From positions 66,101 to 130,100 of the forward strand of contig JANXAG010000002.1 of assembly GCA_025062375.1 (NCBI GenBank): a stretch of 64,000 nucleotides of DNA. Direction: 5' to 3'. The position numbers and the translations under genes are program-made. This document shows, piece after piece, positions 1-64,000 of the stretch. The stretch comes from Anaerolineae bacterium (GTDB lineage Bacteria > Chloroflexota > Anaerolineae > SpSt-600). Numbering within the stretch: the first letter of the stretch is position 1; each line of letters starts with the position of its first letter. The notes under the pieces are model-generated. The model was not told where the DNA came from and searched no databases. It saw only the letters and a list, made by a program, of their open reading frames with translations.

Positions 1-1
1 G

Positions 2-439
2 ATATGGCTCGCTGTAGCTTTGCTCTTTTCCGTAATCTTCAGGCAGCCCGCTACAGCCGCCCTGGCCTCCATAGCTGTATGGCTCTTTTTCTCCGCTTTC
101 TGGGTTACGATTGCTGAGGCACTGGCTCCCCTGCTGCGACCTGTCCATTTCGGTTTACCGGAAGAATACCTTGCCCAGGTTCAGGCTACTATGGCTCTTT
201 CGCGTCTTTCACCAAATATTTTGTATGGAGAAATAACATTAGCCCTTCTTCGACCCGAGATCCGGGCCCTTGGGCCGCTGCTGGCTTTCCAACTGCAGGG
301 GGCTATTCTAGGTTCTCCTTTGCCTCTGAGCCAGAGCCTCCTTCTCATCTGGCCTCACCTCACAGGACTGGTAGCTTCTACGATCTTGCTTTTCGCCTTG
401 AGTTATGTGCTTTTCCAGAGGCAGGAAATAAGAGCTTAA
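2..439 (+). CDS. ABC-2 type transporter permease, C-terminal part (cut by window edge)
   Basis: The reading frame is open to the first base, so the 5' part of the gene lies outside the window. The visible 145 or so residues contain a hydrophobic segment near the left edge (LLFSVIFRQ then [23 protein letters not shown]), a soluble loop of about 80 residues, and a final membrane helix ending [10 protein letters not shown]. This arrangement resembles the last two helices of ABC-2/NosY-type permeases, which pair with a cytoplasmic ATPase to move drugs, copper-related factors or lipids. The first in-frame TTG at position 20 is only an internal codon. The assignment rests on topology, so another multi-helix membrane protein is possible. 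Confidence 0.5.
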
Positions 440-496
440 TTTTTACTCATGTCTGACGCTTTTCCCGCGCTTTTAACGAGCCCCTTTTCAGAGTTA

Positions 497-1645
497 TTAA
501 AAGCCTTCGCGCGGGGTTATAGATTTTTTCCAACAATATCCTGGTTTCAGCCAGCCAGTAATGCACCAGCAGGGCACACGGTGTGAGGGGTTGAACACAG
601 GCCAGAAACGTCTGGGAAGCAGGCGATAATCTCCCTCTTTAAGGGAAGGCTTTTCAGCAAAAGTGTCCAGGAAGAGCAAACGGGAGCGAGGATTAGCTCT
701 GGCGTAGTCCAGCAGGGCAGCCATTGTCTTGCCGGTGTAGGTGGTTTCGAGGGGTAGACCCTCAAGCTCCGCCGTCAATTCTACAGCCCTTGAAGATTCG
801 GGGGTAGGGTGAGCATAGCCTGGCCCAAGATACTCCCCTATCAATATTATTTCATCCGGCTTCAGTTCCATCGGGGGTACTCCGGGGTCAAGCTTCCGGA
901 GAAAGCGGACGGTCCTGTTAACCATACGAGCCACCTTAGGCCGATTAGCAATGCTTTCTTCAATCACCCTGACTCCGATGATCCGGCTTTTCAGGTTTGC
1001 CAGCCTCGCTCCCAAAAGAAGCCCCGCGAAAGTCCCGCAGGAACCCACTGCTACGAAGATAGCTTCGGGTTCGGGAATATTCATCGTATCTAGTTGCTCT
1101 TTGATTTCTAAAGCGGCGTTGACATAACCCAGAATGCCAAGGGTTCCTGAGGCACCTGGATAGATAAAATAAGGAAGTTTGCGGGAAAGGGAAAAGTGGC
1201 GCAGATACTGCCATATAAAAGATAAGGCAAGCCCGGGATAATCGCCGCAGAAGTGGGCTTCAATTCCCAGAGGCACGCTCATAAGGAGATTTCGCCGCAC
1301 CTCTTCGCCTATGGGTTCACAGAAATAGCAACAAACAGCTTTAATCCCGAACTGATGAGCGATTACAGCTGTGGCAAGGGTATGATGGGAGCCAAGGGCC
1401 CCTCCCGTTATCACAACGCGGGCTTTACGGCGCAGGATATCGGCAAATATAAACTCAAATTTGCGTATCTTGTTCCCCCCGTAAACGGGATGAGTTAGAC
1501 CATCTCTCTTAACCCAGATTTCTGCTCCGAACCGGGAAGAAAGCTTCTCCATAAAGGTGAGCGGAGTTGGGAGTGTGGCGAGCTGGATGAAGGGAACCTT
1601 ACCTTTAAGGGCTGGGAACCGGGTAAAAATAGCTCGTTCTTCCAT
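497..1645 (-). CDS. PLP-dependent D-cysteine desulfhydrase / ACC deaminase family enzyme
   Basis: A fold-type II PLP enzyme of the 1-aminocyclopropane-1-carboxylate deaminase / D-cysteine desulfhydrase family. The PLP-binding lysine is expected at about residue 59 in GGNKIRKFEF. It is followed by a glycine/serine loop (GGALGSHH) and a later phosphate-binding stretch (GSCGTFAGLLLGARL). At 382 residues it is longer than the usual 325-340 because of a C-terminal tail. It begins 4 bp after the DUF169 gene and is the last gene of a four-gene minus-strand operon with two Fe-S proteins. This suggests a role in sulfur or amino-acid catabolism, but the substrate cannot be read from sequence. Confidence 0.75.
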   Translation of the reverse strand: MEERAIFTRFPALKGKVPFIQLATLPTPLTFMEKLSSRFGAEIWVKRDGLTHPVYGGNKIRKFEFIFADILRRKARVVITGGALGSHHTLATAVIAHQFGIKAVCCYFCEPIGEEVRRNLLMSVPLGIEAHFCGDYPGLALSFIWQYLRHFSLSRKLPYFIYPGASGTLGILGYVNAALEIKEQLDTMNIPEPEAIFVAVGSCGTFAGLLLGARLANLKSRIIGVRVIEESIANRPKVARMVNRTVRFLRKLDPGVPPMELKPDEIILIGEYLGPGYAHPTPESSRAVELTAELEGLPLETTYTGKTMAALLDYARANPRSRLLFLDTFAEKPSLKEGDYRLLPRRFWPVFNPSHRVPCWCITGWLKPGYCWKKSITPREGF

Positions 1646-1649
1646 TCCT

Positions 1650-2357
1650 TTACCTCCTCAGGCGAGTGAAAACCTCCCAGGGCCAGCCGGAGGTCAGGTG
1701 GTCAGGGTTGTTCATTCCCCAGTTTATGCCGCCGGTGCAGAAAAAAGAGACGTTTACACGCCCGGTAAGAAGAGGAATTACAGTAGAATTGCGACACAGG
1801 GACATGTCGGCGAGGGTGCGGGAAATAACAGCTTCGTATCCGGCAGTGATGAGGTAGCTTCTGAAGAGAAAACGGGTTAAACTTTGCCAGCCCCTCAGAG
1901 GGGCAAGTTTGCTCAAGGCTTTGTTAACCGCAGTTATCAGCCAGGCCCCCGGAGCTTGGCCTTCTGTCATTAAGTTATTGGCTGAAACTTCCAGGCGGTT
2001 GCCGTGCCCACACCAGAGCCATTCCCTTCCAGCTCTCTCAATCAGACTTCTCAAAGAGAAGAAATCAGTCCGGATTATCACGATTTCCGGGTCTACCGGG
2101 AAATCCTCCAGAGGACCCAGGAGAAAGCCTGTGGTGGGAAACTGAAGCCTTGGAGAAAGCCGGAGTTCAAAGGGTTTCCTGGCTTCCTTAAAGCCCAGAA
2201 CTACAGGGGACCAGCGGCAGACTTTGATGGAGCCCGGCAGGACTTTCAGCATCTGACCTTCTCCAGCAAGGCGCACAGCATCGCAGTAAGATACCCCCTG
2301 GTAGATGGGAAAGTGTGTGTATTGGTCCTGGGCTGAAAGCACTTTAACTCCCACCAT
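1650..2357 (-). CDS. DUF169 family protein (COG2043-like)
   Basis: The 235-residue product carries the features I associate with DUF169 proteins. There is an N-terminal SYCDAVRLAGEG stretch with a conserved Cys, a central PEIVIIRTD segment, and a C-terminal PLLTGRVNVSFFCTGG motif with another conserved Cys. The biochemical function of the family is unknown; members often occur in anaerobes near redox proteins. The start lies 14 bp inside the 3' end of the upstream HdrD-like gene and the stop is 4 bp before the PLP enzyme, so the genes are probably translationally coupled. The two conserved cysteines could bind metal or act in redox chemistry, which is inference. Confidence 0.7.
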   Translation of the reverse strand: MVGVKVLSAQDQYTHFPIYQGVSYCDAVRLAGEGQMLKVLPGSIKVCRWSPVVLGFKEARKPFELRLSPRLQFPTTGFLLGPLEDFPVDPEIVIIRTDFFSLRSLIERAGREWLWCGHGNRLEVSANNLMTEGQAPGAWLITAVNKALSKLAPLRGWQSLTRFLFRSYLITAGYEAVISRTLADMSLCRNSTVIPLLTGRVNVSFFCTGGINWGMNNPDHLTSGWPWEVFTRLRR

Positions 2358-3573
2358 TTCCAGGAACCTCCGGTATTGGGGGGTGATGGAAACGTTTCCG
2401 GCTTAAAAGAAGGGGGAATTGATGCCTCACCGTCCCCAATATCAGCCATAAAGCGAGGGAGTTTTGCCGGCGAGATGGTTTTTCCCCAATAGCCCACTGG
2501 ACAAGCTCCAGAAGGTGAATCACCGGCCGCAGGTTAGGGTCAGCCAGGCGAGCTACCGAAAACATGGCCAGGCACCCGGCGCAGTAAACACAGGTGGCCT
2601 CTGCTTTAACCCGGCGGTGATCCCGTGAAGTAGCCCTTGCTGAGGCCAGAATGGAAAAGGGGTGATAGGCTGCGAAGGGAGAAAATCCACCGCCAATGCC
2701 ACAGCAGAGCTGACTTTCCCTATTGTGGGGCGCTTCTGTCACTTCTACTCCAAGCAGATTCAGTATCTTCCTTGGAATTTCGGCGAAATCCTCTCCTAAG
2801 AGGCGAGAGTGACAGGAATCTTGCACTGTGACTTTCAGCCTGAGGGGGCGCACAGGGCCAAAATTCTCCCTTTTGAGGCCATCCAGGAGAAATTCAAAGT
2901 AATGGGAAAAGTGTATGCTGGAGAAATCAGCCCCGAACTGTGGTAGCACATTTTTAAGCATGTTGAAGCAGGCGGTGCATAGGACGTAAACGTGCTCAGC
3001 CTTTAACCTGCGGAACCATAGGGTAAGCCTGGCGGCTACCTGTTCCACCTCCTCGTAGAGCCCCATTCTGAAGAGCATTTCCCCACAGCAGTAATCTAAG
3101 CCACCTCTTATTTCTATACCCTGAAAGAGGCGGGAAAAAGTCAAATAGGGGACCATGAGAAGATTGCAGCCAGAATAGAGGAATTCTTGAATGGGTTCCG
3201 TTCTTGACCATCCAGCTAACTTCAGGCGCTCCTCTGGTGGGAGCCGGGCGACAATATCTGTGCGGAAATTAGGTCGGGAATGGGGGAGGAAATAGCGGGC
3301 GTAAAGGGGAAGGCCTCTTTCCCTGTATATTTCATGCCAGAGGTCCAGAATAAGGTTGGCGGGCCTGGCATCCTGAGGGCAAAAGGTATTGCAGGCCATG
3401 CACGAAGTGCAAACTTTGAGGATCCTGGAACTTTTCCCCTTTAAGAGCCTTTCCATCTCCCTGGCTGCCTCTTGCGGGCGAAGGCTCAAAACAGGACAGC
3501 GGTGAAAACACTCCCCGCAGAGGTTACAGCGTTCCCGAGCGAACGGTTCCCGGGTGTATTTCTTCGGATTCAT
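2344..3573 (-). CDS. (Fe-S)-binding heterodisulfide-reductase-like protein (HdrD/GlpC type, CCG domains)
   Basis: A soluble 409-residue electron-transfer protein. Two N-terminal [4Fe-4S] motifs are visible: C16, C19, C22, C26 and C55, C58, C61, C65. Two CCG cysteine-rich modules follow (DYCCGEM with CTACFN, then LCCGIGGG with CVYCAGC), as in the catalytic HdrB/HdrD subunit or GlpC. Such proteins oxidise or reduce disulfides, or pass electrons from flavoenzymes to quinone or ferredoxin. It overlaps the upstream 4Fe-4S gene by 50 bp and the downstream DUF169 gene by 14 bp. There is no flavoprotein (GlpA/LldD-like) partner in the window, so the donor is unknown. The basic C-terminal tail after the last CCG module is unusual. 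Confidence 0.8.
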   Translation of the reverse strand: MNPKKYTREPFARERCNLCGECFHRCPVLSLRPQEAAREMERLLKGKSSRILKVCTSCMACNTFCPQDARPANLILDLWHEIYRERGLPLYARYFLPHSRPNFRTDIVARLPPEERLKLAGWSRTEPIQEFLYSGCNLLMVPYLTFSRLFQGIEIRGGLDYCCGEMLFRMGLYEEVEQVAARLTLWFRRLKAEHVYVLCTACFNMLKNVLPQFGADFSSIHFSHYFEFLLDGLKRENFGPVRPLRLKVTVQDSCHSRLLGEDFAEIPRKILNLLGVEVTEAPHNRESQLCCGIGGGFSPFAAYHPFSILASARATSRDHRRVKAEATCVYCAGCLAMFSVARLADPNLRPVIHLLELVQWAIGEKPSRRQNSLALWLILGTVRHQFPLLLSRKRFHHPPIPEVPGNGGS

Positions 3574-4327
3574 AGCGCCTAACCATGGTTATAGCTTCAA
3601 CTGGGCAGACCTCAACGCATCTCCCGCAGCCGAAGCACAATCCTTTCAAATAGCTCCTATGGTTCTCAACAGCTCTCGCTCCAAATGGGCACGCTCTCAC
3701 GCATTCCCCAAAGCCTCTGCAGCGAGTTAAATCGGTTTTAGAGATATAGGGCCCCAAGATGAAAGGGTAAACCCTCTGCCCGAGTTCCCGGTTCAGGATG
3801 TAGGGGACACAACCGCAGGTGCAGCAATTACAGATAACATACTCGGTGTTTCCGTAGGTCGGGCAATGGACAAACACCATCTGCCACATCCCCAGGTTGT
3901 GACACTCGGATATAATCTCTTTGGCTTCTTCAAAGGTGATAAAGCGGTAATCTTTGGGGAAAGCTTTTGTCCAGGCTTCAACTCCCGAGCGGATTACAAT
4001 ATCAGTTTCCAGAGGATGAGAGCATGCCCTGTGGGATATACGGCAACGGCATGGCCCCACTGCTATAGGGCCATCCACTCGCTCCAGGAATTCCAGGACC
4101 TGAGGGAACGGGAGGGGTTTAGCAGTATCGGCCCAGCGCGCGAAAGGTGCAGCTAAGGTCCATCCCAGGGCAAACCGAAGGAAAGGAAGCTGTCCCAGCT
4201 TTTTCCATTTTCCTCTGAGCAAGGAAAAGCTCAAAGACAAGAGGGGAAGTTCAGCATAGCGGGCAAATAAATAGAGCAATACCCTTTCCCACAGCGCCTC
4301 TTCGCCTGCGGAATGAAAACGCGACAT
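3524..4327 (-). CDS. 4Fe-4S ferredoxin-type protein
   Basis: First gene of the minus-strand redox operon. The C-terminal 70 residues contain two ferredoxin motifs, CRGFGECVRACPFGA (first cluster with a changed spacing) and CFGCGRCVEVCPVEA. The middle carries additional cysteines (GPCRCRISHRAC and ICNCCTCGC), typical of a family of two-cluster anaerobe proteins whose central domain may hold a further metal site. The N-terminal 60 residues contain hydrophobic stretches but no clear signal peptide. ATG at 4327 follows an AAAGGAGG ribosome site. It probably supplies electrons to the HdrD-like protein encoded next; this is inferred from context. Confidence 0.75.
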   Translation of the reverse strand: MSRFHSAGEEALWERVLLYLFARYAELPLLSLSFSLLRGKWKKLGQLPFLRFALGWTLAAPFARWADTAKPLPFPQVLEFLERVDGPIAVGPCRCRISHRACSHPLETDIVIRSGVEAWTKAFPKDYRFITFEEAKEIISECHNLGMWQMVFVHCPTYGNTEYVICNCCTCGCVPYILNRELGQRVYPFILGPYISKTDLTRCRGFGECVRACPFGARAVENHRSYLKGLCFGCGRCVEVCPVEAITMVRRYESEEIHPGTVRSGTL

Positions 4328-4344
4328 CTTTCCTCCTTTGGTTC

Positions 4345-4372
4345 ATTTTATCGCAAAAAATAAGGGATGCAA
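4345..4372 (-). promoter_or_regulatory. Predicted promoter of the Fe-S/DUF169/PLP operon
   Basis: On the minus strand TTGCAT (4372-4367) is separated by 16 bp from TAAAAT (4350-4345), about 20 bp before the ATG at 4327. The short leader contains the ribosome site AAAGGAGG. Recognised by eye against the sigma70 consensus. Confidence 0.45.
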
Positions 4373-4541
4373 ATTTGTCAGATCTACCGGACGGTCAAAT
4401 TCTCACCGAGTTCATGCTGCCGGAATAAAACTTTAAGCCCTGGGCTCGCAGTGGAGATAAGATTCCTGGTCGTAATACCCGATTCCGAACTTTGGTATTA
4501 AAAAAGGCGGCAATCGCATTCTACTGGAAGCCCCGATGTGA

Positions 4542-4547
4542 TATAAT
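4542..4547 (+). promoter_or_regulatory. Possible -10 box upstream of the ROK kinase
   Basis: TATAAT lies about 50 bp before the ROK kinase ATG at 4597. The hexamer 17 bp upstream (TTCTAC) is a poor -35 match, so the promoter is tentative. Confidence 0.35.
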
Positions 4548-4596
4548 CAAAGTGATAATCCTGGTTTTTGCGAAAGAGCTTACCCGGGAGGTTCAG

Positions 4597-5592
4597 ATGA
4601 AAAACTTTGTGGCAGTTGACCTGGGCGGAACCAGCATAAGAGCAGCCCTTTATACCGAAGAGGGAAAACCTCTGGCTCGCCACATTCTTCCCACCCTTGC
4701 TCATGAAGGGTTAGAAGCTACTTTAGGTCGAATCTTCACGGCTATTGAAGAAGTGATGAAAGGCTGGGAGAAGCCTGCAGCCATAGGGGTTGGAGCTCCT
4801 GGCCCTCTGGATCCATGGAGAGGTGTTATCCTTTCGGCTCCCAATTTGCCAGGCTGGGAAAACATCCCCTTTGCCGAAATCCTCTGGAAACGCTTTGGGG
4901 TTCCGGCTTTTGTGGGGAATGATGCTAACGTAGCAGCCCTGGCCGAGCACAGGTTGGGGGCTGGGAAAGGGTTTTCCAACATCATTTACGTTACGGTAAG
5001 CACAGGCATAGGTGGTGGTATAATTGTGGATGGCTCCCTCCTTTTGGGAGCTGGGGGCTTTGCGGGGGAGGTTGGCCACATCGTGGTAAAACCGGATGGC
5101 CCTCCATGCACCTGTGGGGGGATAGGGTGCCTGGAAGCTCTGGCTTCGGGGCCAGCCATCGCTCGGGAGGCTTTGAGGCGCCTGAAAGAGGGAATCAATT
5201 CCTCCATCCCCAGGTTTGTGGAAGGCCCCATTGAAAGCCTGAGCGCAAAGGAAGTGGCAATGGCTGCCCTTGAAGGAGATCCTTTAGCGCAGGAACTATT
5301 CAGAGAAGCCGGTTACTATCTGGGAATTGGATTCGTTAGCCTCATCCATATCTTTAACCCCTCAAGGATAATAGTAGGCGGAGGGGTGGCAAAGGTGGGT
5401 AGATTGCTTCTGGAGCCAGCGGAGGAAGTGGTCAAAAAGCTTACTATGAAGGAATTTCTGCAAGACTTTGAAATAGTGCCTGCCGCCCTTGGGGATGAGG
5501 CAGGGCTTTTAGGAGCCTACCTTCTGGCTAAGGAAAGCCTTCAATCCTTAATCGTCAACAAATTATCAAGCCATTCCTCTGATTCTTCGTAA
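4597..5592 (+). CDS. ROK family sugar kinase (glucokinase-like)
   Basis: Cytoplasmic ATP-dependent sugar kinase of the ROK family, 331 residues. The N-terminal phosphate-binding motif DLGGTS is at residues 8-13 and the sugar/catalytic region GNDANVAALAEH at about 108. The ROK zinc motif CTCGGIGCLEA is at about 171. ATG at 4597 was chosen because GGGAGG lies 7 bp upstream and the residues before it (from 4492) do not fit the family. The 3' end overlaps the convergent HEAT gene by 52 bp. The substrate is probably glucose or another hexose, but ROK specificity cannot be read from motifs alone. Confidence 0.88.
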   Translation: MKNFVAVDLGGTSIRAALYTEEGKPLARHILPTLAHEGLEATLGRIFTAIEEVMKGWEKPAAIGVGAPGPLDPWRGVILSAPNLPGWENIPFAEILWKRFGVPAFVGNDANVAALAEHRLGAGKGFSNIIYVTVSTGIGGGIIVDGSLLLGAGGFAGEVGHIVVKPDGPPCTCGGIGCLEALASGPAIAREALRRLKEGINSSIPRFVEGPIESLSAKEVAMAALEGDPLAQELFREAGYYLGIGFVSLIHIFNPSRIIVGGGVAKVGRLLLEPAEEVVKKLTMKEFLQDFEIVPAALGDEAGLLGAYLLAKESLQSLIVNKLSSHSSDSS

Positions 5593-6422
5593 AGCTCGCA
5601 CTCTTCTAAAGCTGCCTCCGCTACTTCCCGGATATCAGGGTCCGGATCTGAGCACAATTTGGAGAGGGTGTTTTTGGCTTTTTCTCCACCGATCAGGCCA
5701 AGAGACCATATAGCTTCCATCCTCAGGTCTTTATCTTTTTCGTGCAGGGCGATTTCTATAAGGTCGGGGGTGGCCTCTTTTACTCCCGCTTCCCCCGCCG
5801 CTCTAACAGCCTCATAGCGTATGTCGTAAACATCGTTCTTGAGCTCTTTCAAGATAATAGGAGCCCACTTCTGGTGGCTGTTCCTGCCCATAGCAAAGAG
5901 AGCGCTCACTTTCATCTGGAGGTCAGGACAATTGTAGGCTTTCTCTATTATATCCAGGATTTCTGGGTCGGTAAGGAATCCCAGGGCCTCCACAGCGTGC
6001 CGCCTTGATTCCAGGGGCAAACTTTCATTGTGGAAGACGCTGATGAGAAAATTCTTCACCCTGAGGAAATCTTCAAAGGGTAGCTCCGGAGCCAGGATCT
6101 CGGCCATAGGATCGGTGGAAAAAAGCTCATACTCGTTTATGGAACCTTCATAGATGTACCGGCCCAGGGTTCTAATAGCTTGCGAGCGAACCCCCTGCGC
6201 TGGATCGTTAAGAGCCAGGTCAAAGAGTTTATCAATAAAATGGGCTTCGGGGTAGTTCCAGATAACCATTGCAGCGTTCGCCCTGACGTCCGGGTCCTCA
6301 TCTTCCAGCAAGATATCAAGCACCTGAAGGTGCTCCTGACTGTATTCATCACTTTCAAATATGGTGTTCAACAGTCGTAGCTTGTCCATCTTACTCCACT
6401 GTTTCACCTTTTCCACTTTCAT
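5541..6422 (-). CDS. HEAT-repeat protein
   Basis: A cytoplasmic, mostly alpha-helical protein of about 293 residues made of 30-35-residue HEAT repeats. Units such as DEDPDVRANAAMVIW, DPAQGVRSQAIRTLG, KDKDLRMEAIWSLG and DPDPDIREVAEAALE recur. Such repeats form superhelical scaffolds for protein-protein contacts; no catalytic motif is present. Two starts are possible. ATG 6422, behind GGAGAGGGGAGAAA, overlaps the upstream hlyC-like gene by 32 bp. ATG 6389 lies just after that gene's stop, behind GTGGAG. It ends the glmU-hlyC-HEAT operon. Its partner is unknown. Confidence 0.8.
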   Translation of the reverse strand: MKVEKVKQWSKMDKLRLLNTIFESDEYSQEHLQVLDILLEDEDPDVRANAAMVIWNYPEAHFIDKLFDLALNDPAQGVRSQAIRTLGRYIYEGSINEYELFSTDPMAEILAPELPFEDFLRVKNFLISVFHNESLPLESRRHAVEALGFLTDPEILDIIEKAYNCPDLQMKVSALFAMGRNSHQKWAPIILKELKNDVYDIRYEAVRAAGEAGVKEATPDLIEIALHEKDKDLRMEAIWSLGLIGGEKAKNTLSKLCSDPDPDIREVAEAALEECELYEESEEWLDNLLTIKD

Positions 6423-7533
6423 TTTCTCCCCTCTCCTCCACGATTTTCCGGAGACGCACTTTTCCTATTCGTCTTCCGACTAGCGATAGAACTTCGAAAT
6501 CGAAGCCTTCCAGCTGGAAACGGGCTCCCTTTTCGGGCACTCTTCCAAATTTACTATACACCAGCCCCCCTACAGTGTCAATACCCTCCAGGTCTAATTC
6601 TTTACCGATAATTTCCTCCAGGTCCTCAAGGCTGAGCCTGGCATCCAGGATGTATTCCCCCTCCCCGATTTCACGGATAAGGGGTTCCTCGCGGTCGTAT
6701 TCATCCTGTATCTCGCCGAGTATCTCCTCCAGCAAATCTTCCAGAGTGACAATCCCAGCAGTTCCTCCGTACTCGTCCACCACTATAGCCATATGGATTC
6801 TCTGACGTTGCATCTCCCTGAGGAGCTCAGCAGCGTTTTTGGTTTCAGGAACAAAGTAAGGAGGGCGAAGGATGGCTTTCACCTGTTCGTCCCATCCCCC
6901 TTCCCATGCTTTCCGGAGCAAGTCTTTCACATGGATTATGCCCACAATATTGTCTATGGAATCCTCATAAGCGGGGAAACGGGAGTGGCCGCTTTCGGTG
7001 GCCAGCTTTATCGCCTCCGCCACGGTGGCTTCAGCTTTCAAGGTCACTAAATCAATTCTGGGCACCATTATTTCCCTCACTATAGTCTCTTCCAGGTCCA
7101 TTGCCCCTTCCACAATTTCGTGTTTTTCCTTTCCCAACCCCAGCGTTTTTTCGCCTTCAGATTCTCTGAAACCAAAAATTTTTCGGGCTTTGCTGTACAG
7201 GATGGTCAAAGGTGCCAGGAGCAGGGCAACAAATTCAGATAGCCCTTCCAGAGGAGAAGGGTAACTGCTTACCCTTTCACCGAGAGTCTGGAGGAGCATG
7301 GCTGAAAAACCGTTGAGGAGAAGCACAAGGAGAAAAGTTAATGATGGTGGCAGGAAAGGCTCCAGAGCTCTGAAGGAACTGGCTCCAGCCAGGAGAAGAG
7401 AAGTGCCAGCTAAAAAGTCAAAGGAAAATCTGCCTTCTTCATCAGGTTTATGCCTCTTTAGCCAGAGGTTTTTCAAGACGAAACTCGCCCAGAAAACCGC
7501 CAGGCTTAAGAGCCATAGAGCAATGTAGCTCAT
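6391..7533 (-). CDS. CorC/HlyC family membrane protein (CNNM-CBS-transporter-associated domain)
   Basis: The N-terminal 130 or so residues contain hydrophobic helices (CNNM-like, somewhat shorter than usual). Two CBS domains follow, starting at IMVPRIDLVTL and at the segment ending HVKDLL. The C-terminal CorC_HlyC domain contains EEILGEIQDEYD. Proteins of this family are linked to Mg2+/Co2+ efflux; the haemolysin name is historical. Its ATG overlaps the glmU stop (ATGA), so the two are translationally coupled. The ion specificity is not visible in the sequence. Confidence 0.85.
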   Translation of the reverse strand: MSYIALWLLSLAVFWASFVLKNLWLKRHKPDEEGRFSFDFLAGTSLLLAGASSFRALEPFLPPSLTFLLVLLLNGFSAMLLQTLGERVSSYPSPLEGLSEFVALLLAPLTILYSKARKIFGFRESEGEKTLGLGKEKHEIVEGAMDLEETIVREIMVPRIDLVTLKAEATVAEAIKLATESGHSRFPAYEDSIDNIVGIIHVKDLLRKAWEGGWDEQVKAILRPPYFVPETKNAAELLREMQRQRIHMAIVVDEYGGTAGIVTLEDLLEEILGEIQDEYDREEPLIREIGEGEYILDARLSLEDLEEIIGKELDLEGIDTVGGLVYSKFGRVPEKGARFQLEGFDFEVLSLVGRRIGKVRLRKIVEERGENESGKGETVE

Positions 7534-8867
7534 TTTTTCTCCTTCGCCGGAACCCCGTAAACCAATGCTCCGGGGGGAACATCTCTCGTCACTACTGAGC
7601 CAGCCCCAGTTTTAGCTTTCTTGCCCACCTTAACCGGCGCTACCAGCATCGTATCGCTTCCGATAAAGGCCTCATCCTCTATGATGGTAGGATGCTTGGT
7701 TTGACCATCAAAGTTGCAAGTTATGGTTCCTGCACCTATGTTCACTTTGGCCCCGACCGTAGCGTCTCCCAGGTAACTGAAATGGTTAACCTTAGTGCCA
7801 GGTCCTATATAGCTGTTTTTAATTTCAGCAAAGTTTCCTATGTGAACTCCTCGGGCCAGATGAGTTCCTGGGCGGAGGTGGGAAAAGGGCCCAACTTTAA
7901 CCTCTTCTTCCAGAACGGCCCCCTCCACAACTGAAGCTTCCACAACACATTTGTCCCCTATTCTGGAATCCTTTATGATAGTTCCCGGGCCTATAACGCA
8001 ATCTTCACCAATCTTCGTTTTGCCCAAGAGGAAAGTGTGGGGGTAAATGATGGTGTCCCTGCCTATTTCCACCCCTGCTTCTACATAGGTGACTTCTGGA
8101 TTTATAAACGTAACTCCGCTTTCCATCCAGTAGCGATTTATCCTGCGTCTCATGGCCGCTTCTGCCAGGGCCAAATGGTATCTATTATTTATCCCCATGG
8201 CTTCCTCGGGGTCCTTAAGGGTCACTGTCTGCACAGGGTTCCCTTCCCCGATAGCTACACCGATGAGGTCCGGGAGGTAATATTCCCCATTGGGATGGGG
8301 TTTGAGGGACGGAAGGTGCTCCTTAAGCCATTCGGTCTGGAAGCAGTAAACTCCCACGTTAAGCTCAGTTATAGCCTTTTCCTGGGGGTTAGCTTCAGCT
8401 TCTTCTACCACTTTAACCACATTACCGCTTTCATCCCGCACCACTCTTCCAAAACCCATTGATTCGGATAAGTGGACAGTTAAGAAAGTTATGGTGGGTT
8501 TTTGCTCCCAATGGGCTCTGATAACCTCTTCAAGGGTCTCTTTTCTCAGAAGGGGCATATCACCATAGAGGACCAGGATTGCTGGAGGCCATGAGGTTAA
8601 AGTCTCCAAAGCCTTGAGAACAGCGTGGCCTGTCCCCAGGAGCTCCCCCTGGTGGACTGTGATAGCTCTTTCTCCCACGACTTTGGCTACCTCTTCTCCC
8701 CCATGGCCTATGACCACCACGGGTTTCTGGGGGGTTAAAGCAGTGGCGATTTCCAGAACATATTCCAGCATAGGTTTACCGCAGAGGGGGTGCAAAACTT
8801 TTGGGTGTTTTGATTTCATCCTTTTGCCAAGTCCAGCGGCTAAAATAATAATTTTGACATTTTCCAT
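7530..8867 (-). CDS. glmU: Bifunctional UDP-GlcNAc pyrophosphorylase / glucosamine-1-phosphate acetyltransferase GlmU
   Basis: Makes UDP-N-acetylglucosamine for peptidoglycan and glycans. The N-terminal uridylyltransferase domain begins with the nucleotide loop LAAGLGKRMKSKHPK and has LYGDMPLL around the metal Asp. The C-terminal half is a left-handed beta-helix of hexapeptide repeats with the acetyltransferase segment NFAEIKNSYIG and FSYLGDATVG. At 445 residues the length is normal. ATG 8867 was chosen over an upstream TTG at 8918 because AAGGAGAG lies 5-6 bp before it and the protein then starts at MENVKII, as in the family. First gene of a three-gene operon. Confidence 0.95.
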   Translation of the reverse strand: MENVKIIILAAGLGKRMKSKHPKVLHPLCGKPMLEYVLEIATALTPQKPVVVIGHGGEEVAKVVGERAITVHQGELLGTGHAVLKALETLTSWPPAILVLYGDMPLLRKETLEEVIRAHWEQKPTITFLTVHLSESMGFGRVVRDESGNVVKVVEEAEANPQEKAITELNVGVYCFQTEWLKEHLPSLKPHPNGEYYLPDLIGVAIGEGNPVQTVTLKDPEEAMGINNRYHLALAEAAMRRRINRYWMESGVTFINPEVTYVEAGVEIGRDTIIYPHTFLLGKTKIGEDCVIGPGTIIKDSRIGDKCVVEASVVEGAVLEEEVKVGPFSHLRPGTHLARGVHIGNFAEIKNSYIGPGTKVNHFSYLGDATVGAKVNIGAGTITCNFDGQTKHPTIIEDEAFIGSDTMLVAPVKVGKKAKTGAGSVVTRDVPPGALVYGVPAKEKK

Positions 8868-8908
8868 CCCTTCTCTCCTTGGATAAATTTCAAAAAGCTC
8901 TGGAAATA

Positions 8909-8937
8909 ATTTTAGCATAGTGAGGAAATCCAGGCAA
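8909..8937 (-). promoter_or_regulatory. Predicted glmU promoter
   Basis: Minus-strand TTGCCT (8937-8932), 17-bp spacer, TAAAAT (8914-8909), giving a leader of about 35 nt before the glmU ATG at 8867. Identified by eye. Confidence 0.55.
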
Positions 8938-8943
8938 CCCGAG

Positions 8944-8985
8944 TTGACTTGACTTTACCTGCATCTTTGGAGTGCCTGGACAAAC
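8944..8985. repeat. Copy A of a 42-bp dispersed intergenic repeat
   Basis: Matches 48515-48556 at 36 of 42 positions without gaps, including the shared block GAGTGCCTGGACAAAC. Both copies lie in non-coding DNA 58-77 bp upstream of the start of a minus-strand gene. Copy A begins just beyond the glmU -35 box. Apart from this the stretch 8986-9221 holds no supported gene. Confidence 0.6.
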
Positions 8986-9221
8986 AAGCCAGTTTAAAAG
9001 TCCCCTCCAAGGGACTCCGTCCCGGCTCAACCGGGCGAGTATAAGTTATCGCGGCCAGCGTGCTGATCGTCCAGGTCCATCTCTTATTACACCGGGGAGA
9101 ATTCGCTTCGTTTGTGACCGGCCTGAGAGAAGAGTTTAAACAATCGTTTGCTACGGGTGCGTTGGGAGAGGGATGGTAGGAGCGATCTCTGGAGGAGGTG
9201 GTGCGCTCGGGGGCCGGCAGC

Positions 9222-9250
9222 TTGACTCTGGAAAATGAGTGTGCTATAAT
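9222..9250 (+). promoter_or_regulatory. Strong predicted promoter of the aminotransferase leader
   Basis: TTGACT (9222-9227), exactly 17 bp, TATAAT (9245-9250). Transcription should start near 9257, leaving a leader of about 148 nt before the ATG at 9405. That leader contains a short ORF and an intrinsic terminator. Confidence 0.75.
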
Positions 9251-9298
9251 GGTATTTGCCGTAAGCAAAGGAGCTTGATAAAAAAGGTGCAATTTGAG

Positions 9299-9361
9299 AT
9301 GATTTCGGGTATGGGGCTACTTATAGGGCTTATAAATCGTGAGCAAGCGAACCGCCTGTAG
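9299..9361 (+). CDS. Possible 20-residue leader peptide in the aminotransferase leader
   Basis: An ATG at 9299 opens 20 codons ending with TAG at 9359-9361. AAGGTG lies 9 bp before the ATG. The centre of the peptide reads GLLIGLI, so 7 of 20 residues are Leu or Ile, several using CTA and ATA codons. The stop codon straddles the end of the 5' arm of the downstream terminator stem (9351-9360). This geometry fits translation-dependent attenuation, but so short an ORF could occur by chance. No homologue can be checked from here. Confidence 0.35.
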   Translation: MISGMGLLIGLINREQANRL

Positions 9362-9386
9362 CACATTACAGGCGGTTTTTAATTTT
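9350..9386 (+). terminator. Intrinsic terminator / attenuator in the aminotransferase leader
   Basis: ACCGCCTGTA (9351-9360) and TACAGGCGGT (9367-9376) form a perfect 10-bp stem around the loop GCACAT. It extends by one more A-T pair (9350/9377), and the tract after the stem reads TTTTAATTTT. The hairpin ends only about 15 bp before the ribosome site AAGGAGG of the aminotransferase, so it lies between promoter and gene. It probably acts as an attenuator. GCTAC at 9316-9320 could pair with GTAGC at 9358-9362 as a weak competing structure. Confidence 0.75.
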
Positions 9387-9404
9387 CTTAAGGAGGAGCG
9401 AGAG

Positions 9405-10655
9405 ATGGAGGTTGATATTTTAACCGAAATCAGGGCGCCAATATCGGTTTTTGATGGGCGGTACACAACCAATTGGGAAGAAGCTTTCGCTTCTCGAACC
9501 CACAAAATGGCCAGCTCAATAATTAGAGAGCTTCTCAAATTTACTGTCCACCCCGATGTTATATCCTTTGCTGGGGGGCTGCCCGCTCCCGAGCTTTTCC
9601 CTATAAGAGAGGTGAGAGAAGCTTGCGAATACGTTTTAGCCCATTACGGTCCCGCATCTCTCCAATATGGCCCTACCGAAGGGCATCCAGAGCTGCGCCG
9701 CCTTCTGGCAGAAAAAATGCAAAAATATGGGGTCCCTGCTGAAGAGGAGAATATCCTCATAACCACAGGCTCCCAGCAAGCCCTTGACTTGGTGGGCAAA
9801 GTTTTCATAGACCCAGGAGATTACATTTTGACCAGTGAACCCACTTACGTGGGCGCAATCCAGGCTTGGAGCGCTTACGGAGCCCGGTTTCTGACGGCCC
9901 CCATGGACGATGAAGGTATAATCGTGGAGCATATGGAGAAGTTGCTGCAGAAATACAAGGTTAAGTTCATCTACGTTCTCCCCAACTTCCACAACCCTGC
10001 AGGAGTTACCATAAGCGAGGAGCGAAGGTACAAAATCATAGAGCTGGCAGCCCGCCATGGCACTTTTATCGTGGAGGATGACCCTTATGGGGAGCTGCGC
10101 TTTGAAGGAAGAGATCTTGTGCCCTTGATCACTCTCCATAAGGAAAACGTTATCTACCTCTGCACTTTATCCAAAACCCTGGCTCCAGGCCTCAGGATTG
10201 GATGGGTTACAGCCCCCAGTCGGGTCATAAACAAGCTGGTTCTGGCCAAGCAGGGTGCAGACCTCCACACCGCCACTTTCCCACAGTTTGTCGCGGCCGA
10301 TATCCTGGGGCGAGGGCTTCTCAAGGAACACGTCCGCAAAATCCGCAGGGTTTACAAGGAGAGGAGAGATGTAATGATTCAGGCTATGGAGGAATTTTTC
10401 CCCGAAGGCGTTACCTGGACCAGACCCGAAGGTGGGCTCTTCCTGTGGGTCACCATGCCTGAAAAGGTAGACTCTGAGAAATTGCTGGAAAAAGCCAAGG
10501 AGGAAAGGGTGGCCTTCGTCCCGGGCTTCGCTTTCTATCCCAACGGTGGAGGGCGCAACTGCATGCGCCTGAATTTCTCCAACCAGCCTCCGGAGAGAAT
10601 TCGGGAGGGAATAAGGCGTCTGGCTAACGCCATCAAGGCGGAGCTTGAAGAGTAA
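9405..10655 (+). CDS. PLP-dependent aminotransferase, class I/II (LysN/ARO8-like)
   Basis: Cytoplasmic fold-type I aminotransferase of 416 residues. It shows GGLPAPELFP near the N-terminus, the substrate-loop SLQYGPTEGHPELR, NFHNPAGVT, and the Schiff-base lysine within LCTLSKTLAPGLRIGW. This sub-family includes 2-aminoadipate aminotransferase and enzymes with broad activity on branched or aromatic amino acids. ATG 9405 was chosen because AAGGAGGAGCGAG precedes it; the longer reading frame from 9339 would run through the terminator hairpin. A 12-residue lead precedes the conserved region. Expression is probably controlled by the leader described separately. Confidence 0.9.
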   Translation: MEVDILTEIRAPISVFDGRYTTNWEEAFASRTHKMASSIIRELLKFTVHPDVISFAGGLPAPELFPIREVREACEYVLAHYGPASLQYGPTEGHPELRRLLAEKMQKYGVPAEEENILITTGSQQALDLVGKVFIDPGDYILTSEPTYVGAIQAWSAYGARFLTAPMDDEGIIVEHMEKLLQKYKVKFIYVLPNFHNPAGVTISEERRYKIIELAARHGTFIVEDDPYGELRFEGRDLVPLITLHKENVIYLCTLSKTLAPGLRIGWVTAPSRVINKLVLAKQGADLHTATFPQFVAADILGRGLLKEHVRKIRRVYKERRDVMIQAMEEFFPEGVTWTRPEGGLFLWVTMPEKVDSEKLLEKAKEERVAFVPGFAFYPNGGGRNCMRLNFSNQPPERIREGIRRLANAIKAELEE

Positions 10656-10660
10656 GGCTT

Positions 10661-10694
10661 AAAAGGGGGTGGGTCTTCAGGCTCACCCCCTTTT
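10661..10694. terminator. Bidirectional terminator between aminotransferase and Memo-AMMECR1 gene
   Basis: AAAAGGGGGTG (10661-10671) pairs with CACCCCCTTTT (10684-10694) over 11 bp around a 12-nt loop. T-rich tracts are present in both directions. It lies between convergent genes and overlaps the last codon of the minus-strand gene. Confidence 0.8.
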
Positions 10695-12228
10695 ATTCCC
10701 CAAAAACATCAGCAGTGAAAACGTAAAGTTTTACATCCTTTTCTTTCCACGCATCCTCGGGCAAGCCTGCTTTACGGCAGACACCTCTCAAAAATTCTTC
10801 CCTACTCCACCCTTCTTCTATCGGAACCTGGGGTAGAAGAAGTCCCATCTTTTCCTCTTTAACGATTATAATTCCATGCTTGCCCACCTCCACTTTTTCC
10901 GGGTCTTTCAGAACCTGGGGAATGGAGAGCAGGGAAATTTCCAGCTTAACTTCATCCAGTTCTTCCCTGGAAAGGGGTGAAAAGCGTGGATCGTTGAAGG
11001 CGGCCGCCAGGGCTGCCCATTGGGTAGCCACAAAAAGAGGCCTTTGAGGGAGAATTTCCCCCATGCACCCTCTTAGTTCCCCATGCTTTTTCAGGGTGAC
11101 AAAAACACCACTGGGCCTTTGCAGTTCCTCTTCCACTTTGTAAAGGGGCGCAAAGCCATAATCCAGAAAGTAAGCTATGGTTTCTCTTGCTATTTTGAGG
11201 AGCCGTTCTTTCTGCTCAGGCCTGAGGGCCACAGGTTCAATGGATGGAGCCAATGAATCAATAGCTGGCAAATCGGAGGGAGGAGGAGGCTTATCGCCCT
11301 CTTCTTTCCAGAAAGCAACCGCTCCATATCCCACCACCCTTTCTGCATCTCCAAAAGGTGTGTCGCCTGAATTAGCGTAACGGAGGACTGTAGCCCTGTT
11401 CAGGGCAAGCTTTTGGGCCAGGAACAAGGCCGTTAAAATTGCCCCTCGCCCACATGCACAGGTCCCGAGGTTAGGTATACCTTTGTTCATCCATTCCTCG
11501 GTGGTTTTGAGGAAATTTTGGGGATCCATTGAAAGGATTGCTTCCAGAGTAGCGCGATCAACTCTCCTGGCATCCTGATAAGAAGGGTAATGGGATAGGT
11601 CTGAGCTGGCGACGAAAAGCAATTTGCGGCCCTTTGCGACTTTCGCAAGAGCATCGGCCAGCAGGGGAGCATTTTTCTCCACAGGTTCCCCTACCACTAT
11701 CGGAACGATGGGGGTGTCAGGCAAAGCCTTCTGGATAAAAGGCACTTCCACTTCTATGGAGTGCTCTCGTTTGTGGGGTTCTTTATCGAACACTATGCCC
11801 TCGTGTTTCAGAAGGCTTTTAGCTATGTCTCCGGCGATAGGGACTAAGCCGAGAGGGGTTTCAAAGGCATCACCGGCGTAAACGGAAACCTGCTGGAAAC
11901 CGGGCACATAATGGTTCACCCCGATTATGACAACAGCATCGTATCGGAGCCCTTCCACCTGTTTGAAAGCCCAGGCAGCCACTTGGCCGGAAAAGATGTA
12001 GCCGGCGTGGGGGACTATAAGGATCTGGGGAGGTGAGGTCAGGACCTTTTCGGCTCTGGCCAGCATTGCCTCAACCATTCGCGAAAGTTCTTCAGGGTCA
12101 GAAGGGTAAAACTGGCCAGCTACCGCCGGTTTGCGAATTTCTGAAATTACAGGAGTTGCTCGGGCGCAGGCTCCTGCGAGCAGAGCCAAAAGAAGAATAA
12201 AAGCTACTCCCCGGGAAAGTTCACTCAT
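10693..12228 (-). CDS. Memo-AMMECR1 fusion protein with lipoprotein signal (AmmeMemoRadiSam B+A)
   Basis: A 511-residue protein that starts with a lipoprotein signal: MSELSRG, a hydrophobic core, then the lipobox LLAGAC with Cys at residue 21. A Memo domain (AmmeMemoRadiSam protein B) follows at about 32-300, starting KPAVAGQFYPSDPEEL and including the probable metal ligand motif VPHAGYIFSG. A C-terminal AMMECR1 domain (protein A) contains SGVFVTLKKHGELRGCMG. ATG 12228 was chosen because AAAGGAGG lies 4-5 bp before it; the frame stays open 240 bp further upstream without family features. The two proteins normally work with a radical-SAM enzyme, which is not present here. An exported location for them would be odd. 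Confidence 0.85.
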   Translation of the reverse strand: MSELSRGVAFILLLALLAGACARATPVISEIRKPAVAGQFYPSDPEELSRMVEAMLARAEKVLTSPPQILIVPHAGYIFSGQVAAWAFKQVEGLRYDAVVIIGVNHYVPGFQQVSVYAGDAFETPLGLVPIAGDIAKSLLKHEGIVFDKEPHKREHSIEVEVPFIQKALPDTPIVPIVVGEPVEKNAPLLADALAKVAKGRKLLFVASSDLSHYPSYQDARRVDRATLEAILSMDPQNFLKTTEEWMNKGIPNLGTCACGRGAILTALFLAQKLALNRATVLRYANSGDTPFGDAERVVGYGAVAFWKEEGDKPPPPSDLPAIDSLAPSIEPVALRPEQKERLLKIARETIAYFLDYGFAPLYKVEEELQRPSGVFVTLKKHGELRGCMGEILPQRPLFVATQWAALAAAFNDPRFSPLSREELDEVKLEISLLSIPQVLKDPEKVEVGKHGIIIVKEEKMGLLLPQVPIEEGWSREEFLRGVCRKAGLPEDAWKEKDVKLYVFTADVFGE

Positions 12229-12330
12229 ATTTCCTCCTTTGGAAGAATTATACCACCAACCTCTTCTGGCAGGGAAGATTACCCTGTTCAACCCGGGCGG
12301 ACGAGGAAAACCCGCTTCCCCCAAGCGAGC

Positions 12331-12358
12331 TTGACGGATTTGAGCATTAAAGTATAAT
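12331..12358 (+). promoter_or_regulatory. Predicted promoter of the csx15-like gene
   Basis: TTGACG (12331-12336), 16 bp, TATAAT (12353-12358), about 70 bp before the ATG at 12427. Found by eye. Confidence 0.6.
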
Positions 12359-12426
12359 CCAGATGCCCAAATTCCAGCGATAGAGGAAATTTCACAGTAA
12401 CCCAACACAAAGAAGGGGGTGCTCTC

Positions 12427-12825
12427 ATGATTCTTATCAATTTTTCCCATCCTTTGACCCAGGAGCATATTGCGCAGATAGAAAGCTTTATCAGACAGAG
12501 GGTGGAAAAGGTGGTGGAAATTCCTACCCAGATTGACCCTCAGCAGCCCCTTGTGCCACAGGTACGTGCGCTGGCAGACGCAGCGGGATTCTCACCAGTA
12601 GAGTGGCAAACTCTGCCGATCTTAATTAACCCCCCGTCGCTTAACTTCATTGCCGTCGTTCTCCTGGCGGAACTTCATGGCCGTATGGGATATTTCCCCC
12701 CGATAATACGAATGAGGCCGGTGGTGGATGAGCACGGAAACAGGGTTGTCCCCCCTCGCTTTGAAGTTGCTGAAGTTATAGACCTTCAGACAATCCGTGA
12801 AGAAGCACGCAAAAGAAGACAATAG
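12427..12825 (+). CDS. Csx15-like CRISPR-associated protein (orphan)
   Basis: A 132-residue soluble protein starting MILINFSHPLTQEH. The centre has conserved-looking segments (PQVRALADAAGFSPVEWQT; NPPSLNFIAVVLLAELHGRMG) and the C-terminus is charged (REEARKRRQ). From memory this matches the small family named Csx15. Csx15 is found with type III CRISPR systems and proposed in comparative work to act in cyclic-oligoadenylate signalling, possibly as a ring nuclease. GGGGGTG lies 5 bp before the ATG and a promoter precedes it, so it is a single-gene unit. There is no CRISPR array, cas gene or CARF effector in the window, so it is either unlinked from its locus or has another role. The name should be confirmed. 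Confidence 0.6.
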   Translation: MILINFSHPLTQEHIAQIESFIRQRVEKVVEIPTQIDPQQPLVPQVRALADAAGFSPVEWQTLPILINPPSLNFIAVVLLAELHGRMGYFPPIIRMRPVVDEHGNRVVPPRFEVAEVIDLQTIREEARKRRQ

Positions 12826-12900
12826 CTGGTCAATGAGGCAAGGCCGGGCCAGGAACATCCCTCAAAAGCGGCGCCAGGTTTACTGAATTTACCACTTAGC

Positions 12901-12929
12901 TTGCAAGCTTTGCTGCCGCAAGGTATAAT
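12901..12929 (+). promoter_or_regulatory. Predicted promoter of the acyl-CoA synthetase operon
   Basis: TTGCAA (12901-12906), 17 bp, TATAAT (12924-12929), with the ATG 31 bp further on at 12960 behind AGAAGGAG. Found by eye. Confidence 0.65.
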
Positions 12930-12959
12930 CCAAACACAAATAGCAGAAGGAGCGTCAAA

Positions 12960-15059
12960 ATGCTTGAGGCTTTTATCGCTCCTAAGTCTGTGGCGGTTAT
13001 AGGGGCCTCCAGGGATCCCGCAAAACTCGGTTATGGGGTGCTTTCAAACATCATAAAATCCGGTTTCCAGGGCAAAATATACCCCATAAACCCCAACGCC
13101 ACTGAAATCCTGGGCTTAAGGTGTTACCCATCTATTCTTTCGGTGCCGGATGAGGTGGATCTGGCGGTTATTGTAATTCCTGCTCCCCTCGTGCTTCAGG
13201 CCGCAGAAGATTGCGGGAAAAAGGGGGTTAAAGGTCTAATTGTTATCTCTGCTGGATTTAAAGAGGTGGGAAAGGAGGGTTTAGAAAGGGAAAAAGCCCT
13301 TGTAGAAATAGCCAGACGCTATGGGTTACGAATCCTCGGGCCCAACGTCCTGGGCTTTATAGATACCGTAATCCCTCTCAATGCTTCCTTTGCTGCCTCC
13401 ATGGCCCTGCCTGGTTCCATCGCTTTTATGTCCCAATCAGGGGCACTGTGCACTTCGGTCCTGGATATGTCCATTACGGAAGGGATAGGCTTTTCCAGAT
13501 TTGTAAGTCTTGGGAACAAAGCTGACCTCAATGAGGTAGATTTTCTGGAACTATGGGAAGAAGACCCCAATACAAGGGTTATAGCTGCCTATCTTGAGGG
13601 AGTGGTCAACGGCCCTCGCTTTCTGGAGATAGCCCAGAGGGTCACTCGCTCCAAGCCCGTAATAGCCATAAAGGCAGGGACTACAGGTGCAGGTGCCAGA
13701 GCTGTGTCCTCTCACACTGGAACCTTAGCGGGCTCGGAAAAAGCCTACGAAGCCGCCTTTAAGCAATCGGGGATAATAAGGGCAAGGTCGGTGCAGGATC
13801 TTTTTGACCTGGCAGTAGGCTTTGCGCGCCAGCCGCTGCTGGAAAAAAACTCCATCGCCATCATAACTAATGCCGGTGGGCCAGGGATAATGGCTGTTGA
13901 TGCCTGTGAACGAGCGGGACTTAGTATCGCCACCCTCTCTCCCGAAACCATAGCCTTCCTGAGGGGGCGCCTCCCTCCAGCTGCAAGTGTCTTGAACCCG
14001 GTGGATGTCCTGGGGGATGCACTGGCAGACCGCTATGCGGTAGCCTTAGAGGCAGTCCTTAAAGACCCCAATGTGGGCGGGGTTTTGGTTATCCTTTCCC
14101 CTCAGGTTATGACTCAGGTTGAAGAAACGGCCAGGGCTGTAGGGGAAATCGCTTCTCGTTATTCCAAACCTGTTTTAGCTTCTTTCATGGGGCGCGCTAC
14201 TATTGAAAGGGGCGTTCGCATCCTCAGAGAATATAGCATCCCCAATTACGAAGTCCCGGAAAGAGCTGTGGCTGTTTTCAAAGCCATGTGGGAATACAAA
14301 GAGTGGATAGAGAAACCCATCCCGGAAATTCCAACCTTTGAATTTGATGTGGAAGTTATAAGAAAGACAATAGCTCAAGCCTGGGATGAAGGTCGCCTGT
14401 TTCTGGGGGATGCTGAAGCCAGAGCTATTATGGAGGCTTGTGGGATAAAGGGGCCTCGTACTGCTCTCGCCCGCACTCCCGAAGAAGCTGTTGCCATCGC
14501 CGAAGAAATAGGCTATCCCGTAGTAATGAAGATAGCTTCCCCTGACATCATCCACAAGACTGACATAGGAGGAGTTAAGCTGAATATCCAGAGTCCTTCC
14601 GAAGTCCGGGACACTTTTGAACTTCTGGTTTACAGGGCTACCCGTTACATGCCCGATGCCACCATCTGGGGTTGCCAGGTTCAGCAAATGGTCAGGGGGG
14701 GTAAAGAGGTGATAGTAGGGATGAGCAGGGATCCGCAATTTGGCCCCCTTGTTATGTTCGGCCTGGGAGGAATTTATGTGGAAGTCCTCAAGGATGTGTC
14801 CTTCAGGATCGCCCCTATATCCAGAGAAGAAGCAGAGGAGATGGTAAACGAGGTGAAGTCAATCCAGCTTCTCAAGGGGGTAAGAGGAGAGCCACCCAGG
14901 GATATAAGGGCCGTGGTAGATGTAATCCTAAGGGTTGCGAAGCTGGTTGTGGATTTTCCCGAAATCGTGGAGATGGATATAAACCCGCTTATGGTCCTGG
15001 AAGAGGGGAAAGGGGCTATGGCCGTGGATATGAGAATAACTTTAAGCCCTAGAAATTAA
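12960..15059 (+). CDS. Acetyl/acyl-CoA synthetase (ADP-forming), fused alpha and beta subunits
   Basis: Converts acyl-CoA, ADP and phosphate to the free acid, CoA and ATP, conserving energy during fermentation. The alpha part starts with a CoA-binding Rossmann motif (VAVIGASRDPAKLGYG). The phospho-histidine is expected at about residue 252 in SSHTGTLAGSEKAYE. The beta part (from about residue 470) is an ATP-grasp domain with GYPVVMKIASPDIIHKTD and GGIYVEVLKDVSFRI. At 699 residues it is the usual size for the fused form. It is followed 12 bp later by a BioD/DRTGG protein. Substrate range (acetate or larger acids) is not visible. Confidence 0.92.
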   Translation: MLEAFIAPKSVAVIGASRDPAKLGYGVLSNIIKSGFQGKIYPINPNATEILGLRCYPSILSVPDEVDLAVIVIPAPLVLQAAEDCGKKGVKGLIVISAGFKEVGKEGLEREKALVEIARRYGLRILGPNVLGFIDTVIPLNASFAASMALPGSIAFMSQSGALCTSVLDMSITEGIGFSRFVSLGNKADLNEVDFLELWEEDPNTRVIAAYLEGVVNGPRFLEIAQRVTRSKPVIAIKAGTTGAGARAVSSHTGTLAGSEKAYEAAFKQSGIIRARSVQDLFDLAVGFARQPLLEKNSIAIITNAGGPGIMAVDACERAGLSIATLSPETIAFLRGRLPPAASVLNPVDVLGDALADRYAVALEAVLKDPNVGGVLVILSPQVMTQVEETARAVGEIASRYSKPVLASFMGRATIERGVRILREYSIPNYEVPERAVAVFKAMWEYKEWIEKPIPEIPTFEFDVEVIRKTIAQAWDEGRLFLGDAEARAIMEACGIKGPRTALARTPEEAVAIAEEIGYPVVMKIASPDIIHKTDIGGVKLNIQSPSEVRDTFELLVYRATRYMPDATIWGCQVQQMVRGGKEVIVGMSRDPQFGPLVMFGLGGIYVEVLKDVSFRIAPISREEAEEMVNEVKSIQLLKGVRGEPPRDIRAVVDVILRVAKLVVDFPEIVEMDINPLMVLEEGKGAMAVDMRITLSPRN

Positions 15060-15071
15060 AGGAGGAAGAAC

Positions 15072-16139
15072 ATGGCTGTGCTTTACATCTCTTCCGTTGA
15101 GAAATTTTCGGGCAAAAGCTCTTTTTGTTTCGGGATAGGCAAAAGGCTCAGGCAGGAGGGTCTGTCCGTAGCTTACATGAAGCCTGTAAGCACCGCAGCT
15201 CGCCAGGAAAATGGAGAGGTAGTAGACGAAGATGCTCTTTTCTTCAAACGCTATTTTCAGCTCTCTCAGCCTCTTTCGGAAATAGTCCCCATTGCTCTTA
15301 CCCCCAATGTAGTGGAGGCTATATTAACGGGGAAAATTCGGGAGGATTTTGAAGAAAAGCTCAAGAGAGCGTGCTCCGATTGCGCCAGAGGTAGGGATTT
15401 AATATTGCTGGAGGGGGCTGGGACTCTCCGGGAAGGCTATATCGCTGGCTTGTCGGCCCCAAGGGTAACCCAACTCCTTAATGCCCCGGCTCTGATGATA
15501 ATAAAGTATACCTCAGACCTGGGAGTGGTAGATGATATTCTGGCAGCTCAATCCCGCCTGGAGGATAGGCTCCTGGGGATCGTGATAAATATGGTGCCAA
15601 GACCCAGGATGCAGTATGTTGAAGAGGTTATTCGCCCATATATTGAAGCCAAAGGGGTAAAAGTGTTCGGAATTCTACCTCACGAAAGAATCCTGGCTTC
15701 TATAACAGTGAAAGAGCTGGTAGAGGTTCTGGACGGGGAAATCCTCTGTTGCCCTGATAAAACCGATGAACTTATAGAGTATGTGATGGTAGGAGCTATG
15801 AGCGTAGATTTAGCCCTTTCTTACTTCCGCCGTCGGCCCAATAAGGTAGTTATAACAGGAGGCGACAGGCCCGATATCCAGCTTGCGGCTCTGGAAACTT
15901 CCACCAAGTGCGTGGTGCTTACCGGGAATATCCGCCCAAGCCCAATTATCTTGGGCAGGGCCGAAGAAGTGGGAATACCCATGATTGTGGTCCGCCACGA
16001 TACTTTTACCAGCGTGGAGCTGGTAGAGAATTACTTTGGCCGCAGCCGCTTCTATCAGGAGAGAAAGGTGGCCCGCTTTGAGGAACTCTTGAACGAACGA
16101 TTCAACTTTTCCCTTCTGCGCTCTTCCCTCGGCTTATGA
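15072..16139 (+). CDS. Phosphotransacetylase-family regulatory protein (BioD-like P-loop + DRTGG domain)
   Basis: The 355-residue protein resembles the N-terminal, non-catalytic part of long phosphotransacetylases. A BioD-like P-loop domain (SVEKFSGKSSFCFGIGKRL; LLEGAGTLREGY) is followed by a DRTGG domain of about 110 residues ending near GDRPDIQLAALETS. The catalytic PTA_PTB domain is absent. It sits 12 bp behind the ADP-forming acyl-CoA synthetase, so it may sense nucleotide or acyl-CoA state and regulate that enzyme (inference). GGAGGAAG precedes the ATG. The stop overlaps the next gene's ATG (ATGA). Confidence 0.8.
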   Translation: MAVLYISSVEKFSGKSSFCFGIGKRLRQEGLSVAYMKPVSTAARQENGEVVDEDALFFKRYFQLSQPLSEIVPIALTPNVVEAILTGKIREDFEEKLKRACSDCARGRDLILLEGAGTLREGYIAGLSAPRVTQLLNAPALMIIKYTSDLGVVDDILAAQSRLEDRLLGIVINMVPRPRMQYVEEVIRPYIEAKGVKVFGILPHERILASITVKELVEVLDGEILCCPDKTDELIEYVMVGAMSVDLALSYFRRRPNKVVITGGDRPDIQLAALETSTKCVVLTGNIRPSPIILGRAEEVGIPMIVVRHDTFTSVELVENYFGRSRFYQERKVARFEELLNERFNFSLLRSSLGL

Positions 16140-17845
16140 AAGAACTCAGGGAAAGCCTCCTGGAACACGAGCTAATAATGTTAGAGGTGATAGCTCAGCA
16201 GTGGGGGCTGAGCCCGGGTCAGGAAGGGCGACAGGAATTCGTCAAGCGCCTCGAGGCTCGCATGAAGGACCCAGAAGCTTTCAGCAAAATCCTGGGCCGC
16301 CTTACCCCGGAAGAGCGCGAAGCCCTTGACAATCTCATCCGCTGGGGAGGAAAAGTTCTGTCCTCTTTTTTTACCCGCCGTTATGGCCCCATAAGGCCTT
16401 TCGGACCCGCCAAACTGCTCCGGGAAAGGCCGTGGGAGAATCCCGCAGGCCCCGCCGAAAAACTATGGTTCCTAGGCCTAATTTTCAAGACCTTTGAGCT
16501 GACCGAAAGCGGCCTTACCGAAGTCATTTACATCCCCCAGGAGCTTATACACCTCATTCCGGTGTCATTGGAGAAGATGAGCACCAAAGCCCTGGAGCCC
16601 TTAATTCCCGCTCATTCATTGCGGGCCAGCCATTACCTGTGTGAAGCCCTCTTTCTTTATCTGGTTTGCCTGCAGAAAGAACCAGCCCAGGCTACTGCTG
16701 AGGGCTCTTTGCCCCCCGAGAGGGCTGAATCAATCGTCAGCTTCATCAAAGAGAGAGAAACCTGGCCTCCCACTGGAAATGATGTTTTCTTCACTTTGGT
16801 GCAGCATATGGCCATAGCTCTGGGCCTTATAACTTTAGAGGCCGGCAAAATCAGGCCTTTTCCCGAAAGGCTGCGCCCCTGGCTCAAGGCCCCCTCTCAC
16901 GAAAGGCTGACGGGCCTGTGGCAGGTCTGGCTTGAAAGCGTCTCCTGGAATGAACTTCGTCTCCTCCCAAACCTCATCTGGGAGGAAACAGGTCGCTCCA
17001 ACGACCCCCGCTTAGCTCGAAGGCGTATAATCTCTTTCCTGGCACGCTGTCCGGGGAATCAATGGGTATCCCTGGATTCTTTCGTTAACTTCATCAAAGA
17101 AGAGGAGCCCGATTTCCAGCGCCCCGATGGAAATTACAGTTCATGGTACATCCGCGACCGGGTTACCGGGGAATATCTAATGGGTTTTGAGCACTGGGAT
17201 AAAGTTGAAGGAGCTTTGATTCGCTTCATCGTTACAGGCCCCCTCTACTGGTTGGGAGTTCTGGAGCTCGGGACGGATGAGAAAGGTAGTGTGAACTCTT
17301 TCCGCCTTTCCTCCTGGGGAGAAGAACTCCTCAGTAGAGCTCCCGTTAGACCCCATCCGGAAGAGCCTATAGTGGTTAGGCAGGATTTCACCATCCTGGT
17401 TCCCCGCGAGGCCAGCCTCTATCATCGCTTCCAGGTAGAGAGGTTTGCCTCATGGACTGGCTCTACGGACCAGGCTTACCTTTACCTGATAACTCGCTCA
17501 TCCCTCAAGGAAGCATTCCAGCGGGGTATAACGGTAGAGATGATCTTGGATTTCCTTCGGAGAGCCACTGGGGGGCGTCTTCCATCTGTCGTAGTGCAAT
17601 CCCTCAGACGCTGGGCGAGGCTCTACAAAACCTTTACCTTACGAACAATAACCGTCCTGGAAGCACCAGCGCCCTGGATTATGGAGAAATTCCGGGAGGA
17701 ACCGGAGTTCAAAGAACTGCTGAGAACCATGCTTTCCCCCACTATGGCTTTAATAGAGAAACGCGACATACCTAAAATAGAGGAGCTTTTAAACCGGGCT
17801 GGCTACTTTTTGCGAAAAGAGACCCCTCCTGAGTCTCAAAGTTAA
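16136..17845 (+). CDS. Helicase-associated domain protein (XPB/Ssl2 N-terminal-like)
   Basis: A 569-residue soluble protein with no Walker motifs. The N-terminal section (LTPEEREALDNLIRWGGKV) resembles winged-helix helicase-associated proteins. The C-terminal section (VVRQDFTILVPREASLYHRF; TDQAYLYLITRSSLKEAF; LPSVVVQSLRRWARLY) matches the XPB/Ssl2-like 'helicase conserved C-terminal domain' family seen in Chloroflexota and Actinobacteria. It is the third gene of the acyl-CoA synthetase operon, coupled by an ATGA overlap. No helicase core is encoded nearby, so its role is unknown; nucleic-acid binding is an inference from the family. Confidence 0.65.
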   Translation: MKELRESLLEHELIMLEVIAQQWGLSPGQEGRQEFVKRLEARMKDPEAFSKILGRLTPEEREALDNLIRWGGKVLSSFFTRRYGPIRPFGPAKLLRERPWENPAGPAEKLWFLGLIFKTFELTESGLTEVIYIPQELIHLIPVSLEKMSTKALEPLIPAHSLRASHYLCEALFLYLVCLQKEPAQATAEGSLPPERAESIVSFIKERETWPPTGNDVFFTLVQHMAIALGLITLEAGKIRPFPERLRPWLKAPSHERLTGLWQVWLESVSWNELRLLPNLIWEETGRSNDPRLARRRIISFLARCPGNQWVSLDSFVNFIKEEEPDFQRPDGNYSSWYIRDRVTGEYLMGFEHWDKVEGALIRFIVTGPLYWLGVLELGTDEKGSVNSFRLSSWGEELLSRAPVRPHPEEPIVVRQDFTILVPREASLYHRFQVERFASWTGSTDQAYLYLITRSSLKEAFQRGITVEMILDFLRRATGGRLPSVVVQSLRRWARLYKTFTLRTITVLEAPAPWIMEKFREEPEFKELLRTMLSPTMALIEKRDIPKIEELLNRAGYFLRKETPPESQS

Positions 17846-17927
17846 ATTTCAGCTCAGGCTAAAAGGTGCTGGTTGAGCAACACCCTGGCGTTCAGAATCC
17901 GAAAACTTGGGTGCAGGCAAACACGCA

Positions 17928-18809
17928 TTAGTTCTTAAAAGACCTGTGGACCTCTTCCCTGGTAGCATTGTGGGGTCTTCTGAGGCGAAAACCAATGAAT
18001 GGCCTGCGTTTAAACCACCTCAAGGGGCGGTCAGCGGCAAATGCAGGCCAGAGAGCTCTCTTTTTATCGGTGCCCATGTATCTGGCCAGCAGCGCGGAAA
18101 GCCTTCTTCTCAATTCTATGAGCTCTTTAGGGGCTAAGCCCTGAATTCTCGCCAGGGTCTCCAGGATCTCAATGGCCTCTCTTAAGTATCCCACTGTAAC
18201 AGCCAAAAGAGGTGCCATATCCTGTTTTGTCAAATGGATTAGTCCTGGAAGCAAGACTACGGCGGTTCTATTCCGGGGGAACTTGGTCAGAAGAAAGGTT
18301 TCCACTCCATAACCGAGGTCCTCTATCTCATCCACCAGGGGCAGTAAATCTGACCTGTAGTAAGCGCGCTGGCCCGTTAAAACCAGGAGAGGGCCGATAT
18401 CCACCAGCGGAAGAGGGATTTTCTCCTGTATCCCAACACCCAGGACAGCCTTGGCCGAACCGTAAACCAGTGGCAACACCATAAATAGCAAGTGGTGCTG
18501 CTTGAGCCCCAAAAGGTGAGCATCGCAGAAAATCACAATTTCACCGGTGGCCTCCTTCAGTCCTGAAGCCATTGCAGCGCCCTTGCCTCTGTTGGTGGGG
18601 TGAGTTATGACTTTGATTTTTTCGCCGAACTTTTCAAGTATTCTTGGGGTTTGATCGGTTGAGCCATCATCAACCACGATGAGTTCGCAGGGAAAACCGC
18701 TCTCCAGGATTGAGGCAATGGTCGTTTCAATGAACGCCTGCTCGTTGTAAGCCGTTACAATTACTGAAACAGAAGGCAAACTGATTTCAACTTTAAGCCC
18801 TTCCCTCAC
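17928..18809 (-). CDS. Glycosyltransferase family 2
   Basis: A GT-A fold glycosyltransferase with SVIVTAYNEQAFIETTIASI near the start, VVDDGSTDQTP, NRGKGAAMASGLKEATGE, and a CDAH motif in place of the usual DxD metal motif. It uses a GTG start whose GTGA overlaps the thyX stop, so it is translated with thyX. The length (293) and the GKGAAM segment resemble glucosyl-3-phosphoglycerate synthase or polyprenyl-phosphate sugar transferases, but the acceptor is unknown. The basic C-terminus (WFKRRPFIGFRLRRP) could associate with membrane. The pairing with thyX has no obvious functional logic. Confidence 0.82.
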   Translation of the reverse strand: MREGLKVEISLPSVSVIVTAYNEQAFIETTIASILESGFPCELIVVDDGSTDQTPRILEKFGEKIKVITHPTNRGKGAAMASGLKEATGEIVIFCDAHLLGLKQHHLLFMVLPLVYGSAKAVLGVGIQEKIPLPLVDIGPLLVLTGQRAYYRSDLLPLVDEIEDLGYGVETFLLTKFPRNRTAVVLLPGLIHLTKQDMAPLLAVTVGYLREAIEILETLARIQGLAPKELIELRRRLSALLARYMGTDKKRALWPAFAADRPLRWFKRRPFIGFRLRRPHNATREEVHRSFKN

Positions 18810-19477
18810 TTTTCCCCTACCTCCTGAAGTAATCCACCCGAAAAGCCTAAAGTAAAGAAATGGGGATATCTTTGATGCAATTCTTCCCGCAAATCCTCAA
18901 ATACGGCTGGGGCGTAGGGGTAAATGATCTCCAGCATGCGAACGGCGAGCTCTCTTATCTCCCACTGAGCCTGGGGGGAAATGCGTACCCGGAAAAAGTG
19001 GCGGAGCTCCCGGAAATTCATCGTGACCACGATGCGGGTAGCTGTGGCGTTAGGTAAAACGAAACGTGCATCTTCCTTGGCAATACCCCGGGCGCGCAGA
19101 GCCCGATAGGCCTCTTTTACCTTTTCGGCAAATTGCTCCCATATTTTCCGGGCTTCTTCGTCGTTGGCAATGGAAGGCGGGAGGACCCATTCCGGATTAT
19201 CCATGGATACATATCGCTGGCTTTCCTGCGAGTAGGAGGCTAACCGGTGGCGGACCAATTGATGGCTGCAAGCTCGGGAGATGCCGCTGATTTCAAAGGT
19301 TGCCGAAGCGTGCTCAATTATACTTTCATGCCCGTCGCGAATCCGAGCCTTTATGAAAGAAGCTGGATCTCCATGGCTCTGGCTTCGGTAGCACACCCGG
19401 CCGGCATGTTCTATAAGGGCTTCGGGGCTTCCATCGCCCTTTAAAAATCGGGTAATTGCGATAAGTTCAACCCGCAT
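18806..19477 (-). CDS. thyX: Flavin-dependent thymidylate synthase ThyX
   Basis: Makes dTMP from dUMP using FAD, NADPH and methylenetetrahydrofolate. The family signature RHRLAS lies at residues 76-81, followed by SYSQESQRYV. HESIIEHAS upstream and LPNATATRIVVTMNFRELRHFF downstream are the other conserved blocks. At 223 residues the length is typical. It is the first gene of a two-gene unit with GT2. The ATG at 19477 lies behind AAGGAGG, and that ribosome site is preceded directly by CCTCC, which could form a tight local hairpin. No ThyA was seen in the window. Confidence 0.95.
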   Translation of the reverse strand: MRVELIAITRFLKGDGSPEALIEHAGRVCYRSQSHGDPASFIKARIRDGHESIIEHASATFEISGISRACSHQLVRHRLASYSQESQRYVSMDNPEWVLPPSIANDEEARKIWEQFAEKVKEAYRALRARGIAKEDARFVLPNATATRIVVTMNFRELRHFFRVRISPQAQWEIRELAVRMLEIIYPYAPAVFEDLREELHQRYPHFFTLGFSGGLLQEVGEK

Positions 19478-19497
19478 GCCTCACCTCCTTGGAGGAA

Positions 19498-19526
19498 ATT
19501 ATACTTTGTCCTTTGAGCATCGCCAA
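19498..19526 (-). promoter_or_regulatory. Predicted thyX promoter
   Basis: Minus-strand TTGGCG (19526-19521), 17 bp, TATAAT (19503-19498). It is very close to the start codon, with about 20 bp from the -10 box to the ATG at 19477. The transcript leader would be short, about 13-15 nt, and consist mostly of the ribosome site. Confidence 0.6.
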
Positions 19527-19702
19527 GGGTGGCTTCCTGCCAGTGGATGAAGCCCCGCGATTCTTTAACTGTCACAGAGGTGGTGAATCTGGGAACGAGA
19601 ATCGGGCGCTCAAGGCATAAACCAGGTTAAAGGGTGATTGCGCCAGGGCCTGGAAAAGAACCAGCTGGCAGGCCGAGGGCCTGTCCTCACTGCACAAGTT
19701 GT

Positions 19703-19731
19703 TTGACAGTTTGCCCTCAGCGATTTATAAT
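19703..19731 (+). promoter_or_regulatory. Consensus promoter of the UGA-containing peroxiredoxin
   Basis: TTGACA (19703-19708), 17 bp, TATAAT (19726-19731): a perfect match to the sigma70 consensus and the best promoter in the window. The predicted leader before the ATG at 19904 is about 165 nt. I see no riboswitch or terminator in it. The stretch 19527-19702 holds nothing I can assign. Confidence 0.8.
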
Positions 19732-19903
19732 ACTACCAAAGTAATCTATTAACCTTCTCCGGTCACAAGCCTGGGATTGGGTTTAGAAGAGCGCCCAGCC
19801 TGAATGTCAAACCTGGGAATTTTTCGCACCTTGCAGCGAGTTGTGCCCCTGTTAGCCTGTCATGAAAAAAGCGATGGCAAGTGATAGTCTAAAGGAGGTT
19901 AAT

Positions 19904-20605
19904 ATGGCGGAACTTAAAGATAGCTGCGTCAGACCAGCGCGCGGACCAATCTTGCCGGAGGTTGAACCTTCAGTTATGCCTGAAAAAATAGCTTTAAAAG
20001 AGGAGGTCAAAATGATAGCAAGAGTTGGCCAGGAAGCCATTGACTTTGAAGCCAACGCCTACATTGAGGGCGTGGGTTTTCAGCCGGTCAAGCTTTCTGA
20101 CTATAAAGGGAAGTGGATTGTTCTTTGCTTCTATCCGGGAGACTTTACCTTTGTCTGACCAACAGAACTGGCAGCGGTCGCTGCCCGATATGAAGAGCTC
20201 AAGGCTCTCGGTGTAGAAGTGCTGGCCATAAGCACCGACAGCCGTTTCGTGCACAAGGTCTGGCAGGAACAGGAATTATCAAAAATGGTCAGCGGAGGCG
20301 TCCCATTCCCAATGCTGGAAGATCCGGGAGGGAAAATAGGCAGAGTTTACGGGGTGTACGATGAAGCTGCCGGGGTAGATATTCGCGGCCGATTCATCAT
20401 TGATCCGGACTTCGTTATTCGGGCGATGGAAGTTTTAACCCCGGAGGTGGGCCGGAATCCCGATGAATTGATAAGACAGATCAAAGCGTTCCAACATGTG
20501 CGAGCTACTGGAGAGGTAACCCCATCCGGCTGGCAGCCAGGCAAAACTACTCTTAAGCCCAGTCCAGCGCTGGTGGGTAAAGTTTGGGAGGTCTGGAAAC
20601 CATAA
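19904..20605 (+). CDS. Peroxiredoxin (AhpC/TSA family) with in-frame UGA at the catalytic position: probable selenoprotein
   Basis: One reading frame interrupted only by TGA at 20156-20158. The preceding residues are [10 protein letters not shown] and the following ones [14 protein letters not shown], so UGA replaces the peroxidatic Cys of the FTFVCPTE motif. The rest is a complete AhpC-type protein ([23 protein letters not shown]; end WEVWKP). Sec would be residue 85 from ATG 19904 (AAAGGAGG before it) or 49 from ATG 20012 (AGGAGG before it). The usual C-terminal resolving Cys (VCP) is Thr here (EVTPSGW), so a 1-Sec mechanism or a partner thiol is likely. The N-terminal extension supplies DSCVRP. 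A SECIS-like hairpin follows the UGA. SelA/B/C/D are not in the window. Confidence 0.85.
20156..20185 (+). promoter_or_regulatory. UGA recoding site with SECIS-like hairpin
   Basis: The UGA (20156-20158) is followed after exactly 11 nt by GGCAGC (20170-20175), loop GGTC (20176-20179) and GCTGCC (20180-20185). This is a perfect 6-bp stem with a GGUC loop. Bacterial SECIS elements such as that of E. coli fdhF place a short apical stem with a GGU-type loop at this same distance to bind SelB. The lower part of the stem is not well paired. Confidence 0.72.
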
Positions 20606-20799
20606 GGCTTGAAAGGACAGGCTAATCAGGGGCTGGAAAGCTGGCGCGGGCTGGGCGCGTTGAACTGAGCACGATCGGCCACCAGGGCCTGAAATAGATG
20701 GTGTGCGCAGGCCCAAAATGTTTCCTCTTCTGGCAGGCAGACCTCAATCCGCCTCTACAGGATTCCCCTTGCCAAATTGACTAAAATGCAGTAATTTAA

Positions 20800-24283
<3,484 letters not shown>

Positions 24284-24287
<4 letters not shown>

Positions 24288-26899
24288 AAGAAAATTTCAC
24301 CCCAATGCTCAAACAATACCGCCAGCTCAAAGCCCTCTACCCTGACGCTATCCTCCTCTTCCGTCTGGGTGATTTCTACGAAATGTTTGACGAGGACGCC
24401 AAAATCGCCTCCCGGGAACTGGAGCTCGTCCTCACCTCTCGGCGCTTTTCCAAGACTGTAAAGCTTCCCATGTGCGGGATCCCCTACCACCAGCTTACCA
24501 CTTACATCGGCAAACTCATAGAGAAGGGCTACAAAATCGCCATAGCCGAACAGATGGAACAACCGGGCAAAGGCAAGCGCCTGGTAAGAAGGGAAATAGT
24601 CCGGGTTATAACCCCGGGGACGGTGGTGGAAGAAGGGCTCCTGCCCGATAAGGAAGAGAATTTCCTGGCGGCTATCCTCCGCGGAGATGAAGGATATGGC
24701 CTAGCTTTCATGGAACTTTCCACCGGGGATTTCTCAGCCACCCAGGTTGAGGGAGGAAACCCCTTAGAAACTCTCCTGGAGGAACTGGAACGCCTCCGCC
24801 CAAGCGAGTATGTGCTCCCGCCTCACCTCGTTTCCAATGAAGCCTTTGTCTCCCGCCTCCTGAACATCCGGAAGGCCCGCATTTCCCCCCACAGAGAGGA
24901 GGCCTTCTCCCTTCCTTCTGCTCAGGAAATCCTCTTTTCCCACCTCGCTTCAATCCCCCAGGAACTGAAAGTTTTGCCCCTTGCCCTCAGAGCGGCTGGC
25001 GCCTTGCTCTGCTACCTCAAGGAGAACCAGCTTTCGGATCTGGAACACATAAGGGCTATCAGGGTTTACAACCTTTCCACCTACATGAACCTGGATGCCG
25101 TCACTTGCCGCAACCTGGAACTCCTGAGAACCCTGCGGGAAGGAGAAACCCAGGGCTCTCTATTCTGGGTTCTGGATCACACCTGCACGGCCATGGGTGC
25201 CAGACTCCTCAAACGCTGGATAACCAAACCCCTCTTGGACCCCGAAGCGATAAGGGCAAGGCTTGATGCCGTTGAGAATCTCGCCCAGGATCACCTCCTG
25301 CGTTCCGACCTGCGAGCTCTCTTGGATGGCCTCTACGATGTGGAGAGACTGGTGGGAAGGATAGGTTTTGGGAGCGCTAACGCCAGAGATCTTGTGGGCC
25401 TGAGGCGCTCTCTGGAGAGGATACCACCGATAAAAGAAACTTTGAGCCGTGCTCAAGCCCCTTTACTTCAGCAACTGAACCATGCTCTTGACCCACTTCA
25501 GGATGTAGCCCACCTCATCCGCAACGCCCTGGTAGACAACCCACCAGTTCTGGTCAGGGAAGGGGGGCTCATTCGCCCTGGATACAGCAGAGAACTGGAC
25601 TCTCTGCGCCGGGAGGTAGCTTCAGGCAGGGCCTGGCTGGCAGAGTATGAAGCCAGGGAAAGGGAGAGGACTGGCATCAAAAACCTCCGGATCCGATACA
25701 ACGAAGTCTTTGGCTTCTTCATCGAGGTAACCAGAAGTTACCTCCACCTGGTCCCGCCCCACTACGAGCGGAAGGCCACCATCTCAGGAGCCGAGCGCTT
25801 CATCACCCCGGAGCTTAAGGCCAAAGAAAGTGAAATACTGGCAGCCCAGGATAAAGCCAGAGAGCTGGAATACGAGCTCTTCATCAGGCTCAGGAGGGAG
25901 GTAGCCTCTCGGATGGATCGCCTCCAGCAGGCAGGCCGGATCTTAGCTCAACTGGATGTCCTGTGCTCTCTGGCGGAAGCTGCAGCTCGCTACGGATACA
26001 CAAAACCCACTGTGGACGAAAGCCTGGTCATAAGCATAAAAGAAGGGCGTCACCCCGTAGTGGAGAGGATGATGCCCGAAGGAGAGCTTTTTGTCCCCAA
26101 CGATGTTTCCCTGGGGGGTGATGGAGAGAGGCTTCTTGTAATAACCGGGCCTAACATGAGCGGTAAAAGCGTCTACGTCCGCCAGGTGGCCCTTATTACC
26201 CTCATGGCTCAAATGGGAAGTTTCGTCCCGGCCAAAGAAGCCCACATAGGCCTTGTGGACAGGATCTTCACCCGCATCGGCGCAACGGACGAAATTGCCA
26301 AGGGGCGCTCCACCTTCCTGGTAGAAATGGGAGAAACTGCTCACATCCTCCACAATGCTACCCCCAGAAGCCTCATAATTCTGGACGAAGTCGGCCGGGG
26401 CACCAGCACCTACGATGGGATGAGCATAGCCTGGGCTGTAGCTGAATACATTCACAATCGTATAAAAGCCCGCACCCTTTTCGCCACCCATTACCATGAA
26501 CTTACAGAACTTGAGGAACACCTTGAGGGAGTCAAGAACTACAGCCTGGCTGTGGCCGAAGAAGGAGGAAAGATCATCTTCTTAAGGCGTGTAGTTCGGG
26601 GTGGAGCGGGCAAGAGCTATGGCATCCAAGTAGCAAAACTGGCCGGCCTGCCCGAGGAAGTGACGGAAAGGGCGAGGGAGATCCTGGAAAAGGCGGAGAA
26701 AGGCTACACACCCCAGCCTCTGACCTTCCGGGAAATAGCTCCTGAACCTGATAGCTTCCTCCTGCCGGCCAATGACAAAGCGGTTTGGGATGTGGTGAGA
26801 GAAATCTTCAGGGTGGACATTGCTAACATTACCCCCATCCAGGCTCTTGTCCTCCTTAACGAGCTCCAGAGAAAGCTCAAAGGAGATCTGGGACGGTAA
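24284..26899 (+). CDS. mutS: DNA mismatch repair protein MutS
   Basis: Recognises mismatches and recruits MutL. The N-terminal domain has the mismatch-wedge motif RLGDFYEMF (F-x-E). It is followed by the connector, the lever/clamp domains and the ATPase. The Walker A motif GPNMSGKSVY is at about residue 621 and Walker B is LIILDEVGRGTSTYDG; the helix-turn-helix dimerisation end follows. At 871 residues it is a normal MutS1. Its ATG overlaps the upstream flavoprotein stop (ATGA). The last 23 bp overlap the convergent murI. No mutL is in the window. Confidence 0.97.
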
Positions 26900-27707
26900 C
26901 CTTTCCTCCCACCCAGGTAACCCTGACGACTGGCCCGCTAAGTCCTGTCAATTTGTGCAGAATTTTCCCGAACTTTTCTGGCTCCCCTGAAGTGAAAAAA
27001 GTGTAACGGCCTTTTGGCCCTTCTTCCCGCAAAAGCCCACGACCTTCCAGCACCCTCTTCACCTGACGAGCTACTGCCTCGGATGGATCCACTACCGCTA
27101 CTCCAGGGCCAGCCACCTTTTCCAGGGTTTCCCTTAGGAAAGGATAGTGAGTGCAGCCCAGGACCAGTACGTCTATCCCTTCTTTGAGGAGAGGTTCAAG
27201 CTGGGCTTTTACCTTCTCTTCAGCCTCCTGGCCGTTAAGGAGTCCTTCTTCCACCATCTCCACCAGACCAGGACAAGCTTTAGTGTAAATTTCCACCCCT
27301 TGCCCGAACCTCTCTACCAACCGCTGGAAGAGAATCCCCTGGAAGGTGGCTTTTGTGGCGATAACCCCTATTTTCCCGTTTTTCGTCACAGTTACGGCCG
27401 GTTTAACGGCTGGCTCCATTCCGACTATGGGGACAGAGAAACGTTCCCTGAGGTAATGGAGGGCAGCAGCAGAGGCTGTGTTGCAGGCAACCACCACAAC
27501 TTTGGCTCCCTGTTCTATCAAAAATCCGGTTATGGCTTCAGAAAAAGCCCTGACTTCTTCCAAAGAACGCTCACCGTAAGGAAGATGAGCGGAATCAGCA
27601 AAGTAAAGGATATCTTCAAAGGGCAGAAGCCGGGTTACCTCTCGCCAGACCGAAAGCCCTCCTACTCCAGAGTCAAAGATTCCGATGGGGTCCTGTTTTG
27701 AAGGCAA
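26877..27707 (-). CDS. murI: Glutamate racemase MurI
   Basis: Interconverts L- and D-glutamate for peptidoglycan. It begins IGIFDSGVGGLSV with the conserved Asp/Ser. The two catalytic cysteines are in VVVACNTASAAAL and LVLGCTHYPFL. At 276 residues the size is standard. The start is TTG at 27707 behind GGGAGG; the conserved start motif begins a few residues later. It lies 12 bp downstream of lpdA on the same strand and overlaps mutS at its 3' end. Confidence 0.95.
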   Translation of the reverse strand: MPSKQDPIGIFDSGVGGLSVWREVTRLLPFEDILYFADSAHLPYGERSLEEVRAFSEAITGFLIEQGAKVVVVACNTASAAALHYLRERFSVPIVGMEPAVKPAVTVTKNGKIGVIATKATFQGILFQRLVERFGQGVEIYTKACPGLVEMVEEGLLNGQEAEEKVKAQLEPLLKEGIDVLVLGCTHYPFLRETLEKVAGPGVAVVDPSEAVARQVKRVLEGRGLLREEGPKGRYTFFTSGEPEKFGKILHKLTGLSGPVVRVTWVGGKVTVPDLL

Positions 27708-27719
27708 TTTTACCTCCCA

Positions 27720-29135
27720 TCATCTGCGGCGTATTGCCCTATAATGTATGGCTTCGCCGTAAAAGGCTGCTTTGGCAGCTTCCATCACCGCCTCGGAGAG
27801 AGAAGGATGGGGGTGGACCGTCCAGGCCACCTCTTGAGCTTTGAGCTCCAGGCGAACCGCCAGAGCCAATTCGCCTATCAGTTCCCCGGCCCACGGCCCC
27901 ATTATGTGAGCCCCGATGATCTTCCTGGAGCCTTTCTCACATATAAGCCGCACAACCCCTTCAGCTGAATCCATAGTCCAGGCTCTGGCGTTGGCTGTAA
28001 AGGGGAAACTGGCCACCTCAAAATCCACCCCTTCCTTCCTGGCCTCTTCCTCCGTGAGGCCAACTCCGGCTATTTCCGGGAAAGTGTAAATACAGTAAGG
28101 GATGGCACGATAATCAGGGGTTCGGTGGTGGCCAAGAGCGTTTTCAACGGCTATCTCCCCTTCATAGGAAGCCTTGTGGGCCATTAATGCCCCTCCCACA
28201 CAATCCCCGGCCGCAAAAATGTGAGGGATTGAAGTCTGAAGGTAACCGTTCACCTTCACAAACCCCTTATCCAGCTCTATCCCGATTCCATCAAGGTTAA
28301 GGCCACGGGTATACGGTCGCCTCCCAACAGCCAGGATTACTTTTTCGGCCAGGAAGTGGAAGGGCTTCTCTCCGGAACAAACCACCTTAAGCTTGTCTCC
28401 TTCCGGCTCTATCGCCTCTACTTTAACCGAAGTTATAACTTCAACCCCTCGCTTCTTGATAAGAGCGAGAAATCTGGAAGCAATGGCTCCATCGGCAGGC
28501 GGAAGGATGCGGGGAAGAAGCTCCAGCACTGTGACCTTGCTGCCCAGACTGCTATAGAGGGTGGCAAGCTCCATGCCTATAACGCCAGCCCCGATTATAA
28601 CAATAGACGAGGGTATGCTTTCCAGTCTGGTTATCTCATCCGAATCTGAAACCCCCGGGAGATTGGCTCCGGAAATTGGAGGGATTGCTGGCTCTGAACC
28701 CGTGGCCACAAGGAAATTGCGGGCCCTGATACGTTGCTCGCCTTCCCTCGTCGTAACCTTCAGGGTCAGGGGGTCCAGGAAAGAAGCTTCCCCCTGGAAA
28801 ATGGGGATGTTGTAGCTCTTTAAGAGGGTTTCAACCCCCTTTACCATTTTTTCCACCGTTTTATCTCTGAAATCCCTGAGGCTTTCAAGGTTAAACCCAT
28901 CAAAGCGGGCCTTTACCCCCCAGTTAGGGGCTTTTTGGATCAACTCGGCTGCCTCTGCTGCGTGGAGGAGGGCTTTGGAAGGAATGCACCCCCGGTTGAG
29001 GCAGGTTCCTCCAATACGGTCCTTTTCCACCAGGGCAACCCTGGCTCCAAGCTGGGCAGCTCTTATAGCCCCCACATATCCTGCTGGCCCGGCCCCTACT
29101 ATCGCCAGATCAAATTCCAATTCCTCCATTTCCAC
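27720..29135 (-). CDS. lpdA: Dihydrolipoyl dehydrogenase
   Basis: E3 component of 2-oxoacid dehydrogenases or the glycine cleavage system, oxidising dihydrolipoamide with NAD+. The FAD motif is LAIVGAGPAGYVGAIRAAQLG and the redox-active disulfide is GGTCLNRGCIPSK. A second nucleotide motif is VIIGAGVIGMELA, and the C-terminal active-site His-Glu lies in HPHPSLSEAV. The length (471) is normal. ATG 29135 follows GGAGGTGG. No E1/E2 gene is next to it. Its ribosome site lies only about 10 bp after the intrinsic terminator of the BMP gene, so expression needs read-through or an unseen promoter. Confidence 0.93.
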   Translation of the reverse strand: MEMEELEFDLAIVGAGPAGYVGAIRAAQLGARVALVEKDRIGGTCLNRGCIPSKALLHAAEAAELIQKAPNWGVKARFDGFNLESLRDFRDKTVEKMVKGVETLLKSYNIPIFQGEASFLDPLTLKVTTREGEQRIRARNFLVATGSEPAIPPISGANLPGVSDSDEITRLESIPSSIVIIGAGVIGMELATLYSSLGSKVTVLELLPRILPPADGAIASRFLALIKKRGVEVITSVKVEAIEPEGDKLKVVCSGEKPFHFLAEKVILAVGRRPYTRGLNLDGIGIELDKGFVKVNGYLQTSIPHIFAAGDCVGGALMAHKASYEGEIAVENALGHHRTPDYRAIPYCIYTFPEIAGVGLTEEEARKEGVDFEVASFPFTANARAWTMDSAEGVVRLICEKGSRKIIGAHIMGPWAGELIGELALAVRLELKAQEVAWTVHPHPSLSEAVMEAAKAAFYGEAIHYRAIRRR

Positions 29136-29149
29136 CTCCAGGGATAAAT

Positions 29150-29178
29150 TAAAAGGGGGGTACCCGAGGGCACCCCCC
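29150..29178 (-). terminator. Intrinsic terminator after the BMP lipoprotein gene
   Basis: On the minus strand GGGGGGT pairs with ACCCCCC (7 bp). The stem continues with a G-T wobble and two C-G pairs around a CTCG loop, and the tract TTTTAATTT follows. It sits between the BMP gene stop and the lpdA ATG, which is 15 bp beyond the T-tract. Confidence 0.8.
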
Positions 29179-29194
29179 GTCTTACCGTTAAGTT

Positions 29195-30400
29195 TTACTT
29201 CGGTATCTTGCCCACCACGTTGTCCACGAACCAGTCCATAGTCCAGAGCTCGTGGTAGGTGGCGCGGCGCCCAGGCTCTATCCTGAGCTTGCCATCCTGG
29301 TCATAAATGGGGCCAGTGAAGGGGTCAAAGAGGACGGTGGGCTCCTTCATCTGGGCCAAGCGCTTGAAGACCAGGTCATACACGCTTATCTCGCCGAAGA
29401 TGGGGTCCTTCACCTTCTTGGCCTTGGGAGCATCCTCAAACTTGGGGTTAATGGGAACTCCGAAGTCAGCCCCGAGCTCCACAGCCTCTTCCTTGAGGAG
29501 CCACCAGTAGTCCACGTTTTCCAGGTTCTGGTTGGTGTAGACGCCTAGGTAAATCTTCATGAGGATGTCCTCGTAAATTTTCTCCCAGTGAACCAGCTGG
29601 CCACTAACCACGGAGTTGGGGCCGTACTGGAGCATTGGGCTGTAGTGGGCGAAAGTGTAAACAGGCTTGCCCTTCTGGGTAGTGTATTCCTCGCCTACCT
29701 GGATCACGGCAGGGGAGTCTTCGGTGAAGGCCAGGACATCAGCCCCATCGGCGATCATAGCTTCGGCTGCTTCGCGGGCCTTAGCCGGATCGTACCAGGA
29801 GAAAAGCCAGCGGACATCCACCTTTGCATCGGGATTAACCTCTTTCACGCCCAAGGCGAAGGCATTAATGTGGCGGATTACTTCGGGGATGGGGTGAGCA
29901 GCAACATAGCCGACCTTCCCGCTCTTAGTGAGGGCTCCAGCCATCAGGCCGTTGAGGTAGTAAAGCTGGTAGAATTCAGCAAAGTAAGTGCCCACGTTCT
30001 TGGCTCGCTTATATCCAGAGCAGTGGAAGAAGATCTTATCGGGATACTTCTTACCTGCTTCTATAGTAGCGTCCATATACCCGAAAGAGGTAGTGAAGAC
30101 TACATCTGCTTTCTCTTCTACCACGAAGCGGTCCAGATAACGGGCAACGTCAGCCTCAGGGACGGATTCGGCGTAAACGGTCTCAAGCCAGTCCTTGAAT
30201 TTTTCCTGGACATACTTGCGGCCAACATCGTGGGCGTGGGTCCAGCCGTAATCTCCAATGGGGCCTACATAGATAAAAGCGGCCTTTATCTTTTTAATCA
30301 CAGGCTTTTCTACAACTATGGGGGTAGGGGTAGCACAGGCCGCCAGCAAAGCAAGAACGGTAAAAACGGCAATGATCAGAAGGAGCCTCTTGCGGTGCAT
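29195..30400 (-). CDS. BMP family ABC transporter substrate-binding lipoprotein
   Basis: Extracytoplasmic binding protein of the BMP (basic membrane protein / Med) family, which usually delivers nucleosides or related compounds to an ABC importer. The lipoprotein signal peptide ends in the lipobox LLAAC, followed by the linker ATPTPIVVEKP typical of Chloroflexota lipoproteins. The mature part starts IKAAFIYVGPIGDYGWTHAHDVG, a BMP hallmark. At 401 residues the size is normal. No permease or ATPase gene is adjacent. A hairpin (TTGCCC at 30439-30434 with GGGCAA at 30427-30422) sits just upstream of its ribosome site. Confidence 0.88.
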   Translation of the reverse strand: MHRKRLLLIIAVFTVLALLAACATPTPIVVEKPVIKKIKAAFIYVGPIGDYGWTHAHDVGRKYVQEKFKDWLETVYAESVPEADVARYLDRFVVEEKADVVFTTSFGYMDATIEAGKKYPDKIFFHCSGYKRAKNVGTYFAEFYQLYYLNGLMAGALTKSGKVGYVAAHPIPEVIRHINAFALGVKEVNPDAKVDVRWLFSWYDPAKAREAAEAMIADGADVLAFTEDSPAVIQVGEEYTTQKGKPVYTFAHYSPMLQYGPNSVVSGQLVHWEKIYEDILMKIYLGVYTNQNLENVDYWWLLKEEAVELGADFGVPINPKFEDAPKAKKVKDPIFGEISVYDLVFKRLAQMKEPTVLFDPFTGPIYDQDGKLRIEPGRRATYHELWTMDWFVDNVVGKIPK

Positions 30401-30443
30401 ACAATCTCCTCCTCAAAAGATTTGCCCATCCAAGGGCAATTTT

Positions 30444-30472
30444 AGTATAGCATAGGGGAAATTTTTTGCCAA
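30444..30472 (-). promoter_or_regulatory. Predicted promoter of the BMP lipoprotein gene
   Basis: Minus-strand TTGGCA (30472-30467), 17 bp, TATACT (30449-30444), about 45 bp before the ATG at 30400. The leader holds a small 6-bp hairpin (30422-30439). The stretch 30473-30813 has no supported gene. Confidence 0.6.
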
Positions 30473-30813
30473 GTCTTAAGCCTCGGAAAAAGGTACAGAT
30501 AAACCAGAGCAGCCTGGCCGGTGGGGCGCTGGATAATGGGCCCGGAAGGCTCGGCCAGGGACAACATACCACTACCATCTGAGTATTAATTGTTTTTGGG
30601 CTAACCAGAGCGTCTTCTCCACCTCCTGATAGGAACTGACAGCCCGAGCAACCCGGAAAAATTCCGTCCCGTAACGGCCGCAGGTGAAGGTCACTGACTT
30701 TTATTCTGGGGAGCAAAGAAAACAAGCAGTTGCGAGCTCGTTCCCTTAAGGTTACCGGTTGATCGCTCATCCTTTTTCAAACTCCGCCAATCGCGTACGC
30801 GATGGCCGCACTT

Positions 30814-30841
30814 TTGCTTCCAAACTGAAAGCGGTTAAAAT
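30814..30841 (+). promoter_or_regulatory. Predicted promoter of the HMG-CoA reductase gene
   Basis: TTGCTT (30814-30819), 16 bp, TAAAAT (30836-30841). The start codon is 29 bp downstream. A moderate match to consensus. Confidence 0.5.
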
Positions 30842-30869
30842 TTAGGTGACGATTTTAAGGAGGAAAACC

Positions 30870-32150
30870 TTGGAAAAAACCTCCCGTCTTCCAGGATTCT
30901 ATAGGCTAAGTTTGCAGGAAAGAATCGAAATTATAGCCCACTGGGCAAACCTTTCCCCGGAAGAAAAAGCGCTTTTAGAAAAAAGCCTTTCCCTTGAACA
31001 GGCTGAAAAAATGATAGAAAACGTAATAGGACTCTTCCCTTTGCCTCTGGGGGTTGCTGTCAATTTCCTCATAAACGGTAAAGATTACCTCATTCCAATG
31101 GCCATAGAAGAGCCGTCAGTAGTGGCGGGGCTGAGCCATGCAGCGAAACTCGTCAGGGAAGGGGGTGGTTTCCAGGCTGAAAGTTCTGAACCTTTAATGA
31201 TAGCTCAGATCCAGGTGATGGACATTGTGGATATGGAAGAAGCGACGCAGAAGATCCTTGAGGCTCGAGATGAAATTTTCCAACTGGCTGATGCCAAACA
31301 TCCCACCATCGTTTCCCTGGGAGGAGGGAGCAAAGGGTTAGAGATAAGGAAATTCCCGGATACCCCCGCGGGCCCCATGCTGGTAATCCACCTCCTTTAC
31401 GACACGAGAGATGCTATGGGGGCCAATGTAGTTAACACCGTGGCCGAAACAATAGCTCCTTTTATAGAAGAAATCACAGGGGGTAGAGTTATCCTGCGTA
31501 TTCTTTCCAATCTCTCCGACCGCCGCTTAGCTCGAGCTCGATGCCTTATACCGTGGAAAGCGCTTGAGAGTAAAGGGCTGCCGGGAAAAGAAGTGGCCAG
31601 GAGGATTGTAGAGGCCTGGGCCTTAGCAGCAGTGGACCCATACCGGGCTGCGACTCACAACAAGGGGATAATGAATGGAATAGACGCAGTAGCTATAGCA
31701 ACTGGAAACGACTGGAGAGCTCTGGAAGCAGGAGCTCACGCATACGCCGTTCGAAATGGGCAATATGGGCCATTAACGACCTGGAAGCAAAATGAAGAGG
31801 GGGATTTGGAAGGTTTCATTGAACTACCTATAGCTGTAGGCACAGTGGGGGGAGCTACCAGAGTTCACCCCGTAGCAAAATTATGCCTTAAAATCTTGGG
31901 AGTCGAAACTGCGAAAGAATTGGCCCAGGTTATGGCCAGTGTTGGGTTAGGCCAGAATTTAGCAGCCCTCCTAGCCCTTGCTACTGAAGGAATACAAAGA
32001 GGTCACATGAAACTTCACGCTCGTCAGGTTGCTATAGCGGCGGGCGCTACCGGGGAACTCATAGATTTAGTAGCCAAGAAAATGGTAGAAGAGGGCGTTA
32101 TAAGCCCTCGCAGAGCGAGCGAAATTCTTCAGCAATTAAAAAGGGGTTAA
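30870..32150 (+). CDS. Hydroxymethylglutaryl-CoA reductase, class II (degradative type)
   Basis: Interconverts HMG-CoA and mevalonate. Class II features are visible: EEPSVVAGLSHAAK with the catalytic Glu, THNKGIMNGID with the catalytic Lys, and ATGNDWRALEAGAHAYA with the Asp. The C-terminal region GHMKLHARQ holds the His. The 426-residue length fits class II. The start is probably TTG 30870, 6 bp after AAGGAGG, rather than the GTG at 30846. No other mevalonate gene is in the window, so it could serve isoprenoid synthesis or mevalonate breakdown. Class II enzymes occur in both settings. Confidence 0.92.
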   Translation: MEKTSRLPGFYRLSLQERIEIIAHWANLSPEEKALLEKSLSLEQAEKMIENVIGLFPLPLGVAVNFLINGKDYLIPMAIEEPSVVAGLSHAAKLVREGGGFQAESSEPLMIAQIQVMDIVDMEEATQKILEARDEIFQLADAKHPTIVSLGGGSKGLEIRKFPDTPAGPMLVIHLLYDTRDAMGANVVNTVAETIAPFIEEITGGRVILRILSNLSDRRLARARCLIPWKALESKGLPGKEVARRIVEAWALAAVDPYRAATHNKGIMNGIDAVAIATGNDWRALEAGAHAYAVRNGQYGPLTTWKQNEEGDLEGFIELPIAVGTVGGATRVHPVAKLCLKILGVETAKELAQVMASVGLGQNLAALLALATEGIQRGHMKLHARQVAIAAGATGELIDLVAKKMVEEGVISPRRASEILQQLKRG

Positions 32151-32160
32151 CCCTTTTTTT
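32138..32160. terminator. Bidirectional terminator overlapping both stop codons (HMGR/tatA)
   Basis: AAAAAGGGG (32138-32146) and CCCTTTTT (32151-32158) pair around TTAA, with a G-T wobble. T-rich tracts lie on both strands. The loop contains the HMGR TAA and the tatA TAA on opposite strands, so the two convergent genes share one compact terminator. Confidence 0.7.
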
Positions 32161-32320
32161 CCTCCCCCTTTTCTTCTTCATCAAGCCCGGAAGTTGCTTT
32201 GCGAAACTCCCTTATGCTCTTGCCCAGGGCTCCCCCCAGCTCCGGCAATTTCCCCACGCCAAAAATTATTATAATAATCAAAAGGATAATCAACAGCTCA
32301 GGCACTCCCAGGTGAGGCAC
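32147..32320 (-). CDS. tatA: Twin-arginine translocase subunit TatA/TatE
   Basis: A 57-residue protein too short for the usual ORF cutoff. It reads VPHLGVPELLIILL, then III residues to FGVGKLPELGGALGKSIREF, then an acidic/basic tail ending EEKKG. The short N-terminal membrane helix followed by the FG hinge and the amphipathic helix KLPELGGALGKSIREF is diagnostic for TatA/E, which forms the protein-conducting element of the Tat pathway. The start is GTG at 32320, 6-7 bp after AAGGAGG. No tatC is in the window. It is convergent with HMG-CoA reductase and overlaps its stop by 4 bp. Confidence 0.9.
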   Translation of the reverse strand: MPHLGVPELLIILLIIIIIFGVGKLPELGGALGKSIREFRKATSGLDEEEKGEEKKG

Positions 32321-32399
32321 CTTAGACCTCCTTCACCGAATGATTTGCGGGTAGATTATATCACACCTACCGCGTGGGGCAAATTGAGGCTGGAAATAC

Positions 32400-33650
32400 T
32401 CAGGGGAAGAGTTCAAATTCCGCAATTTTAAGGCTCGTACCTAGAATATTGCCTAACTCGTCTCGAAGGAGCAAACGCCCCTCAGTGATGGGATCGTAGG
32501 CTCCGATGGAAAGGACATAATTGCCCTCTGATCCTTCCGCTGGGATAGGCAACTCATAAACAGCGCATATACATTCGCTTGGAATCCAGCTGGTTGTTGG
32601 ATATTTGCCATAACCTGGGGTAGTGTCCACTTGGCTTACGAGGAAAGTTGAGGAAAATAATCTTTAAGCAAGTGCGCCGTCCTCACAAATATCTCCTCAA
32701 AGGACATGGTCTCGCTTCCCCTGACATAAAACATGCAGGAACAAAAGCTCCTGCAAGGTGCAGGAAATGGGGCCCTGTATCGGCACGAGCTAATACGTCG
32801 GGGAGGAGCATTATTGCAAAATTCAGTAAGGCAAAGAAATACGAGTTCAAACGAACCCGCAGAACAGCAATCACTATGCCTGCCCAAAAAAACGCGGCTA
32901 TTAAAAGGCTAAAAAGGGGCCTCCCCGCAAGATTGTGTCGCCATGTTCCGTCACCTGTGAAACCAAAAAGGGCCACATGTTCTGAAATCTGCCTGACGAG
33001 GAGCGGAATAAGCTTTCCCTGATGAACCTGAGGGTTAAAAATAAATTGATTAACGTAATGAGGCGACTTGAGAAAGGTCATTAAAAAGGGCAAAGAAGAT
33101 ATCCAGAAGCCTGTCCAGAAAAGCGCCGCTTCCTTGAAAGCTCTTTTTATCCAGACCGTCCAGAAAATGATTCCTGCAAATATCAGAGCAAAAGAAGCCT
33201 GATAGCAATAAAAGCTTAGACCTAAAGCAATCCCTCCACAGGCAAAAGCCCAATTTTCCTTCCTATTTAGCCCACGCCAAAGCATGTACCAGGTAAAAGC
33301 TTGGACCAAAGGCAAGGGGTTAGGAGGAAAAGCCAGACGATTAACATGCCCACAAGCGAAGGTTATTGCGTAAAGCCCTGAAGCCGCAAAAGCCATTCAA
33401 TATTCCACCAAGCGCTGCTCTACACATAGCGCAGTAGCCGATTGCCCCGTAATTAACGTTGGTAGGGCTGCTAAATAGGAAAAAAGTGCCAAGCTCTGAA
33501 ATTTGGAACACATATCCTTCAAGGATGCGGAGGGTAATATAAACCCACTCTGCCTCGGCGCTGTTCAGGCCAGGAGGCACTGGGCTGATTTTCCAAAGCC
33601 TGAAAAAAAACTCCGACGGCTGTTATAGCGATTATTAACGCAATATCCAG
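32400..33650 (-). pseudogene. Decayed GT39/PMT-like membrane glycosyltransferase
   Basis: Three consecutive minus-strand pieces in three different frames read as one family. The N-terminal piece (about 33341-33650; LLDIALIIAITAVGVFFRLW, then PPGLNSAEAEWVYITLRILEG) is a GT39-like first helix and catalytic-Asp loop region. The middle piece (32683-33396) holds several membrane helices and RLAFPPNPLPLVQAF. The C-terminal piece (32400-32630; DTTPGYGKYPTTSWIPSE) is the soluble end. At least two frameshifts separate them, part of the first loop and most of the region before the C-terminal piece are missing, and no good start codon or ribosome site is visible. The 5' end lies directly after the neighbouring gene's stop at 33673. 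Confidence 0.75.
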
Positions 33651-33672
33651 CAAACGATAGCCTTTTTCTCGT

Positions 33673-35898
33673 TTATTTCGCTAAAACTGTTGTGATGGTG
33701 ACAAGATTTGCCCATAAAATCTTCACCTTCGCTAATTTCGCATGATCCAAACCATTTTCGAAAACGAAACGGCCTTGGTCGCTGTATAGCACTAAAATTA
33801 ATTCATACTCGCCTGGCATTTGAGGCAATCTTAAGGCATATCTTGCGGTAAACCATCCTTCCTTTTCTGCCTCCTCAGGTTTCATCAAGAAAGAGACAGG
33901 ATAATCGATTTGGGACGCCACCCGGCCTGCTTCGTCCAGCAGCTGGAGGGATGTTTTCCAGTCCCATAAAGTGACTAAAGGCAATCTCCATTTCAAGTCA
34001 ACATAGAGAAAATCCGAGGGTTCTAATACTGAGCCATGAGTTTTTACAACGTAACCTGATATCTCTGCGTTTTCTTTTAATTCCCCTGAGGCTATTACGT
34101 TCTTGCCTCCCTTTTTGAACCTCACCAGCCTAACAGAGGGCCCAGTCCACTTGTTTTCAGCGAGATAAAGATGCTCAGCCAATGCAAACTCAACCCATCG
34201 CTCGGAAGAAGTTTCAGCAAGGCCCTGCATAACAACCCACACATCCTCAGCATCGCTTATCAATTGCCACAATTGTTCTCTCCATTTAGGCCGGCCATCT
34301 ATGAATTGCTCTTTTATTACAACAATATGATGGGGGCAGAGGCCCTTACAATAATTGAGCATCGCTACACGAGGAATATAAGCCCAGGGCGGTTCACCCC
34401 ACATGTAGATTATAAGTTTGCTATCCGGGCTTCGCTCTTGCCGCAGAAGCCTGTAAGCCTCTACAAAACCGCTTTTACTCCCAAATTCTTCATCCAGATA
34501 CGAAAGTTTTAAAATCAAAGCGACTGAAATTAAGAGTAGAAGGGCTAAAATTTTTGCGTTAAAACCCATTTTGTGCGAAATATTTGTTGCATTTTTGAGA
34601 GATAATGTGGCTAAAATTAATAAGCTTGATAGAAAGATGAATAAACCCCAATGCATGCCAGTGGAAGATGCCCAGACTACTTCGGCTTTGGTTATGTTTA
34701 ATAAGCGCCAGTGATTTAACGGTGGGGAGGTGCGCAAGTTCCATGTGAATTCCTTAAGGGTTATGCCGGCTTTGAAAACTTCCTCATAGAAAGGATAAGC
34801 CATTATACTTTGCATAGCTGCAAACATCGTGCTCAATAACAGGAGCACACCGAAAATTATGCGGAAGAGCTTTTTATTCCAGAAAGTTTCTAAAGTTTCA
34901 GCCAAAGGGAGCGATAAGAATGGTAAAACGGGGTTCACTTGCCTCGGGCCCCAGCCCCAGAAACCCCACCAGAAATGCGCACGTGTGGAAGCGAACAGAT
35001 AAATTAGCCCAAGACTCGCTAAAAAGAGACCTCTTCCGAACTTCCTGTAAAGGAATCCCGGTAAGCCAGGGAGGGTTAACCATAGTATGGGACAGAATAT
35101 CAAAAGCCCCCATCCTGGGCTGACCAGCAGCCCAGCTAAATTGTGAAGATCGGGGAAAGCTTCGCTGAGCCTTTGAGGAAAAGGCACGTAATTTTTAACT
35201 AGAAAGTGAAAGAGGACAATTGCGGACAGAATGAGGCAAAGCAGTATCAAGGCCTTTGATTTAAACCCCATGGAAAACCATCTATTCCAAAAAGCTGCAG
35301 GCTCCTTCCGTATGTAGAAGATCCACATTAAATACAGGCTGAAGGGAAAAATGAGAAAGGAAGTGGTTCGTTTTGTAATGGCTACCCAGGTAAATACTAA
35401 AAACCACCCGAGCAATCTTTTGAAACCGCCTTTTTCCTGATACCTCAAGAGCATGAAGGCTGCCAGAGTAAGCCCCATGGCCGCAAGGGGTTCCCTCAAC
35501 AAATAGCCGCTGTAAGGCCAGGCGAGAGTCCCAACTCCATAAGCGATGGCCACAGCTGTAGCAGTCCCAATACCGTAACCCAACTCTAAAAGCAAAAGCA
35601 CAATTATTCCACCAGTAACAGCGGTTGCAAAAGCGTTCAGAAAGAGCAAGATTTGATAAGTTCCAAAAGTTTCTACAAGTTGGCTTACGACCAGTAAGGG
35701 AACTCCTAAAGCATACAGACCTATATATTGCAGGTGGCCAGATTCAAGGGTATGAAAACCCGAGCGCAAGGCCTGGCTCATTTTGTCAATGAATAGCCAC
35801 TCATCAGGTGAGTGGGAAGTGCCTTTGTAGCTCCAGAGATAGAGGGTGAAAAGAAATAACATCACACTAATTACGGCTCGTTTTTTCTGCCTTCCCAT
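33673..35898 (-). CDS. Large polytopic membrane protein, GT39/PMT-like
   Basis: A 741-residue protein with a short N-terminal helix and the luminal loop KGTSHSPDEWLFIDKMSQALRSG, which resembles the acidic catalytic loop of GT-C enzymes. About 11 further membrane helices run to residue 470 or so, and an extracytoplasmic C-terminal domain follows (VRLVRFKKGG; a beta-rich part with YALRLPQMPGEYELIL). Such proteins transfer sugars from polyprenyl-phosphate donors outside the membrane. ATG 35898 overlaps the upstream gene by 28 bp. Function is assigned by architecture only. It is part of a block of similar genes between 32.4 and 40.9 kb. Confidence 0.65.
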   Translation of the reverse strand: MGRQKKRAVISVMLFLFTLYLWSYKGTSHSPDEWLFIDKMSQALRSGFHTLESGHLQYIGLYALGVPLLVVSQLVETFGTYQILLFLNAFATAVTGGIIVLLLLELGYGIGTATAVAIAYGVGTLAWPYSGYLLREPLAAMGLTLAAFMLLRYQEKGGFKRLLGWFLVFTWVAITKRTTSFLIFPFSLYLMWIFYIRKEPAAFWNRWFSMGFKSKALILLCLILSAIVLFHFLVKNYVPFPQRLSEAFPDLHNLAGLLVSPGWGLLIFCPILWLTLPGLPGFLYRKFGRGLFLASLGLIYLFASTRAHFWWGFWGWGPRQVNPVLPFLSLPLAETLETFWNKKLFRIIFGVLLLLSTMFAAMQSIMAYPFYEEVFKAGITLKEFTWNLRTSPPLNHWRLLNITKAEVVWASSTGMHWGLFIFLSSLLILATLSLKNATNISHKMGFNAKILALLLLISVALILKLSYLDEEFGSKSGFVEAYRLLRQERSPDSKLIIYMWGEPPWAYIPRVAMLNYCKGLCPHHIVVIKEQFIDGRPKWREQLWQLISDAEDVWVVMQGLAETSSERWVEFALAEHLYLAENKWTGPSVRLVRFKKGGKNVIASGELKENAEISGYVVKTHGSVLEPSDFLYVDLKWRLPLVTLWDWKTSLQLLDEAGRVASQIDYPVSFLMKPEEAEKEGWFTARYALRLPQMPGEYELILVLYSDQGRFVFENGLDHAKLAKVKILWANLVTITTVLAK

Positions 35899-38102
35899 TG
35901 GTAGACCCTCGCTTCTAAGAATCCAACAGATAGGGCTCGTTCATCACCGCCCTTCATTTCGGCGATTTCAGAGGGTTTTAACGCATAAGCATATTCAAAG
36001 GTCAATTCATTCCACCCACGCCTAATTTTGGAACGAGGAAGCAAGATTGTGCCCTCCCAAAGCTTGCAATCCTCCCATTTGTGCAGGGCAATTTCTTGCC
36101 CATTTATTCTTATCGCCATTGTTTGTTGTTTTTCCGGAACGCAGAAAGGAAAAGCCTTCAGCTTTAATACATAGTCTTCTCGCTTTGGGGCAAGCCACTG
36201 AGCTTTAGATAATAGCCCTTCAGCCCAAATTCCCCATTCTTCTTTTCCGGACCACCCATCTAACCTGACCAGATTCATTGGATCTTCCATGTCTTTAACT
36301 TTAGCCACGCAAATTTTGTAAGACCAGGGTGAAATTTCCTCGACGGGGGCAAAACAACCTATGGGTATAAACACCGGGTTTGTGTTAATTAATCTCCACA
36401 TAGCCTCTTCTTTACCACCATGCACAAAATGCACGAGGAGATATCTAATACGATACTGTTGGAGCAAGAGGCCTATATCAGGCCTGGCCAGAGCGTCCTC
36501 ATTTTGCAAGAGATGTGCCCATAATGCGAAGAAATGTTCGGGTAAAGAGGAGCCTAAGCCAGAAGCTGTTGGTTTTTGATGCAATAGGGTTGCCCACAAG
36601 TTCTCTGGTCTGAGGGTAAGGGTAGGAAAAGCAAGGTCAGCGATGCCCTCTCCTGGTTCCAAAGTTTGTCCAGTTATCCAAACATAAGCAGGATGAAGGT
36701 TGAAATGAAGGGGCAATTCGCTGGTCGGATAAGGGAGTGTCTCTATTAACCACAGGATTGCAATAACGTAGCGAAGCCCCTTAGGAAAGCTTCTTAGAGC
36801 TAATCCAGCTAAGGTTATAACCCCTAAACCCCCGACAAAAGTGTAACGGGACGCAACGCGGCCGACCTCCCAAAAGGGAACTAATGCTGTTAGTAGAAAA
36901 CCGGGCAAGGGGAATCCTGAGTCAAAGGGCAAATCGGGCTGAGAGCTCCTGAATATTCCGGGTTTCAGCACATGTCCCAGGCGCCATATTAAAGTGTTTA
37001 AGGGCCGGAAAAAGGAAGCCTGAATAACTTCTCCATCCCATTTAAGCAACGGACCAAGGCCTAAAATTAAGCCGACTACAGCTAAGGTTAAGGGGCTTCC
37101 GGGAAGGGTTTTATTTCTCAAAAGGACAACTATACCAGCTAAGGCTAAAATGAATGTGATTAGGCCTAGGCTTGGGGTTTCGGTCTCGCTGTATGGGCCA
37201 CGGTAGAGGGAACGCGCAAACTTTTGAATTAAAGGTAAAGGGTGGTAAGCAGAAGGAATGAATAGACTGTTCAGGCTTGCTCCCCAGTACACATTGTGAT
37301 CTAAGCCAAAAAACAGGGTGTTATCTTGCCAGCGGCCAATTATTTGAAGCACGAGCACAGGTGAGGCCACCAGGCATGCTATAATGGCTGTAATAAAGGC
37401 CTGTTTAAGCCTTTTTAACTGGAAAATCTGAGATCCCCACAGGGCAAAAACCATCGCCCCCATGAATATGCCGTAGAGGACGAAGTTGACCATTAACCCC
37501 CATATTAAGCCAATTATAATGGTTAAAGTTCTTTCCGCCTGAGGCGAGGAGACACGTTTCAGCTTTTCTATAGCCAATGCGAGCCACGGCAACAAACTAA
37601 AGCCCCATAGCATGTGCATGTGGCCTTTAACCCGGGAAAAGTGCATGCTTGAAAAGGTGAAAACTATGGCAATTATAAGAGCGGGAAATTTGGGTGTAAA
37701 AAGCCGTGCGAAACGTAACGCTCCCGAAAAGGAGAAAGCAAGAGATATCATGGCTAAAATATTGTAGGCAAAAGCTTCCCCGCCGAGCTCATACAGGGGC
37801 AATGCCAGGATGAAAAGGAAAGGTGTATGGGCCAATGTAGTTGTATGCCATCCAAGGGGGTGGAAAACAAAAGGGGTGAACCAGGGAGGGATATGGCGCA
37901 CAAAAATAGTTTCATGATACCACCGAATTCCCCATAACACTTCCAGCACGTCTTCGTAAGCTGGTAAATGGGTAAAGATATTTTGCACTCGCCAGCTCCA
38001 TAGGAGAAACAAAATAAAAGGCACCCATTGTACAAACCGTTCAGGTTTTCCGGGGATTGAAATCATCCTTTTTAAAAGCGGTTTCGCAGCCGTGCAGTTC
38101 AA
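35871..38102 (-). CDS. Large polytopic membrane protein with C-terminal soluble domain
   Basis: 743 residues. A first helix (WVPFILFLLWSW), then an extracytoplasmic loop with THLPAYEDVLEVLWGIRWYHE and HPLGWHTTTLAHTPF, about ten more helices, and a soluble C-terminal domain (residues 480-743). The order of segments (loop with 'HPLGW'/'YPTGV', VFTFSSMHFSRVKGHMHML) is shared with the gene starting at 62090, so the two are distant paralogues. The TTG start at 38102 has AGGGAG 5 bp upstream; an ATG 12 codons later has no proper spacing. It was probably involved in surface-glycan assembly with its neighbours (inference). No enzyme motif is certain. Confidence 0.6.
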   Translation of the reverse strand: MNCTAAKPLLKRMISIPGKPERFVQWVPFILFLLWSWRVQNIFTHLPAYEDVLEVLWGIRWYHETIFVRHIPPWFTPFVFHPLGWHTTTLAHTPFLFILALPLYELGGEAFAYNILAMISLAFSFSGALRFARLFTPKFPALIIAIVFTFSSMHFSRVKGHMHMLWGFSLLPWLALAIEKLKRVSSPQAERTLTIIIGLIWGLMVNFVLYGIFMGAMVFALWGSQIFQLKRLKQAFITAIIACLVASPVLVLQIIGRWQDNTLFFGLDHNVYWGASLNSLFIPSAYHPLPLIQKFARSLYRGPYSETETPSLGLITFILALAGIVVLLRNKTLPGSPLTLAVVGLILGLGPLLKWDGEVIQASFFRPLNTLIWRLGHVLKPGIFRSSQPDLPFDSGFPLPGFLLTALVPFWEVGRVASRYTFVGGLGVITLAGLALRSFPKGLRYVIAILWLIETLPYPTSELPLHFNLHPAYVWITGQTLEPGEGIADLAFPTLTLRPENLWATLLHQKPTASGLGSSLPEHFFALWAHLLQNEDALARPDIGLLLQQYRIRYLLVHFVHGGKEEAMWRLINTNPVFIPIGCFAPVEEISPWSYKICVAKVKDMEDPMNLVRLDGWSGKEEWGIWAEGLLSKAQWLAPKREDYVLKLKAFPFCVPEKQQTMAIRINGQEIALHKWEDCKLWEGTILLPRSKIRRGWNELTFEYAYALKPSEIAEMKGGDERALSVGFLEARVYQWEGRKNEP

Positions 38103-38237
38103 AGTTCTCCCTCTTTTGAGAGCTCTGAAAGCTTTATATCACCCAAGGGCCATTAAGTCAAAATTTGGGAGTTTATTAGGTTTAGAGTTCAGACTCCGTT
38201 ATAATTATGGGGGCAATTCAGCGTTAAGGTGTTGGCG

Positions 38238-39668
38238 ATGGGGCGTTTAAAGACTTCCAGTTTATTTGTGTTGCTTCTATTTCTATCCATATTCCTTATG
38301 GCCTTGCGAGCTCCTGTTGACACTGACATGTGGTGGCACCTGGCAGCGGGCCGTTATTCCCCAGCTTTAAGACCGTTGAATTTTGATTTTTTCTCCCACA
38401 CCGTTGAGGGAACTCCCTGGCTTAACCACAGCTGGCTTTCTCAGCATTTCTTTTACGGCCTTTACCGAATTGGGGGGCTTCAAGCAATAGCTCTAGCGAC
38501 AGCTTTTATTGTTACTTTATCTTTTGCCATTATTTATTCCAGTCAAGGCAACCCTTATGTGAAAGGTTTCTCTTTGCTTGTGGCTGCCCTGGCCTCCTCC
38601 GTGGTTTGGACACCCCGCCCGCATCTTTTTTCTTTCCTGGCATTTGCTTTCATTATAAACCGCCTTGAGAGGTTAAGGGGGAGAACCGATGTCATCCTTC
38701 TGCCTTTTGTCTTTATGCTTTGGGCTAACTTGCACGGAGGATACATAGCAGGTTTAGCGGTAATGCTCCTTTCTTTGGTAGGAAACTTGGGAGATTCTTT
38801 GCTTTACAAAGATCCAGAGGCCAGAAGGAAAGCTAAACTTTTGGCTTTAATCCTACCTCTAACGCTTTTGGCCATTTGTTTTAACCCCTGGGGTTTTGAG
38901 CTTCTGCTTTACCCTGTTAAGACTTTGAGGATTAGAACCCTGCAAGCCTACATTCAAGAATGGGCCTCTCCTGACTTCCACATCCTGGCTAACCACCCGG
39001 GCATATGGCTCACGATTGCTATTATGCTGATCCTGGCTTTTTCCAAGACCTCGGTTAAATGGGCAGACCTATTGCCTCTTTTAGGATTCTTTTACCTTTA
39101 TCTTTTAGCTGTTCGCAACATAGCTTTCTACTCTTTGTTGGCCGGGTTGACTCTCATGCGCTATGGGGAAGTTGCCCTCCAGCGCTTTGATTTCCTTCGC
39201 CCTTCCAGCAAGCGCAGCTACTTGAACACGTTAATCCTGATCTTAGCTTTAGCGGTGGCAAGCTTTAGGGCGTACCATGTTTTGAAGGAGCAATCCATAC
39301 AAGCACAGGAGCAAAGCAGCTTACCGAGGAACGCGGTAGAATTTAGCCTAAAAGAAGGGCTTACGGGTAATCTTTTTAACAGTTACAATTGGGGCGGTTA
39401 TCTTATTTGGCACCTTTACCCTTATTGTAAGGTGTTCGTAGACGGAAGAACTGACCTTTATGGTGAAGAGATTTTGAGGGACTTCCTCCGAGTGGCCAGA
39501 GCAGAGGAGGGATGGGGACGAATTTTAGAGAGGTATAAAGTGAAGATTGTAATCGTTGAAAGAGAAGTTCCCCTTGTCCGCTGCCTTGAATTACAAAAGG
39601 GGTGGCGCAAAGTTTACGAGGATTCCCTCGCGGTGATTTTTGTTAGGGAAGGATCGTTAAGCCAGTAG
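38238..39668 (+). CDS. Polytopic membrane protein of glycan assembly (GT-C-like)
   Basis: About 476 residues with 9-11 predicted helices. The first extracytoplasmic loop reads APVDTDMWWHLAAGRYSP and continues HTVEGTPWLNHSWLSQHFFYGLY. The 'DTDMWWHLAAG' type loop is common in uncharacterised bacterial GT-C-like proteins. The C-terminal soluble tail includes NSYNWGGYLIWHLYP and FVDGRTDLYGEEI, another conserved element of that group. ATG 38238 was chosen because AAGGTG lies 6 bp upstream. TATAAT at 38200-38205 may be its -10 box, with no good -35. The 3' end overlaps the convergent neighbour by 55 bp. Confidence 0.65.
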   Translation: MGRLKTSSLFVLLLFLSIFLMALRAPVDTDMWWHLAAGRYSPALRPLNFDFFSHTVEGTPWLNHSWLSQHFFYGLYRIGGLQAIALATAFIVTLSFAIIYSSQGNPYVKGFSLLVAALASSVVWTPRPHLFSFLAFAFIINRLERLRGRTDVILLPFVFMLWANLHGGYIAGLAVMLLSLVGNLGDSLLYKDPEARRKAKLLALILPLTLLAICFNPWGFELLLYPVKTLRIRTLQAYIQEWASPDFHILANHPGIWLTIAIMLILAFSKTSVKWADLLPLLGFFYLYLLAVRNIAFYSLLAGLTLMRYGEVALQRFDFLRPSSKRSYLNTLILILALAVASFRAYHVLKEQSIQAQEQSSLPRNAVEFSLKEGLTGNLFNSYNWGGYLIWHLYPYCKVFVDGRTDLYGEEILRDFLRVARAEEGWGRILERYKVKIVIVEREVPLVRCLELQKGWRKVYEDSLAVIFVREGSLSQ

Positions 39669-40834
39669 CCAAGGGCCAGAACAGCAAGGATGTATCCCAG
39701 ATAATTTTCGTTCAGGAAACGGGAGAAGTAGAAAAAGATAAAGAGGGTGAGGCCGTAGGCCCAGAGAGCGACCCTGAGAGATGGATATCGGTATAAGCGA
39801 AGCCCTAAAGCAATAGCTACCGGGAGGGTAAATGTTATCTCCAAAATCCAGAAAGGGAAGTAACTGAGGCGGGATTCCACAAGCCCAAGGGCAAGGATAA
39901 AATTAGCTATACCCCAGCCTCTGATCTGGTAGGAGATTTTAGCGGTTCCGGCTGCCCATCTCCATACATCATCCACCATGGCCTCAGGATCCCAGAGGAA
40001 AAATGGTGTTACGATAACCAAAAATGCTAAGGCGAAGGCTACAATCGGGTAAAGAAGGGCACGGGTTTCACCTTTTTCCCTCCAAAGATAGAAGAAGTAG
40101 AACGGAACAAAAAACCACGCAGTAGGCTTAGAGGCACAGGCTAAAGCAAGGAAAACAGCTGAAGCAATCTCTCCTACCTTGGTCTTAACCTTGACCAGAA
40201 ACCACAAGCTCAACACCAACCAGAATAGGACAAAGGAATCATTTTGTCCGAAGATTACGTCACTTCCCATGATCGGGTTAAGGCCCAGAACTGCCACTAA
40301 TTTTAACCTATTTTCAGGTTTGGGAACAAAGAAGGAAACCATAATCAGGGTCAGAACAAAAAGCACAAGGTAGACGAACCGCTGGTCATACCATCCCAGA
40401 GAAGCTTCGAAGATTCGGTAAAAGGGCCAGGGGAAAAGGAAGGTCCAAGGTAAATAGGGGTAGTGATAAAGGGCTGTTTTATAATCCAATCCCCATTCGG
40501 CCATCGGGGTGTCAGTGTAGTCTTCAACATAGGGATTTTTTCCTGCTTGTAATAACTTGATAGCCTCTTCTGTCTGGATAACTCCGCCGTCGTGAGTGTA
40601 TGAGGCTGGTCCTGCCTGATGCCTCAGCATTATAAAAAGCACAGACTCCGCTATGACGGTGGAGAAAATTATCCCAAAAATTATGCCAAGTTTGAGGCTG
40701 TAAAGCTGTGGCTTTACTATGTCCATCAGCAAATAAAGAGCCACAAGGCCGAAGGTTGTGGAAATAAGCAGAAGAGATAGAGGGTCAGTAAGCCAATCTT
40801 TAAGTAATTCCTGAGCCTTGGGACTCAAAATCAA
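39614..40834 (-). CDS. GT87/DUF2029-like membrane glycosyltransferase
   Basis: A polytopic protein with 10 or so helices. Its extracytoplasmic loop GGVIQTEEAIKLLQAGKNPYVEDY resembles GT87 mannosyltransferases and related proteins, as does FGQNDSFVLFWLVLSLWF. TTG 40834 is the only standard start codon, but it has no ribosome site. The frame stays open upstream to 40957, where an ATT codon lies 7 bp behind TTTGGAGG and the extra 41 residues encode a plausible membrane helix (DALILFILVLARVRI). The true product may therefore start at 40957. It probably transfers a sugar from a lipid-linked donor; the acceptor is unknown. Confidence 0.68.
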   Translation of the reverse strand: MILSPKAQELLKDWLTDPLSLLLISTTFGLVALYLLMDIVKPQLYSLKLGIIFGIIFSTVIAESVLFIMLRHQAGPASYTHDGGVIQTEEAIKLLQAGKNPYVEDYTDTPMAEWGLDYKTALYHYPYLPWTFLFPWPFYRIFEASLGWYDQRFVYLVLFVLTLIMVSFFVPKPENRLKLVAVLGLNPIMGSDVIFGQNDSFVLFWLVLSLWFLVKVKTKVGEIASAVFLALACASKPTAWFFVPFYFFYLWREKGETRALLYPIVAFALAFLVIVTPFFLWDPEAMVDDVWRWAAGTAKISYQIRGWGIANFILALGLVESRLSYFPFWILEITFTLPVAIALGLRLYRYPSLRVALWAYGLTLFIFFYFSRFLNENYLGYILAVLALGYWLNDPSLTKITARESS

Positions 40835-40979
40835 GCTGGTAAGGGGTAAGGAAGCTACATCCTGATGGCGCTGGGGCAGAACGAGTTGAGCGAGGGTATC
40901 AATCCTTACCCGGGCTAAAACCAGTATGAATAGAATAAGAGCATCCGCCGATGGAATAACTGCACCTCCAAATTTTTGG

Positions 40980-41860
40980 TTTAAATTTTACCCCAAAAGG
41001 ATCCGGGGAGCAACCTAACGTTTATATCTAAAATCTGCACTTGCCCTGCCCAGCATGAAAGGCAGTAACAGCACGACGCGTTCATCGTCAGTATGCCGAG
41101 GAGGCTTTCTCCATATAAAGTCCCAGAATTGCCAAAGCAGGCTCACCGCCTGCTCAGAGCCGGGAAATTTTTCCATGCTTTTGGCCATTAAAGCAAGGGA
41201 TGTGCAAAGCCTTTTCTCCAGCCTCTACAGCCCTTGGTCTCATGGGTTATCGTTTAAATGCTCCACCCCAGCAGAGGCCAAATACCGCTGGCCGAGTTTT
41301 TCACAGCCCGTCAGGAAAGTGAGAGGTGCTTAAATCCGGAAGGTCCGGAGCAACTTTGTCCCGTTAACGCTACCTGGGCGATAAGTGCGAGTCAGGAAAT
41401 GGAGCCCGTTCGCCCATTGCAAGTGGTCCTCTTGCTCAGCGCATGGGTGATTTTCTCCATCTCCAAAGCCTCTTTCTCATGCTGACGTTTGCCCTGCCCA
41501 TTTGCTTTTATTGAAATAAAGTCGAACTCGTTTACAGCTCTGGTTCAGGTGTCCAGGCGTTCGTATTCCAACAGGCTGCGCATCAACTGCCGTGAAGATA
41601 ATCATGTGGGCGTTGATAAAGTGCGGAGGCATTACGGATGGCGAAACATCGGCTTATCTCGCTGCCAGGGTTTAGCATTCTATGGGAAGGCGGGGGAGGG
41701 GATGTGATTTGTCTCCGGGGCAAATCGCTTGTTGGGGTTAACTTTTTGCCGGGCCAGGTGACTTGCCATCTGCAAGGTCTGGGCGACGATGGCCAGTATG
41801 CTGGGGCCACAGGTGGGGCCGCATCCATCCTGCTCTCGGGTAAAGCATGGCAACATTTTA
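40980..41860. other. Gene-poor stretch of about 0.9 kb
   Basis: Short reading frames occur on both strands but none has a convincing ribosome site, family motif or consistent codon use. Runs such as SKASFSC and SPWSHGLSFKC read like fragments. I see no RNA gene, array or long repeat. It separates the membrane glycosyltransferase block from the wzz-like operon and may be decayed coding DNA or a spacer at an insertion site. Confidence 0.5.
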
Positions 41861-41879
41861 CATGATGGGACACGCCCTT

Positions 41880-41909
41880 TTGCCCTTTTATGTCCCCTTG
41901 TGCTATAAT
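41880..41909 (+). promoter_or_regulatory. Predicted promoter of the polysaccharide operon
   Basis: TTGCCC (41880-41885), 18 bp, TATAAT (41904-41909), 34 bp before the ATG at 41943. It probably drives the long plus-strand run that starts with the wzz-like gene. Confidence 0.6.
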
Positions 41910-41942
41910 AATCCCTGTAAAAGTCAGGGCCGGAGGAAGGGT

Positions 41943-42638
41943 ATGGAGCTCAGGGACTATCTGAGAGTTCTCAGAAGGCGGGGGTGGATAATACTGGTCC
42001 TTATGTTTCTCACCTCATTGAGCGCTTTCCTTTTCAGTAAATGGCAAATTCCCGAATACAAAGGCTACATCACGATTCAGTTCCGAGCTGCAAGGGCTGA
42101 CTGGGGTTTAGCTAATGCCGCCAAAACCCTTCTACCGAGCTTCCGTAATTTCATCGCTAACGAAAAGACAGCCCAGCGGACTATAGAAAGGCTCCAGCTT
42201 GACCTTACCCCCCAGCAGCTTTTAAGCAAAGTCGCCACAAAAGCCGATGAAACTGATTTCACCCTCAGGCTGGAAGTTAGGGATTACGATGGCCCCCTTG
42301 CCCAGCGCATAGCTCAGACCATGGCTGAAATCTTTGTGGAAGACCAGACCGAATGGAATCAGCGTCAGGATAAGCAGGATCGGGTTGAAGCCTTTATCCT
42401 TAACAATGCCCGCTATACCCTCTATAGACCACAAACTAAAATGAATGTCCTGGCGGGAGCGGTTTTCGGTGCTCTGCTGGGGGTAATTATCATTTTCTTC
42501 CTGGAATGGCTTGAGGCCGATATCCTCTGGGCGGGAGAAGATGTGGAAAGACGCCTTGGCTTGCCAGTGCTGGGTGCGATTCCTACTTATTCTTCGGAAA
42601 CCAGGCTTGCCTCCCCAAGGATAAAGCTAAGAAGGTGA
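41943..42638 (+). CDS. Wzz-like chain-length determinant (polysaccharide co-polymerase)
   Basis: About 231 residues with the typical Wzz layout. A short cytoplasmic start (MELRDYLRVLRRRGWI) leads into a first helix. An extracytoplasmic coiled region of about 150 residues follows, then a second helix (NVLAGAVFGALLGVIIIFFL), and a cytoplasmic tail with RRLGLPVLGAIPTY, the stretch that usually precedes the BY-kinase domain. The kinase is the next gene, 12 bp away, so the pair forms a split Wzc-type complex. ATG 41943 follows GGAGGAAGGGT; the longer frame from 41847 would include the promoter. It controls export/polymerisation of a surface polysaccharide. Confidence 0.82.
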   Translation: MELRDYLRVLRRRGWIILVLMFLTSLSAFLFSKWQIPEYKGYITIQFRAARADWGLANAAKTLLPSFRNFIANEKTAQRTIERLQLDLTPQQLLSKVATKADETDFTLRLEVRDYDGPLAQRIAQTMAEIFVEDQTEWNQRQDKQDRVEAFILNNARYTLYRPQTKMNVLAGAVFGALLGVIIIFFLEWLEADILWAGEDVERRLGLPVLGAIPTYSSETRLASPRIKLRR

Positions 42639-42650
42639 AAAGGAGAGAAA

Positions 42651-43325
42651 ATGAAGGGAAACATTTCGCCAGATCTTATTACAATCCACCACCCGCGTTC
42701 GCCCATAGCAGAAGCTTACCGTATTTTAAGGACCAATCTGGAATTTTCCGGGCTTGATAGGCCCCTCCGCATACTCCTTGTAACCTCTCCCGGTGCTGAG
42801 GAAGGGAAAAGCACTGTTTTAGCCAATTTGGGGGTGGTCATAGCTCAGGCCGGTAAAAAGGTTATTCTGGCTGATTGTGACCTTCGCCGCCCTTACCTTC
42901 ACGAACTTTTTGGGCTTCCGGGAAACGTTGGCCTTACCACGATGATCGTGGATGAAGAAGCTATGAAAAACCCTCCCCTTCTGGCCACGGGTGTTGAAAA
43001 TTTGTTGCTCCTCCCCAGCGGTCCCCTTCCCCCGAACCCCGCTGAGGTTTTAGCTTCCCGCAGGATGGAAGAAATCCTCAAGCGCTTGTCCGCCGAAGCT
43101 GACATGCTTCTCTTAGATGCCCCTCCCGTGATTTCCGTCACTGATGCCCTTATCTTGGCTTCAAAGTCCGATGGGGTGATTTTGGTAATAAGGGCTGGTC
43201 ACACCAGAAGGGAAATGGCTGTAAGGGCTAAGGAGCTTCTGGAAAAGGTCAATGCCCGCCTTCTGGGAAGTGTCCTTACTGATGCCCCGGTGGACATGAG
43301 GCTTCAGAGATACTATGGCTCATGA
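42651..43325 (+). CDS. CpsD/CapB-type tyrosine kinase (BY-kinase)
   Basis: A 224-residue cytoplasmic ATPase/kinase. SPIAEAYRILRTNLEF is the usual lead. Walker A is TSPGAEEGKST, the A' motif is VILADCDLRRP and Walker B is MLLLDAPPV. The C-terminus has a short tyrosine tail (QRYYGS) for autophosphorylation. It partners with the upstream Wzz-like protein, which supplies the activating cytoplasmic tail. Its end overlaps the next gene, a PHP phosphatase, by 11 bp. The kinase, activator and phosphatase are thus encoded in order, as in capsule clusters of Gram-positive bacteria. Confidence 0.88.
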   Translation: MKGNISPDLITIHHPRSPIAEAYRILRTNLEFSGLDRPLRILLVTSPGAEEGKSTVLANLGVVIAQAGKKVILADCDLRRPYLHELFGLPGNVGLTTMIVDEEAMKNPPLLATGVENLLLLPSGPLPPNPAEVLASRRMEEILKRLSAEADMLLLDAPPVISVTDALILASKSDGVILVIRAGHTRREMAVRAKELLEKVNARLLGSVLTDAPVDMRLQRYYGS

Positions 43326-44058
43326 AGTTAAGGGCTTTGTGGATATACACATCCACATATTACCTGGAATTGACGATGGACCTGAAGACTGGGAGGAAGC
43401 CATCCAGATGGCAAAGGCAGCCCAGGAAGACGGAATTGCGGCGGTGGTAGCTACCCCCCATAACATTGGATTTGGGCAGGAATTAAACCGCAACCAGATC
43501 CTCTTGCTGGTGGAGGAATTAAAGGGTAAACTCTTAAAGGAAGGCGTGGCGCTCCAGATTTTCCCGGGTATAGAGGTATTGCTGGTGCCTGAAGTTTTGC
43601 TCCTTCTCGAAGAAGGAAAAGCGTTCACCTTAAACGGAAGCCGTTACATTCTGGTGGAACTGCCCTACGCCTTTTACCCGGTATATTCGGAATATGCACT
43701 TTTCAAACTGCTGGAGCGTGGTTACAGACCTATCCTTGCGCATCCTGAGCGTTACGCGTATTTCCAGAGCCGCCCTGAGCTTCTTAAGCCTCTGGTAAAA
43801 ATGGGCGTGCTTGTCCAGCTTACTTCCAGCAGTATAACAGGAGAATTGGGAGGCAGGGCAAAGGAAACTTCGCGTTTTTTTCTGCAGGAAGGAATGGCTC
43901 ATATAATAGCTACCGATGCGCACTCGCCCAGATGGCGAAAACCTACCATGCGCGAAGCTTTTGAGGAGGTTTCCTGCGTCCTGGGGCAGGAAAAGGCTAT
44001 GGAAATGTTTTTCTTCAACCCGAAAGCCATCCTTGAGGACGAAGAGATTAAAATATGA
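43315..44058 (+). CDS. CpsB/CapC-type tyrosine phosphatase (PHP domain)
   Basis: A metal-dependent PHP-family phosphatase of 247 residues. The metal ligands are visible in FVDIHIHILPGIDDGPED, VATPHNIG, FPGIEVLL, LAHPERYAYF and ATDAHSPRW, which are the five PHP motifs in order. It dephosphorylates the BY-kinase encoded immediately upstream. The ATG lies inside the kinase's 3' end, giving an 11-bp overlap. The next gene, a small ribosomal-type protein, is separated by only 24 bp, which is unusual company. Confidence 0.9.
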   Translation: MAHEVKGFVDIHIHILPGIDDGPEDWEEAIQMAKAAQEDGIAAVVATPHNIGFGQELNRNQILLLVEELKGKLLKEGVALQIFPGIEVLLVPEVLLLLEEGKAFTLNGSRYILVELPYAFYPVYSEYALFKLLERGYRPILAHPERYAYFQSRPELLKPLVKMGVLVQLTSSSITGELGGRAKETSRFFLQEGMAHIIATDAHSPRWRKPTMREAFEEVSCVLGQEKAMEMFFFNPKAILEDEEIKI

Positions 44059-44082
44059 TCTGGAAAGGAGGTGAAAAAGGAC

Positions 44083-44190
44083 ATGGGATCCGTTCTGAAG
44101 TGGCGCCGGCGCAAGATAGCACGGCATAAGTACAAAAAGCGCCTCAAAAAGACCCGCTGGCAGCGCAGAATGCAGAAGATCGGAGGATAA
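44083..44190 (+). CDS. bS22-like / AURKAIP1-COX24 domain ribosomal miniprotein
   Basis: A 35-residue, strongly basic protein beginning MGSVLKWRRRKIARHKYKKR and ending KTRWQRRMQKIGG. The MGSVxKxRRRKxxxHKxxKxxxxTRxQRR pattern is that of the AURKAIP1/COX24 domain, known from the mycobacterial small-subunit protein bS22. An excellent ribosome site (AAAGGAGGTG) precedes the ATG. It is too short for usual ORF cutoffs. It would bind rRNA in the small subunit. Its position between a capsule phosphatase and a nucleotidyltransferase gene is probably just shared transcription. Confidence 0.85.
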   Translation: MGSVLKWRRRKIARHKYKKRLKKTRWQRRMQKIGG

Positions 44191-44195
44191 AAACC

Positions 44196-45272
44196 ATGAA
44201 AGCACTTGTCCTGAGCGGAGGCAAAGGCACAAGGCTCCGGCCCATAACTTACACCAGTGCCAAACAGCTGGTGCCGGTGGCTAATCGTCCTGTTCTATTT
44301 CGGGTGTTGGATACTATAACAGCAGCCGGCATCAAAGACATAGGCATAGTGGTAGGAGATACAGCTGAAGAGGTAATGAAAGCTGTGGGAGATGGTTCAG
44401 CCTGGAACGCCAGCATCACTTACATAAAGCAGGAAGCTCCTCTGGGTCTTGCTCATGCTGTCAAAATTTCCAAAAATTACCTGGGCGACAGCCCTTTCGT
44501 CATGTTCCTGGGGGATAACGTTATTCAGGGGGGGATAAAGCACTTAGTGGAAGAATTCAGCCAGGGCTACTGGAATGCTCAGATAGTGCTAAAGGAGGTG
44601 GAAAATCCCTCCCAATTCGGAGTGGCTGAGCTCAAGGACGGAAGGGTGGTAAAGCTGGTGGAAAAACCCAAATCCCCTCCCTCTAACCTCGCTCTTGTAG
44701 GCATTTACATGTTTGACCATCACATCTTTGAAGCGGTAGAAGCAATAAAGCCCTCCTGGCGAGGGGAACTGGAAATAACAGATGCAATTCAATACCTTAT
44801 AGACAAAGGTTACAAAGTTTACCCCTACATCCACAAAGGCTGGTGGATAGACACCGGTAAAATGGAGGACCTTCTGGAGGCCAACCGGCTTCTCCTGGAC
44901 GAAATAAATTCCTCCATAGAAGGAGAAATAAAAGGCGATTCATCGGTTACAGGGAGGGTGGTAATTGAGGTGGGAGCTGAGATTATAAACAGCAACATAA
45001 GGGGGCCTGTAGCCATAGGCAAGAACACCCGCATTGAAAACGCTTACATCGGCCCCTATACCTCCATCTACCACGATTGTTTGATCCGGAACTGCGAAAT
45101 TGAACACTGTATAGTTATGGAAGGCACAAGGATAGAAGATATACCGTTCCGGCTGGAAGACAGCCTTATAGGAAGGTATGTGGAGATAAAAGCTTCCAAC
45201 GCTAAACCCAAAGCTTACCGGATGATGCTGGGGGACCACAGTAGAGTAAGTTTAGCCCGGGAGAATTTTTAA
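44196..45272 (+). CDS. Glucose-1-phosphate thymidylyltransferase, long form
   Basis: Makes dTDP-glucose from glucose-1-phosphate and dTTP, the first step toward dTDP-rhamnose and related sugars. The nucleotide motif LSGGKGTRLRPITYTSAKQL and the metal motif FLGDNVIQ are visible, with VEKPKSPPSNLALVGIY. The C-terminal third is a left-handed beta-helix (SSVTGRVVIEVGAEI; NTRIENAYIGPYTSI), so it belongs to the 350-residue type rather than the 290-residue RmlA. It lies 5 bp after the bS22-like gene. Other rml genes are not in the window. UTP-using or GlcN-1-P-using relatives are possible. Confidence 0.85.
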   Translation: MKALVLSGGKGTRLRPITYTSAKQLVPVANRPVLFRVLDTITAAGIKDIGIVVGDTAEEVMKAVGDGSAWNASITYIKQEAPLGLAHAVKISKNYLGDSPFVMFLGDNVIQGGIKHLVEEFSQGYWNAQIVLKEVENPSQFGVAELKDGRVVKLVEKPKSPPSNLALVGIYMFDHHIFEAVEAIKPSWRGELEITDAIQYLIDKGYKVYPYIHKGWWIDTGKMEDLLEANRLLLDEINSSIEGEIKGDSSVTGRVVIEVGAEIINSNIRGPVAIGKNTRIENAYIGPYTSIYHDCLIRNCEIEHCIVMEGTRIEDIPFRLEDSLIGRYVEIKASNAKPKAYRMMLGDHSRVSLARENF

Positions 45273-46177
45273 TGAAGCGCACAAAAATTTTATGGATTAC
45301 CCTTTTACTGGGTCTTTCGGTTCTGGCAATCCTGTGCTGCGGAGGAAGCCTTCTGGCCTTCGGCCGAACGAGAGGATCCCCCCAAGCTTTAACATTTCTT
45401 GGTCCTGAGGGGGTGGCATTAATAGAAGTGAAAGGGGTGGTAACTACTGATTCCTATAGTTCCCCTTTCGTCATTGCCAGCCGCACTCTGGTGGAAACCC
45501 TGCGCTCAGCTGATGAGAACCCTCGGGTAGCTGCTATCTTGCTTTATGTTAATAGCCCTGGTGGGGATGCAGTGGCCAGCGATGAAGTTTATAGGGCTTT
45601 GAAGGCCTTAAAGAAACCCACAGTGGCTTATCTTGGAGATATAGCTGCTTCGGGTGCTTATTACATCGCCTGTGGAGCCGATAAGATAGTAGCCCATCCG
45701 GCGACCCTCACTGGTTCCATAGGGGTTATTGTAGAGATGCCCAACGCCCAAAAGTTTATGGAAAGACTTGGCCTGGAAGTAGTAGTAATAAAAAGCGGAC
45801 CCCACAAAGACGTAGGTAACTTTTACCGGAGCCTCACGGAAGAAGAAAAAGCTTACTGGCAGGAGCTTGTGAATAGAGTGCACGAGATGTTTTTGGAGGT
45901 GATAGTCAGGGAACGAGGCCTTCCTGAGGAAAAATTAAAGCCCATTGCTGACGGCAGGCTTATCCTGGGGGAAGATGCCTTAAAATTCGGCCTTGTGGAT
46001 AAACTGGGAAGCTTTGACGATGCCCTGAGGCTGGCTGGGGAATTAGGAGGTATTGAAGGGGAGCCGCGGATTATCCGATACAGGATCGCGCCAAGCTTTA
46101 TTGAAAGCCTTTTATACGAAATCCGGAACCTCTTGCCTGTAACGCCGTTCCCTCGGCTTATGTTCGTTTATAAATAA
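45272..46177 (+). CDS. sppA: Signal peptide peptidase SppA
   Basis: A membrane-anchored Ser-Lys protease that degrades leftover signal peptides. An N-terminal anchor (ILWITLLLGLSVLAILCCGG) precedes the S49 peptidase domain. The nucleophile is expected in DIAASGAYYIACGADKI and the general-base lysine in VIKSGPHKDVGN. At 301 residues it is the short SppA type found outside the Proteobacteria. The ATG overlaps the upstream stop (TAATG). The end is 3 bp before psuK. Confidence 0.9.
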   Translation: MKRTKILWITLLLGLSVLAILCCGGSLLAFGRTRGSPQALTFLGPEGVALIEVKGVVTTDSYSSPFVIASRTLVETLRSADENPRVAAILLYVNSPGGDAVASDEVYRALKALKKPTVAYLGDIAASGAYYIACGADKIVAHPATLTGSIGVIVEMPNAQKFMERLGLEVVVIKSGPHKDVGNFYRSLTEEEKAYWQELVNRVHEMFLEVIVRERGLPEEKLKPIADGRLILGEDALKFGLVDKLGSFDDALRLAGELGGIEGEPRIIRYRIAPSFIESLLYEIRNLLPVTPFPRLMFVYK

Positions 46178-46180
46178 ACC

Positions 46181-47110
46181 ATGAAGGAAAATCCGGAAGT
46201 AGTAGTCATAGGGGCAGCGGCTTTAGATACTAAAGGGATGGCCAGTTCCATCCCGGTTTATGGTATGGCTGTCCCTGGGAAAGTCAAAATAAGCCCTGGT
46301 GGGGTAGCCAGAAACATAGCCGAAAACCTCGCTCGTCTGGGAGTTCATTCCACTCTCCTCACCGTGGTCGGGAATGACCCCGCTGGCAAACAGATTTTAG
46401 AGCAGGCAAAGGAAAGTGGAATTGATGTTTCCCGCATAGAAGTGATTAAAGGTGAACGCACTGCTTCTTATCTTGCCATTTTGGACCAGAGCGGATCTCC
46501 ATTGGCTTCGGTTTACGATATGAAAATAATGCAACACTTGACTCCTCAGTATATTCAGAAGAACCGCCGGATAATAAGCAAAGCCAGCATGGTAATAATC
46601 GACGCCAACATTCCCCCTGAAAGCATAGAAACCATAGTTTCCATAACATCAAAGCACTCTATCCCCCTTTGCGCTGATCCTACCTCTTCGGATCTGGCGG
46701 AAAAGCTCATCCCCTTCTTAAAGGATTTCTACCTTCTGACCCCTAACGAGGCCGAGGCAGAAATCCTTTCGGGCAAAAGGGTTTATGATAGGGATAGTGC
46801 CATCTTAGCCGCCAAGGAATTGGTGTCAAAAGGGGTTAAAATTGCCGTCATAACCATGGCGGAAATGGGTGTTTGTTATTCCACTCCTTCCACAAGCGGC
46901 CACGTGCCTGCAATTAGAGTAGAGGTGGTGGATTTCACCGGAGCAGGAGATGCTCTGACAGCAGGGACGGTTTTCGGGCTGCTCAATGATTTTTCGGTCG
47001 ATGAAGCTATACGTATAGGAGTAGCTGCTGCTACCCTCACCCTACGCTGTGAAGAGACCGTTTGTCCTGATATCTCCCTGGAGAAAGTTTATGAAGGCCT
47101 TATCATTTGA
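46181..47110 (+). CDS. psuK: PfkB-family kinase, probable pseudouridine kinase
   Basis: A 309-residue ribokinase-family enzyme with the substrate-side motif GGVARNIAENLARLG and the catalytic DFTGAGDALTAGTVFG motif. General family assignment is firm. The specific call (phosphorylating pseudouridine to its 5'-phosphate) rests on the next gene, which encodes the matching glycosidase PsuG and overlaps it by 20 bp. Together they salvage pseudouridine from RNA turnover to uracil and ribose-5-phosphate. ATG 46181 lies close behind sppA. Without the neighbour, ribose or adenosine kinase activity would be equally possible. Confidence 0.8.
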   Translation: MKENPEVVVIGAAALDTKGMASSIPVYGMAVPGKVKISPGGVARNIAENLARLGVHSTLLTVVGNDPAGKQILEQAKESGIDVSRIEVIKGERTASYLAILDQSGSPLASVYDMKIMQHLTPQYIQKNRRIISKASMVIIDANIPPESIETIVSITSKHSIPLCADPTSSDLAEKLIPFLKDFYLLTPNEAEAEILSGKRVYDRDSAILAAKELVSKGVKIAVITMAEMGVCYSTPSTSGHVPAIRVEVVDFTGAGDALTAGTVFGLLNDFSVDEAIRIGVAAATLTLRCEETVCPDISLEKVYEGLII

Positions 47111-48020
47111 AATCGCAATCCCTCCAGAAGCAGTCTCAAGTCCCCTTCCCAAGGTGGCTTTGGAGTCGGTGGTAATAACCTTTGGCCTCCCATACCCTCA
47201 TAACCTTGAAGTGGCTCTGGGGATGGAGAGGGCTATCCACGAAGAGGGAGCCATACCTCTAACGGTAGCGGTTATAGGAGGAAAGATCAAAGCAGGGCTG
47301 AGCAGGGAAGAGATAGAGTTCTTAGCGAGGGCGGAAGGAATTCGTAAAGTATCAAGGCGGGAGATACCTTTTGTGGTCGCTTCAGGAGGCAATGGGGCAA
47401 CCACTGTATCGGGAACGGTTTTTGTAGCAGGGAAAATAGGCGTCAGGATCGTGGCTACTGGAGGTCTTGGTGGTGTTCACAGAGGCTCAGCCTTTGACAT
47501 ATCAGCCGATTTACCTACCGTAGCTGAAACCCCTGTAGCGATAGTCTGCTCTGGAGCTAAATCTATTCTGGATCTGGAAGCAACACTGGAGTGGTTGGAA
47601 ACGTGGGGCGTGCCGGTCATAGGTTTTGGGACACAGGAATTCCCTGCTTTCTACACCTCTATCTCAGGCCTTCCACTGGAGTACTCGGCTTCATCGGTGG
47701 AGGAAGCAGCCAGATTCCTCAGAGCTCACTGGGCTCTGCGCCCCGAGTGTGGAGCCATAGTGGCAGTTCCAGTCCCTCGGGATAAAGAAATTGATAGGCG
47801 GGAACTTGAGGAAATAGTGGAAAAAGCTCAAAGAGAAGCGGAGGAAAGGGGGATAAAAGGCAAAAGTTTAACCCCATTTCTCCTTCAGCGTCTGGCAGAA
47901 TTGAGTGAGGGTAAAACTCTTGAGGCTAACAAAGCTTTGCTTCTGAACAACGCTAAAGTAGCCGCTCAGTTAGCCAGAGCTTTGACGGAATCATCCTTTC
48001 AAGGTAGACAAACTGCTTAA
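47091..48020 (+). CDS. psuG: Pseudouridine-5'-phosphate glycosidase PsuG
   Basis: Splits pseudouridine-5'-phosphate to uracil and ribose-5-phosphate. The sequence shows VALESVVITFGLPYPHNLEVA, GGKIKAGL, ASGGNGATTVSGTVFVA, and GGLGGVHRGSAFDISADL, followed by NKALLLNNAKVAAQLA at the C-terminus. These are characteristic of the Mn2+-dependent PsuG/indigoidine-A-like family, including the catalytic lysine region. ATG 47091 (GGAG 7 bp upstream) is preferred to 47049 because the family starts near MKALSFEIA. It overlaps psuK by 20 bp. The 3' end just meets the convergent coiled-coil gene. Confidence 0.92.
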   Translation: MKALSFEIAIPPEAVSSPLPKVALESVVITFGLPYPHNLEVALGMERAIHEEGAIPLTVAVIGGKIKAGLSREEIEFLARAEGIRKVSRREIPFVVASGGNGATTVSGTVFVAGKIGVRIVATGGLGGVHRGSAFDISADLPTVAETPVAIVCSGAKSILDLEATLEWLETWGVPVIGFGTQEFPAFYTSISGLPLEYSASSVEEAARFLRAHWALRPECGAIVAVPVPRDKEIDRRELEEIVEKAQREAEERGIKGKSLTPFLLQRLAELSEGKTLEANKALLLNNAKVAAQLARALTESSFQGRQTA

Positions 48021-48457
48021 CGGAATAAAATTGCAACGATAACGGTTATCCAAGTAGTTACTTGAAGGCCTATAAGCCAGAGAAATTTAGTGGAAAATTC
48101 GCGCCTTATAGCCTCTATCCTGGCCTCAAGTTCTCTCCTCATGTTTTCTATTTTGCCTTCAAGGTCCTGCCTGGTGGCCGCGAGCTCTTTCCTGAGGTCT
48201 TCTATCTTGCCTTCAAGATCATGTCTAGTGGCTGCAAGCTCCCCCCTGAGGTTTTCCATTTTGCCTTCAAGGTCTTGCCTGGTGGTATTAAGCTCATGCC
48301 TTGTCGTGTCGATTTTGGAATCCAGACTTTGCCAGTGGCGGTCAATCTTATCGTCCAGTAAAGAAAGTCTTAAATTTATAGCTTCAAAAAGCCTCGATTG
48401 TTCCTCAATTCTTCCTTCAACTCTGGCGATTCTCTGTTCTATGGCTACTTCAACCAT
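48017..48457 (-). CDS. Coiled-coil protein with C-terminal membrane anchor
   Basis: 146 residues, almost entirely heptad-type coiled coil (residues 1-120) ending in a single membrane helix (WLIGLQVTTWITVIVAILF). The middle contains three copies of an 18-residue unit of the form xLEGKxExxRxELxATR. These are encoded by three 54-bp tandem repeats (48138-48299). The layout resembles tail-anchored DUF1640/CCDC90-like proteins, but no function is known. ATG 48457 follows GGAGG. It is convergent with psuG, overlapping by 4 bp, and preceded by its own promoter. The coil length may vary between strains through repeat slippage, which is inference. Confidence 0.75.
   Translation of the reverse strand: MVEVAIEQRIARVEGRIEEQSRLFEAINLRLSLLDDKIDRHWQSLDSKIDTTRHELNTTRQDLEGKMENLRGELAATRHDLEGKIEDLRKELAATRQDLEGKIENMRRELEARIEAIRREFSTKFLWLIGLQVTTWITVIVAILFR
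48138..48299. repeat. Three 54-bp tandem repeats inside the coiled-coil gene
   Basis: Units 48138-48191, 48192-48245 and 48246-48299 share the core TTTTGCCTTCAAGGTC and similar spacing. Each encodes one 18-residue coiled-coil unit on the minus strand. The unit length keeps the frame. Confidence 0.7.
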
Positions 48458-48483
48458 TTCGGTCCTCCTGCCATGTTGGTTTA

Positions 48484-48512
48484 AGTTTAGCTGAGTTTCT
48501 CTGAAAGGGCAA
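48484..48512 (-). promoter_or_regulatory. Predicted promoter of the coiled-coil gene
   Basis: Minus-strand TTGCCC (48512-48507), 17 bp, TAAACT (48489-48484), about 27 bp before the ATG at 48457. Repeat copy B begins 3 bp beyond the -35 box. Confidence 0.5.
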
Positions 48513-48514
48513 GT

Positions 48515-48556
48515 TTGGCTTAACTTTACCCATATCTTTAGAGTGCCTGGACAAAC
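48515..48556. repeat. Copy B of the 42-bp dispersed intergenic repeat
   Basis: Identical to 8944-8985 at 36 of 42 positions. It lies directly beyond the -35 box of a minus-strand gene, the same position as copy A relative to the glmU promoter. The rest of 48557-48809 holds a TATAAT at 48723-48728 before the lon-like gene and nothing else I can assign. Confidence 0.6.
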
Positions 48557-48809
48557 TCAGCCTGAAAGCCATCCGGCGGTTGGTAAATATCCAATGTTCT
48601 GGGCAAGAGGCAAGGGTTGAAGAGTGAGCGGGATAGGCTCTATTTGGTTTTGAGGGGGTTATATAGCCACCCTGGCGTTCTCCAGGTTATGGATGCCTTC
48701 TAAGTTGAAGGCAAAGTCAAGCTATAATCCTGGCGCAAGAGCTTTGTTTGCGCTGCAGTTTAAAGTGCGCCATAATAAAATTGAAAATTTCCAGGGAGGT
48801 TTGGAAACG

Positions 48810-51188
48810 ATGGAGAAGCTTGGACCAGAGAAGCTCCGTAAAATTTGCCCCATTGAGGCCATCCCTTGCGCTACTTCTTTAGAATTAGAGCCACCTGCAG
48901 AGATAATTGGTCAGGAAAGGGCGGTCAGGGCTCTCAATTTTGGCTTGGAAATGGATAAGAGGGGGTTTAATATCTTCGTGGCGGGGCTACCTGGCACAGG
49001 ACGTATGACGGCTGTTCTGAGTTTTCTGGAAAAGCTGGCAGCTCAAAAGCCAGTCCCGCCCGATTGGTGCTATGTTTACAACTTCAAAGACCCTTACAGG
49101 CCGCGCGCCTTGCGTCTTCCACCGGGGAAGGGTCAGCTTTTCAAAAGGCAGGTTCGGGAATTTATTGAAGCTGCGCGCCGTGAAATTCCCACAGCCTTTG
49201 AAAGTGAGGATTACGCAGCCCGCCGCGAGGCTCTGGAAGTTGAATTTAACACTCGCCGCCAGGAACTCTTTAACCTTCTGGGCCGTAAAGCCCGTGAGCA
49301 GGGCTTTCTACTCCAATCTTCTCCAGCCGGGATTTTCATAATACCCACCAAAGAAGGGCAGCCCCTCAGCCAGGAAGCTTTTGAAAGCCTGCCCGAAGAG
49401 GAAAAATTTCAGATTGTTCAGAGAAAAAGCGCTGTAGAGGCAGAGCTGAGAGAGGCTTTCCGAGAGCTGCGGCGCATGGAGAGAGAGTTTCAGGACCGCC
49501 TTAAAGAGCTGGATAAGTCCGTAGTAGGAAACATTATCAGCCGCTACCTGGAGGAACTGCTTGAAACCTACCAGGATTATCCAGGCGTGAGAGAATATCT
49601 GGAAGAAGTCCGGAACGATATTCACGAAAACATTGAACAATTCCGCCAGCCTCAGGAAAAGGTTCCGCCTGAAGTGAGGGAAAGGATATGGCGCCGTTAT
49701 GAGGTTAACGTCTTAGTGGATAACAGCGAACTCAAGGGAGCTCCGGTGGTCACGGAACTGAACCCCACGTACACTAACCTTATAGGGCGAATTGAGAAGG
49801 AAGCCGTCTTCGGTGCTCTTATGACCGATTTCACCCTCATAAAAGCTGGTGCTTTGCATAAAGCTAACGGGGGTTATCTTGTAATCCAGGCGGAGGATCT
49901 CCTCCGCAATCCTTTCGCCTGGGAAGGCCTCAAGCTCGCTCTGGCCAATGGCAAAGTCATAGTGGAAGAGGTGGGGGAGAAATTGGGCTTTATAACCACC
50001 CGGGGCCTTCAGCCTGAACCTATCCCGCTGGATGTAAAAGTGGTCCTTATCGGTACTCCTTACCTTTACTATTTGCTTTACAGTCTGGATGAGCAGTTTA
50101 AGGAGCTTTTTAAGGTTAAAGCGGACTTTGATACCAGAATGGACCGCGATGGCAATAACATCCGGGCTTATTGCTCCTTTATCTGCGGGGTGGTCCAGAG
50201 GGAAAATCTTCTTCCCTTTGACGCCTCGGGTATGGCCAAGATTGTGGAATTCGGTTCAAGGTTGGCTGGGGATCAGGATAAACTGTCCACTCGTTTCGCA
50301 GAGATTGCCGATATAATTCGGGAAGCGCACTTTTGGGCCGAAAAAGACAGCTCCTCTTTTGTTAAGGCCGAGCATGTCCAGAAGGCTCTGGATGAAAGGG
50401 TGTATCGTTCCAACCTTATACAGGAGCGAATACAGGAAATGATTGAGAAGGGGGTGATTCTAATTGACACCGAAGGGGAAAAGGTTGGGCAGGTGAATGG
50501 CCTATCAGTGGTTAACCTCGGAGATTTCGCCTTCGGAAGGCCAACCCGAATAACAGCTTCTATCGGGGTCGGAAAAGAAGGGATTGTGGACATCGAAAGA
50601 GAAACCAAACTCGGAGGTCCCATTCACACCAAAGGGGTTTTGATTCTGACAGGCTATTTATTGAACAAGTACGCTCAGGATAAGCCCCTTACTCTGGCAG
50701 CTCGGCTGGTTTTTGAGCAGAGTTATGAAGGGGTTGAAGGGGATAGCGCTTCCGCAGCCGAGGTTTTTGCCCTCCTTTCAGCTCTCTCGGGGCTGCCCAT
50801 TAAGCAGGGAATAGCTGTAACCGGTTCTCTTAATCAGAAAGGCGAGATTCAGGCTATAGGTGGGGTTAACGAAAAGATAGAGGGTTTTTTCGAGGTTTGC
50901 AAAGCGAAAGGCTTGAACGGTCAGCAAGGGGTTGTAATACCCAAGGCCAACGTCAGCAATTTGATGCTTAAAGAGGAGGTAATAGAAGCGGTCAAAGAGG
51001 GCAAATTCCACATCTGGGCCATTGAGACAGTGGATGAAGGAATTGAGATCCTTACAGGAGTGAAGGCCGGAGAGAGGCGAGAGGACGGGACTTTTGAAGA
51101 AAACACTGTGAATTACCTGGTGGATAAAAGGCTCAGAGAGCTTTCCAAACGCCTTGAAACTAGAGAAGAAAAGGAGGGCGAAAAATGA
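48810..51188 (+). CDS. Lon-family ATP-dependent protease (COG1067-like)
   Basis: About 792 residues. The N-terminal part ([31 protein letters not shown], split here) resembles LonB/AAA_32-type proteases. The P-loop [12 protein letters not shown] has Arg instead of the usual Lys before Met/Thr, which is notable. A long helical insertion at about 140-300 precedes the AAA lid. The C-terminal Lon protease domain has the Ser-Lys dyad expected in [15 protein letters not shown] and [16 protein letters not shown] 48810 is preferred to the TTG at 48801 and the upstream frame. GGGAGG lies 10 bp before it. It overlaps thiD (ATGA). It degrades misfolded cytosolic proteins. Confidence 0.88.
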
Positions 51189-51997
51189 AGAGGGCTCTGA
51201 CTATCGCAGGCTCTGATTCTGGAGGAGGGGCTGGCATCCAGGCTGACCTTAAAACTTTTTCAGCGCTGGGTGTCTACGGGATGAGCGTCCTTACAGCTCT
51301 TACTGCTCAGAACACCCTGGGAGTTCAGGCTGTCTTTGAGCTTCCACCCTCTTTTGTAGCCCAACAAATAGATTCAGTAGTCACGGACATCGGGGTTGAC
51401 GCCGTAAAGACAGGAATGCTTGCTAATTCTGATATAATCCACGTGGTTGCTGAGAAGGTTAAGGAGTACCGTTTGCCCAACTTGGTAGTAGACCCCGTAA
51501 TGCGGGCTAAAAGCGGGGATCCCCTTCTCAGGCCTGAAGCTCAGGAAGCCCTTGTTAAAGAGCTACTGCCGCTTGCCATGGTGGTTACCCCTAACCTCCC
51601 GGAGGCTGAAGCCCTGGTGGGTTTTCCGGTAAGAACTCTTGAAGATATGCGACGGGCGGCTATAGCTATCCATGAAATGGGACCAGCATGGGTGGTAGTG
51701 AAGGGTGGCCACCTGGAAGGGGATATAAGCGTTGATGTCCTTTACAATGGCAAGGATTGGTGGGAATTCACTGCACCCCATATCAACACCCGTAACACTC
51801 ATGGTACAGGCTGCACTTTCGCCTCGGCTATTGCAGCCTGGCTCGCTCGCGGTGCCGATGTTCCGGAGGCAGTTCGGCTGGCCAAAGAATATTTAACGGA
51901 AGCCCTTAAGGCCGGAGCCAGGTTGAGCCTAGGAAAAGGCCATGGCCCTGTCCACCATTTTGCCCTTCTCTACCGGAAAATGGGCTGGGAAGAATAA
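51185..51997 (+). CDS. thiD: Hydroxymethylpyrimidine / phosphomethylpyrimidine kinase ThiD
   Basis: Phosphorylates HMP and HMP-P in thiamine synthesis. The N-terminus [22 protein letters not shown] and the C-terminal ATP motif [20 protein letters not shown] are diagnostic, and [10 protein letters not shown] lies between. At 270 residues the length is normal. Its ATG overlaps the stop of the Lon-family gene (ATGA). No other thi genes or TPP riboswitch are visible, so it may act in salvage. It is convergent with the G5/propeller gene and 2 bp from it. Confidence 0.95.
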
Positions 51998-51999
51998 GC

Positions 52000-53547
52000 C
52001 TACTTTGCCCAGCGGGGATTGAAGCTGTTGCCGTCGCCGGTGAGCTGGAAAAACTGCCTTTTTCCCACGTCCACCAGGTAAAGATTGCCCTGATAACTTG
52101 CCACGAATTGGGGACTATAAGGGGACCAGGCTACCTGAGAAGGGTCCTGAAGGCCGGGCTCAAGAGGCGGAGGAAAAACAACCCGACGGTTTGAACCGTC
52201 GCGGTCAGCCAGGTAAAGCTTGTAAAGGGAGGACCTGGAATAAAAGGGCTCATTTGCCTGACCGTAGAGAATAAAGTCCTTTCCGGCGTATGAAGGTGAC
52301 CAATGAGGGCTGGACCACATCCCTGTATTTTCAGCCCAGCGTATTTTAATTTGCCCATCCAGGCTTAGCACCCAGACATCGAAGAGGGGGCTTTCTTGAG
52401 GCTGCTCCCCGCTTACAGGAGGACCATGCACTACTGTTACGATGAAATCTCCTTCGGGGGAAGGGGATAGGGTTGGGACCCAAACCCATTCTCCGTAAGT
52501 GTAGTAAGGTGCAAAGGAAATCAAGGGGGTTATAACACCCTTTTCACCATCCAGCACCCCAATGCTTTCCGCTGTAGCCCAGGCGAAAAGGTTTTTGCCC
52601 GGTATCCACCGGAAGTTTACCCCCCACCATCCATACGGAATGCTCTCCCAGGCTGTAATTACGGGAGTAGCCTTTATGGATTCAAAGGGTCGCCAAGTGG
52701 CGATCCACAGGTTGTTGTGGGCTTTCCAGCCTGGGGAGCCAGCGGTTTTTTCCCCCGTAGAATAAGCAAAACGATAAATTCCATTTGCGCCTGTTGCTGG
52801 TTCCCATTCAGCATACAGAATTCCTTCCAGTCCAAGAGGTCTTGGTTCTTCGCCTGCTATGGTAGCAGTGACAACCCACAAGGAATTCAGCTTATTGCCC
52901 TCTTCCCGCCGAGTGAAAAGCAAATACTTGCCGTCGGGCGAAAGCTCAAAAACCCTCCCGTCCAGGTCTCCCCAGGTAGTAATGGGGCGTCGGGAATTGC
53001 TGGAAAATCTCATGAGCCAGGCATTCCCACCAGATATATATGCTATGGTGCCACTTACAGGCACTGAGGAGAGGAGCTTTTCCACCCCGACGACTATCAC
53101 TTCATCTTGAGCTGGGGTTATAACTCTAGTGGAAGCTATATCCCTAGCTTTTTCCACTCCATTTTCAAGCGTTACCCGGTAGATGATTTCTTCTTCTCCA
53201 CTGATCCCTGGTTGCACCAGCTTTCTCTCACCCGGAGTTAAAGCTTCACTGCGGATAACGCGGGATTCAAAGGGTATCGGGCGCCGGATGCTTTCCAGTT
53301 TGTATTCAACTCTAATCACCCGGATATGAGTGCCTGGGCCAACCTCAACCCACAGGTCTGGCTCAACTTTATCGTAGGGGCCAAGTTTAACTCCAGCCTC
53401 GGCCAATACTTCTCTAACGTTAGTGCCCCGGGCAGAAAAGGAGTAAATTTTGCCGTCTACTTCCAAGGTAACTGGAGTTTGTGCAGGGGTGGAACACCCC
53501 CATACCAAAAGGAAAAGCCCCACCACCAGGAAGATCCCCTGTCTCAC
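52000..53547 (-). CDS. Lipoprotein with ubiquitin-like/G5 domains and beta-propeller
   Basis: 515 residues. A lipoprotein signal (VRQGIFLVVGLFLLVWGCS) is followed by a DUF348-type ubiquitin-like domain (ITLEVDGKIYSFSARGTNVREVL-like stretch) and a G5 domain (EEIIYRVTLENGVEKARDI). A C-terminal TolB/PD40-type propeller contains repeated SPDGKYLLFTRRE, SPSYAGKDFILYG and SPYSPQFVASYQGN units. It should sit on the outer face of the membrane and may bind cell-wall glycans through G5. GTG 53547 was chosen because GGTGAGG lies 5 bp upstream and it puts the signal peptide at the start; a GTG at 53586 is the alternative. No enzyme motif is present. Confidence 0.78.
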   Translation of the reverse strand: MRQGIFLVVGLFLLVWGCSTPAQTPVTLEVDGKIYSFSARGTNVREVLAEAGVKLGPYDKVEPDLWVEVGPGTHIRVIRVEYKLESIRRPIPFESRVIRSEALTPGERKLVQPGISGEEEIIYRVTLENGVEKARDIASTRVITPAQDEVIVVGVEKLLSSVPVSGTIAYISGGNAWLMRFSSNSRRPITTWGDLDGRVFELSPDGKYLLFTRREEGNKLNSLWVVTATIAGEEPRPLGLEGILYAEWEPATGANGIYRFAYSTGEKTAGSPGWKAHNNLWIATWRPFESIKATPVITAWESIPYGWWGVNFRWIPGKNLFAWATAESIGVLDGEKGVITPLISFAPYYTYGEWVWVPTLSPSPEGDFIVTVVHGPPVSGEQPQESPLFDVWVLSLDGQIKIRWAENTGMWSSPHWSPSYAGKDFILYGQANEPFYSRSSLYKLYLADRDGSNRRVVFPPPLEPGLQDPSQVAWSPYSPQFVASYQGNLYLVDVGKRQFFQLTGDGNSFNPRWAK

Positions 53548-53802
53548 TTCAGCCTCACCCCAGCCTTTTCCTAACTTATACCACACCTGTGCGGTCCTTT
53601 CAAACTTAACACACTAACATCTCTTTGGCTGGCGAATTCTGAAAACTGAAGCCCCAGGTCTCCCTTCTGTGACACATGCGGCTGGCGGGCTTTGAAAAGA
53701 GATGAGGATTTAATGAGGAGGTGACTTGCTGGTTAACCTTAATTTTGCCTTTGGCTACGGGTTGCTCCGTTCTGTGGGAGCACTTGAACTATCCAGCGCA
53801 TT

Positions 53803-53830
53803 TTGACTTCTACCGGGTAAGGTTTATAAT
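53803..53830 (+). promoter_or_regulatory. Predicted promoter of the lipoprotein-secG run
   Basis: TTGACT (53803-53808), 16 bp, TATAAT (53825-53830), 25 bp before the ATG at 53856. A close match to consensus. The stretch 53548-53802 holds no supported gene. Confidence 0.65.
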
Positions 53831-53855
53831 TAGGCCAAACTTCAAGGAGGGACAA

Positions 53856-54851
53856 ATGTTTAAGGCTAAAAATCTTTTGCTGGTAGTGGCGGTATTGGCT
53901 TTGGCCATAGCTGCTTGCAGGCCTGGCCCTGCCGCTACCCCCGAACCATCACTGCCGCTTAAAGAGACCCCTCAATTTACCCCCACGCCTACCCCTACTG
54001 AGGAGCCTCTCGAGGTGGAAAATTTCTACCATGGCCTGGAAAAATTCTCTAGCTACCGGATCCACTGGTATGTTACCTTTGATGGTAAGGATAGCTCCGG
54101 TAGCCCCGTAAAGTGGGAAACGCACTGGCTTGAGGAATATACGGCTAATCCACCGGCGCGTCGCCTTACCTTTAAGAGCTCAGAGGTAAAGGGAACTTTG
54201 GTCGTTGTGCAATTGAAGGATAAAACTTACTACATAGCGGAAGGAAACTGTTTCACAACCGCTACCGCTGAAACCGACTTTTTATCGCGTTTCACTCCTG
54301 AATTTGGCATTTCGGGGGGAACTTTCGTTGGCTATGAGACCGTGGCGGGTGTAAGGGCTAAACGTTACACTTTTGACGAAAAGGCCTTTACCTGGGGAGG
54401 CTTCGTTAAAGTCAGGGGAGAAGTCTGGGTTGCCCCCGAAGGTTACGTCCTTAAGGAGACCCTGGAGGCTTCCGGAAGAGACGTGTTCTACGAAAAAGGC
54501 GAGGGAACTTTAAGGTGGACATGGGAGGTTACAGACCTCAATTCGCCGTTTACCATTGAAGTGCCTCCAGAGTGCGCTCAGTTGCAGCCCGAAGATATCC
54601 CTATTCTGGCCGACGCCTCCGATATGATGACTATGGAGGGGTTTATCTCTTACAAGAGCGCTGCATCTTTCCAGGAGGCTGTAAAATTCTACAAAGAGAA
54701 AATGCCCGCTAACGGCTGGGCTCCAGCTGAAGGCTCACTGGAAATGGAAAACATGGTTATGCTTAATTTTGAAAAAGGAGACCGAACAGCTTCCGTGACC
54801 ATCCACGCTGAAGAGGAAGGGGTAAGCGTCATGATAACCTTTAGGCAATAA
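53856..54851 (+). CDS. Secreted lipoprotein (LolA/LppX-like fold possible)
   Basis: 331 residues starting with a lipoprotein signal (NLLLVVAVLALAIAAC) and a Pro/Thr linker (TPEPSLPLKETPQFTPTPTP). The body is beta-rich and reads YRIHWYVTFDGKDS, VKWETHWLEEYTANPP, TYYIAEGNCF, GYETVAGVRAKRYTFD and VRGEVWVAPEGYVLK. That order of strands resembles LppX/LprG or LolA-like lipid-carrier folds, though the match is loose. The last 70 residues (FQEAVKFYKEKMPANGW) look like a separate small domain seen in many Chloroflexota lipoproteins. ATG 53856 follows AAGGAGGGA. Function unknown. It lies 15 bp upstream of secG. Confidence 0.6.
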   Translation: MFKAKNLLLVVAVLALAIAACRPGPAATPEPSLPLKETPQFTPTPTPTEEPLEVENFYHGLEKFSSYRIHWYVTFDGKDSSGSPVKWETHWLEEYTANPPARRLTFKSSEVKGTLVVVQLKDKTYYIAEGNCFTTATAETDFLSRFTPEFGISGGTFVGYETVAGVRAKRYTFDEKAFTWGGFVKVRGEVWVAPEGYVLKETLEASGRDVFYEKGEGTLRWTWEVTDLNSPFTIEVPPECAQLQPEDIPILADASDMMTMEGFISYKSAASFQEAVKFYKEKMPANGWAPAEGSLEMENMVMLNFEKGDRTASVTIHAEEEGVSVMITFRQ

Positions 54852-54866
54852 GGAGGGTGCAGCAAA

Positions 54867-55088
54867 ATGAGAACTTACTTCTACCTCATCCAGATAATAA
54901 TCTCCCTCGCTCTTATAGTAGTTATACTCCTGGGGAGCAAGGGGGGAGGATTGAGCTCTATCTTCGGCGGCGAAGGTGGGATATACAGAACCCGGCGTGG
55001 TGTGGAGAAAGTTCTTTTCCAGGCAGCCATCGTCCTATCGGCTCTCTTCCTCCTTGTCTCCCTCCTAAGCGTTATCCTTTTCCAGTGA
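54867..55088 (+). CDS. secG: Protein-export membrane protein SecG
   Basis: A 73-residue SecYEG accessory subunit. Two helices (YLIQIIISLALIVVILLG and AAIVLSALFLLVSLLSVILF) flank the conserved loop SKGGGLSSIFGGEGGIYRTRRG, which is diagnostic for SecG. ATG 54867 follows AAGGAGGGTG. It is transcribed after the secreted lipoprotein and before an extracytoplasmic binding protein. Confidence 0.93.
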   Translation: MRTYFYLIQIIISLALIVVILLGSKGGGLSSIFGGEGGIYRTRRGVEKVLFQAAIVLSALFLLVSLLSVILFQ

Positions 55089-55128
55089 AAAATTCTGCAC
55101 CGCAGTTCTCATATTGCTGAGGACAGCA

Positions 55129-56796
55129 TTGGTTCGCTTTATCCGGTGGCAATTTCTTGTCTTATTCACTGCTCTTGCCCTCCTGGGGGGTATTCTTTCC
55201 TACGGGGCAATTCAGTATAGCACTGTAATCGTTCCAGCGCCAGGTGGAAGATATATAGAGGGGGTGGCAGGCAACCCGCGCTTTCTGAACCCTCTTTTCA
55301 GCCAATTTAACGAGCTGGACCAAGATATTTGCTCCCTCATTTTCAACGGGTTGATTGCCTTGGACGATCAAGGCAAGCCTATCCCTGCCCTTGCCGAACG
55401 ATGGGAAATCTCACCCGATGGTCTCACTTATACATTCCATCTGCGCCGTAATATACGCTGGCACGATGGCACTCCGTTTACCGCTGAAGACGTCCTTTTC
55501 ACCGTCAGAGCTCTGGCTTCACCGGAGTTCCCGGGTCTTCCTTCCCTCCAAGAATTCTGGAAAAACGTGGAAGCTTCAAGCGATGACCCTTATACTGTCC
55601 GTTTTACCCTTAAAGAGCCCTTTGCCCCATTCCTCACTTATGCCTCAATAGGCATTATACCAGCTCACCTCTGGTCCCGAATCCCCTATTCTTTGATGGT
55701 TCAATCGCGTTTCAACCTTGAGCCTACGGGCACGGGCCCTTATCGGCTAAAGGAGATGGATGCTACTCGCCTTGTGCTGGAGGCAAACCCTGATTTCTAT
55801 GGCCCGAAGCCCTACCTTACCGAAATAGAGTTTCGTTTCTACCCCGATTACGAAAGCGCCTTCGAGGCTCTCAAATTGGGAGAAGTTATGGGGGTGGCAC
55901 GCATACCTTACCAGCTTGTCCCGGAAGCAGCCACCATGAAAGATCTGGCCGTATATTCGGGCATTGTTGCTGGATACACAATGGTGCTCCTGAATTTTGA
56001 TAACCCCAACACTCCTTTCTTCAAGGAAAGGGAAGTTCGCCAGGCCCTCAGCCATGCTATAGATCGCAAAGCGATAATAAGGGAAGTTCTCAAGGGCTAC
56101 GGGGTAGAAGCTCACAGTCCTATCTGGCCCAGCTCCTGGGCTTACAATCCCGAGGTCAAGTCTTACCCTTACGATCTGGAAAAAGCTTCAGCTCTTCTGG
56201 AAAAAGCGGGCTGGGAAGATACCGATGGGGATAAGATCCGGGATAAAGCAGGTAAAAAGTTGAGCTTTATCCTTCTCGCAAGCAGCTCTCCGGAGAATGC
56301 GAGGTTGGCTTATCTCCTGGCTGATGAGTGGAGAAAAATTGGAGTAGAGGCAATCCCGCAGGTTTTTGATTATCCCAGTCTGGTGCGGGATTTCCTTTAC
56401 CCTCGCAATTTTGAGGCAGCCATAGTGCGTTGGGAATTCGGCCCCGACCCCGATCTTTACCCTTTGTGGCATTCAAGCCAGAAGAAAGAAGGGCAGAACT
56501 TCAGCGGGTATTCTTCCCCTAAATTTGACGCCCTGCTGGAGGAGGCTCGCCTTACCCCTGACTTATCCTCTCGCCGGGATTTATACTTCCAATTTCAGGC
56601 GCTTTTTGCAGAGGAAGTGCCGGCCTTTATCCTCTATTACCCCCTTTACCTTTTCGGGGCTAGGAAGGAGCTCAAGGGGGTGCAGCTGGGCCCTGTGTTT
56701 TCTTCAGCCGATAGGTTTCGCACTCTGAACAGGTGGTACATAAACACCAGAAGGGTTCTGGTTTCACAGGCCGAAAGGGAAGGCTTTTACCCCTGA
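55129..56796 (+). CDS. Peptide/oligopeptide ABC transporter substrate-binding protein (SBP_5 family)
   Basis: Family 5 extracytoplasmic binding protein. After an N-terminal helix (WQFLVLFTALALLGGILSYG) without a lipobox Cys, the mature domain shows NPRFLNPLFSQFNELDQDI, LAERWEISPDGLTYTFHLR and NIRWHDGTPFTAEDVLFTV. REVRQALSHAIDRKAIIREVL follows later; these are the standard SBP_5 blocks. It seems anchored by an uncleaved helix or cleaved by signal peptidase I. The TTG at 55129 is supported by GAGG 6 bp upstream; the TTG at 55114 is an alternative. No permease or ATPase genes are adjacent, so it may work with a transporter elsewhere. Confidence 0.85.
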   Translation: MVRFIRWQFLVLFTALALLGGILSYGAIQYSTVIVPAPGGRYIEGVAGNPRFLNPLFSQFNELDQDICSLIFNGLIALDDQGKPIPALAERWEISPDGLTYTFHLRRNIRWHDGTPFTAEDVLFTVRALASPEFPGLPSLQEFWKNVEASSDDPYTVRFTLKEPFAPFLTYASIGIIPAHLWSRIPYSLMVQSRFNLEPTGTGPYRLKEMDATRLVLEANPDFYGPKPYLTEIEFRFYPDYESAFEALKLGEVMGVARIPYQLVPEAATMKDLAVYSGIVAGYTMVLLNFDNPNTPFFKEREVRQALSHAIDRKAIIREVLKGYGVEAHSPIWPSSWAYNPEVKSYPYDLEKASALLEKAGWEDTDGDKIRDKAGKKLSFILLASSSPENARLAYLLADEWRKIGVEAIPQVFDYPSLVRDFLYPRNFEAAIVRWEFGPDPDLYPLWHSSQKKEGQNFSGYSSPKFDALLEEARLTPDLSSRRDLYFQFQALFAEEVPAFILYYPLYLFGARKELKGVQLGPVFSSADRFRTLNRWYINTRRVLVSQAEREGFYP

Positions 56797-56803
56797 GGAA
56801 AGA

Positions 56804-57265
56804 ATGCAGGAATTCTGGGGCAGGTTCTTCCAGAGAGGAATAAAGATAAATGTGGGCTGGATTATTGGTCTCATATTCGTGGGATGGGTGGTTACTGCCT
56901 TCTATATTACTGTAACGGAGGCTCTGGAGACGGCGGAAGCAAGGGTTTATTTAACCTCAGCCCTTCATGAGAGGGATCAGCAGCTTGAGTTGAGGGAGGA
57001 ACTGAAAGCTAAGGCTAGAGCTCTGGGGATTGAAAGTTCCACTGCTTCCGGTGAAGTGCTGGCTCCTTCTCGCGAGGCTTACCTCAAAGAATTCTGGCGG
57101 ATGCAGCGCCTTGTTCGGCCTGGGGAATCCATTTCTTCGTATCCGCTTGCGCCTGAAAGCTTCCCTCCTCGTTTCGAGCCATCTCCTCCTTCTGAAAACC
57201 CCTTTTCCTCTCCCCTGGAAGCCTGGAAAGCTTTACTGGGGTTTATCCGAAGCCCTGAGCCTTAG
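56804..57265 (+). CDS. FtsB/DivIC-like membrane-anchored coiled-coil protein
   Basis: 153 residues. A short basic start (FFQRGIKINV), one helix (GWIIGLIFVGWVVTAFYI), then an extracytoplasmic helical part (ERDQQLELREELKAKARALG) and a low-complexity tail rich in Pro and Ser (PPRFEPSPPSENPFSSP). This resembles septum-formation initiator proteins (FtsB/DivIC), which bind FtsL and FtsQ, and the sequence RVYLTSALHERDQQL sits where their coiled coil begins. The assignment is by architecture only. ATG 56804 follows GAGGAAAG and lies 7 bp after the binding-protein gene. Confidence 0.5.
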   Translation: MQEFWGRFFQRGIKINVGWIIGLIFVGWVVTAFYITVTEALETAEARVYLTSALHERDQQLELREELKAKARALGIESSTASGEVLAPSREAYLKEFWRMQRLVRPGESISSYPLAPESFPPRFEPSPPSENPFSSPLEAWKALLGFIRSPEP

Positions 57266-57277
57266 TTTCCGTCCAGC

Positions 57278-57306
57278 TTGCGATGGTGAACTGGGTTTGC
57301 TATAAT
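57278..57306 (+). promoter_or_regulatory. Predicted tRNA-Ser promoter
   Basis: TTGCGA (57278-57283), 17 bp, TATAAT (57301-57306). The tRNA begins 9 bp after the -10 box, so transcription would start within about 2-3 nt of the mature 5' end. Confidence 0.65.
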
Positions 57307-57314
57307 AATTCAGT

Positions 57315-57402
57315 GGAGGGATCGCCTAGAGGCCGAGGGCGCGCGTCTCGAAAACGCGTAGGGGTTTGAAGCCCCTCGTGGGTTCGAATCCCACTCCCTC
57401 CG
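57315..57402 (+). tRNA. tRNA-Ser (anticodon CGA)
   Basis: Acceptor stem GGAGGGA (57315-57321) pairs with TCCCTCC (57395-57401), with discriminator G at 57402. The anticodon stem CGCGT/ACGCG encloses the loop CTCGAAA, giving anticodon CGA, which reads UCG. A long variable arm (AGGGGTTTGAAGCCCCT) is typical of tRNA-Ser. The T arm is GTGGG TTCGAAT CCCAC. The 3' CC is followed by T, so the terminal CCA is not fully encoded. An intrinsic terminator follows about 45 bp later, just ahead of the RNase III gene. Confidence 0.93.
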
Positions 57403-57445
57403 CCTTAATGATTTCTATGGCAGGGGCCCTCCCTCATCGGTTGCT

Positions 57446-57470
57446 TTGAGGGATGTGCCCTCAATTTTTT
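57446..57470 (+). terminator. Intrinsic terminator after tRNA-Ser, attenuator-like ahead of rnc
   Basis: TTGAGGG (57446-57452) pairs with CCCTCAA (57458-57464) around ATGTG, followed by six T. The RNase III ATG is 6 bp beyond. The upstream CCCTCA (57431-57436) could instead pair with TGAGGG (57447-57452) and prevent the terminator, giving a mutually exclusive arrangement. Confidence 0.75.
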
Positions 57471-57475
57471 GGAGC

Positions 57476-58780
57476 ATGAAAGAACTCCCCTCTATAAATT
57501 TTGCTGAGCTGGAAGAAAAATTAGGCATTAACTTCACCGATAAGGCCCTGCTCTTGCAGGCCCTTGTCCATACTTCTTACGTTAACGAAAACCCCTCTTT
57601 CCCCCTGAACGATAACGAACGTCTGGAATTCCTGGGTGATGCAGTCCTGGATTTCGTAGTGGGGGATTACCTCTATCACCGCTTTCCCGAAATGAGGGAA
57701 GGGGAGCTCACCTGGCTCAGGGCTTCTCTGGTGAAAGGGGAAACTCTGGCCCAGTTTGCCCGGAAGATATCCTTGGGAAGATACCTGCTTCTGGGGAGAG
57801 GGGAAGAGGAATCAGGCGGCAGGGAGCGCAGTTCTATCTTGGGAAGCGCCTTTGAAGCTTTAATCGGGGCAATTTACCTGGATAAAGATCTGGACGCAGT
57901 AAAAACATTTCTCGAGCCCTTCATAGAGCCAGAACTGGACCAGCTCTTTCTGGAAACCATCGGGATGGATCCCAAGAGCAGGTTGCAGGAGTTCATCCAG
58001 GAGTGGCTTGGAGTAACCCCCTCTTACCGAACCCTTGAAGAAAGGGGCCCTGAACATGCCAGGACCTTCGTAGTGGGGGTTTTCCTGGGAGAAAAGCTGT
58101 GGGGGAAAGGGGAAGGGTCCAGTAAGCAGCAGGCTTCCGTGGAGGCGGCCAGGATTGCTCTGGAAACCCTCCAGAAAATTTCGGAAAAAGACCTTTCCTG
58201 GAAGCTGCCCCGGCGGATAAGGCTTTCACTACTGCAGCTTTTGCCTTTCCTGGAGAAGTTGCACCGGTGGGCACTGGCCGGAAGCGTTGCTCTAGCCCTT
58301 TATGGCTTACCTCTAACCCCTCATGATATTGACCTGGTCACTGATCGAAGGGGGGCCAGAGCTTTAAGCTCAAACCTTGGGGAGTTTACCCTTTCTCCCC
58401 TCAGGTGGAAGGAAAACGAACATTTTGCCTCTCTTTTGGCCCAATTCAAAGTTGAAGGGGTCAGGGTGGAAGTAATCGGCGACTTAAAAGTTAAGGGTGA
58501 AAAAAGTTTAATTTCTTTCAATTTATGGCCTCACGTGCGCGTACTTCCCTTTGTCTGGGGAAAGGTAAACGTTGTTCCGCTGGAGTGGCAACTTGTAGTT
58601 AACATAGTTGCCGGCAAGGGGGAAAAGGCAGAGATGATAGCGCGTCATCTCCGGAGTGAAGGATACGATGAAGCTCTCCTTGGGAAGATCCTCCGCAGTC
58701 GTGCCGTCACCAGGGCTGTAAGGGAAGAAGTGCGGAGCCTTCTCAGCAAGGATAGAATCTATGCGCCTCAAGAACCTTGA
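57476..58780 (+). CDS. rnc: Ribonuclease III fused to a C-terminal nucleotidyltransferase-like domain
   Basis: 434 residues against 220-240 for normal RNase III. The RNase III domain has the signature NERLEFLGDAVLDF (48-60) and the second acidic motif GSAFEALIGAIYLD. The dsRNA-binding domain (about 160-230) ends in GSSKQQASVEAARIALETL. The extra 200 residues contain LAGSVALALYGLPLTPHDID at about 267-285 and VRVEVIGD at about 328. This resembles the G-S...D-x-D pattern of the nucleotidyltransferase superfamily, near AbiEii-type or MNT proteins. ATG 57476 comes after the tRNA terminator, with GGAG only 1 bp away, so initiation may be weak. It overlaps smc by 20 bp. The rnc-smc neighbourhood is a common one. 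Confidence 0.85.
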   Translation: MKELPSINFAELEEKLGINFTDKALLLQALVHTSYVNENPSFPLNDNERLEFLGDAVLDFVVGDYLYHRFPEMREGELTWLRASLVKGETLAQFARKISLGRYLLLGRGEEESGGRERSSILGSAFEALIGAIYLDKDLDAVKTFLEPFIEPELDQLFLETIGMDPKSRLQEFIQEWLGVTPSYRTLEERGPEHARTFVVGVFLGEKLWGKGEGSSKQQASVEAARIALETLQKISEKDLSWKLPRRIRLSLLQLLPFLEKLHRWALAGSVALALYGLPLTPHDIDLVTDRRGARALSSNLGEFTLSPLRWKENEHFASLLAQFKVEGVRVEVIGDLKVKGEKSLISFNLWPHVRVLPFVWGKVNVVPLEWQLVVNIVAGKGEKAEMIARHLRSEGYDEALLGKILRSRAVTRAVREEVRSLLSKDRIYAPQEP

Positions 58781-61700
58781 ACTTTACGGGTTTAAATCTT
58801 TTGCCACCAAAACCCTGATCGCTTTTGATAAAGGTATCACTGCCATAATAGGGCCTAACGGGAGCGGCAAATCCAACCTAGCCGATGCCATTCGGTGGGC
58901 TCTGGGGGAGCAGAGCTTCCGAAGCCTCAGAGCGCGCTCCACAGAGGACATAATCTTTGCAGGAAGCTCCAGACGTCCCCAGATGGGGGTGGCTCAGGTT
59001 TCTTTAACCCTCGATAATGCCGAGGGCTCTTTCCCACTGGATTTTTCTGAGATAACCATAACCCGCAGAGCTTATCGGTCCGGTGAAAACGAGTATTTGC
59101 TCAACGGTCAAAGGGTGCGCCTGAAGGATGTGGAAGAGCTCCTGGCAGCAGCGGGCTTCCACCATTTAACTCACACTTTTGTAGGTCAGGGCCTCGTGGA
59201 TGCAGCTTTATTGCTTAAGCCGCAGGAAAGGAGAGCGCTTCTGGAGGAAGTTTCAGGAATAGCTATTTATAGGGGGAAGCGAGAAGAAGCTCTTCGCAAA
59301 CTGGAGGAAGCTGAAGCAAACCTGGTACGTCTCAAAGACATCCTGGCTGAAATATCGCCCCGCCTTGAGAAGTTGAGAGAGCAGAGCCTTAAGGCTCAGG
59401 AGTACATGGCTCTTTCCGGGGAATTGAACCATCTCCTCAGAATCTGGTATGGGCACAAACTTCACCTTCAGGCTGAAGCCTTCCGGGAGGCTGCCCGGGA
59501 AGAGCAGAGAATCCTCAAGCTTGTTGAAGAAGCTCGCCTGAACCTGGAAAAGCACCACCGCGATTTGGAAGAAATCCGCCTTAAGCGCCGGCGATTGCAG
59601 GAAGAGCTCTCCCTCTTGCGCCGCAGGGCTCTGGAAGAAGAAAGAGCCTTTCAGGAAGCCCAGCGCAACATAGCCGTATTGGAAGAGAGGATAAGGCATC
59701 TTACCCGCCAGAAAGAGGAGTTAGAAGGAGAACTGCGAGGGCGAGAAAAGCATTACCTGGAGGTAGAAGAAGCCAGGAGAAAATTGGAGGAAGCTCGCAA
59801 AAATTGGGAAAGATCCCCTCAGCGCAAGGCGGCCGAGTTGAAGAGAAGGGAAACGGAAATCCTGGATAGACTTGAGAAAGTGCGCCGTAAAATATCCGAA
59901 CTTGAAGGAGAAATAGCATCCGCTCAGAGAGAAAAGGAGAGACTTTCGGAGGTGCTGACTTCGGTAGAAAAAGAGCTGGCCTCTCTTGCGCAGGAGAAGG
60001 GTAAAAAGGTTGGTGAGATAAAGGAGCGGGAAAAGGAAATCCTTACTGCCGTCAAGAAGGTTGAGGCTGAGCTTTTCGGCCTTCAGGGTGAATTAAGTCG
60101 CTTTCAGGGCAAAGAAGAAGCACTCCTCGCCCGTTTTAAGGTTCTGGAAAATTCCCTCAAAGTTTCGCCTCCCGGCAATTTCCGTGGCCCACTGATCGAC
60201 TTACTTAAAGTTCCTCACGGCCTGGAAAAAGCGCTGGAGGCTGCTTTATCTCCTTTACAGGAAGGATGGGTAGCTTATTCTATTCAGGAAGCCGGCGAAG
60301 TTTTAGCCTCTTTTCCGGAAGATAAACGCTATGTCTTGCTTCTTCTTACGCCCCTGCAGGAAATTTCCCCCCTTACGCTTCCCAGAACCGATGGGGTTAT
60401 AGGATTGGCTTCGGAGCTGGTGAAGGCTCCGGATTATCTCCTACCCCTGGTGGGGGTGCTATTGGGGCGGACCCTGGTGGTGAGGGATATGGATTCTGCC
60501 CTCAGGGCTCTCGAGGAGCTATCGGAGGAGAAATTCCCATACCAGGTGGTTACTCTAAAGGGGGAAAAATTGCACAGCTTTGGAGCCATGGAAAAGATAA
60601 AGGGGGGGAGGTCCAGCCTCTTGGCCGAGAAAGAAACGGTGGAAGCTGAGCTGCGCCTTATCCAGAAGAAAAAGGAAGATTTGAATTTGAGGGCTAAGGC
60701 GCTGGAAAAGTCTCTGCAGGAAGCGAAGGAAGAATTGCGAAGGGTTTCCCGGGAGAAAGACCGTTTGGAGGCTTCGCTGAGCGAGCGGGAGAAGGAGTTG
60801 GAGCTTCGCAGGCATAAAATCCAGGGGGAACTGCAGTGGTATGAACGCCAGCTCAGCAAGCTTGAAAGGGAGAAAATGTCCCTCCTGCTGGAAGAGGGGA
60901 GGGCTTCCAGGGAGCTGGGGGTAATCCAGCAAGCCCTTGAGGAGTTAGGTGGAGAACCAGGGTTTACCTTTGTGGATCCCCAGGTTTGGGAAGAGAGGAA
61001 GGCTTCTCTGGAGAAAGATCTGCAAAGGGCCAGGAGCGAACTGCAAGTTCTGCGTCATAAGGTTGCATCAACTGCGCGGGAGCTGGAGAAAAGCCTTCTA
61101 AGTCTTCAGGAAAGCATCGGAATCCTTGAAGGGAAAAAGCCGGCTCTGGATGAGCTCATGCAGAGGGTAGAGGCTCTGGAGGGGGAAGCAGAAGAACTGG
61201 GGGCAAAGGAACAGGAAGCTTTGAAGAAAAGGGAAGAAGCCCAGAGGAGCCTGAACCATTGTGAGTTGCTCCTTCAGCAGGCGAGGCTGGCTGTGGAAAA
61301 AGCCCGGGAGGAGATGAATTCCCTGCGCCATCGCCTCCAGGAGGATTTAGGTCTTGTGGAGGCCCAGGACCCTCAACGCCTCTTGCCTTTGGGGGATCTG
61401 ATCCGCACTCTTCCCCGGGTAGCTGTTAGTCCCCCAGGACTTGAGGAAGAAATCAAGCGCCTTAAAGGCCGGCTGAAGCGTCTTGGTCCTGTTAACCTGG
61501 AAGCTCCTGAAGAGTTCAGGGCGTTAGAGGAGCGCCACCGTTTCCTCACCTCCCAGATAGCTGATCTGGAGGAAACGGCTTCCCGCCTTAAGGGCCTGAT
61601 AAAGGAGCTGGACAGGGAGATGGAAAGACGCTTCACTGAGGTATTCCGGGCTGTGAACGAGGCCTTCAACCTCTATTTCCAGGAACTTTTTTCTGGTGGG

Positions 61701-62093
61701 AGAGCTCGCCTTATCCTTACCGGTTCCAGTCACCGGGAAGAAGCCGGCGTTGAAATAGAGGCCGCCCCTCCGGGCAAAAAACTCAAAGAGCTGGCGATGC
61801 TCTCGGGCGGAGAGCGAGCTCTTACAGCCGTGGCTTTCCTCTTTGCTATCCTCAAAGTTAGGCCTGTGCCTTTCTGCGTTCTGGATGAGGTGGATGCCAT
61901 GCTGGATGAGGCAAACATCGGGCGTTTCTGCCTGGCCCTTAAGGACTTATCCCGCCAGATTCAGTTCATTGTCATAACTCACAACCGGGCCACCGTAGAA
62001 ATTTCCGACGTAATATGGGGGGTAACTATGAATGACGATGGCATTTCACAGGTTTTTTCCATGAAGCTTGAAGAGGCGATAGCAGGCTTATGA
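58761..62093 (+). CDS. smc: Chromosome segregation protein SMC
   Basis: The condensin ATPase that organises the chromosome. The N-terminal Walker A is IIGPNGSGKSN, then the Q-loop region. Two long coiled coils (about 170-480 and 640-930) flank a hinge with PLIDLLKVPHGLEKALEAAL and LLGRTLVVRDM. The C-terminal ABC signature is LSGGERALTAVAFLFA, and Walker B is CVLDEVDAMLDEAN. At 1110 residues it is slightly shorter than the usual 1170-1190. It overlaps rnc by 20 bp and ends with an ATGA overlap with the next gene. ftsY, often found here, is replaced by a membrane protein gene. Confidence 0.96.
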   Translation: MRLKNLELYGFKSFATKTLIAFDKGITAIIGPNGSGKSNLADAIRWALGEQSFRSLRARSTEDIIFAGSSRRPQMGVAQVSLTLDNAEGSFPLDFSEITITRRAYRSGENEYLLNGQRVRLKDVEELLAAAGFHHLTHTFVGQGLVDAALLLKPQERRALLEEVSGIAIYRGKREEALRKLEEAEANLVRLKDILAEISPRLEKLREQSLKAQEYMALSGELNHLLRIWYGHKLHLQAEAFREAAREEQRILKLVEEARLNLEKHHRDLEEIRLKRRRLQEELSLLRRRALEEERAFQEAQRNIAVLEERIRHLTRQKEELEGELRGREKHYLEVEEARRKLEEARKNWERSPQRKAAELKRRETEILDRLEKVRRKISELEGEIASAQREKERLSEVLTSVEKELASLAQEKGKKVGEIKEREKEILTAVKKVEAELFGLQGELSRFQGKEEALLARFKVLENSLKVSPPGNFRGPLIDLLKVPHGLEKALEAALSPLQEGWVAYSIQEAGEVLASFPEDKRYVLLLLTPLQEISPLTLPRTDGVIGLASELVKAPDYLLPLVGVLLGRTLVVRDMDSALRALEELSEEKFPYQVVTLKGEKLHSFGAMEKIKGGRSSLLAEKETVEAELRLIQKKKEDLNLRAKALEKSLQEAKEELRRVSREKDRLEASLSEREKELELRRHKIQGELQWYERQLSKLEREKMSLLLEEGRASRELGVIQQALEELGGEPGFTFVDPQVWEERKASLEKDLQRARSELQVLRHKVASTARELEKSLLSLQESIGILEGKKPALDELMQRVEALEGEAEELGAKEQEALKKREEAQRSLNHCELLLQQARLAVEKAREEMNSLRHRLQEDLGLVEAQDPQRLLPLGDLIRTLPRVAVSPPGLEEEIKRLKGRLKRLGPVNLEAPEEFRALEERHRFLTSQIADLEETASRLKGLIKELDREMERRFTEVFRAVNEAFNLYFQELFSGGRARLILTGSSHREEAGVEIEAAPPGKKLKELAMLSGGERALTAVAFLFAILKVRPVPFCVLDEVDAMLDEANIGRFCLALKDLSRQIQFIVITHNRATVEISDVIWGVTMNDDGISQVFSMKLEEAIAGL

Positions 62094-64000
62094 AGTGGAA
62101 CTTAATTGTACTGGGGGCTTATCTGGCTTTAACATTGCTTGTGCTCTGGCCTCTTCCGCTGCTCTTCACCAGGGTTATTCCGGGCGATGGGTTTGATGGG
62201 TGGCAGAATTACTGGAACCTTTGGTGGATTTCAAAAGCCCTCTTGGAAGAGCATAGTTCTCCTTTCTTCACCCATTACCTTTATTATCCGACGGGCGTGA
62301 GCCTCCTTTTCCACACCCTCAATCTGCCCAACGGCCTTCTGGCCATGCCGCTGCAGGTCCTCTTTGGCACCACAGTGGCTTACAACTTCATAGTCTTTAT
62401 CTCTTCTTTCCTTTCCGGATACGGAGCTTTTCTCCTGGCTCTGGAAATTACCCGGGCCCGCTGGGCAGCCTTTATCGCCGGCCTCATCTATGCTTTCTCT
62501 CCATTTCGTTCCGCTCACCTTCTGGGTCACATGCAGGTTTTTTCCACCGAATGGGTTCCCTTTTTTATCCTTTTTCTATTTCGGGCCAAACGTGGGGGGT
62601 CTTCTCTGCTTCCTGCCGTTTTCCTGGTTTTATCCTCTCTCACCGACTGGTATCAGAGCGTATACCTGGCCCTTTTTACCGCCCTTTACCTGGGTTGGCT
62701 TGCCTGGAAGAAAAGCCTCACGTTGAGGGTTCTCCTGAAGGTTGGGGCAATTTGGTCGCTGGGAGTCCTTGCCCTTTCCCCGCTTCTTATTCCCATGTTG
62801 TGGGAGATGCTTCACTATCGATACATGTTTGCCCCTCCCTGGGAGCCCATTCTCTTTTCAGCTGATTTGCTGGCTTTTGTCACTCCTTCGGAATTCCACC
62901 CCCTTTGGGGGGAACTGGCCGGGAAAATCACTAAAAACTTCGTGACTCCACCTTCGGAAAGGACAGTTTTCCTGGGCTATACTTCTCTGGTCCTGGCGCT
63001 GGTAGCCTGGAGGAAGAAAGCGGAAAGCGTTTCCCTCTGGCTGATTACAGGATTTTTCTTCATGCTAATGGCTTTGGGGCCTTACCTTCGCATTTTGGGC
63101 GAGACTTTGCCCCTGCCACTGCCTTACAGTTTTCTTCGGCAAATCCCATTTATAGCCATGGCTCGCACTGTGAGCCGTTTTTCCCTTATGGTGACCTTAA
63201 GCCTGGGGGTGCTAGCAGCGCTAGGGGCAAAGGCTCTTGGCCGCCGCCTTTCCCCAACGCTGGCCTTCCTTATCCTTCTGGAGTACTGGCCAGCCCCTTA
63301 TCCCTTCACCCCTCCCGACACTCCCGATTTCTACTGGAAGCTGGCGCAGGAGCCAGGAGAGTTTAACATCATCAACTTGCCGATGAACTGGGATAGACCC
63401 CATTACCTCCTTTATCAGACTGTCCACCGCAAATGGCTGGTTTCCGGATATACGAGCCGGGAGGATCCTCGTACCCTGGTGAAAAGGATGCCGGTATTAC
63501 AGCATTTTCGTCACCTGAGGGAGGATATAATCAAAGTGGATCTGGCTCAGCTCACTCCTTCGGTGATGGCTTACCTTGGGGTGAAGTATGTCATTTTTGA
63601 TTTTTACCAGATGGCGAGCGATGAAGAAAGGGGTAAAACCTTGGCCCTTGCCTCGGAAGCTTTCAGAGATAGCGAGCTTTTTTACAGGGACGAAAGGCTT
63701 ATTGTTTACCGGGTTCTCCCTCCTGAAAAGCCTGTCCCTTTTCTCTTCCTTGGTGAAGGATGGGGGGATTTCAACGGCTCATATCGCAGCCTCAAGAAAG
63801 AAGGCTCCATTTTCCTTCATGCTCCGGGGCCTTCCGTCCTTCACCTTACGATGGAGGTGAGCTCCCCTTCCAGTGGCACGTTAAAGGTCAAAACAAGCAC
63901 ATCTTCTCACTCTATTGAAATTTCATCCCAGCAGCCTGTGCCCATATCTTTCGCGGTGGAAACTCAGGCGGGGGATAACAGAGTTGAATTTGAGTGGGAA
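62090..64000 (+). CDS. Large polytopic membrane protein, GT-C-like (runs off the window)
   Basis: Starts with ATG overlapping the smc stop and stays open for 637 codons to the window end, so the 3' end is missing. It has a first helix (LIVLGAYLALTLLVLWPLPL), the extracytoplasmic loop DGFDGWQNYWNLWWISKALLEE with YYPTGVSLLFHTLNLPNG, and about ten more helices. A soluble C-terminal part then begins near DTPDFYWKLAQEPGEF. The gene at 35871-38102 has the same order of elements, so they are probably distant relatives. The function, probably glycan or lipid-linked sugar handling, is inferred from architecture. It is tightly coupled to smc. Confidence 0.7.
   Translation, partial: MKWNLIVLGAYLALTLLVLWPLPLLFTRVIPGDGFDGWQNYWNLWWISKALLEEHSSPFFTHYLYYPTGVSLLFHTLNLPNGLLAMPLQVLFGTTVAYNFIVFISSFLSGYGAFLLALEITRARWAAFIAGLIYAFSPFRSAHLLGHMQVFSTEWVPFFILFLFRAKRGGSSLLPAVFLVLSSLTDWYQSVYLALFTALYLGWLAWKKSLTLRVLLKVGAIWSLGVLALSPLLIPMLWEMLHYRYMFAPPWEPILFSADLLAFVTPSEFHPLWGELAGKITKNFVTPPSERTVFLGYTSLVLALVAWRKKAESVSLWLITGFFFMLMALGPYLRILGETLPLPLPYSFLRQIPFIAMARTVSRFSLMVTLSLGVLAALGAKALGRRLSPTLAFLILLEYWPAPYPFTPPDTPDFYWKLAQEPGEFNIINLPMNWDRPHYLLYQTVHRKWLVSGYTSREDPRTLVKRMPVLQHFRHLREDIIKVDLAQLTPSVMAYLGVKYVIFDFYQMASDEERGKTLALASEAFRDSELFYRDERLIVYRVLPPEKPVPFLFLGEGWGDFNGSYRSLKKEGSIFLHAPGPSVLHLTMEVSSPSSGTLKVKTSTSSHSIEISSQQPVPISFAVETQAGDNRVEFEWE

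What the first reader, a model, noticed from the sequence alone, without database searches (positions are those of the whole stretch)
9257..9405. Leu/Ile-rich leader ORF ending inside a terminator before an aminotransferase
A strong promoter leads to a 148-nt leader with a 20-codon ORF. Its centre is GLLIGLI (CTA, CTT, ATA codons) and its stop lies at the end of the 5' arm of a perfect 10-bp terminator stem. Efficient translation to the stop would mask the stem and allow read-through, while stalling would not. This is the reverse of the usual trp/ilv logic, or the mechanism may differ. The gene is an LysN/ARO8-type aminotransferase that may act on branched-chain substrates.
Basis: partly seen in the sequence, partly recalled or inferred. 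Interest (0 to 1): 0.62.

Follow-up and report, generated by a model that had tools for sequence, protein, structure and literature searches.

The report
Branched-chain leader peptide overlapping a terminator
In a small group of uncultured Anaerolineae bacteria, a gene for an amino-acid-processing enzyme is preceded by a tiny gene rich in leucine and isoleucine codons that runs into a transcription stop signal, so the enzyme is probably made when these amino acids are plentiful rather than scarce, the reverse of the textbook attenuator.

Summary
A strong extended -10 promoter leads to a leader ORF (ATG 9299, TAG 9359-9361, MISGMGLLIGLINREQANRL*) that ends inside the 5' arm of an 11-bp intrinsic terminator, 27 nt before an aminotransferase ATG. 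All three held genomes of the order keep promoter, Leu/Ile/Val-rich leader ORF and terminator. The leader peptides have diverged, and one stem pair changed on both sides. About 40 more distant orthologs lack it. A scan of about 96% of the genome found no other leader ORF ending inside a terminator stem.

Geometry: a ribosome stalled at the Leu/Ile/Val codons leaves the terminator intact; only one past them blocks it. No convincing antiterminator was found. The same genomes carry a classical attenuator with a Pro-rich leader before proS, an internal control. They lack ilvC, ilvD, ilvE-type and leuA genes but hold several 2-oxoacid:ferredoxin oxidoreductases, which fits catabolism.

Best reading: fluent translation of the branched-chain codons lets the ribosome cover the terminator stem and licenses read-through (pyrL-like masking, amino-acid codons as sensor). 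This is inferred, not shown. Main doubts: only three genomes, untested ribosome-polymerase coupling in a short leader, unproven substrate.

The parts
9222..9250 (+). promoter TTGACT-17-TATAAT with extended -10 (TG)
   Evidence: the TATAAT and most of the -35 are kept in L031 and L032
9263..9276 (+). small hairpin AAGC-AAAGGA-GCTT near the 5' end of the transcript, role unknown
   Evidence: AAGCAA.GG.GCT invariant in all three genomes
9284..9289 (+). probable ribosome binding site AAGGTG of the leader ORF, 9 nt before the ATG
   Evidence: sequence
9299..9361 (+). leader ORF, 20 codons, MISGMGLLIGLINREQANRL*
   Evidence: counterparts MVGLLIVLIDLKSEQEGRL* (L031) and MVDFYLYPIFISILIVVLIIIP* (L032)
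9317..9334 (+). control-codon run CTA CTT ATA GGG CTT ATA (Leu Leu Ile Gly Leu Ile); CTA is only 3.8% of Leu codons in this genome
9350..9360 (+). terminator 5' arm AACCGCCTGTA, coding for the last leader codons and overlapping the stop codon
9367..9377 (+). terminator 3' arm TACAGGCGGTT
   Evidence: A-U to G-C change on both sides at the base of the stem between G000 and G001/G002
9376..9386 (+). U-rich tract of the terminator
9390..9398 (+). ribosome binding site AAGGAGGAG of the aminotransferase
9405..10655 (+). fold-type I aminotransferase, LysN / KAT-II / multi-substrate aminotransferase type, 416 aa, transcribed alone
10661..10694 (+). inverted repeat with T-run after the gene (its own terminator)
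   Evidence: sequence

Best explanation
This is a transcription attenuator whose default state is termination and whose read-through is licensed by translation. RNA polymerase starts just after 9250 and makes the leader; a ribosome starts at 9299. If Leu- and Ile-tRNAs are well charged, the ribosome crosses CTA CTT ATA GGG CTT ATA and reaches the codons and the stop that form the 5' arm of the terminator (9350-9360). Its footprint keeps the arm from pairing, so polymerase reads into the aminotransferase gene. If branched-chain aminoacyl-tRNAs are scarce, or translation fails, the ribosome lags at 9317-9334, the stem forms behind the polymerase and transcription ends near 9380-9387. The enzyme is then made when branched-chain amino acids are abundant, as suits a catabolic transaminase in an organism without branched-chain biosynthesis. 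Shown by sequence and comparison: promoter, ORF, overlap, terminator, conservation in three genomes, absence of ilvC, ilvD, leuA and ilvE-type genes over cut-off. Inferred: that the ORF is translated, that the ribosome keeps up with polymerase, the direction of regulation, and the enzyme's substrate.
For: Arrangement kept in all three genomes held for the order, with in-frame indels, strong peptide divergence but retained Leu/Ile/Val richness (shuffle P 0.18, 0.002, 0.011), and a two-sided change in one stem pair. Only 27 nt (G000) or about 23 nt (G001) separate terminator and gene start, leaving little room for a second promoter. Folding with a ribosome mask: ribosomes at the branched-chain codons of the run leave 10-11 of 11 (G000) or all 10 (G001, G002) core pairs; from a few codons before the stem none form in G000 and G001, and at the stop 7 of 10 remain in G002 with the base open. 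Stop-to-stem-start distance is -10, -13 and +5 nt, against +19, +21, +45 in E. coli thrL, leuL, trpL, +16 to +38 in the organisms' own proS leaders, and -44 in pyrL. Published E. coli data: a stop codon 5 bp before a terminator cuts termination from about 90% to under 10%, and termination is maximal only beyond 27 nt (PMC4824070); stalling upstream of the pyrL terminator increases termination (PMC5021804). No ilvC, ilvD, Aminotran_4 or leuA over cut-off in any of the three genomes, while the control genomes ring. Several 2-oxoacid:ferredoxin oxidoreductases are present.
Against: Only three genomes, two of them close relatives. In G002 the ORF stops 5 nt before the extended stem (11 nt before its G-C core), so masking there is partial. 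The antiterminator test does not separate all cases: E. coli leuL and trpL score z -1.3 and -1.4, not far from G002 at -1.1. PMC4824070 also notes that a ribosome rarely catches polymerase within the first 100 nt unless polymerase pauses, and no pause site was identified. The enzyme's substrate is unknown, and orthologs in other Anaerolineae do without the leader.
Confidence: 0.52

Rival explanations
1. Classical starvation-relieved attenuation: a ribosome stalled at Leu/Ile codons frees a segment that pairs with the terminator 5' arm, so the gene is switched on when branched-chain amino acids are scarce.
For: Leu/Ile/Val-rich leader plus terminator is the usual ilv/leu signature. In truncated RNA the 5' arm can pair with nearby upstream bases (G000 GTG.GCA.GCG with CGC.TGT..CAC; G001 GCAGG with CCTGT).
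Against: The pairings are not better than with shuffled upstream sequence (P 0.15-0.28; 0.22-0.28), are weak against the terminator (energy ratio 0.40-0.63), and differ between species; the best duplex in G000 includes the control codons themselves, which a stalled ribosome would cover. The same three genomes have a clear classical attenuator at proS with 2:3 duplexes of -27 to -30 kcal/mol. The leader stop lies in or next to the stem, not 16-45 nt before it.
Confidence: 0.15
2. Nascent-peptide arrest: high free leucine or isoleucine makes the leader peptide stall the ribosome at its stop codon, which sits in the stem and blocks the terminator, comparable to TnaC with tryptophan for a catabolic operon.
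For: The stop codon sits in the 5' arm in G000 and G001; the logic (amino acid present, catabolic gene on) is that of tnaC.
Against: Apart from RL*, which is dictated by the stem, the C-terminal residues are hardly conserved, and G002 has an unrelated C-terminus and a displaced stop. TnaC relies on conserved residues spread through the peptide (PMC10941005 abstract).
Confidence: 0.1
3. The terminator is a real attenuator, but its control lies elsewhere (an RNA-binding protein, the conserved 5' hairpin, a small molecule) and the ORF is incidental or only sets basal read-through.
For: A conserved hairpin AAGCAAAGGRGCTT sits at the 5' end of all three transcripts; the window ORF's branched-chain content alone is not significant.
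Against: No Rfam family matches the leader above its gathering score; a Leu/Ile/Val-rich ORF recurs with different sequence in G001 and G002.
Confidence: 0.18

Closest known systems
pyrL / pyrBI attenuator of E. coli
   Same: The leader ORF runs into the terminator and a close-following ribosome prevents the hairpin; no antiterminator is needed.
   Different: pyrL senses UTP through polymerase pausing and ends 44 nt past the stem start; here the sensor would be Leu/Ile codons and the stop lies in or just before the stem.
Classical amino-acid attenuators (trpL, thrL, leuL, ilvL; here also the proS leader of the same genomes)
   Same: Short leader ORF rich in the regulated amino acid, followed by an intrinsic terminator before the gene.
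   Different: No supported 2:3 antiterminator and the stop is not well upstream of the stem; the predicted response has the opposite sign.
TnaC / tnaCAB
   Same: Leader peptide before a catabolic gene, gene on when the amino acid is present.
   Different: tna uses a conserved arrest peptide and Rho (from general knowledge); here an intrinsic terminator and no conserved peptide.
Leucine-rich attenuator peptides of Staphylococcus and actinobacterial ilvB leaders (PMC5794164, PMC1262725)
   Same: Branched-chain codons in a leader with a terminator.
   Different: Those precede biosynthetic operons; here a single aminotransferase in organisms lacking the biosynthetic genes.

Membership tests
Classical ribosome-mediated attenuator (trp/ilv/leu type) | leader ORF enriched in codons of the sensed amino acid | tested here: met
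   Leu/Ile/Val-rich ORF in three genomes; shuffle P 0.18, 0.002, 0.011
Classical ribosome-mediated attenuator (trp/ilv/leu type) | intrinsic terminator between promoter and gene | tested here: met
Classical ribosome-mediated attenuator (trp/ilv/leu type) | antiterminator pairing of the terminator 5' arm with a segment behind the control codons | tested here: inconclusive
   No pairing better than shuffled upstream (P 0.15-0.28), but leuL and trpL also score weakly in this test; proS of the same genomes is clear
Classical ribosome-mediated attenuator (trp/ilv/leu type) | stop codon upstream of the terminator 5' arm, so that a finished ribosome leaves the terminator free | tested here: not met
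   stop inside the stem in G000 and G001, 5 nt before it in G002
pyrL-type translational masking of a terminator | leader ORF enters the terminator stem or ends within ribosome reach of it | tested here: met
   reach up to 27 nt in one E. coli system (PMC4824070)
pyrL-type translational masking of a terminator | polymerase pause that lets the ribosome catch up | not tested
   no pause assay or reliable pause predictor used
pyrL-type translational masking of a terminator | read-through depends on translation of the leader | not testable with these tools
   needs reporters or Term-seq
T-box leader | Rfam RF00230 match upstream of the gene | tested here: not met
   no match in the window leader; valS and pheS of the same genome do match
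LysN / KAT-II / multi-substrate aminotransferase | sequence similarity to solved members over nearly the full length | tested here: met
   1x0m, 3aov, 1wst, LysN 2egy with E from 1e-116 to 1e-104

The most novel reading that the evidence does not exclude
A natural amino-acid attenuator of inverted sign: branched-chain codons in a leader ORF sense charged tRNA so that abundance, not starvation, allows transcription of a catabolic aminotransferase, by the ribosome sitting directly on the terminator stem and with no antiterminator, while the same cell runs a classical starvation-relieved attenuator at proS.
Probability: 0.42. Interest if true: 0.68.

Novelty: new variant of a known kind. Interest (0 to 1): 0.54.

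Why it matters
Leader-peptide attenuation is taught as a starvation response for biosynthetic genes. A leader whose stop codon lies in the terminator turns the same parts into a feed-forward switch for a catabolic gene, without an antiterminator. It would show that the sign of attenuation can be set simply by where the stop codon lies relative to the stem, and a simple geometric scan (stop-to-stem distance) could find more such switches. Leader peptides in Chloroflexota are little described: the 2010 survey PMC2965389 knew of none outside Proteobacteria and Actinobacteria before its own Firmicutes examples, and its main text does not mention Chloroflexi.

Tried and rejected
Classical antiterminator search by truncated folding and duplex scoring against shuffles: nothing convincing; the duplex test proved only moderately discriminating, since leuL and trpL also score weakly. 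The automatic terminator finder missed E. coli ilvL and hisL, so they could not serve as controls. Rfam: no family over its gathering score; the one low-threshold match, Atu_C9 on the opposite strand, scores 19.4 against 40. More leaders among orthologs of other Anaerolineae and other phyla: none in about 40 upstream regions. Other branched-chain leaders in the genome: none in the 2.06 Mb scanned (one search was the same scan with an indexing error and gave no usable rows). Using the gene's longest ORF start (GTG 9339) was rejected because it would place the terminator inside the coding sequence while a good ribosome binding site and ATG lie at 9390-9405. Literature searches found no described natural case of this logic in the open-access library, which is not proof of absence.

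Full report
What is there. The window belongs to an Anaerolineae genome (its nearest relatives in genome contigs are Anaerolineae/Chloroflexi MAGs). At 9222-9250 lies TTGACT-17-TATAAT with a TG before the -10. The transcript would begin near 9257. An ORF from ATG 9299 to TAG 9359-9361 encodes MISGMGLLIGLINREQANRL. Its last codons form the 5' arm AACCGCCTGTA (9350-9360) of a terminator whose 3' arm is TACAGGCGGTT (9367-9377), followed by a T-rich tract. The hairpin is -17.8 kcal/mol. The aminotransferase starts at 9405 behind AAGGAGGAG and appears to be transcribed alone: the long ORFs upstream (a GlmU-like protein) and downstream lie on the other strand.

Conservation. The order holds three genomes in the collection. 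The same-genus genome (L031, enzyme 95% identical) has MVGLLIVLIDLKSEQEGRL*, stop again inside the stem. The other genus (L032, enzyme 80%) has MVDFYLYPIFISILIVVLIIIP*, stop 5 nt before the extended stem. Promoter, a small 5' hairpin and the terminator core are conserved. The base of the stem shows an A-U to G-C change on both sides. Indels between the first two leaders are multiples of three, and the CTA CTT ATA core is kept; CTA is a rare Leu codon here (3.8%). Against dinucleotide shuffles the Leu/Ile/Val count gives P 0.18, 0.0022 and 0.011, so the enrichment is carried by the relatives. About 40 more distant orthologs, from other Anaerolineae families and other phyla, show no such leader.

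Uniqueness. In 2.06 Mb of the 2.15 Mb genome, 51 terminator-like structures lie within 110 nt of a gene start that has a ribosome binding site. Apart from the window, only the proS leader looks like a leader-peptide attenuator, and only the window ORF ends inside the stem.

Geometry. With a 30-nt ribosome mask moved along each ORF, the terminator core still forms when the ribosome waits at the codons of the Leu/Ile/Val run, and fails only once the ribosome has passed it (G000 from codons 14-16, G001 from codons 14-15, G002 only partly, at the stop). The stop-to-stem-start distance is -10, -13 and +5 nt, compared with +19, +21, +45 for E. coli thrL, leuL, trpL, +16 to +38 for the proS leaders, and -44 for pyrL (E. 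coli sequences). Upstream partners for the 5' arm are no better than shuffled sequence (P 0.15-0.28). The test is imperfect, since leuL (P 0.12) and trpL (P 0.09) also score weakly.

Internal control. The same three genomes have a Pro-rich leader before prolyl-tRNA synthetase (MSRNVPLPCPIPRLYPDLRSGYAGVLLD*, MMLGFPLPCPIPRSFPAPGSG*, MWFKQINPPCPVEPSDKPDLRSG*) with textbook segments (in G000 CCAGACC / GGTCTGGG / CCCCAGACC) and 2:3 duplexes of -27 to -30 kcal/mol (P 0.025, 0.002, 0.000 when part of the loop is included). With the loop left out, as in the uniform test, the proS duplexes too are unremarkable, so the contrast rests and on the stop-to-stem distance. These organisms do use leader peptides, and the classical form looks different from the present one.

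Physiology. IlvD and class IV aminotransferases (the IlvE family) have no match in any of the three genomes; KARI (IlvC) and LeuA reach only weak matches far below the cut-offs (best 22 and 30 bits against 226 and 599), while the control genomes ring. An acetolactate-synthase-like protein in G000 is below cut-off (387 against 538 bits). G000 has six POR_N matches; of four alpha-type subunits scanned, two score over the cut-off of a general 2-oxoacid oxidoreductase model and two score best, below cut-off, with pyruvate synthase models, so their substrates are not assigned. Branched-chain biosynthesis by the usual route is therefore unlikely, and transamination as the first step of catabolism is plausible. 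Synthesis by reductive carboxylation cannot be excluded. This paragraph's conclusion is inference.

Mechanism. E. coli work shows that a stop codon 5 bp before a terminator lowers termination from about 90% to below 10%, with maximal termination only beyond 27 nt (PMC4824070), and that a translational stall before the pyrL terminator increases termination (PMC5021804). Applied here: fluent translation of the branched-chain codons gives read-through; stalling gives termination. The sign is the reverse of the classical case and suits a catabolic gene. Weak points are the short distance for coupling, partial masking in G002, and the small number of genomes.

Verdict.

Noticed in passing
L134:4780-5070 (G000:C7, before proS at 25063); L200, L201: Pro-rich leader ORF and a classical three-segment attenuator before prolyl-tRNA synthetase, conserved in the three genomes; G008 proS has another Pro-rich leader (MRGWPFVPIPPGPRSGA*), while G059 and G003 proS upstream regions carry a T-box-like GGTGGTAYCACGGGG motif, so the sensor type seems to switch between families.
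   Followed up: partly
L108:10661-10890 (+) and L154:16957-17204 (-): T-box leaders (RF00230) before valS and pheS in the same genome, so three aminoacyl-tRNA synthetase genes use two different attenuator classes.
   Followed up: no
window 9263-9276: Hairpin AAGCAAAGGRGCTT at the very 5' end of the leader transcript is conserved in all three genomes; its loop resembles a ribosome binding site. Role unknown (stability, standby site or pause).
   Followed up: no
L108:4437-4531 (-): Selenocysteine tRNA (RF01852, 74.9 bits) in this Anaerolineae genome.
   Followed up: no
L032:218-305: In G002 a second frame (TTG start) through the same region encodes MIFTYIQYLFPYLLWFSLLFLSKEGRL*, whose stop falls in the terminator stem as in the other two genomes; whether it is used is unknown.
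   Followed up: no
L154:10059-10244 (+): FMN riboswitch aptamer (RF00050) shortly before a transport permease ORF, with a terminator-like stem at 10288 between them.
   Followed up: no

Follow-up and report, generated by a model that had tools for sequence, protein, structure and literature searches.

A predicted selenocysteine peroxiredoxin gene (prxU) with a conserved pair of start codons in an Anaerolineae genome

An AhpC/peroxiredoxin-type reading frame at positions 19904-20605 of a 64,000-nucleotide stretch of Anaerolineae DNA (hereafter ‘the window’) is, with a probability that we put at about 0.95, an intact gene for a selenocysteine (Sec) peroxiredoxin of the PrxU family. The frame (plus strand, as are all features of prxU given below) begins with an ATG at 19904, ends with a TAA at 20603-20605, and contains a sole in-frame stop, the TGA at 20156-20158 (codon 85 of 234), on either side of which it is open. 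Codon 85 coincides with the peroxidatic residue (context FTFV-U-PTEL), and the sequence, its translation, and its homologues together indicate that this UGA would be read as Sec, yielding a long form of 233 amino acids with Sec85; an N-terminal motif kept in 46 homologues supports the start at 19904. An earlier note on this DNA, prepared from the letters alone, had observed that the TGA falls exactly on the catalytic codon and that the frame then continues to a normal end, and both sequence and translation bear this out. Judged by the comparative evidence set out here, the frame can be considered settled as a functioning selenoprotein gene rather than a pseudogene.

Sec peroxiredoxins are an established family of bacterial selenoproteins, with 12 cases in a 2006 survey (PMC1794560), and are listed with a TxxU motif in a 2026 review (PMC13188914). 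The PrxU of Eubacterium (Peptoclostridium) acidaminophilum is attributed to Sohling et al. (2001) in the citing text of two articles (PMC13188914; PMC9312934). By sequence, the gene described here is an additional member of this family, which is already known though little studied. Its read-through product reaches 378.9 bits with the NCBIfam model NF040737 (peroxi_PrxU), passing the equivalog cut-off of 270, and misses the cut-off of the AhpC equivalog TIGR03137 (193.5 versus 272); its Pfam domains are AhpC-TSA and 1-cysPrx_C. The nearest named records, a Chloroflexota plasmid protein (66%) and P. acidaminophilum PrxU (56-57%), both have TGA at the same codon, and the same TGA is found at the same residue in 50 family sequences and in one further sequence (L041). 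Comparison with relatives had been proposed in the earlier note, and their orthologues do have TGA at this place: an orthologue with one TGA is present in 20 of the 59 relatives searched, making Sec peroxiredoxins widespread in this class of Chloroflexota. In a sample of the phylum, the PrxU cut-off is passed in 14 of 400 genomes. Other Sec members come from assemblies labelled Deltaproteobacteria, Spirochaetes, Bacillota, Pirellulales, Neomarinimicrobiota, and others, many of them metagenome bins; the view that these enzymes are confined to a few anaerobes is therefore not upheld, as members occur in many phyla.

Several family members were noted in passing. The source genome encodes a second Sec peroxiredoxin (L053, G000:C15, positions 3024-3626) that is 62% identical, has no long tail, starts with MC, possesses its own SECIS with an AGUU loop, and lies directly upstream of genes resembling cytochrome bd oxidase subunits. 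A Cys-containing close relative (L071, G145:C13) shares its genome with a Sec PrxU (L057), and TPACW replaces the resolving-Cys motif both in this relative and in the Sec paralogue L053. One PrxU copy (L062, G413:C55) has an additional in-frame TAA early in its core and is either a decayed copy or an assembly error.

Immediately 3' of the UGA, and starting 11 bases after it, lies a predicted SECIS hairpin, GGCAGC-GGUC-GCUGCC (20170-20185). The apical GU, i.e. the two middle bases of the loop, is invariant in all 50 Sec sequences. Three of the pairs, at offsets 14:29, 17:26, and 20:23, have a third codon position on both sides and are therefore not dictated by the protein sequence; they form in 45, 50, and 50 of the 50 sequences, respectively, where 27, 39, and 37 would be expected, and not one of 20000 shuffles matched the observed pairing. 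Among these 50 homologues, 17:26 and 20:23 pair through several pair types, and the loop-closing pair covaries between G-C, A-U, and C-G on synonymous positions, while the 68 Cys homologues show no excess pairing at 17:26 and 20:23. The same stem is recovered unprompted by RNAalifold. When the named structure was counted across the alignment, 96.8% of cells were paired, with a covariation score of 0.622 versus 0.197 after shuffling; slid versions of the structure all score lower, and the exchange of pairs persists after thinning to <75% identity. Support for the SECIS is comparative, the single-sequence folding z-score of the region (-0.21) being weak and uninformative. The window has 49 candidate in-frame TGAs, and a long hairpin that closes on N-GU-N' comes after that of prxU alone (seven pairs; next best, four).

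The machinery for Sec incorporation, for which the earlier note had suggested a search, is present in full in the same genome (2.15 Mb in 94 contigs, 95% complete): selA (590 bits, cut-off 268), selB (356 bits, cut-off 242), selD (374 bits, cut-off 125), and, on the window's own contig, the tRNA-Sec gene selC with a UCA anticodon (74.9 bits, also called by ARAGORN). The selD gene (L010, G000:C19), with a TGA in frame within the motif CAGUAGK, is a selenoprotein gene too. Co-occurrence of selA with prxU is consistent with the Sec reading but a weak test of it, as selA passes its cut-off in 52 of 60 genomes anyway. Taken together, the sel genes, the TGA-bearing relatives, the PrxU cut-off, and the covarying SECIS support the Sec reading originally proposed, and we infer that Sec is inserted at this UGA in the cell. 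SelA would make Sec-tRNA using selenophosphate from SelD; SelB carrying Sec-tRNA would bind the hairpin just 3' of the UGA and decode the latter as Sec85; and Sec85 would attack the O-O bond of H2O2 or of an organic hydroperoxide and so become a selenenic acid, which a thiol would then reduce.

Two other explanations of the TGA have little to recommend them. Reading as Trp or Cys through a changed genetic code or a suppressor tRNA is very improbable: we found no support for it, ordinary window genes stop at TGA (e.g. at 16139, 22890, and 24287), which argues against a changed code, the tRNA that has the UCA anticodon belongs to the Sec type, and the prxU hairpin shares its GGUC loop with that of Escherichia coli fdhF. 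A pseudogene or sequencing error, the catalytic codon having simply turned into a nonsense codon, would need only one base change from TGC or TGT in what is a draft of 94 contigs, but the likelihood of this is negligible given that each orthologue of the 20 relatives has one TGA, that known PrxU has it at the same codon, and that the covarying SECIS and the full Sec machinery accompany it. The earlier note had likewise argued against an ordinary nonsense mutation, and the TGA and SECIS kept from species to species, alongside the Sec machinery, agree with it. The TGA-bearing orthologues, the covarying SECIS, and the TGA stops elsewhere were the grounds on which pseudogene, sequencing error, and changed code were dropped as candidates.

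Upstream of the gene, the sequence TTGACA-17-TATAAT (19703-19731), about 170 bases before the ATG at 19904, matches the sigma-70 consensus at 12 of 12 positions, as the ‘perfect consensus promoter’ of the earlier note implied; its function is predicted, and it is probably the promoter of prxU. An Rfam scan of the long 5' region found no riboswitch. Judging from translations, the upstream neighbours, on the minus strand, are thyX-like and glycosyltransferase-like genes and the downstream neighbour is a DNA ligase (ligA)-like gene; these being functionally unrelated, prxU looks like a single-gene unit. In two records (L021, CP069395.1; L022, NZ_CP007453.1), prxU has Mrp/NBP35-type or NifB/NifX-type and ATP-binding genes as neighbours, which may point to a functional link; the prxU of the window is without such neighbours.

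Two start codons deserve particular attention. The Shine-Dalgarno sequence AAGGAGGT (19892-19899) precedes the ATG at 19904, and a second one, AGGAGGT (20001-20007), precedes an ATG at 20012, which is in the same frame and 36 codons downstream of the first. Initiation at the latter would give a short form (20012-20605) of 197 amino acids with Sec at position 49. The good ribosome sites mentioned in the earlier note are thus both present; what changes is their meaning, since they form a conserved pair that implies two protein forms and are not just good signals. An in-frame internal start is found in 46 of 46 extension-bearing homologues (ATG in 44, GTG in two), 44-50 codons before the Sec codon, and the upstream start has a Shine-Dalgarno sequence of at least five bases in 44 of the 46. 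Both starts are hence conserved, each with its own Shine-Dalgarno sequence, the sequence pattern of a dual-start gene.

We consider it unlikely that only the long form is made and that the internal AGGAGGT-ATG results from conservation of the peptide K/Q-E-V-x-M. This peptide does dictate part of the Shine-Dalgarno sequence; however, with synonymous codons redrawn from each gene's own usage (2000 shuffles), 13.9 of 46 genes would be expected to reach six bases (maximum 22), whereas 38 of 46 have at least six. Exchanges of the residue before Glu are mostly between K, Q, and E (codons xAG) and preserve the bases AG, and Glu codons just before the internal start favour GAG (52:12, versus 153:226 elsewhere; p = 8e-10). 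Other in-frame ATGs have a six-base Shine-Dalgarno sequence in only one of 150 cases. The internal signal also survives thinning, being present in 10 of 12 sequences at <75% identity (3.8 expected) and in seven of eight at <70% (2.3 expected); at 65%, four sequences are left and the effect is no longer significant.

Still less probable is that only the short form is made from the ATG at 20012, the upstream reading being a by-product. The internal start with its Shine-Dalgarno sequence in the homologues would fit such a gene, as would the length of the E. acidaminophilum protein: the annotated P. acidaminophilum PrxU record is the long form of 240 residues, the published protein reportedly has 203, and the difference of 37 codons corresponds to the internal start of that gene. 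Against this stand the Shine-Dalgarno sequence of the upstream start in nearly all homologues and the conservation of the tail motif while its synonymous codons vary freely, which indicates that the tail is translated and selected. The motif, CVxPAxGP, includes Cys8 (codon at 19925-19927), and a Cys is found at this place in 46 of 46 extension-bearing Sec homologues; TGT and TGC are used about equally for it, and the Pro of the motif uses all four codons, so we take the N-terminal extension to be translated. A conserved second start with a Shine-Dalgarno sequence above codon-usage expectation implies long and short products alike, and prxU probably makes both: a 233-residue form with a flexible tail bearing Cys8 and a 197-residue form lacking it.

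The tail Cys lies about 72-80 residues before Sec in all 46 extension-bearing sequences and is a candidate resolving thiol. The resolving Cys of typical 2-Cys enzymes sits in EVCPxxW. In the product of prxU, the usual C-terminal resolving Cys of typical 2-Cys AhpC is absent and Thr206 (codon at 20519-20521) stands in its place (GEVTPSGW versus GEVCPAKW, aligned to AhpC 1we0). Of the 49 Sec homologues readable at this site, 45 likewise lack the usual Cys and four (L075, L080, L081, and L085) retain it; nearly all Cys-type AhpC homologues have it. As to the four shorter Sec sequences, three (L038, L053, and L075) start with MC and the fourth (L076) has a Cys elsewhere, in the C-terminal tail. 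An AlphaFold model built on a 13-row alignment (mean pLDDT 70) sets Sec85 immediately before a helix (86-94), leaves residues 1-11 and 19-35 disordered, and does not place Cys8. Another thiol, Cys75 (LCFYP), was dropped as a special candidate, as many ordinary AhpC proteins have it too.

Because the usual resolving Cys is Thr here, we tentatively propose that Cys8 takes over its role, with odds slightly against us: Cys8 on the tail of the long form would resolve the oxidised Sec, after which thioredoxin, the presumed reductant of PrxU, would reduce the enzyme. The short form would then have to rely on an external thiol or a long-form partner within the oligomer. The tail may instead have another job, e.g. 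docking, since the tail Cys coexists with the usual resolving Cys in four Sec homologues; a search of the genome with one exact degenerate pattern found the tail motif nowhere else and so gave no sign of a shared docking tag. The fuller picture of PrxU as a two-proteoform selenoenzyme is more speculative: tandem conserved starts would supply a long form with a swinging tail and its own resolving Cys, and a short 1-Sec form without it, with the ratio of the two tuning turnover or signalling in the oligomer. Our literature search, outside which the original 2001 PrxU paper lay, found no description of the two-start reading or of a tail Cys in place of the usual resolving Cys. The conserved start pair and the displaced resolving Cys are the points that merit a second look, and together they suggest, in terms specific enough to be tested, how a Sec peroxiredoxin may be recycled.

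Three known systems frame these proposals. In E. coli fdhF (its sequence confirmed in E. coli genomes), too, the hairpin comes right after the UGA and is capped by a GGUC loop, at a position within one base of that in prxU; the stem sequences differ. SelB recognises the GGUC loop of the fdhF hairpin. Typical 2-Cys AhpC/Prx1 proteins (TIGR03137; 1we0, 1qmv) share the sequence family and active-site motif, and the secondary structure of our model fits theirs, but they have Cys where the prxU product has Sec and the resolving Cys (EVCP) where it has Thr. Closest is the PrxU of P. acidaminophilum, which, although from a different phylum and with FTFV-U-ATE in place of FTFV-U-PTE at its active site, is 57% identical along its full length and likewise has Sec as the peroxidatic residue, an N-terminal CxxP tail, an internal Shine-Dalgarno-ATG, a SECIS of the same shape, and no C-terminal resolving Cys.
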